IMG/VR virus record: IMGVR_UViG_3300043783_000031
Coordinates: 1-33,211 of that record
Reading direction: 5' to 3' (one strand)
Length of the DNA stretch: 33,211 bases
DNA from: a virus
This document shows, piece after piece, positions 1 through 33,211 of the stretch; within the stretch, counting starts at the first letter, position 1, and every line of letters starts with the position of its first letter. The translations under genes were made by a program, and so were the position numbers. Under the pieces are notes generated by a model that saw nothing but the letters and a program-made list of their open reading frames with translations, was not told where the DNA came from and ran no database searches.

Positions 1-141
1 GGGCAAACAGATATTGGGGTGACAACAACCAGTACCGTCATCACTACTGCCGGCGGCATCGCGCTACCGGCGCTTGCCTCTACTTTTTGGGTTGCTAATG
101 TCAACGGAGTGAAGTATGGCGTTCCGTGCTTTGCGCTTTGA
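1..141 (+). CDS. C-terminal end of a late virion protein (partial)
   Basis: An open frame runs in from the left edge and ends at TGA 139-141, giving 46 residues rich in Thr, Ala, Gly and Val, with no Lys or Arg except one Lys near the end. This composition fits the beta-rich C-terminus of a tail or other virion protein. It is followed after 33 bases by another small virion-like gene on the same strand. The start lies outside the window and no family can be named. Confidence 0.6.
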   Translation, partial: GQTDIGVTTTSTVITTAGGIALPALASTFWVANVNGVKYGVPCFAL

Positions 142-174
142 ATCATGATACTTTGTCAATAGGAGATTCTGATT

Positions 175-555
175 ATGCAGAACAAGATTTTAAATTGTCC
201 GCCAGCGTATTTGTCTACGCTGTCGCTGACCACGATGGGATTCAATTTATTGAATGCCGTCATCACGACATTGACACCGGGCGGTGTTGGCTTCACAGCC
301 ACGCAACCCTATATCATCGTCAAGCACTTGCGTATCAGCAATCAGCTCACGACATCGGCCGTGACCGTATCGCTTTACAAGGGCACCATTCTTTCAAGTG
401 CGACGCCTTACGCTTGGGCCAATGTTTCACTCCCTGCGCAGTCATCGCTTGATTTCGTGGCGCAGGATCGATTCGATGCGGACTACCTAAGTGGTATCGC
501 AAGTCTGCCGAACTCTGTGGTGATTGATATGACGGGAGAAATTGGAATCTCATGA
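175..555 (+). CDS. Small putative virion protein
   Basis: A 126-residue protein preceded by AGGAGA with good spacing. It is rich in Thr, Ser, Leu and Val with alternating hydrophobic stretches, as expected of a beta-sandwich, and has few charged residues and no signal peptide. Its ATGA overlap with the next gene suggests coupled translation and joint assembly or stoichiometry. Position between the tail end and the lysis cassette suggests a tail or decoration protein. That role is inferred from position and composition only. Confidence 0.75.
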   Translation: MQNKILNCPPAYLSTLSLTTMGFNLLNAVITTLTPGGVGFTATQPYIIVKHLRISNQLTTSAVTVSLYKGTILSSATPYAWANVSLPAQSSLDFVAQDRFDADYLSGIASLPNSVVIDMTGEIGIS

Positions 556-923
556 GTAAAATTTATGTTTGTGAAGTTCCAGGCCTTGCGGCAACGCAAG
601 CGAACGAAGGGGCAGTTGCCGTCATGCCAGTCCCTTCCACCATTGAGTATTCAGTCATCGTATCGGCAGGCTCAAGCGGCGCGGCGCAACCTTTCGCACC
701 CACAACGGCATTCATCGAAGTCAGTGCGGATACCACGTGCTCGATCGCTATCGGGCTATTCCCCGGTGTTATCGGTACGGGTTCAGCGGGCTTGACCAAT
801 CGCCGGTTGAACGCCAATGATCGAATTACCCTGCGCGTGCCTTCCTCGCCGCAGTACGGCGGAGCGAGTAGCATTCCGCAGAACGCGCCGCAATATGCGA
901 TCTTCACAACTGCGAACGTTTGA
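552..923 (+). CDS. Small putative virion protein
   Basis: A 123-residue protein starting within the ATGA overlap with the gene before it. It opens with MSKIYVCEVPGLA and is otherwise Ala/Ser/Thr/Pro-rich with predicted beta strands and no membrane segment or signal. Together with the preceding gene it forms a coupled pair just upstream of the lysis genes. It could be a head or tail decoration subunit. No family is recognised. Confidence 0.75.
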   Translation: MSKIYVCEVPGLAATQANEGAVAVMPVPSTIEYSVIVSAGSSGAAQPFAPTTAFIEVSADTTCSIAIGLFPGVIGTGSAGLTNRRLNANDRITLRVPSSPQYGGASSIPQNAPQYAIFTTANV

Positions 924-1105
924 TGGATACACGCGATTGGATTATCGTCATTTCAACAGCGGGTATTCAGCTCGCAGCAACCGTGTTTCTGTTCAAACAT
1001 CCTGATCCGGTGAACTTCGCGACGTGGGCGGCGGTATGCGGTACACTCGCCGGGGTTTACCATCTATTGGTGGTCCGCGACTCCAAAGAGAAGGATGCGA
1101 CATAA
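923..1105 (+). CDS. Two-helix small membrane protein, holin candidate
   Basis: The start ATG shares its A with the TGA of the upstream gene. The 60-residue product has two hydrophobic segments, roughly residues 6-24 (WIIVISTAGIQLAATVFLF) and 33-51, joined by a short polar turn, and a charged tail RDSKEKDAT. This is the layout of a class II holin with both ends in the cytoplasm. It lies directly upstream of the spanin pair and in the same operon as a signal-less endolysin, which would need a holin for release. The role is inferred from size, topology and context. Confidence 0.65.
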   Translation: MDTRDWIIVISTAGIQLAATVFLFKHPDPVNFATWAAVCGTLAGVYHLLVVRDSKEKDAT

Positions 1106-1605
1106 TGCCTTTTCTCGCCCTAATTCCCGTCAAGGATTGGATCTACTTAGGCGTCATTGCGGCGATCTTCGCGGGCGGCATCTACATCCACCACAAGCTG
1201 ATTACCGAGGGGATTGCGGAGCAACGCGCGGCTGATGATAAAGCCTCCGCTACACTCGTAGCTGATATCGCGAAACAGACAGCCGCTTTGCAAGTCAAAG
1301 CCTCCATGGCGGAACAAGCGTTCAATAAGGAACACGATGACAACCAAACTTTTCGTGATAGCCATCCTCTTCAGCCTGTACGGTTGTGCCGCGCCTCAAA
1401 CGTTGGCAGTGCGCCCTCAACCGGTGCCACTCACTCCGGAAATGAAAGTACCAGCGCCACCGCCGCAGATGTTTCAAACGTGCCTCCGGGAAATAGTAGC
1501 GGTGGGACAAGCGCAACAGGCCCAGATATCTCAAAACTGCTTGGACTTCTTGCAGACCGGGCCGATAACGTAAGCGCCGAGCTTCGCGAATACCAATCTC
1601 GATAG
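1105..1605 (+). CDS. Inner-membrane spanin (Rz-like i-spanin)
   Basis: A 166-residue protein with an N-terminal membrane segment at about residues 10-27 (DWIYLGVIAAIFAGGIYI), then a charged helical stretch (about 30-85) able to form a periplasmic coiled coil, then a Ser/Thr/Gly-rich region, and a final charged helix. This is the i-spanin plan: anchored in the inner membrane, it joins the outer-membrane o-spanin to fuse the membranes at the end of lysis. The start at 1105 overlaps the TAA of the holin candidate and is better than the longer frame upstream. The low-complexity middle (about residues 95-145) coincides with the o-spanin nested in another frame. Confidence 0.8.
   Translation: MPFLALIPVKDWIYLGVIAAIFAGGIYIHHKLITEGIAEQRAADDKASATLVADIAKQTAALQVKASMAEQAFNKEHDDNQTFRDSHPLQPVRLCRASNVGSAPSTGATHSGNESTSATAADVSNVPPGNSSGGTSATGPDISKLLGLLADRADNVSAELREYQSR
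1337..1573 (+). CDS. Outer-membrane lipoprotein spanin (Rz1-like o-spanin), nested
   Basis: A 78-residue protein encoded wholly inside the i-spanin gene in the +1 frame. It begins MTTKLFVIAILFSLYGCAAP: a lysine, a hydrophobic core and a lipobox LYGC with the acylated cysteine at residue 17. The mature part is Pro-rich (PQPVPLTPEMKVPAPPP), as is typical of Rz1 proteins. Nested Rz1 architecture is known from lambda. The product would be lipidated, moved to the outer membrane and bind the i-spanin C-terminus. This pair is strong evidence for a Gram-negative host. Confidence 0.88.
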   Translation: MTTKLFVIAILFSLYGCAAPQTLAVRPQPVPLTPEMKVPAPPPQMFQTCLREIVAVGQAQQAQISQNCLDFLQTGPIT

Positions 1606-1615
1606 GAGCCTTTTC

Positions 1616-2236
1616 ATGACGACTCAAAACATTACCGTTCCAATCACTGGCGTGACTGCTACGGACTTATTGGCCATCTCCAACGCCGTTTCTGCGCTAT
1701 CGACGGGCACTGTCACGACATCAACACCCCCGCCCCCTCCACCGCCAGTGTTGTCGAGCGTCGTCTACCAAAACGGTGCGATCAATTGGACATTCAATAT
1801 GTCTTACGGCGCGACAGTGAATTATCAGGACACCGTAGGAGCGCCTCCCACAGGTACCCACGATGCGGCAATCACGGTCACAGGAGCGACTGGCGGCGGC
1901 TGGCAACCGGGGGTATCTGATGCGTGCCAGAATCAAGGCATAGGATGCTTTGACACAACGCCTTATGCCTATTTCGTATTCAGCTACAAAGCTACTACCG
2001 CAAATTTAGAAGCGAACCTCATCATGGCTTGGCATCAGCCGGGAGATGTCCCTAACGGCAATCAAGGTGTCGCCATTGGGCAATATTGTTCCAAGCCGGC
2101 CGTTGGCAGTTGGGGGACGGCAAAAGTCCCGCTGTCGATTTTTGCGCTTGCGAATAAAACAGTGTCGAAGTTCACGCTACAATCAAACACACCTACAGTG
2201 TTTTACGTTAACGATGTGGGCTTCAGCGCTACCTAA
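1616..2236 (+). CDS. Jelly-roll-like protein with polyproline linker
   Basis: A 206-residue protein with an AGGAG site just upstream. An N-terminal segment of about 40 residues is followed by seven prolines in a row (residues 41-47) and a C-terminal domain of about 160 residues rich in aromatic and beta-forming residues, ending with FYVNDVGFSAT. Domains ending in such a (D/N)DVxF strand are common among carbohydrate-binding beta-sandwich modules. It could be a glycan-binding or virion appendage protein that sits inside the lysis cassette. There is no signal peptide. The carbohydrate-binding idea is inference. Confidence 0.7.
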   Translation: MTTQNITVPITGVTATDLLAISNAVSALSTGTVTTSTPPPPPPPVLSSVVYQNGAINWTFNMSYGATVNYQDTVGAPPTGTHDAAITVTGATGGGWQPGVSDACQNQGIGCFDTTPYAYFVFSYKATTANLEANLIMAWHQPGDVPNGNQGVAIGQYCSKPAVGSWGTAKVPLSIFALANKTVSKFTLQSNTPTVFYVNDVGFSAT

Positions 2237-2249
2237 TAGGAGAACAGGG

Positions 2250-2642
2250 ATGTGGGACTTCGTTCCGACATTGTTGAAATGGATCGTGCCCCCTCCTGAT
2301 GCGGACGTTGCGGCTAATCATGGATGGCGCTGGCGTATCGCGACATTTACGGCCGCGAGTTTTATGGGGGTTTTGACGATTACCATTTTAGCCTTTGGGC
2401 TCGTGCCGGCAGTATTCGCAGGGTTTGCGAGTTCCATGGCACTTCAAGATAGCGTAAATGAGCAACGTCAACATTGGGTCTACCAACTCGATACGCAGAT
2501 CTTAAGCTATCGTGTCCAGCAATGTCATGCGACGACTCCTGAAGCTAGGCAGCTTTATTTCGCTCGCATGCAATGGTTGATGGAAGAATATCAACGACTC
2601 ACCAAGCAGGCATATCCGCTCCCGGCGTGTACTGATTTATGA
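2250..2642 (+). CDS. Small membrane protein in the lysis region
   Basis: The AGGAGAACAGGG site just upstream selects this ATG over a longer open frame that overlaps the preceding gene. The 130-residue protein has one strong hydrophobic stretch at about residues 33-56 (TFTAASFMGVLTITILAFGL) that might fold as one long or two short helices, followed by a charged helical region (about 65-110) with regular Gln/Glu/Arg spacing. It overlaps the next gene by ATGA. It could be a holin partner, antiholin or tail-associated membrane protein. Nothing recognisable fixes its role. Confidence 0.7.
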   Translation: MWDFVPTLLKWIVPPPDADVAANHGWRWRIATFTAASFMGVLTITILAFGLVPAVFAGFASSMALQDSVNEQRQHWVYQLDTQILSYRVQQCHATTPEARQLYFARMQWLMEEYQRLTKQAYPLPACTDL

Positions 2643-2836
2643 ACTTTACGTTGGAAGGTGTTGCTTCCCTCATCACATCGATCGCGACATTAGTTTATGT
2701 GGTGCGGATGGATCGTAAAGTGGAAGTAGTGCATAAGGCTACCAACAGTTTAGTGGTAGGGCTTGTGAAATCTGCAAAACGCGAAGGACATGCAGAGGGT
2801 TTAGCCGAAGGTCTCGAAGAAAGGCGAAACGAATGA
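2639..2836 (+). CDS. Single-helix membrane protein before endolysin
   Basis: A 65-residue protein coupled to its neighbours by short overlaps on both sides. An N-terminal hydrophobic segment (LEGVASLITSIATLVYVVRM, about 5-24) is followed by RKVEVVHKATNSLVVGLVKS and a charged tail. Small proteins with the VHKATNSLV pattern are often found next to phage endolysins, usually without assigned function. It could be a pinholin-like, antiholin or accessory lysis protein. Its place immediately before the lysozyme supports a lysis role. Confidence 0.7.
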   Translation: MNFTLEGVASLITSIATLVYVVRMDRKVEVVHKATNSLVVGLVKSAKREGHAEGLAEGLEERRNE

Positions 2837-3264
2837 ACACTTTAGGATCGGCCGGTGAAAACTTGATCAAGAGCTTTGAGACGCTGAAACTCGTGGCTTA
2901 CCTGGATCAGCGTGGACGTTGGACATGCGGTTGGGGCCACACAGGTCCTGATGTAGTCGAAGGCACTACATGTACGCCAGAGCAAGCAGAAGAATGGTTT
3001 CAGCAAGATACACAGGCCGCTGTGAATGGCGTCGATGAATCGATTCAAACCAATGTCACGCAGAATCAATTCGACGCGCTTGTAAGTTTTACTTTCAACG
3101 TTGGTGTTGGTGCTGAGGGCCATTCCACCATGGTAAAACTCATCAACGCGCGAAACTTTGCGGGTGCTGCCGCACAGTTCCCGCTATGGGATCATGTGGA
3201 CGGGGTGCCCAATGCTGGATTGCTGTGCCGCAGGCAGGCGGAGCAAGCGCTCTTTTTGAGTTAG
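2833..3264 (+). CDS. Endolysin, GH24 (T4-type) lysozyme
   Basis: A 143-residue muramidase that cleaves the MurNAc-GlcNAc bond of peptidoglycan. It carries the GH24 catalytic pattern E-x8-D-x5-T: Glu16 (KSFE), Asp25 (YLDQRGRW) and Thr31 (WTCGWGHTG). A further family region, NQFDALVSFTFNVG, lies near residues 78-91. There is no N-terminal signal or SAR helix, so it should be cytoplasmic and depend on a holin for release, which fits the small membrane proteins upstream. Its length matches short phage lysozymes. A hairpin overlaps its stop codon. Confidence 0.93.
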   Translation: MNTLGSAGENLIKSFETLKLVAYLDQRGRWTCGWGHTGPDVVEGTTCTPEQAEEWFQQDTQAAVNGVDESIQTNVTQNQFDALVSFTFNVGVGAEGHSTMVKLINARNFAGAAAQFPLWDHVDGVPNAGLLCRRQAEQALFLS

Positions 3265-3278
3265 TGCGCTACCGCACT
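3263..3278 (+). terminator. Hairpin at the end of the endolysin gene
   Basis: AGTGCG and CGCACT form a perfect 6-bp stem with a 4-base loop (CTAC), starting within the TAG of the lysozyme gene. No clear T-run follows (GTCAATTGTC). It is therefore only a weak terminator candidate or an mRNA 3' stabilising hairpin at the end of the lysis cassette. Confidence 0.35.
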
Positions 3279-3347
3279 GTCAATTGTCATAATGTAGGTG
3301 TACAGTCCGCCTTGATCAAAAATCCATCCACCTGAAGGAATTCTCCT

Positions 3348-3716
3348 ATGTCAACTCCTCTCGTTTCTGTAATTGTTGCCATTTCCAAAGCGACGACTGC
3401 GGTTAACACCCAGACGGGTGCCGCATTTGCTTCAACCTCCGTCGTTGTGACCGATTCAACCGGTACGCCGCAGGCGGCCGTACTCCTGACCGGTGTCGAA
3501 ACGCCAACTCCTTGGGCCTTCTCAACTTCTGTGGCGCCAGGCACGGGTAGCGTGACGGCTACCGATCTGGACGTTAATGGCGCCGCGCTGGGCGTCCAGC
3601 TCGTGCAGACCTTTACCGAAGCGGGCTCGCCGCCTACGTTCTTCCCCTCGACAGGGATCAGCGTGACTCCGGTTACGGCTGCTGCCGCTGCTGCTGCGGC
3701 CATCAAGAAAGCCTAA
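3348..3716 (+). CDS. Small Thr/Val/Ala-rich protein with FFPSTGISV motif
   Basis: A 122-residue protein with a GAAGGAA site upstream. It is almost free of charged residues, with alternating Val/Thr/Ser typical of a beta-sandwich (about residues 1-95), and ends with a run of eight alanines followed by IKKA. Near the C-terminus, residues 99-107 read FFPSTGISV, closely matched by YFPTTGISI in the adjacent gene. It lies after the lysis genes and could be a late virion decoration or immunoglobulin-like protein. No family is identified. Confidence 0.7.
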   Translation: MSTPLVSVIVAISKATTAVNTQTGAAFASTSVVVTDSTGTPQAAVLLTGVETPTPWAFSTSVAPGTGSVTATDLDVNGAALGVQLVQTFTEAGSPPTFFPSTGISVTPVTAAAAAAAAIKKA

Positions 3717-3920
3717 ATGGGCGATTGGAATCCAGGATGGTCAGACGGGCATAAGCACGAGCAGCATCGATTGCTGCAGGAAGAGATCGAGCTGCTGAAG
3801 GAGGAAATTAAACTCCTTCGGCAGCTTTTGAGCAATCTGCCTCGGCCGAAGTATTTCCCGACGACCGGAATTAGCATCTCCGCTGTGGCGCCACTCTCGC
3901 CTCTAAAACGCATCGCCTAG
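3717..3920 (+). CDS. Coiled-coil protein with YFPTTGISI motif
   Basis: A 67-residue protein whose ATG directly follows the stop of the previous gene. Residues 13-40 form a clear heptad coiled coil rich in Leu, Glu and Lys ([17 protein letters not shown]). The C-terminus has [13 protein letters not shown], matching FFPSTGISVTPVT of the gene before it. The last 18 bases overlap, on the opposite strand, the end of the leftward early operon. It may oligomerise and use the shared motif to dock on the same target as its neighbour. That is inference. Confidence 0.6.
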
Positions 3921-4079
3921 CGGGGTATCCTTTTTCTTAGGCGCTCGTGCGGGTAGCTTAGTGCCGGCCGGCGTCGCGGCGATGAAGTCGGCTCCTACGT
4001 CTTTGGGAATGCCAAGCGTTGATTTACCTTCCTTGGCCGCATACATAGCCCGAAGCTGCGCTTGGCTGCGAGCGGGCAT
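3903..4079 (-). CDS. 58-residue basic phage protein
   Basis: A short gene at the leftmost end of the minus-strand operon. The product starts [20 protein letters not shown] and continues [19 protein letters not shown] with a Lys/Pro-rich tail. The pattern (A/S)xAQxRAMxAAxxGxSxLGIPxxVGxxF is, as I recall, widespread in very small phage proteins of unknown function. Its ATG shares a base with the TGA of the upstream gene (TGATG), showing coupling. Its 3' end overlaps the convergent plus-strand gene by 18 bases. Confidence 0.72.
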
Positions 4080-4291
4080 CAGAACTGATTCCCAAGGCCG
4101 GATTGATCTTCCACCGTCTGGTTAACCTTCGCAGAACGCTGTGTAAGGCCTTTGGGCGCGAAGGCAGCCCCAAGGGACTGGATTAGGCGGGAAATGGCTC
4201 CTGAGACCGTGGGATCGGGCGAGGAGCTGGTTTGGAGCACTCCGTTACGATAGGTTCTACCTTGTTCGTCCTGGGTGATCTGATCGGCCAT
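4079..4291 (-). CDS. Small hypothetical protein
   Basis: A 70-residue product with a good GAGGAG site 5 bases before the ATG. It is polar and Ser/Gln-rich, beginning [20 protein letters not shown]. It has no membrane segment, cysteine or recognisable motif. It is linked by 1- to 3-base overlaps to small genes on both sides, so it is part of the distal early operon. Function unknown. Confidence 0.7.
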
Positions 4292-4470
4292 TAGAACTCC
4301 TCACCGAGGGGACGGAAATGTCTTTTCGCCATGCGAGCGAAATTGGCCCGTTTGGCGCCAAGGGGACCCTTGGCCGCTTCGGTCTTGATGTCGGCTTGCG
4401 TGATCGGCGCTCCGGGCTTCTTGCCGAGATCCCGGTGCATTGCGCCGCGCTTTATTTTGCCGATCGCCAT
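4291..4470 (-). CDS. 59-residue basic protein
   Basis: The frame ending at TAA 4291-4293 overlaps the next start as TAATG. It encodes a strongly basic protein: MAIGKIKRGAMHRDLGKKPG at the N-terminus, ITQADIKTEAAKGPLGAKRA in the middle and FRPLGEEF at the end. This looks like a real protein and matches the coupling pattern of this operon. It lies inside the 3' part of another frame (4301-4714), whose translation there looks unnatural. No clear Shine-Dalgarno precedes the ATG, and the start could be the second Met. A role in nucleic acid binding is only suggested by charge. Confidence 0.55.
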   Translation of the reverse strand: MAIGKIKRGAMHRDLGKKPGAPITQADIKTEAAKGPLGAKRANFARMAKRHFRPLGEEF

Positions 4471-4714
4471 TGCGCCATAGTAGGGCCGCGCGGGTGAGCT
4501 TGCAAGTACGGCATCCCCGGCGCCTGCGATTATCCCAATAGGTGTTAGCCTCCGTCATCTCGTGATTGCGCTTGCAATGAGTCACCGGCTTGCGGCCTCC
4601 TTTCCAATACGCATGTTTGAGCGTCATCCCTAGTTTGGGGGCCAGCGTTACGATCGGTACGCTTTCCCAACGCGGCTTGCCAGTAGTTGATTCTTTGATA
4701 GTCAATTCGTACAT
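4301..4714 (-). CDS. Zinc-finger (HNH-like) protein, 3' part doubtful
   Basis: The first 75 or so residues look genuine: residues 46-72 hold a zinc-binding pattern, THCKRNHEMTEANTYW then RGCRTCK (C-x3-H ... C-x2-C), as found in phage HNH-type and related zinc proteins. The following 60 residues are Arg/Gln/Ser/His-rich without structure and overlap the 59-residue gene in another frame. The gene may end in a long overlap, or a frameshift may have extended it. It directly follows the SNF2-type helicase gene. No complete nuclease motif is visible, so activity is uncertain. Confidence 0.55.
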   Translation of the reverse strand: MYELTIKESTTGKPRWESVPIVTLAPKLGMTLKHAYWKGGRKPVTHCKRNHEMTEANTYWDNRRRRGCRTCKLTRAALLWRNGDRQNKARRNAPGSRQEARSADHASRHQDRSGQGSPWRQTGQFRSHGEKTFPSPR

Positions 4715-6133
4715 TCATTGCTTCCTCCGTTTACAAGCTAATAGGAGCTGCTCTTGAACGCTACGGTGGTTTTCATGCGCTTCAAGCACATCAGCATCGA
4801 GCGTATCTTCGGCTATGATCTGATGTTCAAATACCGCACGATTGTAGCCTGCATTGAATTGTCGCATAGGGCCTATGCGTTCCAAAAATTGTGCGGTCTC
4901 GCTCCATTTCCAAGTATGTCCCAATCGTACCAATTGGTTAGTGATATGTTGAAGCCCATCAATGCCATGGCCCATCGAACCAGGATGAGCAACGCCCATA
5001 ACAGAATCGCCAGACTTAAAAGCGGCAAGACCTTTCGGTGTAGAGATATCCACAGCGCGCTTAAAAGCAGCCAATATGCGCGCTTTATCGCTCTTGAACG
5101 AATACTGAACCAAGAGCGGTGTTCCGCCTGATTCTGAAACAATCGATTCGAGCGCTTCGAGCTTGGCACGGTGAATTTCCTCCCAAGCCGGATGGTCGGT
5201 ATACATGGCGCCGTTGGCAAGCTGTAAGCACTTATTGGTAAGGCCGGCGGCTGTGAGCGCATCGATCCGCGCACCACTATCGAGCTTGATAAACATTTCT
5301 TTTTCTAACTTGGTGTAGAGCGCGCGGGCTTTTGGTGGGAGATAGACTTTGATCGGGTTGATGATGGGCTTTTTCAGATCGTAGTAATCCGCCGGATCAA
5401 CCGTGAGACATATGTCTGCAAGCGCTGCATGAATCTCTTTGTCGGCGAAAGGAAGGGGCTCGATGCCGACACCGGACCACCTAAGACGAAACCAGCGCTG
5501 CTTGAACGCTGTATATGTTCTTCCAAGACGTGCGCCTCTATCCAAAAACCACGTGGACCCCCACAGATCCTTAAGTCCTGCTGGCGCAGGCGTCCCTCCA
5601 AGATTGATCCATCGGTCAGTGAGATTGTGAGCAACGCGCCCGATAGCATGCGCGCGTTTACCCGAAGCACCGGATTTTGCAGAGTCAAGACGGGTGCCGT
5701 GCGCTTTTTCCCGGAACCCTTTGAGTCTTTCGAGTTCATCTGCGAATACCACCCTGTAAGGCCATTTGGCGAGCCAATAGTCTACCAGCCACGGAAGCAA
5801 TTCATAGCTTACGGTATAGATGTGTGCTGGAATTTTCAATTTCTTGCACCGTTCCTCCGGCGTGCCGGCTAGAGATACGATGCGTAAATGCGCGAGCTGA
5901 TTCCACTCGCGAGCGCAATCAATCCAGGTATCTCGTGCCACTCGCGCGGGGCCGATGACTAGAACCGGGTTGCGAAGATCAATCTCGCCCAGCAGATCCA
6001 TGAGCACGATCGCAAAGAGCCCCGCGCTCGTCTTGCCAATTCCCATGCCGCCCCACACGCCGCAGCGTTTGACTTGGCGAATGAAATTGATCATTGGCGG
6101 CTGTGGAGGCCGTAGAATTAGCGGTTCAGTCAC
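4715..6133 (-). CDS. SNF2-family DEAD/DEAH-like helicase/ATPase
   Basis: A 472-residue protein with a GTG start in a GTGA overlap. Motif I (Walker A) is GMGIGKT (29-35), motif Ia lies near VLVIGPARV (57-65), motif II is ADELE (131-135) where SNF2 proteins usually have DEAH, and motif III is LGGTPAP (178-184). In the second RecA lobe, HPGSMGHGID (383-392) matches motif V, but the usual motif VI (Q-x2-GR-x2-R-x-GQ) is replaced by QFLERIGPMRQ. Phage SNF2 proteins of this size accompany replication genes and probably remodel DNA or protein-DNA complexes or assist recombination. The altered motifs II and VI leave its activity open. Confidence 0.85.
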   Translation of the reverse strand: MTEPLILRPPQPPMINFIRQVKRCGVWGGMGIGKTSAGLFAIVLMDLLGEIDLRNPVLVIGPARVARDTWIDCAREWNQLAHLRIVSLAGTPEERCKKLKIPAHIYTVSYELLPWLVDYWLAKWPYRVVFADELERLKGFREKAHGTRLDSAKSGASGKRAHAIGRVAHNLTDRWINLGGTPAPAGLKDLWGSTWFLDRGARLGRTYTAFKQRWFRLRWSGVGIEPLPFADKEIHAALADICLTVDPADYYDLKKPIINPIKVYLPPKARALYTKLEKEMFIKLDSGARIDALTAAGLTNKCLQLANGAMYTDHPAWEEIHRAKLEALESIVSESGGTPLLVQYSFKSDKARILAAFKRAVDISTPKGLAAFKSGDSVMGVAHPGSMGHGIDGLQHITNQLVRLGHTWKWSETAQFLERIGPMRQFNAGYNRAVFEHQIIAEDTLDADVLEAHENHRSVQEQLLLACKRRKQ

Positions 6134-6300
6134 TTCGCGGCGGCATCAGACTGTGAACGTTCAAGCCGGTAAAGATCATCGCGTGCGCGGCGCAGCCAAG
6201 TCGGCTCCATAACAATCGAATAGTCACTTGCCGCTGCACGGATCGTATCTCGGATAATGCGCAGTGCTTCCTTTAGGTTGTCGTGCATAAAACCCCGCAT
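6130..6300 (-). CDS. Small helical protein upstream of the SNF2 helicase
   Basis: A 56-residue frame beginning MRGFMHDNLKEALRIIRDTI, with a GAGGA site 6-7 bases before the first ATG. A second in-frame Met lies at residue 5. It is predicted helical and rich in Arg, Asp and Ala, ending ERSQSDAAAK. Its stop overlaps the GTG of the helicase gene (GTGA), so the two are translationally coupled. It overlaps the end of the PAPS-reductase-like gene by 28 bases. Function unknown; it could be a helicase partner. Confidence 0.6.
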   Translation of the reverse strand: MRGFMHDNLKEALRIIRDTIRAAASDYSIVMEPTWLRRARDDLYRLERSQSDAAAK

Positions 6301-6995
6301 TCAATATCCTCTTCTGGGATCAAGTCATCCGCGTCGGGCGGCAGTTCGTCGAGGAACATGCGAACCCCGTGATACCGCACAAGACGTACGCCAAGGACAC
6401 GACTCTGTTCGGCGCGAAGCGCGTAGATGACGGGAAAATAACGGCGCACTCGCGCCCAGTACTTGGCGGACGTAGCCTTGACGCAACCGATGCAGTTATT
6501 GTTGTTGAAGCCGAGCGAGTACATGACTGGCAGAGAGATTCCCGCGTTCTCCACCATCGTATAGCAGTCAGCTTTAGTAAAGCCCCACTCTTTCAGCACC
6601 CAGCGCAGGCTCAGTTCCGGGTTGTTTTTCTCGAACGTCGCGATACGCTTTTGCTCGTCGAAGGTCAGCCCGAAGACGTGTAGGTCGTCTGGGCGTTGAT
6701 AGGCAAAGCGCGGCATCTTCTTCATTTCTACTGTACAACGTGCGCCCTTGATTCCCGCCATGTAGCGCGTTTGCTCGAATACATCGCTGATTGTCGCGTA
6801 CTTGGCCGAGCGGATAATCTCAATAGGCCGGTCTATCCACTTCTCAACGTCGCGCAGGAACCGCAAGTTGTCCGGGTGTTCCTCTGCCAGCGTGTCGCAA
6901 TAGACGACATGCACGTCTTTGCAATGCTCGACAGCGATAGCAGCAGCGCACGCCGAAGCTGCGCCACACGAGAACCATACGACAGTGCGGCTCAT
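6273..6995 (-). CDS. PAPS reductase-like (PP-loop) protein
   Basis: A 240-residue protein of the phosphoadenosine phosphosulfate reductase/PP-loop superfamily. The N-terminal SRTVVWFSCGAASACAAAIA carries the nucleotide-binding PP-loop (residues 7-15). VYCDTLAEEHPDNLRF follows, and KGARCTVEMKKMP plus CIGCVKATSAKYW give conserved cysteines, including a CxxC. Such genes are common in phages, where sulfate assimilation is not shown; roles in thio-modification or adenylyl chemistry on nucleic acid are possible. The start at 6995 is preferred because it overlaps the upstream mini-gene (ATGA). A TTG start 33 bases upstream is the alternative. Confidence 0.82.
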   Translation of the reverse strand: MSRTVVWFSCGAASACAAAIAVEHCKDVHVVYCDTLAEEHPDNLRFLRDVEKWIDRPIEIIRSAKYATISDVFEQTRYMAGIKGARCTVEMKKMPRFAYQRPDDLHVFGLTFDEQKRIATFEKNNPELSLRWVLKEWGFTKADCYTMVENAGISLPVMYSLGFNNNNCIGCVKATSAKYWARVRRYFPVIYALRAEQSRVLGVRLVRYHGVRMFLDELPPDADDLIPEEDIECGVLCTTT

Positions 6996-7090
6996 GTGAC
7001 GGTCCAGCCAGACATAAACAAGGCCCAAAACATTAACAGCGTCGCCACGGCGGTTCCGGCAAACAGACCGATAATGACGTTACGACTCAT
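6992..7090 (-). CDS. 32-residue single-span membrane protein
   Basis: A tiny frame with a GAGAGG site 6 bases before its ATG. It encodes MSRNVIIGLFAGTAVATLLM then FWALFMSGWTVT, essentially one membrane helix. It overlaps the gene before it by 11 bases and the PAPS-reductase-like gene by ATGA, and is thus embedded in a coupled series. Such micro-proteins are often missed. It might alter the host membrane or a host membrane enzyme. Function unknown. Confidence 0.6.
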   Translation of the reverse strand: MSRNVIIGLFAGTAVATLLMFWALFMSGWTVT

Positions 7091-7355
7091 GCTTTACCTC
7101 TCCGCTGTCCGTGAAGCCGGGAGCGAGTTTCTTCACTGCCCACTCCGGATAGGACGCCGCACGCAAACTGCCATTGCGACCGTCAGGGCCGCGCCAAGAC
7201 AGCGAGGTCAGTTCAAGAGAACCAGCCTCGCTTAACTCCGCACTGACTGAGAAATGCCACGTCTGACCCTTACGGTCGGCCAAGAGCGGCAGAACTCCCT
7301 TAGCCAACGTCAGCGCCACGGCTTCGGGATGCTCAATCGGGCTGTACTCATCCAT
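7080..7355 (-). CDS. Small hypothetical early protein
   Basis: A strong GGAGGAG site selects the ATG at 7355 over an open frame 49 codons longer. The 91-residue product starts MDEYSPIEHPEAVALTLAKG and contains TWHFSVSAELSEAGSLELTS, a likely beta-rich segment with a WRGPDG turn. It is acidic at the N-terminus. It overlaps the preceding gene by 8 bases and the next by 11. No family recognised; it belongs to the run of small accessory genes. Confidence 0.68.
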   Translation of the reverse strand: MDEYSPIEHPEAVALTLAKGVLPLLADRKGQTWHFSVSAELSEAGSLELTSLSWRGPDGRNGSLRAASYPEWAVKKLAPGFTDSGEVKHES

Positions 7356-7560
7356 GTTCTCCTCCTCCATCGTCAGCGTTCGCTCGTGGTTTAGAGGCGC
7401 GTCGTTTTGGAAATCGCCCGACATGCCGCTTGCCTCGCCAAAATATTGCCCAATTAAACAGCGCGCCTTGTTCAAAAAATCCGAATACAACAACGTAGCC
7501 ACGGTTGATGTAGATCTCGAACGTACGTTCGTCTCGGCTCCAATGAAAATCGAGGTTCAT
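7348..7560 (-). CDS. Small basic, aromatic-rich protein
   Basis: A 70-residue protein with an AGAGG site before the ATG and an ATGA overlap upstream. The first 40 residues are aromatic (MNLDFHWSRDERTFEIYINR, then GYVVVFGFFEQGALFNWAIFW) and could form a small beta sheet. The C-terminal part is Arg/Lys-rich (RGKRHVGRFPKRRASKPRAN). It could bind nucleic acid through the tail. Function unknown. Confidence 0.62.
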   Translation of the reverse strand: MNLDFHWSRDERTFEIYINRGYVVVFGFFEQGALFNWAIFWRGKRHVGRFPKRRASKPRANADDGGGEHG

Positions 7561-7961
7561 TTCGCCTCTGGATTGGCCTCGAAGCCCTGCGTCACAGTGC
7601 CATCCGGTTCGATTGTCACATCTGGTTCCGGCCCATTGAGAATCTTCTCCAATTCTTCGATGGTCGGCTTCGTCGCGCGGCGCACAATCAAGCGATAACC
7701 CTCCTCAAACGCGCGTGCAGGCGAGTACGAGATATAGCCGTCGTCATAGACCACGTAGTAGCCGCCAGCTTGCGGGGAGTGTTTGCCGATGTACTCCAGG
7801 CTCACCTCGAAGGGCGCGTAACGGCGATCCTCCGGGACAATGGAGTGAGTGACCGTGGCGTTACCGGACGGCACTCGCGTGATCTCCTTGATCTTGAGCG
7901 CCCAAACCTCTTTGTGGCACCGATAGCGCGGCATCTCGGCGCTTGCTCCAGCAATTGTCAT
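7557..7961 (-). CDS. Hypothetical protein with DUF-like YDDGYISYSP motif
   Basis: A 134-residue protein starting MTIAGASAEMPRYRCHKEVW at the ATG in overlap with the previous gene's stop (ATGA). It contains VWALKIKEI and YYVVYDDGYISYSPARAFEE near residues 75-95. Phage proteins with M-x-RY-x-CHK-x-VWALKI and a YDDGY-S-SP-AFE-GY signature are, as I recall, common and generally uncharacterised small proteins of early regions. The tail is acidic. No catalytic motif is evident. Confidence 0.75.
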   Translation of the reverse strand: MTIAGASAEMPRYRCHKEVWALKIKEITRVPSGNATVTHSIVPEDRRYAPFEVSLEYIGKHSPQAGGYYVVYDDGYISYSPARAFEEGYRLIVRRATKPTIEELEKILNGPEPDVTIEPDGTVTQGFEANPEAK

Positions 7962-8392
7962 GTCTGTTCTCCTGTGGATGTAGATTGTGGCGACTCGTCT
8001 AAATTGTAAGCGAGCGTCGGCATGCCTTTCTCTGTGAGCGTCGCTACCAGCGCCCGCGTGACCTGTTCCAGTTGCTGTTTGAGCATATCGCCAAGTGCCC
8101 AATCACTGAGGCGTGCAAGCGCCAATCGGTCAACGTAATACGCAACGTGGAGGCCGCTGTGCGCCTGCCCAATGACGTGGTACCCGTATCCATCGTCTCG
8201 GCAGTAGGTCCGCACAGCGACGTTTAGCTGCTGCGTACACGAGCGCATCTTCATAACCTGCGGCTCGCTGGCGGCAGAGAAAATATTCTCAGGGCCGGCG
8301 TGCTCTTTGAGGTATCGATTCTCTGCCTTCAGCCGCGCGTTCTCTTGGAACAGCACGAACTCGGTGGCCGTCATCCCTAGCACGTCACTCAT
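7958..8392 (-). CDS. Hypothetical early protein with coiled-coil N-terminus
   Basis: A 144-residue protein; the AGGAGTACCGC site before the ATG at 8392 picks this start. Residues 9-35 form an amphipathic helix (FVLFQENARLKAENRYLKEH), a probable coiled coil. The rest includes VRTYCRDDGYGYHVIGQAHS and a helical segment rich in Leu and Gln. It overlaps the preceding gene by 8 bases and the next by ATGA. No family is recognised. It may self-associate. Confidence 0.68.
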   Translation of the reverse strand: MSDVLGMTATEFVLFQENARLKAENRYLKEHAGPENIFSAASEPQVMKMRSCTQQLNVAVRTYCRDDGYGYHVIGQAHSGLHVAYYVDRLALARLSDWALGDMLKQQLEQVTRALVATLTEKGMPTLAYNLDESPQSTSTGEQT

Positions 8393-8579
8393 GCGGTACT
8401 CCTGAAGTATGTTGTGACGCACGCCAGGCGCGCAGCTCGTCGGCGTCGGCAAAGTTCTTGTCTCCGCGTCCGTAATCGCTAACGAACAGTTTGGGCACGC
8501 CTAGATCGTCCTGATGCAGGATAAGGTACCGCAGCTCATCGCCGGTCACTTCTGAAAATCGCTGCTTCGCTTCACTCAT
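8385..8579 (-). CDS. Small acidic hypothetical protein
   Basis: A 64-residue protein beginning MSEAKQRFSEVTGDELRYLI with LHQDDLGVPKLFVSDYGRGD in the middle. It overlaps both neighbours by 8 bases, the commonest spacing in this part of the operon. It is mixed alpha/beta with no cysteine or membrane segment. Function unknown. Confidence 0.65.
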   Translation of the reverse strand: MSEAKQRFSEVTGDELRYLILHQDDLGVPKLFVSDYGRGDKNFADADELRAWRASQHTSGVPHE

Positions 8580-8772
8580 TGGCTACTCCGTCACTCTCCG
8601 ATGGCACAACCACTTTCAGAAAAGCTAGCAGCATTCTGGCCTCATCGAGATCAAGAACGATCTGCTGTTCGCTCTCACCGTCAAAGATCTGGATGGTTTC
8701 CAAATTCACCAACACCTCGATGGTTCCAAGATCCATACCGCTCGGCGCCGCGTTAAAATGAATGGCGTTCAC
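8572..8772 (-). CDS. Small acidic hypothetical protein (GTG start)
   Basis: A 66-residue protein starting with GTG behind a strong GGGAGG site. The product is acidic and beta/alpha mixed, with LGTIEVLVNLETIQIFDGES and VLDLDEARMLLAFLKVVVPS. It overlaps the next gene by 8 bases and is separated from the preceding one by 15 bases. Its acidity and small size recall DNA-mimic or inhibitor proteins, but nothing specific supports that. Function unknown. Confidence 0.65.
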   Translation of the reverse strand: MNAIHFNAAPSGMDLGTIEVLVNLETIQIFDGESEQQIVLDLDEARMLLAFLKVVVPSESDGVANE

Positions 8773-8787
8773 TTGACACCTCCCCGG

Positions 8788-9291
8788 TCAGCCTGTGGCG
8801 CGTGATCGCAGTTGTTCTGCGAGTCGCGTGACTTCGGCTTTCACGTAGGGAATCGTTTTGTAGGTCTCTTCCCAACCGACTCCATAGCGCGTTGAGCCCA
8901 GCGCCGATTTGCTATAGCGCGCCTCCATGGCCGGCGACAGGTCTCCGGAGTGCGAGCAGTCGAATCCCAGCCACCACACGTGATCGGGCTCTCCCGGCGC
9001 CGGTCGGTGGCAAATGTGGCTTGATTCGTCGTCGGTCTCCGTGCAGAAGGCCGCGAACGTCAGGCCGCCATGCACCTCGACTTCCACGTCGTTGTAGCCT
9101 TTCGCGAAGTCGGGATGCCCCTCGGCAACCCCCACGTAACCGCACAGCGCGCCTGTGACGCGCGTATTGCGCACGATGAGGCAAGGTAGTCCGGTGGCTT
9201 CGTCCTGCCACTGGATCTTATCAGGCTCGGTCTGCCACGGCCCTTCGCCCCACTCAGACTTATCGGCCGTTCGGTATTCTCTAGTTTCCAT
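8788..9291 (-). CDS. Conserved phage/bacterial hypothetical (LCGYVGV...VHGGLT)
   Basis: A 167-residue protein with a GGAGAACAGG site before the ATG at 9291. It carries GLPCLIVRNTRVTGALCGYVGV, GYNDVEVEVHGGLTFAAFC, ICHRPAPGEPDHVWWLGFDC and YVKAEVTRLAEQL. From memory, this set of blocks is typical of a family found in many phages, plasmids and bacteria and still without an assigned role. The His, Asp and Cys residues (HGGLT, CH, FDCSHSGD) could form a metal site. It sits in the accessory early run. It could act in host takeover; that is speculation. Confidence 0.78.
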   Translation of the reverse strand: METREYRTADKSEWGEGPWQTEPDKIQWQDEATGLPCLIVRNTRVTGALCGYVGVAEGHPDFAKGYNDVEVEVHGGLTFAAFCTETDDESSHICHRPAPGEPDHVWWLGFDCSHSGDLSPAMEARYSKSALGSTRYGVGWEETYKTIPYVKAEVTRLAEQLRSRATG

Positions 9292-9532
9292 CCTGTTCTC
9301 CTTTGGTTTTCGATGCGAAGGCCTCTTGCGCAAGTCTCAGTTCATTCTTCGCTCGCATAAACTTGGCCTCATTGACAGCAATGCGCATACCGAAAGCGAT
9401 TCGTTGATCGACCGACATACCGGCAATGTTCGTGTAGTCGAGTGCATCCCGCTCAAGGCGCAACTGCGTCACGGCGACTGATAACGTTTCGATGTGCGCG
9501 ATATCTTCAAAATCTGGTGGTAGGTCATTCAT
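9281..9532 (-). CDS. Small helical protein
   Basis: An 83-residue, almost entirely helical, charged protein with MNDLPPDFEDIAHIETLSVA at the N-terminus and VNEAKFMRAKNELRLAQEAF near the C-terminus, the latter compatible with a coiled coil. It overlaps the genes on both sides by 8-11 bases. No DNA-binding or enzymatic motif is visible. Function unknown. Confidence 0.65.
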   Translation of the reverse strand: MNDLPPDFEDIAHIETLSVAVTQLRLERDALDYTNIAGMSVDQRIAFGMRIAVNEAKFMRAKNELRLAQEAFASKTKGEQDGN

Positions 9533-9842
9533 CTTTCGTTTCCGCAGTTAAGCGCGCCAGCCTGTCGTATGCCTCAAGGGCCGGCGCACCCAAAACCTTT
9601 GCAGCGTTGCGCATCGGCGTGGTGTTGTGCGGATCGCCGAGATGGTTCAGGTAGACGTATTCGGCGGTTCCTGAGTACAGGTCTTGCAGCGCCGACTCCA
9701 GCTCGCGGATGCGGGCCGTGGCAGAATCGTAGTCCCGAGCCAAGACGACACTGGTAAAAGTCTCACCAGTATCTGGATTGTCTGGACAACCCTCGCCACG
9801 GAGTTCAGCGTCCGAACCGACGACGTAATATCGATTAACCAT
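9525..9842 (-). CDS. Hypothetical early protein
   Basis: A 105-residue protein. The ATG at 9842 is preferred over one two codons upstream because the AAGG site has correct spacing for it. It begins MVNRYYVVGSDAELRGEGCP, has a short beta-rich N-terminus, then a helical segment ATARIRELESALQDLYSG and YDRLARLTAETKDE at the end. It overlaps the previous gene by 8 bases. Function unknown. Confidence 0.65.
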   Translation of the reverse strand: MVNRYYVVGSDAELRGEGCPDNPDTGETFTSVVLARDYDSATARIRELESALQDLYSGTAEYVYLNHLGDPHNTTPMRNAAKVLGAPALEAYDRLARLTAETKDE

Positions 9843-10023
9843 GGTCATCCTTCGAGGCGTTTTGCGCCTGTGTCGAAACCCAATCCCACCCGAGCAATCG
9901 CCTTACCCACCAGCGTTGAAACTTCGACGGCTCGCGATAAATGCAGAATTGCACGCCGCCCAAATCGTAACAGCCGATAGGATCGGGTTGCTTACGAAAT
10001 GTATACACCAGATTTTCAGTCAT
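9835..10023 (-). CDS. Small basic hypothetical protein
   Basis: A 62-residue protein, MTENLVYTFRKQPDPIGCYD then LGGVQFCIYREPSKFQRWWV, with a Trp/Arg-rich stretch RWWVRRLLGWDW. The AAGG site upstream is suitably spaced. It overlaps both the zinc-ribbon gene before it and the next gene by 8 bases. The amphipathic Trp/Arg segment could associate with membranes. Function unknown. Confidence 0.65.
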   Translation of the reverse strand: MTENLVYTFRKQPDPIGCYDLGGVQFCIYREPSKFQRWWVRRLLGWDWVSTQAQNASKDDHG

Positions 10024-10156
10024 GTTGAGATGCCTTTGCAGCAGTAGCCAAAATGCTACGTGTGATATCGATCCAGATCCGACAAGTGCGGCAATATTTC
10101 AGGTAGCAGCCGCGCCAGCCGCAGAAAGTGCAAACGTGGTATCTTCGCTTATTCAC
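10016..10156 (-). CDS. 46-residue zinc-ribbon protein
   Basis: A very short frame with a GTG start encoding NKRRYHVCTFCGWRGCYLK then YCRTCRIW: two Cys knuckles (C9-x2-C12 and C22-x2-C25) spaced as in a zinc ribbon, followed by a helix. The end overlaps the next gene's start by 8 bases, exactly as for the neighbouring genes, which supports its being real. No strong ribosome binding site is seen. It could bind nucleic acid or a host protein. Confidence 0.55.
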   Translation of the reverse strand: MNKRRYHVCTFCGWRGCYLKYCRTCRIWIDITRSILATAAKASQHD

Positions 10157-10176
10157 AGGATTTTCCCGCAGTGGAG

Positions 10177-10473
10177 CTACCCGTAAACGCCTTGATCGAA
10201 GTCGGCATAAAATTTATCCACCTGTGCAACTGTCCACAATACTAGCACAACGTAGCCCAAGCTACGCAAGTCTTTATGGTATTCGTCCTGCCAGGGCTCC
10301 AGGCGCCCGCCCGTAGCCTTGGTTTCGACATAAATCGTCTTAGGCCCCTGGAAGCGCAATGTACGATCAGGATGCCCCCGCCGGCCGGCATCTATCAGCT
10401 TGGTGCACATGCCCTGGCGAGCGATAGCGCCCTCACGTAAATGGTTCTCGACCTTGGCTTCAGGCTTGCCCAT
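10177..10473 (-). CDS. VRR-NUC domain nuclease
   Basis: A 98-residue stand-alone VRR-NUC protein of the PD-(D/E)XK nuclease superfamily. Glu near residue 9 (KVENHLREGA), the GHPDRTLRF block with the first catalytic Asp (about residue 36), VETKATGG with Glu and Lys (about 49-53) and the Gln of EPWQDEYH complete the expected core. Phage VRR-NUC proteins cut branched DNA and are regularly found beside the SNF2 helicase, family A polymerase and DUF2800 genes, as here. Its ATG overlaps the end of the upstream gene by 14 bases. It probably resolves replication or recombination intermediates. Confidence 0.9.
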   Translation of the reverse strand: MGKPEAKVENHLREGAIARQGMCTKLIDAGRRGHPDRTLRFQGPKTIYVETKATGGRLEPWQDEYHKDLRSLGYVVLVLWTVAQVDKFYADFDQGVYG

Positions 10474-10630
10474 CTTGGGCCTCGTAAGCCGCCAGCGCTA
10501 CGCAGCGGCTGCACTGTTTGGCAACTTCAGGCAACGCCCTAAAATGCCACTTGGCGCCACCCACCATTTGGCATCGGCAAGGCATCGCCTTAAGGGCAGT
10601 ATAGAGCTGCGTTTCTAACTCACTTGGCAT
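10460..10630 (-). CDS. 56-residue Cys-rich protein
   Basis: A short frame between the polymerase and the VRR-NUC gene, overlapping each by 11-14 bases. It encodes MPSELETQLYTALKAMPCRC, then a segment with KWHFRALPEVAKQCSRCVAL. The CRC and CSRC cysteine pairs could bind zinc. It is helical at both ends. Its position between two DNA-processing enzymes suggests a replication accessory role, but nothing more is shown. Confidence 0.6.
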   Translation of the reverse strand: MPSELETQLYTALKAMPCRCQMVGGAKWHFRALPEVAKQCSRCVALAAYEAQDGQA

Positions 10631-12728
10631 AGCGGTAACTGACCTTTCCTTTTGCAGTTAAAGGCAGCCCATCGGCCCAAAGGCTAGATTCAACCAGCAA
10701 GCGGCTGAGTTCCTGATCGTTGTAGCAGTCTTCATCAGGGGGCTCCGTGATGGCTTCGTCATGCACCGAGAGAACCGGATTGTAGCCCGCGTCATCGGCC
10801 GCCAGCAATCCATCCATGAGGATATCCGCGCAGCCGCCTTGGCAGACATTCTCCGCGTCCTTTCCTGAATAGGTGGCAATGCGGCCCCATTGTTTAGTGT
10901 AGGGGTCTACTCCGATAAAGGAACGCTTTGAAAAATACCCATCGGTTTTGATTCGGGGTGCGGGGTAGTTGAGGTAGTGTCCGCTCGGGAGTTTGATTCG
11001 GAGCCAATTGCCAACTCTATCCACGGAAATTCGCTCACCGGCTCGGAATTTTTTACCAGGCGATCGGATCGCATCCTTAACTGCGTTGTCAAGCGCTTCC
11101 CAGAAAGCAACGATCTGGGGGTGAGCTGCGCGCCACATGAGTACCAGGGATTGGCAAACGACCCAGATTCGCTCGGTGAGCCCATAAGTACGCCGTTGCT
11201 TGATCGCCTTGAGCCACAGCCGTTGAGCCTCGCGCTTAACGTCGAGCGGGATTGTGGACCAGGCGCTAACTGCAAGGTCTTCGAGACGCAGGCCATATGT
11301 TTCTGCCATCGAGCAGAAGGCACCGACTCCACCATAGTATTGGAGTGCGAGTTCCATGACTTTGCCGACTTGCCGGCGCCAGTCGCCTTCGTCCGCGATG
11401 TCGTTGGGATCAATTCCAAAGGGTCTTGCATAGGCTACCTTGTAGAGATCCGGGCCTTCTTTCCGATCGTACGCTTCGTAGGCGGCAATTTTCCAGTCTT
11501 CACCTGCGATCCAGGCCATGAATCGGCCTTCGATGTTTGCCAAATCCGCCGACACCAGCCGCCGTTTGTGTCCCGCAATAATGAGTCCACGTAGCGCGCT
11601 CGATGCAAGTCCCAATATGTCGTCAGGAGCGTATGTATCGATTGTGCCTTCTTGGAAGCGTTTAATCGCATGTGCTATGTCCCATGGTTCGTGCTTAGGG
11701 CGAGGTAAATTTTGTGGCTGCAAAGTACGACCAGCCCAACGGCCAGTACGCATAGCACCGCAAAACACCAGTAGATTAAAAAGACGGCCTCCAACATTTT
11801 GATTAAGCACACGCTGGTACTTAGCCGTACTAGCTTTGGAAGCCTTCTGGCGAATGCGTAAAAGCTCTTTGATATGGTCGGGGAGCGATTCATCTTCTAG
11901 CCTCCGCTCTACGGTATCCGCCGTTAGATCTGGTAAGTCAACACCAAAGTCCGCCATGTAGGCCAAGAGCCGTTGCACTTGGGTAGTCGATTCCACGGAG
12001 ATGTCATCGCCCTCCAAACCATCGGCCTGGATCTTCGATAACTTGGCCGTACGCGCTTTGAGTTTATTCTTAGCGCGTGTGGTGGCTCCTACCGCGCCTT
12101 CCGCGAGCTTAATATCCATGGCGACGCCACGATGGTTCATGCGGTAATCCAAGCGCCAGATAGCCCACATGCGCGGTGTCGCGTTCCACTTCGGGATCTT
12201 GCGCCAAATGTAGCGCATCGCTTCGACATCCCGGCCACCGTAGCGTAGGAACTGCGCCCACTCTTTGGGGTGCGTCTCCGGGGTGTTGTAATTTCCGGCC
12301 TTGTTGGGTTTCCAGAAAACCTCGCCAATATCCTTACCCTTGAGCTTGGCGAATTGTTCGGGCACTTTGAAAATAGTGCAGAGTTTATCCAAGCCCCCAG
12401 GGAGCCCGTGCATTCGTGCGAGCGCGGCGGTGCAGCGCCATTTCGATTCTGGGATGTCGAGTGTCTTAGTTGCGTCAAGCATCGTCCGGTCAAATTCTGC
12501 TTGATGCGCGTACACTTCATCCGCGCGCTTGATTTGCTCTTGGAGTTTGAACAAGTGAAACTTGCGCTGAGCTGCGCTTTTCTTGGAAAGCATATCGATA
12601 ATGACAACTGGCCCGTTGTCGATCGCGTATTGCACCATCGTCATTTCGACGGCAGTCGCGTACTTGACGTTGCCGAGTCGAATCGGAATCCGCGATCTTG
12701 TCTCGCAGTCCAAAAACAATTTACGCAA
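10620..12728 (-). CDS. Family A DNA polymerase with 3'-5' exonuclease
   Basis: A 702-residue replicative polymerase. The exonuclease domain has FLDCET (Exo I, Asp7/Glu9), YAHQAEFDRTML (Exo II, Asp80) and YGGRDVEAM (Exo III). The polymerase domain has RTGRWAGR (327-334), motif A SADLANIEGR (393-402), motif B RQVGKVMELALQYYGG (452-467) and motif C SVHDE (654-658). All catalytic carboxylates are present, so it should be active with proofreading. There is no 5'-3' exonuclease domain. The frame starts with TTG, overlapping the upstream gene by 8 bases like other genes here. It works with the primase-helicase and single-strand-binding protein encoded upstream. Confidence 0.95.
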   Translation of the reverse strand: MRKLFLDCETRSRIPIRLGNVKYATAVEMTMVQYAIDNGPVVIIDMLSKKSAAQRKFHLFKLQEQIKRADEVYAHQAEFDRTMLDATKTLDIPESKWRCTAALARMHGLPGGLDKLCTIFKVPEQFAKLKGKDIGEVFWKPNKAGNYNTPETHPKEWAQFLRYGGRDVEAMRYIWRKIPKWNATPRMWAIWRLDYRMNHRGVAMDIKLAEGAVGATTRAKNKLKARTAKLSKIQADGLEGDDISVESTTQVQRLLAYMADFGVDLPDLTADTVERRLEDESLPDHIKELLRIRQKASKASTAKYQRVLNQNVGGRLFNLLVFCGAMRTGRWAGRTLQPQNLPRPKHEPWDIAHAIKRFQEGTIDTYAPDDILGLASSALRGLIIAGHKRRLVSADLANIEGRFMAWIAGEDWKIAAYEAYDRKEGPDLYKVAYARPFGIDPNDIADEGDWRRQVGKVMELALQYYGGVGAFCSMAETYGLRLEDLAVSAWSTIPLDVKREAQRLWLKAIKQRRTYGLTERIWVVCQSLVLMWRAAHPQIVAFWEALDNAVKDAIRSPGKKFRAGERISVDRVGNWLRIKLPSGHYLNYPAPRIKTDGYFSKRSFIGVDPYTKQWGRIATYSGKDAENVCQGGCADILMDGLLAADDAGYNPVLSVHDEAITEPPDEDCYNDQELSRLLVESSLWADGLPLTAKGKVSYRYAK

Positions 12729-12993
12729 GGGTCTTCGGCTTCAGCACGGTGATGCCGCGATAGGTAATATCAACACAATCGTCAAGGTTAATGGCGGCAA
12801 TACCCGGATATTTAGCTTGCTCCGCTACGTCTTTCACCAGTGATTGCCATTCGTCTTCGCTAGCCATATAGGCAACACGAGTTGTTGGTAGTTGATTGAT
12901 CTCCAGCGCTCGCGCTATGAGGTGCAGGCGCCAAGACAGTTTTGAGTGTACGTCTAACATCGGCGCAACAGCTCGATTCGTACGCGCGGCCAT
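12721..12993 (-). CDS. Small hypothetical protein before DNA polymerase
   Basis: The longest form has 90 residues (MAARTNRAVAPMLDVHSKLS...). An internal Met (MLDVHSKLSWRLHLIARALE, start near 12960) would overlap the stop of the 41-residue gene by 7 bases, which fits the local pattern better. It has a helical first half, then YPGIAAINLDDCVDITYRGI and ends KPKTLA. No motif is recognised. It overlaps the polymerase start by 8 bases. Confidence 0.62.
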   Translation of the reverse strand: MAARTNRAVAPMLDVHSKLSWRLHLIARALEINQLPTTRVAYMASEDEWQSLVKDVAEQAKYPGIAAINLDDCVDITYRGITVLKPKTLA

Positions 12994-13079
12994 ACTCTAG
13001 CGGCGCGGGCCGCTGCCAGAATACTTACAGCTTGAAAGAGAAAGGTAATGCTGCCGGCGGTGACGCGATAGGTTTTCAC
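12954..13079 (-). CDS. 41-residue putative protein
   Basis: A GTG-started frame overlapping the upstream stop as GTGA. It encodes MKTYRVTAGSITFLFQAVSI followed by LAAARAARVWPRVRIELLRRC, a plausible beta-helix fold with a basic tail. It overlaps the long form of the next gene by 40 bases, so only one of the two starts may be used. Support comes from coupling and composition alone. Confidence 0.4.
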   Translation of the reverse strand: MKTYRVTAGSITFLFQAVSILAAARAARVWPRVRIELLRRC

Positions 13080-13336
13080 GATAGCAACTGAATCAAGTTC
13101 TCATGACCTGGGCCGTTCTCTTTCGCTTGCTCTACCAGCCGCTCGGCTATTTTGAAAATGGCGAACGCCGCGCCCAACGCAACCGCCGCATTCTTGGGAT
13201 GGTCGCGTTGTAGCGATGTGAACGCATTCTCGATTTGCACAGCGGATTTCTTGGCGCTGTTGCGATGCGGCGCGGGAATGCCGCGAATCAGTTCTTCGAG
13301 AATCGCAACATTCTCTGAAAGGCTATCGGTAAACAT
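13076..13336 (-). CDS. Small helical protein
   Basis: An 86-residue protein with a GGAG site 5 bases before its ATG. It starts MFTDSLSENVAILEELIRGI and is nearly all helical, with AAVALGAAFAIFKIAERLVE in the C-terminal half. It is the first gene after the structured noncoding stretch 13337-13520. Function unknown; it may be an assembly partner for neighbouring replication proteins. Confidence 0.68.
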   Translation of the reverse strand: MFTDSLSENVAILEELIRGIPAPHRNSAKKSAVQIENAFTSLQRDHPKNAAVALGAAFAIFKIAERLVEQAKENGPGHENLIQLLS

Positions 13337-13437
13337 ACGAACTCCAATGGCGGAGAGCTGGGTGGCTTTTCATCCCTACCCCAGATGTTATGCTTTGGAG
13401 TCAAAGTCCGCAGCCTCTCCATAAATCTAGCCCATCT

Positions 13438-13509
13438 CCCGCGCGTCAGTGGTGCCCCTTCAGCTAACCTCCCCTTGCGGGGCCGTACTCCAAAGGACTG
13501 ACGCGCGGG
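13438..13509 (-). ncRNA. Strongly paired noncoding element with GNRA hairpin
   Basis: The 184 bases between 13337 and 13520 hold no convincing gene. Within them, CCCGCGCGTCAGT (13438-13450) and ACTGACGCGCGGG (13497-13509) are a perfect 13-bp inverted repeat enclosing 46 bases. On the minus-strand transcript the interior contains CCCC-GCAA-GGGG (13471-13482), a stem capped by a GNRA-type tetraloop. A further 9-base inverted pair, CTTTGGAGT (13393-13401) and ACTCCAAAG (13487-13495), offers an alternative fold. There is no T-run after the stem, so a simple terminator is unlikely. It could be a regulatory RNA, a processing site, or a DNA cruciform for replication. Confidence 0.55.
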
Positions 13510-13520
13510 CGGGACTCGGT

Positions 13521-14138
13521 TTAAGCCATCAATGGATCGGTTTCTTCGGCGCCTTCATCCGGCGCATCGATTTCATCGAACTCCGAATCATCGGCCGGCG
13601 GTCCGCCGCCGCCGAAGGCTTCTCCGTCGCGCAGCTTCTGCACGCCGCGCAGGCGGCAGCCTAGGCCATTATTGCCTTTGGTATAGGCATACGCCTCCAG
13701 GTTCACATTCACGAAGCAGCCGCTATAGAGCGCGCCTTCCTCTTCGGTCAGCGGCTCTTTCTGCTGGTTGAAGTAGTTCGGCCGCACCTTGGAGCGTGAG
13801 GAAATGAAGTAGGTTCCGGGAAACCCTTCGTAGTCGGGCTTGGTGTCACCATCCCGAAAGAAAATCTTCCCCGTCATCTTGATCGCTTTCAAAACCGCAG
13901 GGCCTTTCTTCTGCCATTTGTCGTTGGTGAGCTGTACGCAGATTTTCTCAAGCTCTGCATGCGCTGGCAGCTTCTTGCCGATGGGCTTGCCTTTATCGTC
14001 CTGGTATTGCAGCAACGAATCGGGGGTCAAAAGGTAGGTGCCGCTGAAATACTTGGTTTGGTCTAAGCTATCCGGGAAGGGTTCCGGGGTCCAGTAGCAC
14101 ATGAAGGATTGTCGAAGATCAAGCAGCTTGAATCTCAT
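13521..14138 (-). CDS. DUF2815 single-stranded DNA-binding protein
   Basis: A 205-residue protein of the DUF2815 family, T7 gp2.5-like single-strand-binding proteins. The AAGGAAC site before the ATG at 14138 excludes the longer frame. The N-terminal two-thirds contain family-like blocks such as FPDSLDQTKYFSGTYLLTPD and FPGTYFISSRSKVRPNYFN. The C-terminal 25 residues are acidic (PADDSEFDEIDAPDEGAEE), the usual docking tail of such proteins for polymerase and helicase. It lies directly downstream of the Cas4-like nuclease and a mini zinc protein, and upstream of the polymerase. It would coat single strands during replication and recombination. Confidence 0.88.
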   Translation of the reverse strand: MRFKLLDLRQSFMCYWTPEPFPDSLDQTKYFSGTYLLTPDSLLQYQDDKGKPIGKKLPAHAELEKICVQLTNDKWQKKGPAVLKAIKMTGKIFFRDGDTKPDYEGFPGTYFISSRSKVRPNYFNQQKEPLTEEEGALYSGCFVNVNLEAYAYTKGNNGLGCRLRGVQKLRDGEAFGGGGPPADDSEFDEIDAPDEGAEETDPLMA

Positions 14139-14311
14139 CGTTTTGTTCCTTTGCGAGTTGTGTTTATGAGTGCGCCTCGAAAGTACGTCTGGCGCGGGGT
14201 CAATGGTAGCATGCGCTTTTGGCGTTCCGCAACCTCGCCTTTGCCGCCACAAATGACGCAGATTCCGCGCGCCGTTTCGCCCGATCCTTCACACGTCAAA
14301 CACGGGGTCAT
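14135..14311 (-). CDS. 58-residue DnaJ-type zinc-finger protein
   Basis: A short frame fitting exactly between the nuclease and the single-strand-binding gene with ATGA overlaps on both sides. It begins MTPCLTCEGSGETARGICVI and continues CGGKGEV, giving two CxxCxGxG-like knuckles (C4-x2-C7-x-GSG and C18-x2-C21-GGKG) as in the DnaJ cysteine-rich domain. The rest is basic (TPRQTYFRGALINTTRKGTK). It probably binds one zinc ion. Its location argues for a role with the single-strand-binding protein. Confidence 0.7.
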   Translation of the reverse strand: MTPCLTCEGSGETARGICVICGGKGEVAERQKRMLPLTPRQTYFRGALINTTRKGTKR

Positions 14312-15621
14312 TCGGCCTCCACGTCAAATTCCTCGGCGCCTGCAACCGGAATATACGGCTCGCGCGGATCGCTCCCCATGACGAGCAGAGGCTTGCCTGG
14401 TGCGCGCTTGATGAGCGGTACAAACACGTCTTTCCAGGTCTCGGCTGTTTTCTTCTTGTCCAGGATTTTGCTCGCAGCCGATGCTGTGAGGATCTTCTTG
14501 GGGGCGTACGCCTTATCACCCAAGACGCCAGTTAATGCGGCTTCTGCGGCGGCTTCGTCCGCCCATTTGCGATCGCCCTGCTTGCCCTCGACGAACTTGT
14601 ACGGCTTATCGTCCGGGCCGATGATCTTTACCCCATCGCTGACCAGCTCGTTCGCGCGCTGCATGACCGCACGGCACCAATCAGCCACAAACGGCACCGC
14701 GAGCATCGCCTTGGCCACCTGGGGAGCGTTGACGGGCACTTTGGGCGGCTCCTCGGCAATGATGTCGAAGCCGGCCGCCGTCTCTTCCTGAACCTTGGCG
14801 GCGGCTGCGGGGCACCTGCTCAGCGCTCGGCACCAGCGGCATTGTTTCTCGCCTGGATTCAGGAGCGGATAGCCTTTGGCGCGCTCAATGTATTCGACGC
14901 CTTTTTTCTTGGCGTATTCAGCGCGCTTGAGCGCATCCGCTGCAAACACTCCGAAGCGCTCCAATACGGCAATCGGTACGCGCAGCTCGGATAGATTCCC
15001 GATTCGAGGCTGATTGATGACGATGTCAATGTGGCTGACATCGCCTACCAGCATGCGGATATCGGCTAAGCACGCGAGCGCGTAGAGCATGAGCTGATAA
15101 TTGGGCTCTATTTCTGCCGACTCGGTGCTATCGAGTTCCATAACCATCTTAAATGGCGCACCGGGCTGCGCCCACGTCCAGGCATAGACCTTCTCGCCTT
15201 GGCCGAACTTTAGGTCCTCGACAACGCCATAGCCGGGGTGCGCGATAATGGCGTCGCTCGTGCCGTAATTCGATTCGTCAAATTCCTCGACGCCATCCAA
15301 AGTCACACGCTGCTCAACCATCAGATAGCCGCCGATCGCTCGACGCTGCACATCATCGACATAGGTTTGCACGTGGCTGGCGAATTCTTCCGTGACCGTA
15401 AACGATCGTTTGCCGACATCGATGATTTGACCGATGTAATCCTCCGCTCGAATATCTTTATGCTTGAGAACGGTGGCCGCCAGCTGATGCGCGGCCGTTC
15501 CTTCGTCGGCGTACTCGCCGGCATCAATACCTTCGGCCGTATTCTCAGGGTAGGCCATCGATCCCGGGCATGGAATCCAACGCGGGCTTGCGGAGAACGC
15601 GAAAACGGAATGTTCACTCAT
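14308..15621 (-). CDS. DUF2800 Cas4/RecB-like nuclease
   Basis: A 437-residue protein of the DUF2800 family in the PD-(D/E)XK superfamily. The nuclease core shows Glu40-GTAAH, GTSDA with Asp123, EDLK (135-138) and the QLMLYAL helix (176-182, QxxxY). Cys18 together with C261-x2-C264-x5-C270 matches the one-plus-three cysteine arrangement that holds an iron-sulfur cluster in Cas4 and AddB-type nucleases. The C-terminal third is helical with no assigned domain. Co-occurrence with DUF2815, family A polymerase and VRR-NUC is typical of a phage recombination-replication module. It most likely degrades or trims DNA ends. Confidence 0.9.
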   Translation of the reverse strand: MSEHSVFAFSASPRWIPCPGSMAYPENTAEGIDAGEYADEGTAAHQLAATVLKHKDIRAEDYIGQIIDVGKRSFTVTEEFASHVQTYVDDVQRRAIGGYLMVEQRVTLDGVEEFDESNYGTSDAIIAHPGYGVVEDLKFGQGEKVYAWTWAQPGAPFKMVMELDSTESAEIEPNYQLMLYALACLADIRMLVGDVSHIDIVINQPRIGNLSELRVPIAVLERFGVFAADALKRAEYAKKKGVEYIERAKGYPLLNPGEKQCRWCRALSRCPAAAAKVQEETAAGFDIIAEEPPKVPVNAPQVAKAMLAVPFVADWCRAVMQRANELVSDGVKIIGPDDKPYKFVEGKQGDRKWADEAAAEAALTGVLGDKAYAPKKILTASAASKILDKKKTAETWKDVFVPLIKRAPGKPLLVMGSDPREPYIPVAGAEEFDVEAE

Positions 15622-15848
15622 CAGTTGTAGCCGTTAATGTGTTTGCGCGCCTGATCTGGCGTACTCAGCGCGCCGATCATCATCAAACCAACAGTCAGTT
15701 GGTCGAGCGCGCCGGATTTAGATTCTGTCTCAGGGTGTTTGCGCATATCACTCATCATCGACGTGAGTCCTTCGTTGACTTGCCCACGGTCGATATACTC
15801 AAGCGCTCGCTGCTTGCACCATGCTAAATGCTCTTCTCGCGTTTTCAC
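15621..15848 (-). CDS. Conserved small phage protein (MKTREEHLAWCK)
   Basis: A 75-residue protein with a GTG start behind AGGAG. It opens MKTREEHLAWCKQRALEYID and contains SMMSDMRKHPETESKS and ALSTPDQARKHINGYN. Small proteins of this type, with the WCKxRALEYxxRG and MxSDxxKHPET blocks, are to my knowledge found near replication genes in many phages and remain uncharacterised. It shares one base with the DUF2800 start (TGATG), so they are coupled. All-helical prediction. Confidence 0.78.
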   Translation of the reverse strand: MKTREEHLAWCKQRALEYIDRGQVNEGLTSMMSDMRKHPETESKSGALDQLTVGLMMIGALSTPDQARKHINGYN

Positions 15849-15863
15849 GGTTAACTCCTGGTT

Positions 15864-16088
15864 TTACACGCTTTCAAATTCGTCGGCATCAGCCGATTTA
15901 CATTGGTGGACCGTACCGTCGGGTTCTAACAATCTGAATCGCTGACCCTTCTTTGAGTAAGGGCCACTAATCCGCTCCCACTCCAATCCGATCTCACCGC
16001 AAAACTGGCACGTAATACCTTCGCTGCTACCAGAATCGTCGCCGTATTCATCGTAGCAATCAAAGAAATCTAAGTCCCAGTCGCCCAT
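15864..16088 (-). CDS. Acidic zinc-ribbon protein
   Basis: A 74-residue, very acidic protein: MGDWDLDFFDCYDEYGDDSG at the N-terminus, then CQFCGEIGLEWERISGPYSK and TVHQCKSADADEFESV. C27-x2-C30 and H61-x-C63 give a possible CCHC zinc site. Strong negative charge plus a zinc knuckle could suit a DNA mimic or protein-binding adaptor. It is preceded by a hairpin terminator (16096-16117), so it may depend on readthrough or a local promoter. Function unknown. Confidence 0.7.
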   Translation of the reverse strand: MGDWDLDFFDCYDEYGDDSGSSEGITCQFCGEIGLEWERISGPYSKKGQRFRLLEPDGTVHQCKSADADEFESV

Positions 16089-16095
16089 AAAAGAG

Positions 16096-16117
16096 ATCGC
16101 CGCCCGAAGGCGGCGAT
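16096..16117 (-). terminator. Hairpin with UUCG loop after the 135-residue gene
   Basis: ATCGCCGCC and GGCGGCGAT form a perfect 9-bp GC-rich stem with a TTCG loop on the minus strand, followed by CTCTTTTAT. It lies 3 bases past the stop of the upstream gene and just before the acidic zinc-ribbon gene. This has the form of an intrinsic terminator with an extra-stable tetraloop. The short T-run suggests partial termination, trimming expression of the genes to its left. Confidence 0.65.
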
Positions 16118-16120
16118 TGA

Positions 16121-16528
16121 TTAGGCGCCCAGCAATGCGTCGTCGGCTTCTTGCTTGAACGCCGCGTAATGCTCTACGCTGAGCGATGATAGGCTCGTCG
16201 CCTTGTACTTCTTGAACAGCGCCTGCGCCTTGACGCGCAAATCAGCGTTCAGCATCGCTTCGACCGCTTCGCCTACTTGCTCTTTGGTCACCTCGCCTTC
16301 TTCGGGCGCTGCGTCCTCTTCGACCGGTGCGGGCTTAGGCTTTGCTGCAACGGGTTTGGGCTTCGCCGGGGTTGCGGCTTTCGGCTTGGCTGCCTCGGGC
16401 TCCGGTGCAGCGGGTGAGATGTATGCGTGGAACGCTGCCGCTGTTTCCAGCGTGGCGACCGCATCGCCTGATCCGTGATGGACGGCTGCCGCGTGGGCCA
16501 AGGCTGCCGCTCTGCTTGCTTCTGACAT
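16121..16528 (-). CDS. Ala/Pro/Lys-linker protein
   Basis: A 135-residue protein with an AAGGAG site before its ATG. An N-terminal helix (MSEASRAAALAHAAAVHHGS) is joined through a Pro/Ala/Lys-rich linker (about 38-75; TPAKPKPVAAKPKPAP) and an acidic stretch to a C-terminal helical domain of about 55 residues containing KEQVGEAVEAMLNADLRVKA and LFKKYKATSLSSLS. The domain-linker-domain plan suggests a tether between two partners. It lies directly downstream of the primase-helicase gene and is followed by a terminator. No family is recognised. Confidence 0.72.
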   Translation of the reverse strand: MSEASRAAALAHAAAVHHGSGDAVATLETAAAFHAYISPAAPEPEAAKPKAATPAKPKPVAAKPKPAPVEEDAAPEEGEVTKEQVGEAVEAMLNADLRVKAQALFKKYKATSLSSLSVEHYAAFKQEADDALLGA

Positions 16529-16564
16529 GGGAACTCCTTGAATTGGGAATGGTATCTTAAGCTA

Positions 16565-18769
16565 CTACGCCAATAAGTCAATATCGATATTATCGTCACC
16601 TCCGGTAATGTGATCCATCAACTGCTTGCCGGGTTGCCCGCGCCATTGATCGTGATTGCGAACAATAACGCCCCTAAAATGTTTATTCCCCACCCTAAAT
16701 TTGACGGCTTCCCCGAAAAACGGGGGTTTCGCCAATATTTGACCAATGCGGGTGACCGAAGATTTAGACACTGAATGCTTATGCGCATAGGCTTGAACTT
16801 CACTCACCACTACAATATCCCGTGCAAAGAACTCCGCTCTTTCCTCGAACATAATTTGTAGTAGCTCCGCATCGGGAGCCATCGACGCGGCTACCATCTC
16901 TTGCTTGGATTCGGTCATGATAGCTTCACCTGCTGGATCAAATCCGGTTAAATCAATACGCATAAAATAGTACCGCAGAACCGCCGCCGCTCTTGCCGTC
17001 AACAGAAATTCTCGATATATCCATTGGCGTTCGCTTGGTGTAAATCTGGGTTGTTTAAATTCATGAATACCCCAGCGCTCATCGTTATTATCAACCGCTG
17101 CCGCATCGTCATCATTACTAGATGCCGTGACGAAAAAATAGTTAGGAAATGTAAAACCTCGACCCCCCTTGGGGTGGAAAGGAATCATGTCATCGGCAAT
17201 ATAACCTTTGAGCTTGTTGGTGATCATATTGCGCTCACCGCGCGTACCGGCTCTGAACTCCATCAAATTAACATGCCACGCGCCTTGCAGATAATCGTTG
17301 AAATCACTTTTCAGCAGTGAATAATCTACATCGGTTGAATACTCGCGGCCCACCAATAGCGCGGGGATCGTTTTTATGATGGTTGATTTACCGTTGCGCT
17401 GGGTGCCGGACCAAAGCAGCGGTGCACTCTTAATTTTGACGCCAGGGTGTTGCACCACATGGGCGTAATACTGCTTGATCCATTTAATGTAGTTGTTATC
17501 GATCAAGCGCCCAAAAATCCATTCGATTTTTTCGTGTTCCAGCTTGGTGGGCTCCAACGGTTTTGGCAACCGATTACGATACCCGTTCGCGTAAGTATCA
17601 TCGCCCGCTTTAAACAGCGCACCTTCGCCCGGATGAAATCCCAACCCCTCAACTAATCGTTTTGTAGTTGAATTTTTAAGCACCCTGACTGGGTTCATTC
17701 GTCCACTCTTGCCTAGGGGCATTGTGGCCGTAAATAGGTGTTCTAGCGCTTGATCGCTGCCAATGATCTTGTGCCGTACGGTATCAAAATAACGTTCCGA
17801 GTTGACAACGTAGACTAATCGAGCTTCCAATTTGCCGATTGCGTCTTTACGCTGTTGGCGCAAATCCGCACGAACTTTGTTTTCATCTTTCGGCGCTTCG
17901 AGCGGTACTGCTTCAAACTCATCGGCTTGCGCCGGCAACTCGTTATCGAGCGTTGCAACGTGTTTGCCTTGCGTGCTTGAGAAGGAGACCCAATGCACGC
18001 GGCAGGTGGCCTCGCCGCCGTACACCGGCCGTCCTTGCTTGTCCTGGCGCGTGGCCTTGGCGCTCCAATGGTTCCAGAGTGCAAGCCCTTCCTCGGCACC
18101 TTGGGTCGCATGGTGGAGTTTCATGCCGACTTTGAGCCACGCGTCATACTCCATGTTGGGATCTTGGCCGTCCACCCAATGATTCAAGATGTCAAGCTCC
18201 ACGTTCGCGTGGCCGCCGTTGGTATGCTGCGGCACGGGATTTTCAGCCAACAGCTCTTGCCACGCGGCCTTGAGCGTTGCCGGGATCGGCGGCAAGCGAC
18301 TCCAGTCCCCCAGCAGCGGCTCATCGAACACCCATTCATAGGCTTTGCCCGTGCCAGGATGGATGCTAGGCGGCAAAACATCCTGGACCGACTTCTGCCC
18401 TGCCGTTGCGCAGCGCAGCTCCAGGCCGCTCCCTGGCGGTTTTACGGTACGTAATGGCGTCTTGAGGCGAAAGAGCAGCTTGGCACGGCCCACGCGCCCG
18501 GAGCTGATCTGGACCCGATCGCGAGCGGCCAGCAGCGCATCAAGGTCCACCCCGCGCTCTGCGAGCCATAGCCTGGCGCTCGGCAAGTCATCGACATCTA
18601 AGGCGCAGGTACCGCTCTGGACGTGCAGGAGCCCTGCGCCATCGATCCCGCCAGCAGTTTCAAGGTCAATCGGCCGCTCATTCCAACGGGCGTACTCTGG
18701 ACCTTTCTTGCCCTTAGGGATGATGCACAAGGCCCATCCAAAATGGACGTATTGCTGGAACGGCCCCAC
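16565..18769 (-). CDS. Primase-polymerase/helicase fusion
   Basis: A 734-residue replication protein. The N-terminal archaeo-eukaryotic-type primase-polymerase domain (about 1-175) has ALDVDD (Asp58/Asp60), SGRVGRAKLLFRL (90-102) and QDVLPPSIHPGTGKAYEW with the SIH motif (135-137). A PriCT-2-like domain follows (about 190-265; HWVDGQDPNMEYDAWLKVGM). The C-terminal superfamily 3-like helicase (VapE/D5-like) has Walker A GTQRNGKST (455-463), HVNLMEF (499-505) and FFVTASSNDD with DNNDERW (545-566). It should prime and unwind at the origin. The start is a GTG codon. A small Cro-like gene lies just upstream. All key residues seem present. Confidence 0.92.
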   Translation of the reverse strand: MGPFQQYVHFGWALCIIPKGKKGPEYARWNERPIDLETAGGIDGAGLLHVQSGTCALDVDDLPSARLWLAERGVDLDALLAARDRVQISSGRVGRAKLLFRLKTPLRTVKPPGSGLELRCATAGQKSVQDVLPPSIHPGTGKAYEWVFDEPLLGDWSRLPPIPATLKAAWQELLAENPVPQHTNGGHANVELDILNHWVDGQDPNMEYDAWLKVGMKLHHATQGAEEGLALWNHWSAKATRQDKQGRPVYGGEATCRVHWVSFSSTQGKHVATLDNELPAQADEFEAVPLEAPKDENKVRADLRQQRKDAIGKLEARLVYVVNSERYFDTVRHKIIGSDQALEHLFTATMPLGKSGRMNPVRVLKNSTTKRLVEGLGFHPGEGALFKAGDDTYANGYRNRLPKPLEPTKLEHEKIEWIFGRLIDNNYIKWIKQYYAHVVQHPGVKIKSAPLLWSGTQRNGKSTIIKTIPALLVGREYSTDVDYSLLKSDFNDYLQGAWHVNLMEFRAGTRGERNMITNKLKGYIADDMIPFHPKGGRGFTFPNYFFVTASSNDDDAAAVDNNDERWGIHEFKQPRFTPSERQWIYREFLLTARAAAVLRYYFMRIDLTGFDPAGEAIMTESKQEMVAASMAPDAELLQIMFEERAEFFARDIVVVSEVQAYAHKHSVSKSSVTRIGQILAKPPFFGEAVKFRVGNKHFRGVIVRNHDQWRGQPGKQLMDHITGGDDNIDIDLLA

Positions 18770-18784
18770 AGGCTTTGGGGGCGG

Positions 18785-19036
18785 CTAGCGCTTCGCTAAC
18801 GGACAGATGGCGCAGATTTTGCACAAATCGCGCTGATCGAGATACAGAGCGCGCTTGCCCAAGGTGCGGCTAGCCTTAGCTATCCGCTGGCCCAAGGGTG
18901 GCTCGACGTTACGCCGGCCGGCGGCGATATGACGCAAATGGGGAACGGACGTGTCGGCGGCTTTGGCAAGCGCTCGCGCTTGATCAGGGGTTGCGATATC
19001 GAGCCATTTACGAATGGCATTGGGAGTGGGGGGCAT
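18785..19036 (-). CDS. Cro/C1-like helix-turn-helix protein
   Basis: An 83-residue protein with an AGGAG site 7 bases before its ATG. Residues 15-50 (TPDQARALAKAADTSVPHLR then HIAAGRRNVEPPLGQRI) form a helix-turn-helix of the XRE/Cro type, with the recognition helix near SVPHLRHIAAGR. The C-terminus holds CKICAICPLAKR, a possible metal knuckle not usual in Cro proteins. It precedes the primase-helicase by 15 bases and may regulate replication genes or mark the origin. It could equally be an antirepressor or host regulator. No cognate operator was identified with certainty. Confidence 0.78.
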   Translation of the reverse strand: MPPTPNAIRKWLDIATPDQARALAKAADTSVPHLRHIAAGRRNVEPPLGQRIAKASRTLGKRALYLDQRDLCKICAICPLAKR

Positions 19037-19071
19037 GCAAGGCTCCTGTTATTGGGCTTAGGAGGGTAGCG

Positions 19072-19473
19072 CTAGCGAAGCAGGGGGTCAACTTCGTCAA
19101 ACTCATCGATGCTTGCGGGCGCTTGATCGATCTTCGCCGCATGCTCCGCTTCTGTCTGCTTCGATAGATGCACGTAACCGCATTCGCACGTGTACGGATG
19201 CTGATTCCAGCGCTTGGCATCATGCGATGCATGGTCGCGGTTAGAGTATTTGCGTTTGTCTGGCGTCGGGCAAATCGGCGGGACGTATTCAGGTTCGGAT
19301 GTACGCTCCTGAGTATTCAGGATCGCATTGCGAATATTCATCAGTTCTGTCAGGAGCGGTCCTTCACTTAAGCGATACTCAAGATACGCCAATTCATCAG
19401 CAATGTGCGCTGCAGCTTCCGCGCTGATTGCTTCGTGACCCGCGCAAAAACAACATTTGACGAATTCGGTCAC
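19072..19473 (-). CDS. Zinc-binding hypothetical protein
   Basis: A 133-residue protein with a GTG start in a GTGA overlap. It has an N-terminal cysteine cluster (VKCCFCAGHEAISAEAAAHI; C7, C8, C10 and His13) and a C-terminal knuckle (PYTCECGYVHLSKQTEAEHA; C95, C97, His101, His110). The middle is helical (DELAYLEYRLSEGPLLTELM). It may bind two zinc ions. Ends EFDEVDPLLR. It directly follows a coiled-coil gene and may form a complex with it. Function unknown. Confidence 0.68.
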   Translation of the reverse strand: MTEFVKCCFCAGHEAISAEAAAHIADELAYLEYRLSEGPLLTELMNIRNAILNTQERTSEPEYVPPICPTPDKRKYSNRDHASHDAKRWNQHPYTCECGYVHLSKQTEAEHAAKIDQAPASIDEFDEVDPLLR

Positions 19474-19790
19474 GATAGCAACATTCGGTCTTGAAGGTCT
19501 TCGATTTCCATGGCGTGAGCATCCGCCATTTCACAGATTTCGTTTTCAAGCGCTTCGATACGTTTATCCCTATCGGCGCACCGCGTATCTTGCGCTTCGA
19601 TAAACTTAGTGTGTTCGGCCTCTAAGGCTTCAATTTCCGCCGCATGCTCTTCTTCCATTTCCTTGACGGCTACGGCATTCGCTTCATAGCGTTCGGCCAA
19701 CAGATACGGCAGTGAGCCTGGTAATGCGTCAATCATCGCGTACTTGATTAGCTCGGAATCAGTCAAATGCTGATAGGAGGTTTTAGCCAT
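19470..19790 (-). CDS. Coiled-coil protein
   Basis: A 106-residue protein; start at 19790 preferred because the gene then overlaps the methyltransferase end by 8 bases and has a GAGAG site upstream. The N-terminus (MAKTSYQHLTDSELIKYAMI) is followed by a long charged coiled coil from about residue 40 (VKEMEEEHAAEIEALEAEHT, RIEALENEICEMADAHAMEI). The helix would be about 90 angstroms long if unbroken. It may dimerise. Function unknown. Confidence 0.7.
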   Translation of the reverse strand: MAKTSYQHLTDSELIKYAMIDALPGSLPYLLAERYEANAVAVKEMEEEHAAEIEALEAEHTKFIEAQDTRCADRDKRIEALENEICEMADAHAMEIEDLQDRMLLS

Positions 19791-20346
19791 GTGGAATCTC
19801 TCCGTATAATGCTCGCGCTTCTTTCTCATCGCCGCGCAACGGGCGCGACGGGGTGCCCTTGATGATACGCTGCTCACGCTCGCAGACAACCATCCAAGGG
19901 TAGTATTTTGTCAATGGCGGCTGCGGATCAAGCTTAGGGTACAGCCCATGGCAATCCTCGATCAGATAAACACCTTTGCATTTCGGCCATAGCTGGCGAA
20001 ACGTCGTTTCTTGATCGGTGCGAATGTGCGAGCCATCATCGATGATGATATCGAACGGATCGAGGTGCGCGAGTGCCGGATTCTTTTGGTCCGCGATAAT
20101 GACGCCTATCTGCTCTTCCTGGTAATCCTTGCAGCGCGGATCGATGTCAATGCCGATAATCGTCGCACGCGAGCCAAAGTAGGATTTCCACAGCTGCAGG
20201 CTGCCACCATGGTCCACGCCAATTTCCAGTACCCGCACCGAGGTGTTGACGAAGCGCGCGAAATAGGATTCATACACCGGAAAGTAGTGGCGCCATTTGT
20301 CTATTTGACGCCCCGTGTGCGCCTGGAACGTTTGCCAGACAGTCAT
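19783..20346 (-). CDS. Class I SAM-dependent methyltransferase
   Basis: A 187-residue protein with AGGTG before the ATG at 20346. Motif I VLEIGVDHGGSLQLW (about 39-53), an acidic motif II GIDIDPRC (about 65-72) and DIIIDDGSH (about 99-107) define a Rossmann-fold methyltransferase related to the small-molecule O-methyltransferase/cephalosporin hydroxylase-like group (Methyltransf_24 type). The DDGSH loop suggests a metal-assisted sugar or natural-product methyltransferase rather than a DNA base enzyme, which would carry DPPY or NPPY. In the phage it may modify sugars, lipids or small molecules. Overlaps neighbours by 4-8 bases. Confidence 0.85.
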   Translation of the reverse strand: MTVWQTFQAHTGRQIDKWRHYFPVYESYFARFVNTSVRVLEIGVDHGGSLQLWKSYFGSRATIIGIDIDPRCKDYQEEQIGVIIADQKNPALAHLDPFDIIIDDGSHIRTDQETTFRQLWPKCKGVYLIEDCHGLYPKLDPQPPLTKYYPWMVVCEREQRIIKGTPSRPLRGDEKEARALYGEIPHG

Positions 20347-20558
20347 GATTGACACCTGCACCGACAGCAACATGCACGAGTAGCGCGGTCCTCACCGTTC
20401 AGCATTTTGAGAATTTTACCGGCTGTAATTTCATCACGCGCCCATGCCATAGGCTTAGGGCCGAAAATATAATGCCGATTTTCCGTATCCATAATGGAGA
20501 AAGTAGTTTTCTTCGTCGGACCTGTATTTGAACACTGCAAAAAATATCTGTCGCTCAT
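20343..20558 (-). CDS. Small protein with Cys-rich tail
   Basis: A 71-residue protein beginning MSDRYFLQCSNTGPTKKTTF, with ENRHYIFGPKPMAWARDEIT in the middle and an unusual C-terminus ATRACCCRCRCQS holding five cysteines in nine residues. It is ATGA-coupled on both sides. The Cys tail could bind metal or be a simple artefact of a TGC-rich repeat. Function unknown. Confidence 0.65.
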   Translation of the reverse strand: MSDRYFLQCSNTGPTKKTTFSIMDTENRHYIFGPKPMAWARDEITAGKILKMLNGEDRATRACCCRCRCQS

Positions 20559-20779
20559 GATCGTTTCCTCGGCCGATAAATGTAATCACCCTGCCAAACA
20601 ATGAAACCCGCGCGACGCAGCAATTCATCCAACGATCGCGGCGGCTGCGTGTTGAATGACAGCACCAATTCGCCGCCCCTGTTTGCCCACAGTTGAGAGC
20701 CATGCATGCTGACATAGGCAACGCTGGCGTAAGCGCCCTCGATAATGCGCAGCAACTTCATTAGTTTCTTGAGCGTCAT
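20555..20779 (-). CDS. Small hypothetical protein
   Basis: A 74-residue protein MTLKKLMKLLRIIEGAYASV followed by AYVSMHGSQLWANRGGELVL and RSLDELLRRAGFIVWQGDYI. An amphipathic basic N-terminal helix precedes a small alpha/beta domain. It overlaps the Ala-repeat gene and the next gene by ATGA. Function unknown. Confidence 0.65.
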   Translation of the reverse strand: MTLKKLMKLLRIIEGAYASVAYVSMHGSQLWANRGGELVLSFNTQPPRSLDELLRRAGFIVWQGDYIYRPRKRS

Positions 20780-21501
20780 GGCGTAACCCCCATCGATGCA
20801 AACTTGGCATCTACTGCGGCTTGTAGCCGCGCGCGTGATACTTCACGGTGCTTGCTTCTGGCACGGGCGGCGGCGGCGTCGGCGGCGGCGTAGGCGGCGG
20901 CGGCGTCGGCGTCGGCGGCGGCGTAGGCGTCGGCGGCGGCGTAGGCGTCGGCGGCGGCGTCGGCGGCGGCGTAGGCGGCGGCGGCGGCGGCGGCGGCGTA
21001 GGCGGCGGCGTAGGCGGCGGCGGCGTCGGCGTCGGCGGCGGCGGCGGCGGCGGCGTCGGCGGCGGCGTAGGCGTCGGCGGCGTAGGCGTCGGCGGCGGCG
21101 TCGGCGTAGGCGGCGTAGGCTTTTCGTGCTTCTACTCGAACGGTTTCGTCCCCTGTTTCAAGGTATTGCCTAACGATCGCAGGCGCTTTCCACAGATGAA
21201 TGACGCTTAAGGCCGATGCACGCGCATCGGCTCGAAGTAATTCTGTCGCATCGAATCGTGCGATGATTTTACGCTTGCGCGCGCATACCTTATCATCTTG
21301 CTCCAAGATTTCACCGTCAAGTTCAACCAGACAAAGCGTAGTTCCGGGCGCATAGCGAACAGCATCCGCCACATGCGCCGAAGCGTGCAGCCCAAAAGAG
21401 CACATTTTAAGTTTGCCCTTGACAGTCAACCATTCACCGTCTGCGGGAATTGGCGAACCATCGCGCAACGTTTTGCCGACGAAATGGTAATAACGTTTCA
21501 T
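20776..21501 (-). CDS. DUF7666-like protein with alanine repeat tail
   Basis: A 241-residue protein. Residues 1-125 look like a globular domain seen in many phage proteins: MCSFGLHASAHVADAVRYAP, TLCLVELDGEILEQDDKVCA and LWKAPAIVRQYLETGDETVR (the GLHAS and LWxAPxxVRxYLxTGD blocks; I believe DUF7666 but cannot check). Residues 127-214 are a low-complexity run of Ala with Tyr and Asp every 2-4 residues, mostly AAADAYAA-like units, predicted as one long helix. The tail (RARSKHREVSRARLQAAVDA) is basic. The repeat is encoded with almost pure GCC, TAC and GAC codons, pointing to expansion at the DNA level. Confidence 0.78.
   Translation of the reverse strand: MKRYYHFVGKTLRDGSPIPADGEWLTVKGKLKMCSFGLHASAHVADAVRYAPGTTLCLVELDGEILEQDDKVCARKRKIIARFDATELLRADARASALSVIHLWKAPAIVRQYLETGDETVRVEARKAYAAYADAAADAYAADAYAAADAAAAAAADADAAAAYAAAYAAAAAAAAYAAADAAADAYAAADAYAAADADAAAAYAAADAAAARARSKHREVSRARLQAAVDAKFASMGVTP
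20860..21123 (-). repeat. GCC/TAC/GAC trinucleotide repeat tract
   Basis: About 260 bases read as imperfect triplet and hexamer repeats: GGC, GTC and GTA-GGC units on the plus strand, GCC with GAC or TAC on the coding minus strand. Alanine is encoded by GCC throughout, in contrast with mixed alanine codons elsewhere in the gene. The tract encodes residues 127-214 of the alanine-repeat protein. Such purity is expected after recent slippage or unequal recombination. It is likely length-variable between isolates and hard to assemble from short reads. Confidence 0.9.
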
Positions 21502-21599
21502 GGCCGCACCGCAGCGACTGCTATTCGTATGACAACGCTCATGAACAGCGCAAACGCGATGGGGATCAGCAGAAGGATTCTCAAGGCTTTATCGTACAT
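21498..21599 (-). CDS. 33-residue single-span membrane protein
   Basis: A tiny gene with a TAGGAG site 8 bases before its ATG and an ATGA overlap with the alanine-repeat gene. It encodes MYDKALRILLLIPIAFALFM then SVVIRIAVAAVRP: one membrane helix with positive ends. It is the first gene after an intrinsic terminator. It is the second such micro membrane protein in the early region. Function unknown. Confidence 0.62.
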   Translation of the reverse strand: MYDKALRILLLIPIAFALFMSVVIRIAVAAVRP

Positions 21600-21617
21600 G
21601 TCGGGGCTCCTAGCTTT

Positions 21618-21646
21618 AAAAAGAACCGGGCCAGCACGCGCCCGGT
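21618..21646 (-). terminator. Intrinsic terminator
   Basis: On the minus strand ACCGGGC and GCCCGGT make a 7-bp GC-rich stem with an 8-base loop (plus-strand arms 21625-21631 and 21640-21646), followed by TCTTTTTAAA. It sits after the stop of the 36-residue gene and before the 33-residue membrane protein gene. It should end transcripts that begin at the promoter near 22650, separating a first early block from the rest. Confidence 0.75.
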
Positions 21647-21668
21647 CAATGGGGGAGATTAGCTTACG

Positions 21669-21779
21669 CTAGCATACCGGATACAGCGCTGTCCAGGCGG
21701 CTTGAAATGAGGGGAATGACGCTACCGGCTGATCCCTTGAGAACCATGTCCAATAGCCACGATAGAATCGAAGGCTCAT
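21669..21779 (-). CDS. 36-residue aromatic micro-protein
   Basis: The start at 21779 overlaps the previous stop (ATGA) and is preferred to a longer frame that would overlap it by 76 bases. The product MSLRFYRGYWTWFSRDQPVA then SFPSFQAAWTALYPVC is rich in Trp, Tyr and Phe. It resembles the small aromatic beta-hairpin-plus-helix phage proteins with a W-W-F pattern. Terminated by the hairpin that follows. Function unknown. Confidence 0.55.
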   Translation of the reverse strand: MSLRFYRGYWTWFSRDQPVASFPSFQAAWTALYPVC

Positions 21780-21985
21780 AGGATCGGCCTCGCGCCTGCA
21801 GTCGGCGCCACAATGAAGCAATGCTGGCCGTTGCCATTCATTCGCCAGCACTCCAAACGCTTGCGTGCTTCCGATTCGGTATCACACACCCAAAACGTGC
21901 GCGTTGCATTCGGCGGATCGCTGACGATTGTCCATTTATCGGCCGGCGGGCTGACCGAAGCGCGCTGCTGGTGCCAAGTGCTCAT
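21776..21985 (-). CDS. Small hypothetical protein
   Basis: A 69-residue protein MSTWHQQRASVSPPADKWTI, then RTFWVCDTESEARKRLECWR and QHCFIVAPTAGARPIL. The compact alternating pattern (WVCDTESEARKRLECW...HCFIV) looks like a beta-alpha-beta unit. Coupled by ATGA to genes on both sides. Function unknown. Confidence 0.65.
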   Translation of the reverse strand: MSTWHQQRASVSPPADKWTIVSDPPNATRTFWVCDTESEARKRLECWRMNGNGQHCFIVAPTAGARPIL

Positions 21986-22368
21986 GATTGCAACGCCTGA
22001 CGTGCCCGGTCAATCGCGCCATCCAATTCGCCTTGTCTCTCAGCCCATTCGTCATGGATGACTACCAGCGTTTTTAGCGCGTCGCGACATTGATCTTGCT
22101 GTAAACCTTGGATGTAGGCAAACATCGCGTCTTGTAGTATGCGCTTCGGGACATGGCCGTGAATGACTGGCGTGGTTACGCCGCCGTGTTCATTGCACAT
22201 CCGATGCAGGCACACGCCGCCATAGGCGTGCGACAAATGGTAGTTGCCGATTTGCGCCGTGAATCGTCCTTCGGCATTTTTGACGTAAGGCGCCATTGGG
22301 CTGCTTGTCATTCGGTTGAGCCGGTCAACGATGTTTTGTAGATCCTTCTCCGTAACGCGGTTGCTCAT
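21982..22368 (-). CDS. Hypothetical protein
   Basis: A 128-residue protein starting MSNRVTEKDLQNIVDRLNRM, with YHLSHAYGGVCLHRMCNEHG (a Cys/His cluster at about 44-61) and a helical C-terminus. The block Y-LS-AYGGxxL appears, from memory, in small phage proteins that have an N-terminal VTxKDLxxxVxRLN motif and are uncharacterised. ATGA overlaps on both sides. Function unknown. Confidence 0.75.
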   Translation of the reverse strand: MSNRVTEKDLQNIVDRLNRMTSSPMAPYVKNAEGRFTAQIGNYHLSHAYGGVCLHRMCNEHGGVTTPVIHGHVPKRILQDAMFAYIQGLQQDQCRDALKTLVVIHDEWAERQGELDGAIDRARQALQS

Positions 22369-22583
22369 GTGAATAGCTCCTTGAGTCGCGCAGCTTGGCG
22401 CGTGGCGTCGATGTAATGGCCGGGATAGGTGGCACCACCATCAGTACACACTGCGCGATGGCATTGGGCGCACAGACCATTGGTGCAGCCGCCCGCGCCT
22501 CGCTTGCCGTTGCAGATGCGGCAGAATCCCTCATGCGCTTTGACGGCCTGATAGCGGTCATCCTCGCTGTAGTACTTCTGCAT
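22365..22583 (-). CDS. Zinc-binding protein, first gene after an early promoter
   Basis: A 72-residue protein with an AGGAG site before the ATG. EGFCRICNGKRGAGGCTNGL and CAQCHRAVCTDGG provide six cysteines (C21-x2-C24, C33, C38-x2-C41, C46) and His42, enough for one or two zinc sites in a treble-clef or RING-like order. It is about 37 bases downstream of the likely start of transcription from the promoter at 22627-22655. An early host-directed role is plausible for the first gene of the operon. Function unknown. Confidence 0.72.
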   Translation of the reverse strand: MQKYYSEDDRYQAVKAHEGFCRICNGKRGAGGCTNGLCAQCHRAVCTDGGATYPGHYIDATRQAARLKELFT

Positions 22584-22614
22584 GGCTCTTTACTCCTGGT
22601 TGTTTGATACAATT

Positions 22615-22710
22615 CGAGACAACGCCAGCGTATAGAATGTCTCAATTTGTGTCAAGTATTAAATGTGTGAACTGTCTCACAATAATAGAGGATCGCGCTT
22701 ATCTGTCTCA
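22615..22710. promoter_or_regulatory. GTCTC/GAGAC operator-like motif cluster
   Basis: TGTCTCA occurs on the plus strand at 22638-22644, 22673-22679 and 22704-22710, and the inverted form CGAGACA at 22615-22621, spaced about 20-35 bases apart around the promoter at 22627-22655. Further GTCTC copies lie at 22937-22943, 23107-23113, 23161-23177 (two) and 23353-23359. This density around two promoter regions suggests binding sites for a regulator, possibly the adjacent helix-turn-helix protein. That pairing is inference. Confidence 0.5.
22627..22655 (-). promoter_or_regulatory. Sigma-70-like early promoter
   Basis: On the minus strand TTGACA (plus 22650-22655) is followed after 17 bases by TACGCT (plus 22627-22632), which keeps the key T, A and final T of the -10 element. 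It lies just upstream of the zinc-protein gene and is flanked by three GAGACA motifs, likely operator half-sites. Confidence 0.6.
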
Positions 22711-22862
22711 AGTTCGATCAATTTCATTGCTCGATAGAGCCTGGCGCGACTGCCACCAATGACCATGAGCGCATCGGCCGGCTTCAAGCCGCTGTCGATG
22801 AGCTGGTGAGCTTTCATGCCGTCGTGGCGGAGTTGATCTTGTTGAATTTTGCGGCGATGCAC
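22677..22862 (-). CDS. Small resolvase-type helix-turn-helix protein
   Basis: A 61-residue protein with a GTG start behind AGGAGA. Residues 17-48 (KAHQLIDSGLKPADALMVIG then GSRARLYRAM) match the helix-turn-helix of resolvase/Hin-type C-terminal domains (A-x-LI-x-G-x-x-x-A...GxSRxxLYR), without the catalytic domain. It is the first gene leftward of the intergenic control region and ends inside the GAGACA cluster. It is probably a DNA-binding early regulator or origin-binding protein. Confidence 0.72.
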   Translation of the reverse strand: MHRRKIQQDQLRHDGMKAHQLIDSGLKPADALMVIGGSRARLYRAMKLIELETDKRDPLLL

Positions 22863-22953
22863 AATTATTCTCCTAAGGTGTTGAAATGTTATTGTTTATC
22901 ACGAACTGCAAGGTAAAAGCAAGAGAAATCTTCATTTGTCTCGGATGTGCGAC

Positions 22954-23140
22954 GTTCCGACTGTTCCGACTGTTTCGACTCAATTGGACTCCAAAAGCTT
23001 AGGAGCATATTTATACACTACTATTCTATCTATTTTAGTAGGAACAGTAGGAACAGTAGGAACAGATAGTACTTTTTCCCGGCAAATAGTCGTGTTCCTA
23101 CTTCACCGTCTCAAGTTAATCAAGTAGGAACAGTAGCCAC
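22954..23140. repeat. 9-bp iteron-like repeats in both orientations
   Basis: GTTCCGACT lies at 22954-22962 and 22963-22971, with GTTTCGACT at 22972-22980. AGTAGGAAC, whose reverse complement GTTCCTACT differs by one base, lies at 23037-23045, 23046-23054, 23055-23063 and 23123-23131, with AGTAGCCAC at 23132-23140 and the inverted GTTCCTACT at 23094-23102. The arms face each other across about 56 AT-rich bases. Tandem and inverted 9-mers beside an AT-rich core are typical of an origin or a multi-site operator. Confidence 0.85.
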
Positions 23141-23296
23141 AGCTGCGCCAGGCGCATGGCCGTCTCATAGCGTCTCACTCCATCTCGCATGCTGCAGCGC
23201 AAGGTTGTTGCCGCTAGCTGCGGGAGGGTTTTTCTTAGAAGTGAGGGAAGGCCCTGGGGAGCCCCTTTTCAGGAGGTAGGCTTCTGGCCGCGAGCG

Positions 23297-23316
23297 GGCG
23301 CTTTGTTGCAAGCGCC
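23297..23316 (+). other. Hairpin upstream of the packaging operon
   Basis: GGCGCTT (23297-23303) and AAGCGCC (23310-23316) form a 7-bp stem with loop TGTTGC. It is not followed by T residues, so it is unlikely to be a terminator. It might be a DNA-binding site, an attenuator or a packaging-recognition element just before the terminase genes. Confidence 0.35.
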
Positions 23317-23407
23317 TACAGCAAACATTTGAGGCAGGGATTCATCTCGTTTTGTCTCGTAATCTAGGGCTTGCCGCCGGCATCCCTTTTCCGGTACCTT
23401 TGCGTCC

Positions 23408-23776
23408 ATGGCAAACGAAGACGACGCCGACATCTCTGCATTAGCCCGCTCCCACGCGCCCCGGGCGATCGAACTTTTAGCAGGCATCATGGAAGACGCC
23501 ATGGAGGACAAGGATCAGATCCGCGCGGCCGAGGCAATCCTGGATCGGGGGTACGGCAAGCCTTCTCAGGCGATCATCGCGATTCCCGCAACCCGCCGCC
23601 AGGCCCTAGCCGCCGCTGCGTTCAACGATGAGCAACTGGTGGCGATCATTGAGCGCAAGCAACTGCCGCGCATCGGCGCACCGCAACCCCTCGTCACCAT
23701 TGGCGCCAAGCCACGCGGGTTCTACACCTCGCATGGTCCGGCGGACGCGCCCGAAATCGATCCACTGCTCTTGTGA
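23408..23776 (+). CDS. Putative small terminase subunit
   Basis: A 122-residue protein placed directly before the terminase ATPase gene with a GTGA overlap. It starts MANEDDADISALARSHAPRA and has a helical block KDQIRAAEAILDRGYGKPSQ (about 35-55), a motif frequent in phage DNA-packaging-associated and helix-turn-helix-adjacent proteins. The C-terminus (EIDPLLL) is acidic/hydrophobic. Position and size support the DNA-recognition subunit of terminase. No strong ribosome binding site is seen before the ATG, so the start is uncertain. Identification rests mostly on context. Confidence 0.6.
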   Translation: MANEDDADISALARSHAPRAIELLAGIMEDAMEDKDQIRAAEAILDRGYGKPSQAIIAIPATRRQALAAAAFNDEQLVAIIERKQLPRIGAPQPLVTIGAKPRGFYTSHGPADAPEIDPLLL

Positions 23777-24819
23777 GCCAAACCCTCTCCGCCGAATTTG
23801 CGGCACAGGAGTATTTGCGCCGCACCCGCGCTCGTGCGTCCCTTTTGGAATTTTCTCAAAGCATAGACATTCCGGGCGTGCCGCTGCTCGATGTCGAGGA
23901 CGAAGAGGACGAGCGCGGACAGCTCGTGAATCGGTTCGAGCAAACACCGATCGCCTACCAGCCTGTCGAGGCGCGACTGGCGATCCACCACAAAGTCATG
24001 ATGCAGAAAATTCAAACGTGCATCGAGACCAAACGCGGACGGTTGATTATCATGGCACCTCCCGGCGCGGGGAAATCTTCGTACGTGTCGGTTGTCGGTG
24101 CGTCATGGGCAATGGGGCGCAAGCCAAATACGCAAATAATTTTGGCATCGTATGCTACCGGCATCGCCGCCAAGCAGAGCCGCAAGGTGCGCGCCATTGT
24201 CAGAGACCCGCGCTACGCGGCGCTTTGGCGCGAGCGCCCGCTACTGGCGGACGATCAGCGCGCAATCGATGATTGGTCACTCACCAATGGTTCCAGTTTC
24301 ATGGCCGCCGGCATGCTGGCAGGCATCACCGGCAATCGCTGCGATCTGCTTCTGGTGGATGATCCCACGGCGAATCGCGAGCAAGCAGATTCGGCAACGA
24401 TCAGGGAAAAGATTTATGCGGAGTACATCGATACCGCAATGACGCGTGCCAAACCGTGGATGAGCACGATTATCGTGACGACTCGATGGTCCGAAGAGGA
24501 TTTGGTTGGCATGATCCTGCCGGAAAATTACGATGGTGAAAGCGGAACGATTGCGTGTCGTGACGGCCAGACGTGGGAAGTGGTTTGCATACCGGCCGAA
24601 GCTGAAAAAGAAAACGATGTGCTTGGGCGAAAGCCGGGTGAATTTTTGTGGCCGGAGTTTTGGCCAAGAGAACATTGGACCATGTGGCGGGACAACCCGC
24701 GAGCTGCCCGCACCTGGGCTGCGCTCTTTCAGCAGCGGCCGGCGCCATTCACCGGTATCCATTTTTCGCGTTCGATGTTTAAGATGTACGATCCGGATTT
24801 GCCGCGAGCGGATGTATGA
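23773..24819 (+). CDS. Terminase large subunit, ATPase part
   Basis: A 348-residue packaging ATPase with a GTG start in a GTGA overlap. Walker A is APPGAGKSS (95-103), Walker B DLLLVDDPTANRE (191-203) with catalytic acidic residues, and STIIVTTRWSEEDL gives the coupling motif. The protein stops in the linker after the ATPase domain (FSRSMFKMYDPDLPRADV), where most phages continue into the nuclease. The nuclease is encoded by the next, overlapping gene. It would power DNA translocation through the portal. Confidence 0.9.
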   Translation: MSQTLSAEFAAQEYLRRTRARASLLEFSQSIDIPGVPLLDVEDEEDERGQLVNRFEQTPIAYQPVEARLAIHHKVMMQKIQTCIETKRGRLIIMAPPGAGKSSYVSVVGASWAMGRKPNTQIILASYATGIAAKQSRKVRAIVRDPRYAALWRERPLLADDQRAIDDWSLTNGSSFMAAGMLAGITGNRCDLLLVDDPTANREQADSATIREKIYAEYIDTAMTRAKPWMSTIIVTTRWSEEDLVGMILPENYDGESGTIACRDGQTWEVVCIPAEAEKENDVLGRKPGEFLWPEFWPREHWTMWRDNPRAARTWAALFQQRPAPFTGIHFSRSMFKMYDPDLPRADV

Positions 24820-25454
24820 TCCTAACCTACGATGGGCTCGACGCATTACCGAAGTCGCTACGAATCTACGGCGCATCGGATTACGCTGTCATGGAGCCGA
24901 GGCACGGCAAAAAAGACCCGGACTTTTCGGAACACGGTGTGTGGGGTATAGACCATATCGGCGATCTGTGGGCAATCGACTGGTGGAGTAAGCAGTGCGA
25001 GACGGATGTAGCGATAGCTGCATTTATTCGGTTGGTTGCGTTGTGGAAGCCGGTGCTATGGGCGAATGAAGGCGGATTAATCGACAAAGCCATCGGCCCC
25101 GCGATTCGTAGCGCCATGCAGCACGCACAAAAATTCGTTACTGTCGAAATGCTGCCTTCGCTCGATGATAAAGCGGTCAAGCTCCAGGCATTTCATGCAC
25201 GTGCCACCGCCGGTACGATTCACTTCCCGGTAAAGCGCGCGTGGGCCGATAACTGCATCGAGCAATTGGTGAAATTCCCTGGCGGCCGTTGGGATGACAA
25301 AGCCGACGTTTGCGGCCTGATTGGGCGCCTTGTTGACAAGATGATGGATGCACGCCTAACCTTCACGGAGCGTAAGCCGTTGCTGATCCCCTTCACGGAA
25401 GCCTGGTTGATGTATAACGATCGCAATGCGCAGCCGAAGGTTCGATATTTCTAG
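24816..25454 (+). CDS. Terminase large subunit, nuclease part
   Basis: A 212-residue RNase H-fold nuclease starting within the ATGA overlap with the ATPase gene. YGASDYAVMEP has the first Asp (D22), WANEGG the Glu (E85) and RWDDKADVCG the last acidic cluster (D160-D164), the expected metal site of terminase nucleases. This part cuts concatemeric DNA. Translation is probably by reinitiation at the overlap, giving a two-chain terminase, unless a frameshift fuses them. Both halves look intact. Confidence 0.87.
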   Translation: MILTYDGLDALPKSLRIYGASDYAVMEPRHGKKDPDFSEHGVWGIDHIGDLWAIDWWSKQCETDVAIAAFIRLVALWKPVLWANEGGLIDKAIGPAIRSAMQHAQKFVTVEMLPSLDDKAVKLQAFHARATAGTIHFPVKRAWADNCIEQLVKFPGGRWDDKADVCGLIGRLVDKMMDARLTFTERKPLLIPFTEAWLMYNDRNAQPKVRYF

Positions 25455-25461
25455 GAGCAAT

Positions 25462-25668
25462 ATGATGGCTGAAATCACTACCGGAACCCCCATCGGAGGC
25501 CCGATCTCCTCGACTCAAGCCGCAGCGGTTGCGCCCTCTTTCCTGCAGAAAGCCGAAAACTGGGTGTTCGCGTTTCTGCAGGCGCACTACTTCAAGTTGG
25601 TCTCGGCCGGTGCGGGCTACGGATTGGCGAAGATCGGCATCTTCACCCTGATTGGGAAGTTGCTGTAA
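25462..25668 (+). CDS. Small protein with C-terminal hydrophobic segment
   Basis: AGGAGCAAT just before 25462 marks the start, giving 68 residues. The Thr/Gly/Pro/Ala-rich N-terminus (TTGTPIGGPISSTQAAAVAP) precedes an amphipathic helix and a hydrophobic C-terminus (YGLAKIGIFTLIGKLL). Small proteins of this kind between terminase and portal may be head-associated or membrane-active. It overlaps the next gene as TAATG. Function unknown. Confidence 0.66.
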   Translation: MMAEITTGTPIGGPISSTQAAAVAPSFLQKAENWVFAFLQAHYFKLVSAGAGYGLAKIGIFTLIGKLL

Positions 25669-25847
25669 TGGCGCAAGTCAACTCCACCCCCGGTCAGAAT
25701 CAAGCCTTCGGCAACGTCGCGGTAGCCTCTTCCGTCTCTTCGGCCGGCGCGTCGGATACTTCGACCAAAGCCACCGCTACTATCGTCAAATACGGTCAAA
25801 CCGAACCGGGGCGTGGTATTACCGGATCAGATCCGATTAGGAGTTAA
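25668..25847 (+). CDS. 59-residue Ser/Thr/Ala-rich protein
   Basis: A short frame beginning in the TAATG overlap: MAQVNSTPGQNQAFGNVAVA, then SSVSSAGASDTSTKATATIV and GRGITGSDPIRS. It is highly soluble, uncharged in the middle and without defined motif. Coupled to its upstream neighbour and followed 2 bases later by another small gene with its own AGGAG. It may be a minor head protein. Function unknown. Confidence 0.6.
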   Translation: MAQVNSTPGQNQAFGNVAVASSVSSAGASDTSTKATATIVKYGQTEPGRGITGSDPIRS

Positions 25848-25849
25848 GT

Positions 25850-26068
25850 ATGGCCGCGCAAACAGGGTTGGGTACTTCTCCGGGCGTTCCCACCAATCTG
25901 CCCACCGTGACGGCGCAGCTCTCGACGCAGTCGAATAACGGCAACGGCCTGACGCAAAACGGTATCAGCTCGGTGGCGCAGGCGGAGCAGATTTTGGCTG
26001 TCGCGGGACCAAATTACTACTCGCCCGGGCAGCAAAACATTGGCAGCCCTGCGGGCGGCGGTCCGTGA
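25850..26068 (+). CDS. Small head-region protein with SPGVPTNLP motif
   Basis: A 72-residue protein with TAGGAG 7 bases before its ATG. It opens MAAQTGLGTSPGVPTNLPTV and is Gln/Asn/Ser/Gly-rich thereafter, ending SPAGGGP, suggesting an extended chain. The segment SPGVPTNLP recurs at the N-terminus of the following gene. Such a repeated peptide next to the portal gene could be a docking peptide for a common head partner. Function unknown. Confidence 0.63.
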   Translation: MAAQTGLGTSPGVPTNLPTVTAQLSTQSNNGNGLTQNGISSVAQAEQILAVAGPNYYSPGQQNIGSPAGGGP

Positions 26069-26298
26069 GTTCACCTGGCGTCCCGACCAATCTGCCGATT
26101 GTCGCGGCCACCTCCGCAACGCCGATATTGACAGGGCCGCCCTTGACGGTGGGAATCACCACGAACAGCAATGTTTTTGCGACAGGCCAAACGAATGTCT
26201 GGCCGGCCGTGTTGGTCGAGCGCGGTGTGATCGTCACACCGTTCAAATATTCAACGCCGATCGTACTTCCGAATCAAGTAGGATTGCTCGCACTATGA
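26065..26298 (+). CDS. Small protein with N-terminal SPGVPTNLP motif
   Basis: A 77-residue protein starting with GTG in overlap with the previous stop (GTGA). It begins MSSPGVPTNLPIVAATSATP and continues with a beta-type pattern (VERGVIVTPFKYSTPIVLPN). It shares the SPGVPTNLP peptide with its neighbour. It may be a head decoration or cement subunit. It overlaps the next gene by ATGA. Function unknown. Confidence 0.63.
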   Translation: MSSPGVPTNLPIVAATSATPILTGPPLTVGITTNSNVFATGQTNVWPAVLVERGVIVTPFKYSTPIVLPNQVGLLAL

Positions 26299-26540
26299 AG
26301 CATTCCCGCCCCGGTTTTGCGACTCGGTACAACGATCACGCACCCGCCAAACTCAATGACGACATGATCCCCGCGATTAATCGCAAACCCCTCGACGCCA
26401 ACAGTAACCTGAAAGAAGGTTCGCTGGACGCGCGTACGGCCGCCGCCATGGCGAAACTTGCAGCAGAGCATCCGGCGCCCAATATTCTGGTGAACCCCAC
26501 CCCTAGCGATCCGCCGAAAGTTTTAGAACCCGGGAAGTAG
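26295..26540 (+). CDS. Small basic/polar protein before the portal
   Basis: The ATG at 26295, in ATGA overlap with the previous gene, is preferred to a much longer frame that would overlap two small genes. The 81-residue product begins MKHSRPGFATRYNDHAPAKL and contains DARTAAAMAKLAAEHPAPNI. It is polar and probably mostly unfolded or helical. Located 4 bases before the portal gene. Function unknown. Confidence 0.62.
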   Translation: MKHSRPGFATRYNDHAPAKLNDDMIPAINRKPLDANSNLKEGSLDARTAAAMAKLAAEHPAPNILVNPTPSDPPKVLEPGK

Positions 26541-26544
26541 CTTT

Positions 26545-28728
26545 ATGTCGGTAGAAGGCGGTTCAACCAGCTACGCAGGCGGCACCGCTGGCATCTTGAA
26601 AGACCCGCGCCAGGATGGCGAGGGTAAAGACGGCGTTGATCAGGACGAGCCGGATTCCAAGGAAGATGAGGAGCAAGAGCTACTTCTGGTCGAGAAGAAA
26701 TGGCGGGAATATGACGATGCGCGCAAGTTCGATGAGAATTTCCGCAAGCAAGTCGCCATCGATCGCAAGTACGCGGCCGGCACTTCCGATCTCTCCTGGG
26801 CGGTTACGACCAATCTCATCGGCGCCTTCATCGATATATTGGTCGCGCTCCTTTATGCTCGCAATCCTGATGTTTCGGTGCGCAAAGCGCCGCAGGTAGA
26901 TGAGTCGAACACCTATCAGATTCAAACATTCGCACGTACGCTCGAAATCGTCATCTCTAGTTTGTGGAAGAAAGGCAATCTCAAGAAACCCGCGCGCAAG
27001 GGCGTGCGCTCGGTACTCTCGAATGCCGAAGGCTGGTTCAAGGCGACGATGGTCTCCGAGAAGCGCCCACAACCGGAAGTTGAACGCGCGCTCAACGATG
27101 CGCAGGAGACTCATGCACGCATCGTGGCGCAGCAGAAGCTACTCGAAGATCCGGGCGATCGAGATCCTGAAACGCTGGAAGCCGAGAAGGCCGAGAAGGA
27201 AGCGTTGATCGAGGAACTTCAAGAAAAGTTGGAACTCGCCGTCAACAAGATGTTCGTCATCGACTACGTCGAGACGGAGAACATTCAGGTCTCAACCGAC
27301 ATCAACTGCATCGAGAATTATACCGATGCCGATTGGATTGCAAACGAACTCTATCTGACCAAAGACGATGCCCTGTCGCGCTTCCCACGGCTCAAACCCG
27401 AAGACATCAAATCGGCCAAGTCCTATTTTCAACGGGCGCCGAAGGAACTCACGACACGCGAAACGGACAATATCTTGCCGCAAGGCACGATGACGGCAGA
27501 AAGCGCGCAGGCGTACACGACGCAAACGAGCGCGACCGAATCGCCGATGTTTTTGCGCGTAGTTGAGATATGGGATCGGCGCGATAAGCAAATTCGCACA
27601 CTCATCGACGGGGTGAAGAAATGGGCCAAAGAACCATATCCGCCGCCCTATCCAACGAGCCGGTTTTTCCCTTACTTCTACTTCGCCTTCTACGAAGTGG
27701 ATGGCCAGCGGCACGCGCAGAGTCTTGCGTGGAGGCTGTACAAGTTGCAAGACGAGTACTCAAGCTCCCGCAGCAATTTCAGGCTCACGCGCGAGCGCAG
27801 CATCCCTGGGGTGCTATTCAACGCGACGATGCTGGACGAGGTTGAAGCCAAGAAACTGCAAGAATCGAAATCCCAAGAGTACACTGCGCTGCGTCCGAGC
27901 GATCCGGCAACGCCAATCGGCAATATGTTTGCGGCCAAGCCGGTGGCTGCGATCGATATGAGGCTCTATGATCCTACACTTATCCTCAACGATATGGAGC
28001 GCATCTCTGGTGTGCAGGAAGCACTCTCGGCGGCAATCAACTCTCCAGGTAATCCGAAAACTGCTACTGAGGCAAACATTCAGCAGTCCGGAACACAAGC
28101 TAGGACGACTTCTGACCGGGATAATCTCGAAGCCATGCTCACTGAGTTGGCAGAGTACACGGCACAGCAAGCGCTACAATGCCTTGAGGTTCGAGACGTT
28201 CAGCGGCTGGCGGGTCCGAAAGCATTTTGGCCCGAAAATATGGACATCGAGGATTTGTTCACCCTGGTAGAGATCACGATCGAAGCGGGCTCTACCGGCA
28301 AGCCACGTCAAGCGACCGATATGCAGGCGTGGGGGACGATTCTCCCGCTGATCCAAAAATCCTTGCAGGAAATCGAGCAAGCGTTTGCGACCGGCAACAC
28401 GCCAATGGCGAATGCGCTGATCGAGCTGGTGAAAGAAACCATGCTGCGCTTGGGCGATGAATCGGATGTCGAGCGCTTCATCCCGCGCCAGCCGCCGCCA
28501 GGAAGCCCCGGCGCGGGAGGGCCGCCGCCCCCCGTCATGCCGCAGGTATCCATCAGCCTTAAAGGGGAAATCAGCCCGCAGGCCGCCGCAGAACTCGCGC
28601 AGCCGGCGATCAATCGCGATACACCCCCGCCACCCGCACCCCCCGCTCCTGGCAGCCAATCGGCTCCAGGTCAAACACCACCGTCATCCCCGGCTGGAGT
28701 ATCCGTGCCGCCCGGAGCGGGGCCTTGA
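26545..28728 (+). CDS. Portal protein
   Basis: A 727-residue portal, the dodecameric ring at the packaging vertex. An acidic N-terminus (about 1-50) precedes a helical stretch (LVEKKWREYDDARKFDENFR), a long coiled stem or clip region (about 170-230; LEAEKAEKEALIEELQEKLE), and a central region with FFPYFYFAFYEVDG and WRLYKLQDEYSSSRSNFRLT (about 370-415) characteristic of large podovirus-type portals. The C-terminal 60 residues are Pro-rich and probably flexible. Its size exceeds most siphovirus portals and fits podoviruses. It follows terminase and precedes the scaffold as expected. Confidence 0.85.
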   Translation: MSVEGGSTSYAGGTAGILKDPRQDGEGKDGVDQDEPDSKEDEEQELLLVEKKWREYDDARKFDENFRKQVAIDRKYAAGTSDLSWAVTTNLIGAFIDILVALLYARNPDVSVRKAPQVDESNTYQIQTFARTLEIVISSLWKKGNLKKPARKGVRSVLSNAEGWFKATMVSEKRPQPEVERALNDAQETHARIVAQQKLLEDPGDRDPETLEAEKAEKEALIEELQEKLELAVNKMFVIDYVETENIQVSTDINCIENYTDADWIANELYLTKDDALSRFPRLKPEDIKSAKSYFQRAPKELTTRETDNILPQGTMTAESAQAYTTQTSATESPMFLRVVEIWDRRDKQIRTLIDGVKKWAKEPYPPPYPTSRFFPYFYFAFYEVDGQRHAQSLAWRLYKLQDEYSSSRSNFRLTRERSIPGVLFNATMLDEVEAKKLQESKSQEYTALRPSDPATPIGNMFAAKPVAAIDMRLYDPTLILNDMERISGVQEALSAAINSPGNPKTATEANIQQSGTQARTTSDRDNLEAMLTELAEYTAQQALQCLEVRDVQRLAGPKAFWPENMDIEDLFTLVEITIEAGSTGKPRQATDMQAWGTILPLIQKSLQEIEQAFATGNTPMANALIELVKETMLRLGDESDVERFIPRQPPPGSPGAGGPPPPVMPQVSISLKGEISPQAAAELAQPAINRDTPPPPAPPAPGSQSAPGQTPPSSPAGVSVPPGAGP

Positions 28729-28756
28729 TTTAAAATAAAACGATAGGAGCCCACCC

Positions 28757-29815
28757 ATGGCAGAGAAAACGTTGATGGAAGAGATGGACGAAGCCTTGAG
28801 CGACGTTGTCGAGGAGCCGGAAGAGACGCCGGCCGAAGAAACGCCTACGGAGGAAACTCCGGAAGGCGACGAAACACCGGAAGGCGAGGAAACTCCCGAG
28901 GGCGAAGAAACCGAGGAGGAAGCCCTAGCGCGCGGTGCCGAACGCAATGCCGATGGCACGTTCAAAAAGAAAGGCGAGGAGAGGCCAGCTGAAGGCGAGA
29001 GACCCGCGAAGGTCGAGCCCAAGAAAGCCGATCCGCTGAATGATCCAATCCCGAAGGAGTTGAAAAAGGATACGCAAGAGCGCATCCGTACGCTGATCGA
29101 TACCACAAAAGCGGTGACAGCCGAACGCGACACCATCAAGCGCGATTTCGACTACATGGTGCAGGGCGTGCAAGCCACGGGCGCGACGCCGGAACAGTAC
29201 GGCGAGACGCTATCGTGGTTGGCGCTCTTCAACAGTCGCGATCCTGCGCAACAGAGTAAGGCGCTTGAATTGGTCGAAAGTGTCGCGGAACGCCTCTCGA
29301 TGCTATTGGGAAAGGAGCGCACGGTAGGCGATCCGCTGGCCGCGCATCCTGACTTGAAGGAAGCGGTTGCCAAAGGCCAGGTGACGGCGCAGATCGCCAA
29401 AGAAATGGCGCGCATGCGAAACGGTCAGCAATTCAGAACCGAACTCACGACGCATGCGACCAACGAACAGCAGCGCCAGACGCAGGCAGCGGAGGAAGAA
29501 CGTCAGGGGCGCGCGGCGCTGACTGAACTTGAAGCCACGCTTACCGCCAGCGATCCCGACTACGCCGCGAAGAAAGCGATCTTGGTGCCGGCGTTGAAAC
29601 CGATTATGGCAAGCATCCCGTGGTCGCAGAAGAAGGACAAATTCTTAGCTGCGTACAAAAACGTCGTGCTACCAAAAGCATCCGCTGCACCCAAGAAAGG
29701 TGCGCCTGTGAACCAACCACTACGCGCGGGCAAGCAACCGGCCGGTGGCCAGACGCGAGCACCGACAAGCGGATTGGAAGCGATGAATGCGGCACTCGCG
29801 GGGATGAACAAATGA
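28757..29815 (+). CDS. Scaffolding protein
   Basis: A 352-residue, strongly helical protein between the portal and the capsid genes. The N-terminus is an acidic repeat (PEETPAEETPTEETPEG-type units, residues 20-55), followed by coiled-coil segments (KKDTQERIRTLIDTTKAVTA; RMRNGQQFRTELTTHATNEQ) and a basic C-terminal tail (KASAAPKKGAPVNQPLRAGK; then APTSGLEAMNAALAGMNK) suited to capsid binding. This charge layout is typical of phage scaffolds. ATAGGAG precedes the ATG. Confidence 0.85.
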   Translation: MAEKTLMEEMDEALSDVVEEPEETPAEETPTEETPEGDETPEGEETPEGEETEEEALARGAERNADGTFKKKGEERPAEGERPAKVEPKKADPLNDPIPKELKKDTQERIRTLIDTTKAVTAERDTIKRDFDYMVQGVQATGATPEQYGETLSWLALFNSRDPAQQSKALELVESVAERLSMLLGKERTVGDPLAAHPDLKEAVAKGQVTAQIAKEMARMRNGQQFRTELTTHATNEQQRQTQAAEEERQGRAALTELEATLTASDPDYAAKKAILVPALKPIMASIPWSQKKDKFLAAYKNVVLPKASAAPKKGAPVNQPLRAGKQPAGGQTRAPTSGLEAMNAALAGMNK

Positions 29816-30528
29816 AAAACTACGCTAAAGTTTTGGTGGTCACGCCGATTCGGGGTAATACTACGATCACGCTGTACACGGCCGGCATGTTGCAATCGAC
29901 GGGATTGCACGGCGGTTGGCTGCCGCTCGCGGGACAGTCCGATATCTACGTTGCGCGCAATGTTCTCGCCAATGAATTCATGCGGCGCACCGATTACGAC
30001 ACCATGGTCTGCATCGACAGCGACATGGGGTTCACTCGGCAGAACTTGCAGGACTTGATCGACACGGAAGAACCCTTCGTCAGCGGGCTCTACACGGACA
30101 AGTGCCAACCGCCCGCGCCGTTCTGCCGGGATAATAACGGCATGAACGTGGCGCTTGCAGATATCCCGACACAAGGGATGCTCAAAGCACGATTCGTCCC
30201 AGGCGGATTTTTGAAAGTCGAGCGCAGCGTGTTGCAAACGTTGATCGACAAAAAAGCGGTGGCTTCCTATGGAAAAGGGACATTTCATCATTTTTTCTTT
30301 GGTCGTATTGCACTGGATAATCTGCTATCGGAGGATTATTCGTTCTCGGATTTGGTCTGGAGCGCTGGCATTCAGCCGTGGATCAACTGCGGGATCAGGC
30401 TTAGTCACGATGGGCGCACACTGGACCCTCAAGCACCGCAGCCGAAGACCGATACCATAACGACGGAGACGATTGCGCTGCCGCCGCCTGCGAGTTTGAA
30501 CGGAGCGAGCGCGCATGCAGAACCTTAG
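29812..30528 (+). CDS. GT-A-type glycosyltransferase-like protein
   Basis: A 238-residue protein starting in ATGA overlap with the scaffold gene, preferred over a longer frame inside that gene. VLVVTPIRGNTTITLYTAGM, then DTMVCIDSDMGFTRQNLQDL (DxD motif at about 64-66, with metal and sugar-nucleotide binding expected) and FVSGLYTDKCQPPAPF indicate a GT-A fold. A conserved acidic Asp pair is visible. Such genes within a head operon could glycosylate a capsid protein. The substrate is unknown and it might instead act on host surface glycans. Confidence 0.72.
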   Translation: MKNYAKVLVVTPIRGNTTITLYTAGMLQSTGLHGGWLPLAGQSDIYVARNVLANEFMRRTDYDTMVCIDSDMGFTRQNLQDLIDTEEPFVSGLYTDKCQPPAPFCRDNNGMNVALADIPTQGMLKARFVPGGFLKVERSVLQTLIDKKAVASYGKGTFHHFFFGRIALDNLLSEDYSFSDLVWSAGIQPWINCGIRLSHDGRTLDPQAPQPKTDTITTETIALPPPASLNGASAHAEP

Positions 30529-31378
30529 TATCTGCATTCCGACCTATGGCCGGTATCCGTTCCTAAAGTGGACGCTGGAGAAGACGGTAGCCGACTTCCC
30601 CGACACCAAAATCATCGTCTCGGACAACTGCTCGCAAGATGAAACACGAAACCTGGATATTCCCGGCCGTTACATTCGTCAGCAGACGAATATCGGCGCC
30701 TTCCCCAATATGCGAGCTGCACTCCTGGCATCTCACACGAAGTACTGCATGTACTTGGGCGATGACGATTACCTATTGCCTGGCGAAGTGGCAAAGGGTG
30801 TGGAATTTCTCGACAATAACCCTCAAGTACTCGCTTACTTTGCCCCGTGCCAGCTCTACGATGAAGTCGAGCAGAAACCCGCGTGGGATGCGTTTTACGT
30901 AGCGGAAGATGAGACCTTCACGCGCGCCGATACGCTGTGGAATTTCATCATGCACAAGCACGTGTGGCCTGAGCATGCGATTTATCGACGCGAACGGCTG
31001 GATGAAATCATGCAACCGCGCATCAATGCCTATTGGTGCTTCGTGGATCTCGCCAATGCGGCGCTACGCGGTCCGGTGCATTTTGCCAAGACGCCGTATT
31101 ATCGGAATATCACCCAACACCCGATAGGACCGCGCATGAAGCTCGGTGATCAGCAGTGTTTGACGGATTTCGACGCCTATCGCGCGGGGCTCGAAGTGCT
31201 AGCGCACGATCTCTTCCCGCAAGCAGGCACCGACATCGATTTGAAGAAGAATTTGAACGAAATGATCCGGCAATTCATCTGGTCGCGCTACGAAGTGGCC
31301 GCTCGCATCTTGACGGCCAACAATAGACTGATTGAGGCGGATGTGCTAAAGAAGCGCATGGCCATGACCGGCTACTAG
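30515..31378 (+). CDS. Glycosyltransferase family 2 protein
   Basis: A 287-residue protein with the family 2 core: LSICIPTYGRYPFLKWTLEK (4-23), KIIVSDNCSQDETRNL (32-47) and CMYLGDDDYLLPGE with the DDD metal motif (about 85-88). The C-terminal half holds HKHVWPEHAIYRRERLDEI and helical segments. It overlaps the preceding glycosyltransferase-like gene by 14 bases, so the two are probably made together. It lacks membrane segments, so it should be soluble. Possible targets are virion proteins or a host polysaccharide. Confidence 0.85.
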   Translation: MQNLSICIPTYGRYPFLKWTLEKTVADFPDTKIIVSDNCSQDETRNLDIPGRYIRQQTNIGAFPNMRAALLASHTKYCMYLGDDDYLLPGEVAKGVEFLDNNPQVLAYFAPCQLYDEVEQKPAWDAFYVAEDETFTRADTLWNFIMHKHVWPEHAIYRRERLDEIMQPRINAYWCFVDLANAALRGPVHFAKTPYYRNITQHPIGPRMKLGDQQCLTDFDAYRAGLEVLAHDLFPQAGTDIDLKKNLNEMIRQFIWSRYEVAARILTANNRLIEADVLKKRMAMTGY

Positions 31379-31388
31379 GAGAAAAGTA

Positions 31389-31847
31389 ATGGCAATGAAG
31401 ACATTGTGGACGCCCAAAAAGGAAGGCGATGCAGGTAAGGCGAAAGCGGGCGAAGGCAAAGCCCCAGTATCGCAGGATGAAACCGCATCGCATCCGCCGA
31501 CCATGTACCTGGAGCACGAGCACTTAAAGAAACTCGGCATGAAAGAAATGCCGGCCGTGGGCGAGAAGCTGCATGCCCGCATCGAAGGCCACGTAGGCGC
31601 GGTGAGCGAGGATCAGGATCGCGGCGATGGCGGCGAACCTCGGCGTCGGATGACGCTTCACGTTCACAAGATGGAAGTCGGCACCGACGGCCCCGGCAAA
31701 GAAGTCGATCAGCAAGCCGAAAGCGCGAAGGGCGCGAAAGCGGAAATGGACAAGGCCTTGAAGCGCGGCGCGGGCGGATCGAAGAAAGCAGATTCGGAAG
31801 GCGAAGAGGACGGCGGGGAGACTACGCCACGGGGCGGCGGAGATTGA
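31389..31847 (+). CDS. Capsid staple/decoration protein
   Basis: A 152-residue protein with AGGAG before the ATG. The block YLEHEHLKKLGMKEMPAVGE (about 40-59) followed by LHARIEGHVGAVSED and RRRMTLHVHKMEVG is the pattern (KLGhxxhPxVGxxhxhxhxxxV...RxxxLxIxxMxh) found in what are annotated as capsid staple proteins placed upstream of major capsid genes. The C-terminus is low-complexity, Glu/Gly/Lys-rich. It would bridge or stabilise capsid subunits. The gene lies a short distance before the capsid gene, interrupted by the HNH insertion. Confidence 0.75.
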   Translation: MAMKTLWTPKKEGDAGKAKAGEGKAPVSQDETASHPPTMYLEHEHLKKLGMKEMPAVGEKLHARIEGHVGAVSEDQDRGDGGEPRRRMTLHVHKMEVGTDGPGKEVDQQAESAKGAKAEMDKALKRGAGGSKKADSEGEEDGGETTPRGGGD

Positions 31848-31872
31848 CACTAGGTTTTTAGCGCGTTATCCT
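31844..31872 (+). promoter_or_regulatory. Sigma-70-type promoter of the HNH gene
   Basis: TTGACA at 31844-31849, overlapping the stop codon of the staple gene, is followed after 17 bases by TATCCT at 31867-31872. Transcription should start near 31879-31880, which is where the HNH start codon begins. It would also feed the downstream major capsid gene. Confidence 0.62.
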
Positions 31873-31880
31873 ATGCGCTA
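31859..31880 (+). promoter_or_regulatory. Inverted repeat overlapping the HNH start codon
   Basis: TAGCGC (31859-31864) and GCGCTA (31875-31880) form a 6-bp stem with a 10-base loop. In read-through transcripts from upstream, this hairpin would take up the A of the ATG and could suppress translation. No ribosome binding site precedes the ATG. Confidence 0.45.
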
Positions 31881-32317
31881 TGCCTTACAAAGATCCAGTT
31901 GAGAAACGTGCAGCCTCCGCGCGGTACAGAGCAAAACACTACGAAGACATTCGCGCGCGACGCGCGGGCCAGATCGATAAAATCCGCGCTCAAGCTCGCA
32001 AACGATATCACGAAGACCCACAGAAATATCGCGAGGCGTTTTTGCAGCGTAGATACGGTATAACCCAAGCGGATTACGACGCTATGTTGCTGGCGCAAAA
32101 AGGCTGCTGCGCCGTTTGCGAAACGGATGACTATGTAGGGCCTGGTCGCCGTGCGCACGTGGATCACGATCATAAAACTGGAAAAGTACGTGGGCTTATT
32201 TGCGTGCGATGCAATGTGTTGCTGGGTATGGCGCAAGATCAGCACGAACGCTTTCTAGCAGCTATCAGGTACCTCAAGAAACACGCTCAGTTGACAAAAG
32301 ACGAATTATTGATGTAG
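31880..32317 (+). CDS. HNH endonuclease, endonuclease VII family
   Basis: A 145-residue protein with a basic N-terminal region (about 1-55) that repeats Arg, Lys and Ala, and a C-terminal recombination endonuclease VII fold: YGITQADYDAMLLAQKG, zinc-binding C77-x2-C80 and C108-x2-C111, and the HNH-type core HVDHDHKTGKVRGL with Asn112 (93-112). Such genes are frequent mobile insertions between phage genes and may home, or they may resolve DNA junctions as in T4. Here it splits the staple and capsid genes and has its own promoter. Codon use is not obviously foreign. Confidence 0.88.
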   Translation: MPYKDPVEKRAASARYRAKHYEDIRARRAGQIDKIRAQARKRYHEDPQKYREAFLQRRYGITQADYDAMLLAQKGCCAVCETDDYVGPGRRAHVDHDHKTGKVRGLICVRCNVLLGMAQDQHERFLAAIRYLKKHAQLTKDELLM

Positions 32318-32320
32318 CTT
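32291..32320 (+). promoter_or_regulatory. Possible capsid promoter
   Basis: TTGACA (32291-32296) is followed after 18 bases by TAGCTT (32315-32320), at the very end of the HNH gene. It would give a leader of roughly 115 bases before the capsid start. The -10 match is weak and the site lies partly in a coding region. The 127 bases between the HNH and capsid genes hold no gene and no clear terminator. Confidence 0.3.
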
Positions 32321-32444
32321 TGCGGCGAGCGATCGTATAAGTCGTCGTGATCGAGGGGGCCTCATCAACGGAGGTCGGCGCACCCCAAACTCCAGTGCTC
32401 ACTCCTGGGAAGAACGCAATGTTTTTCCATAGCAGGAGCTACAC

Positions 32445-33211
32445 ATGCCATTTACGAGTGAACAATTGCAATATGCCGGCACGGCGGCCATTAATTTTTT
32501 CTTACGCAATGACCCGATCGATCAGGTCAATGTGGCCCGACCGCTAATTAAGAAACTGATGGAGGAAAAGAAGCCTTACGTCGGAGGCTTACAGTACGTC
32601 GTGGAGCAGCTGCGTTACTCCAACGACTCGAATTTCCAGTCCTACTTCGGGGACACCCAAGTCACATACAACCGGAAGCGTACGCTACAGCAGGCCAAAT
32701 ATACGTGGGGGTCGTTCCATGACGGTTACGGCCTCAACGAAGATGAGCTGACGCAAAACGGTATCGTCATGACGGACGATAAATCGAGTGTTCCGACCGA
32801 TGCCGAAAAAGTTCAGCTCACGAATCTCCTCCAGGAGAACACCGAAACATTGAAGCTGGGCTTTCAAGAAAACTTCGACTACATGCTGCATCTGGACGGC
32901 ACGCAGTCGGCGACCAACATCCCCGGCCTCGATCTTCTGGTGAGCACCACGCCCACCGTCGCATTGACGGTTGGCGGCCTCGATCAGTCGGTCTATACGT
33001 GGTGGCAGAACACAGCAATCACCGGCATCAACAGCGGCACCACGGGCTTGCTGACTCAGCAGATGGAAATCGCATGGCGCGATTGCACCCGGTACGGCGG
33101 CTATGCGCCGAACTTCATCATGTGCGGCGAGTTGTTCCTCGATGCTTACCGGCAGGATGCGAAGAACACGATCAATCGCACCGTGTTCATGAAGGGCGGC
33201 AAGGCGGAGCC
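32445..33211 (+). CDS. Major capsid protein (partial, cut by window end)
   Basis: An open frame with AGGAG before its ATG runs off the right edge after 255 codons. It begins MPFTSEQLQYAGTAAINFFL and contains RPLIKKLMEEKKPYVGGLQY, KRTLQQAKYTWGSFHDGYGL and NFDYMLHLDGTQ, features of a phage major capsid subunit with an N-terminal helical region, an extended loop and central helices (HK97-like fold by context). Position after scaffold and staple fits. It is likely the main structural subunit of the procapsid. The C-terminal part is outside the window. Confidence 0.82.
   Translation, partial: MPFTSEQLQYAGTAAINFFLRNDPIDQVNVARPLIKKLMEEKKPYVGGLQYVVEQLRYSNDSNFQSYFGDTQVTYNRKRTLQQAKYTWGSFHDGYGLNEDELTQNGIVMTDDKSSVPTDAEKVQLTNLLQENTETLKLGFQENFDYMLHLDGTQSATNIPGLDLLVSTTPTVALTVGGLDQSVYTWWQNTAITGINSGTTGLLTQQMEIAWRDCTRYGGYAPNFIMCGELFLDAYRQDAKNTINRTVFMKGGKAE

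Follow-up and report, generated by a model that had tools for sequence, protein, structure and literature searches.

Experimentally tested PICI origins consist of two iteron sets placed around an AT-rich region, and their authors described this organisation as shared by no other known bacterial replicon (PMC6092414). SaPI Rep and SCCmec Cch2 are reported to recognise their iterons through C-terminal domains (PMC7581432). The origin of P4 is located between divergent operons, next to a small ORF for a DNA-binding protein; its 8-bp iterons are ordered <<< > <<, and another iteron region, crr, adjoins the initiator gene. A further pattern is seen with the NrS-1 primase-polymerase (6k9c, 6k9e), for which two 8-nt recognition sites, one per strand, are reported and for which the accessible portions of the reports mention no iteron array (PMC7102993, PMC8718748).

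Region 22954-23140 of the DNA analysed here (the window, meaning the whole 33,211 b of the linear phage fragment recorded as IMGVR_UViG_3300043783_000031) shares features with each of these systems. Like the PICI/SaPI origins, it has two iteron sets flanking an AT-rich region in a genome encoding a primase/helicase-type initiator (PMC6092414). In contrast to the PICI origin, which lies immediately 3' of the initiator gene, the array is located more than 4 kb from that gene and between divergent operons, and the phage is no satellite, as its own terminase large subunit (TerL) and portal are present. As in P4, the operons (here early and late) diverge at the array and the order of the iterons is similar, and both initiators contain DUF5906 (48.1 bits in the window primase, 38.2 bits in P4 alpha). 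However, P4 alpha has a Zn-ribbon/Toprim primase and a Pox_D5 C-terminus with no BLASTP similarity to the window primase, the P4 unit is GGTGAACA compared to GTTCCKACT in the window, and the window has no equivalent of crr. One relative of the phage (L022) has 17 nt (CTGTTCACACTGTTCAC) in common with P4 crr, and its unit matches crr. In the SCCmec origin, an initiator helicase (Cch2) binds short direct repeats with its C-terminal domain (PMC7581432), as is proposed here. The SCCmec repeats are 5-bp AAGTG iterons adjoining the helicase gene, and the primase is separate, which differs from the window. The NrS-1 enzyme is the closest solved relative of the window primase. By analogy, the array appears to work like the PICI and P4 origins, and we file it as a member of neither.

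The left array (22954-22980, plus strand) consists of two copies of GTTCCGACT (22954-22962 and 22963-22971) followed by GTTTCGACT, which has one mismatch (22972-22980). It faces a right array (23037-23063, minus strand) of three AGTAGGAAC units (23037-23045, 23046-23054 and 23055-23063), reading GTTCCTACT on the minus strand, that is the best kept array in the relatives. Beyond it lie a single opposite iteron, GTTCCTACT (23094-23102, plus strand), and an outer iteron, AGTAGGAAC (23123-23131), followed by a degenerate copy, AGTAGCCAC (23132-23140; both within 23123-23140, minus strand). The facing tandem 9-bp arrays and the further inverted pair claimed in a preliminary description of this DNA were thus both recovered, with every unit in its place. 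The pattern GTTCCNACT occurred eight times in the window compared to 0.77 expected, a count reached in none of 100 shuffles, and seven of the eight sites were packed into 178 bp in this region. Scattering of the 9-mers elsewhere in the genome, which the preliminary description had named as evidence against its own reading, was not observed, the sole outside copy being at 27227. One 8-mer was present five times within 200 bp, whereas 200 simulated 33-kb sequences gave a maximum of three. This density comparison left out the alanine-repeat gene 20776-21501 because coding repeats bring its count to 12. The array is far above chance. No paper on the tandem unit was retrieved from the literature library searched. 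The excluded gene encodes an alanine-rich repeat protein whose repeats dominate a scan for repeated 7-mers; dense short repeats are also seen at the ends of other contigs.

The 56 bp between the facing arrays (22981-23036; 70% AT) form a candidate unwinding element, in line with the AT-rich core noted earlier, and contain the least stable DNA of the window. The 60-bp stretch of lowest stability in the whole record begins at 23009, and the least stable 60-bp stretches as a group begin at 22982-23018. The combination that generally marks iteron origins, direct repeats adjoining AT-rich DNA that melts easily, was present. The region is flanked by a leftward ORF for a 61-aa HTH-like protein without a family hit (HTH61; 22677-22862) and by the rightward gene of the terminase small subunit (TerS; 23408-23776), and these orientations agree with the proposed position at the divergence of early and late operons beside a small HTH gene. 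The GC skew minimum of the window (20,814) is compatible with an origin, although it does not count as independent evidence and was set aside, since the operons diverge at the same place and skew is confounded with gene orientation.

A search with the terminase large subunit retrieved 30 related contigs. Two relatives have terminal repeats and are probably complete at about 47 kb. The family used for array comparison had 15 members (the window phage and 14 relatives). Conservation in relatives, suggested earlier as a check, was found in an altered form: 14 relatives had an array at the matching place, often of another unit. These units included GTGCCTCTT in G065, TGTCCCATT in L004, GTTCATACT in L022, TTGTAAC in L017, a CGGTAG-type unit in L020 and a CGACAA-type unit in L025. 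The gene order of HTH61, array region and terminase small subunit, or its mirror image, was present in eight loci, and in the five genomes measured the nearest copy of opposite orientation lay 33-37 nt beyond the right array. Seven genomes selected for clearly different right-array units contained 29 copies of their own unit outside the right array (4.1 per region) compared to 0.12 per region for foreign units, and this own-unit total was reached by none of 1,854 derangements. Because the choice of seven differing genomes favours the idea, the count was redone on all 15 members, with each unit taken solely from the right array. Own-unit copies exceeded the foreign mean in 14 of the 15, with a weaker effect than in the seven selected genomes; L006 had no own-unit copies outside the right array, and L011, L012 and G060 were weak with one or two only. 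In L006 (TerL 99% identical) the left array (TGTGCTGAC/TGTGCTGAT) mismatches the right (AATAAGAAC), and among the relatives in general the left array was less well kept than the right. Judging from these sequences, the layout is mostly retained across related phages whereas the sequence of the repeat is replaced, and this turnover may reflect co-evolution of the iteron and the predicted winged helix of its proposed binder.

Arrays of the same pattern were also found in unrelated phages and prophages. A tandem pattern scan returned 53 contigs in IMG/VR and 66 in GTDB genomes; in 28 and 36 of these, respectively, copies of both orientations were present within 300 bp. Many of the one-directional matches are probably coding, since GTT CCN ACT and GTT ACN CCT both form codon series in which N is the wobble base. 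An initial scan covered large ORFs near about 20 loci, and its results were known when the distance limits of the systematic comparison were set. The near set comprised ORFs of at least 300 aa within 600 bp of two-directional GTTCCNACT arrays, 55 picked by rule and one added by hand (L073:2276-3955, already known to contain DUF5906, where the rule had chosen a longer opposite-strand ORF). Among these 56, 27 matched DUF927, eight VapE and three DUF5906, some proteins matching both VapE and DUF5906, so that initiator helicases made up about 36 of 56 (L073 counted once) or 35 of 55 without L073. The distant set (>2.5 kb; 81 ORFs, scanned as a lot of 73 and then eight initially left out) had one DUF927 and at most one each of VapE and DUF5906. 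Fisher's exact test of 35/55 against the worst case of 3/81 gave p = 6e-15, a value that overstates independence because several contigs are near-duplicates.

As controls, scans were run with two scrambled versions of the unit pattern. The first, CTATCNGCT, matched a single contig, with two tandem copies, and serves as the only control. The second, GTTACNCCT, matched 93 contigs, of which 30 had copies in opposite orientations. Its arrays adjoined the same initiator families (DUF927, VapE, DUF5906 and DUF3987 proteins), so this scramble could not serve as a negative control and instead shows GTTCCNACT to be one among several units of this kind. There is about an even chance that these arrays represent a broad class of phage origin, in which facing TGTTNC-type iterons of 9-bp pitch surround a melting core, several initiator-helicase families (DUF5906, VapE, DUF927, DUF3987) take part in full-size phages as well as satellites, and the unit changes rapidly, matched by changes in the winged helix of the initiator.

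The proposed iteron-binding initiator of the window phage is a primase-helicase (16565-18769, minus strand) with Prim-Pol, PriCT_2 and DUF5906 regions and a predicted C-terminal winged helix at about aa 640-723. An AlphaFold2 model of the C-terminal 135 residues gave this winged helix with a pLDDT of mostly 77-88 over residues 31-120; the full-length model was poor and not usable. Structural matches to the C-terminal model were all weak, the best being the C-terminal region of the NrS-1 primase (E 0.05) and winged-helix regulators, and the whole-protein sequence profile also finds NrS-1. Across nine homologues, variation was greater in the C-terminus than in the AAA+ core. The initiator gene lies more than 4 kb from the array, in contrast to most of the unrelated phages, and neither a GTTCCNACT copy nor a second array was present near the primase gene (16.5-19 kb) in the window. 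Two other replication proteins encoded on the minus strand are an Enc34/gp2.5-like ssDNA-binding protein (SSB; 13521-14252), a likely fork partner, and a family-A DNA polymerase (10620-12728; below Pfam's cut-off), likely the elongating enzyme. An acidic C-terminal tail of DxDPLL/DIDLL type was observed in five proteins (TerS, HTH61, the SSB, the primase and a 133-aa ORF at 19072-19473); it also ends 1 to 6 ORFs per relative compared to 0 to 0.2% at internal positions, with a pattern that was written after these tails had been seen, and may be a docking tag common to these proteins, comparable to the SSB C-tip.

The preliminary description had put forward as binders HTH61, a second HTH-like protein of 83 aa upstream of the primase (HTH83; 18785-19036, minus strand) and the primase-helicase. 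No homologue of HTH61 or HTH83 was detected in G060 and G065, both of which have the array (that of G065 with a different unit); these two more distant family members, with primases about 49% identical, keep the primase, polymerase, SSB, DUF2800 and SNF2 proteins. The primase-helicase is favoured over both HTH proteins for this reason, and on the structural prediction it is likely to bind the iterons through its C-terminal winged helix. The same genomes bear on the idea that the repeats are operators bound by HTH61 or HTH83 to control the divergent operons. The array does lie between these operons and adjoins an HTH-like gene, and promoter-like sites are present in the region. However, the array persists where neither regulator is detected (though an unrelated HTH protein could substitute), the equivalent arrays of unrelated phages track initiator helicases, and the core is the least stable DNA of the window. 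A different repeat, GTCTC, accompanies HTH61 across the relatives and is a better operator candidate, clustering round the array in HTH61-bearing relatives and being absent or rare where HTH61 is missing. In the window, rightward GTCTC sites occur at 22639, 22674, 22705, 22938, 23108, 23162, 23172 and 23354, some paired 10 nt apart. We consider an operator function of the iterons unlikely. It is less probable still that they are TerS binding sites near cos or pac. The TerS gene (plus strand, the first of the rightward genes, assigned by weak PHROG matches and its position before TerL) starts about 270 bp to the right, and a strongly conserved block lies in between. Against this, G060 and G065 keep the array without a detected homologue of this small subunit and with other genes separating array and TerL, arrays of other phages adjoin replication genes, and the block fits a packaging site better than the iterons do. 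Iterons may act in copy control besides initiation, and a phage maintained as a plasmid could use them for partition or incompatibility; no partition gene was recognised among the window proteins scanned, partition families were not prominent beside arrays elsewhere, and we regard this reading as very improbable.

The block in question (23238-23325, plus strand; core GCGAGCGGGCGCTTTGTTGCAAGCGCC at 23290-23316) was present on the right-hand side of the array in every one of the 15 family members, with a near-invariant GCGAnCGGGnGCTTnGTTGC, and was kept even where this TerS is not adjacent. It is a candidate second origin element or packaging site. An RNA or cruciform structure in the block near TerS was unsupported, as the hairpin was not kept across relatives, and Rfam gave no match up to threshold. 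Four contigs (L013, L015, L021, L027) begin 52-379 nt left of the block, possibly owing to genome ends or repeats nearby. A shorter conserved box, TTTTTCCCGGCAAATAG (23073-23089, plus strand), follows the right array in about ten of the 15 members, and our guess is that it is a priming start site. Its resemblance to a stretch of the P4 origin was not significant by weight-matrix score, with 26 of 150 random P4 windows scoring as high.

Overall, 22954-23140 is most probably the replication origin of the phage. This reading is supported by an array kept in relatives while its unit changes, by the arrays of unrelated phages beside initiator helicases, and by the least stable core combined with the layout of PICI origins (PMC6092414). 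We give the whole explanation, an origin with the primase-helicase as its inferred iteron-binding initiator, a probability of roughly 0.8. The Prim-Pol/DUF5906 primase-helicase would bind the iterons via its C-terminal winged helix, assemble on the arrays and melt the AT core. It would then load as helicase on the opened strands and prime DNA, with extension from the origin falling to the family-A polymerase and the ssDNA-binding protein of the phage. A family of uncultured phages thereby gains an origin and an initiator that can be tested, and the satellite-type origin layout would extend to autonomous, full-size tailed phages. The differing arrays, together with their primases, make up a natural series that may be used for studying how origin specificity changes.
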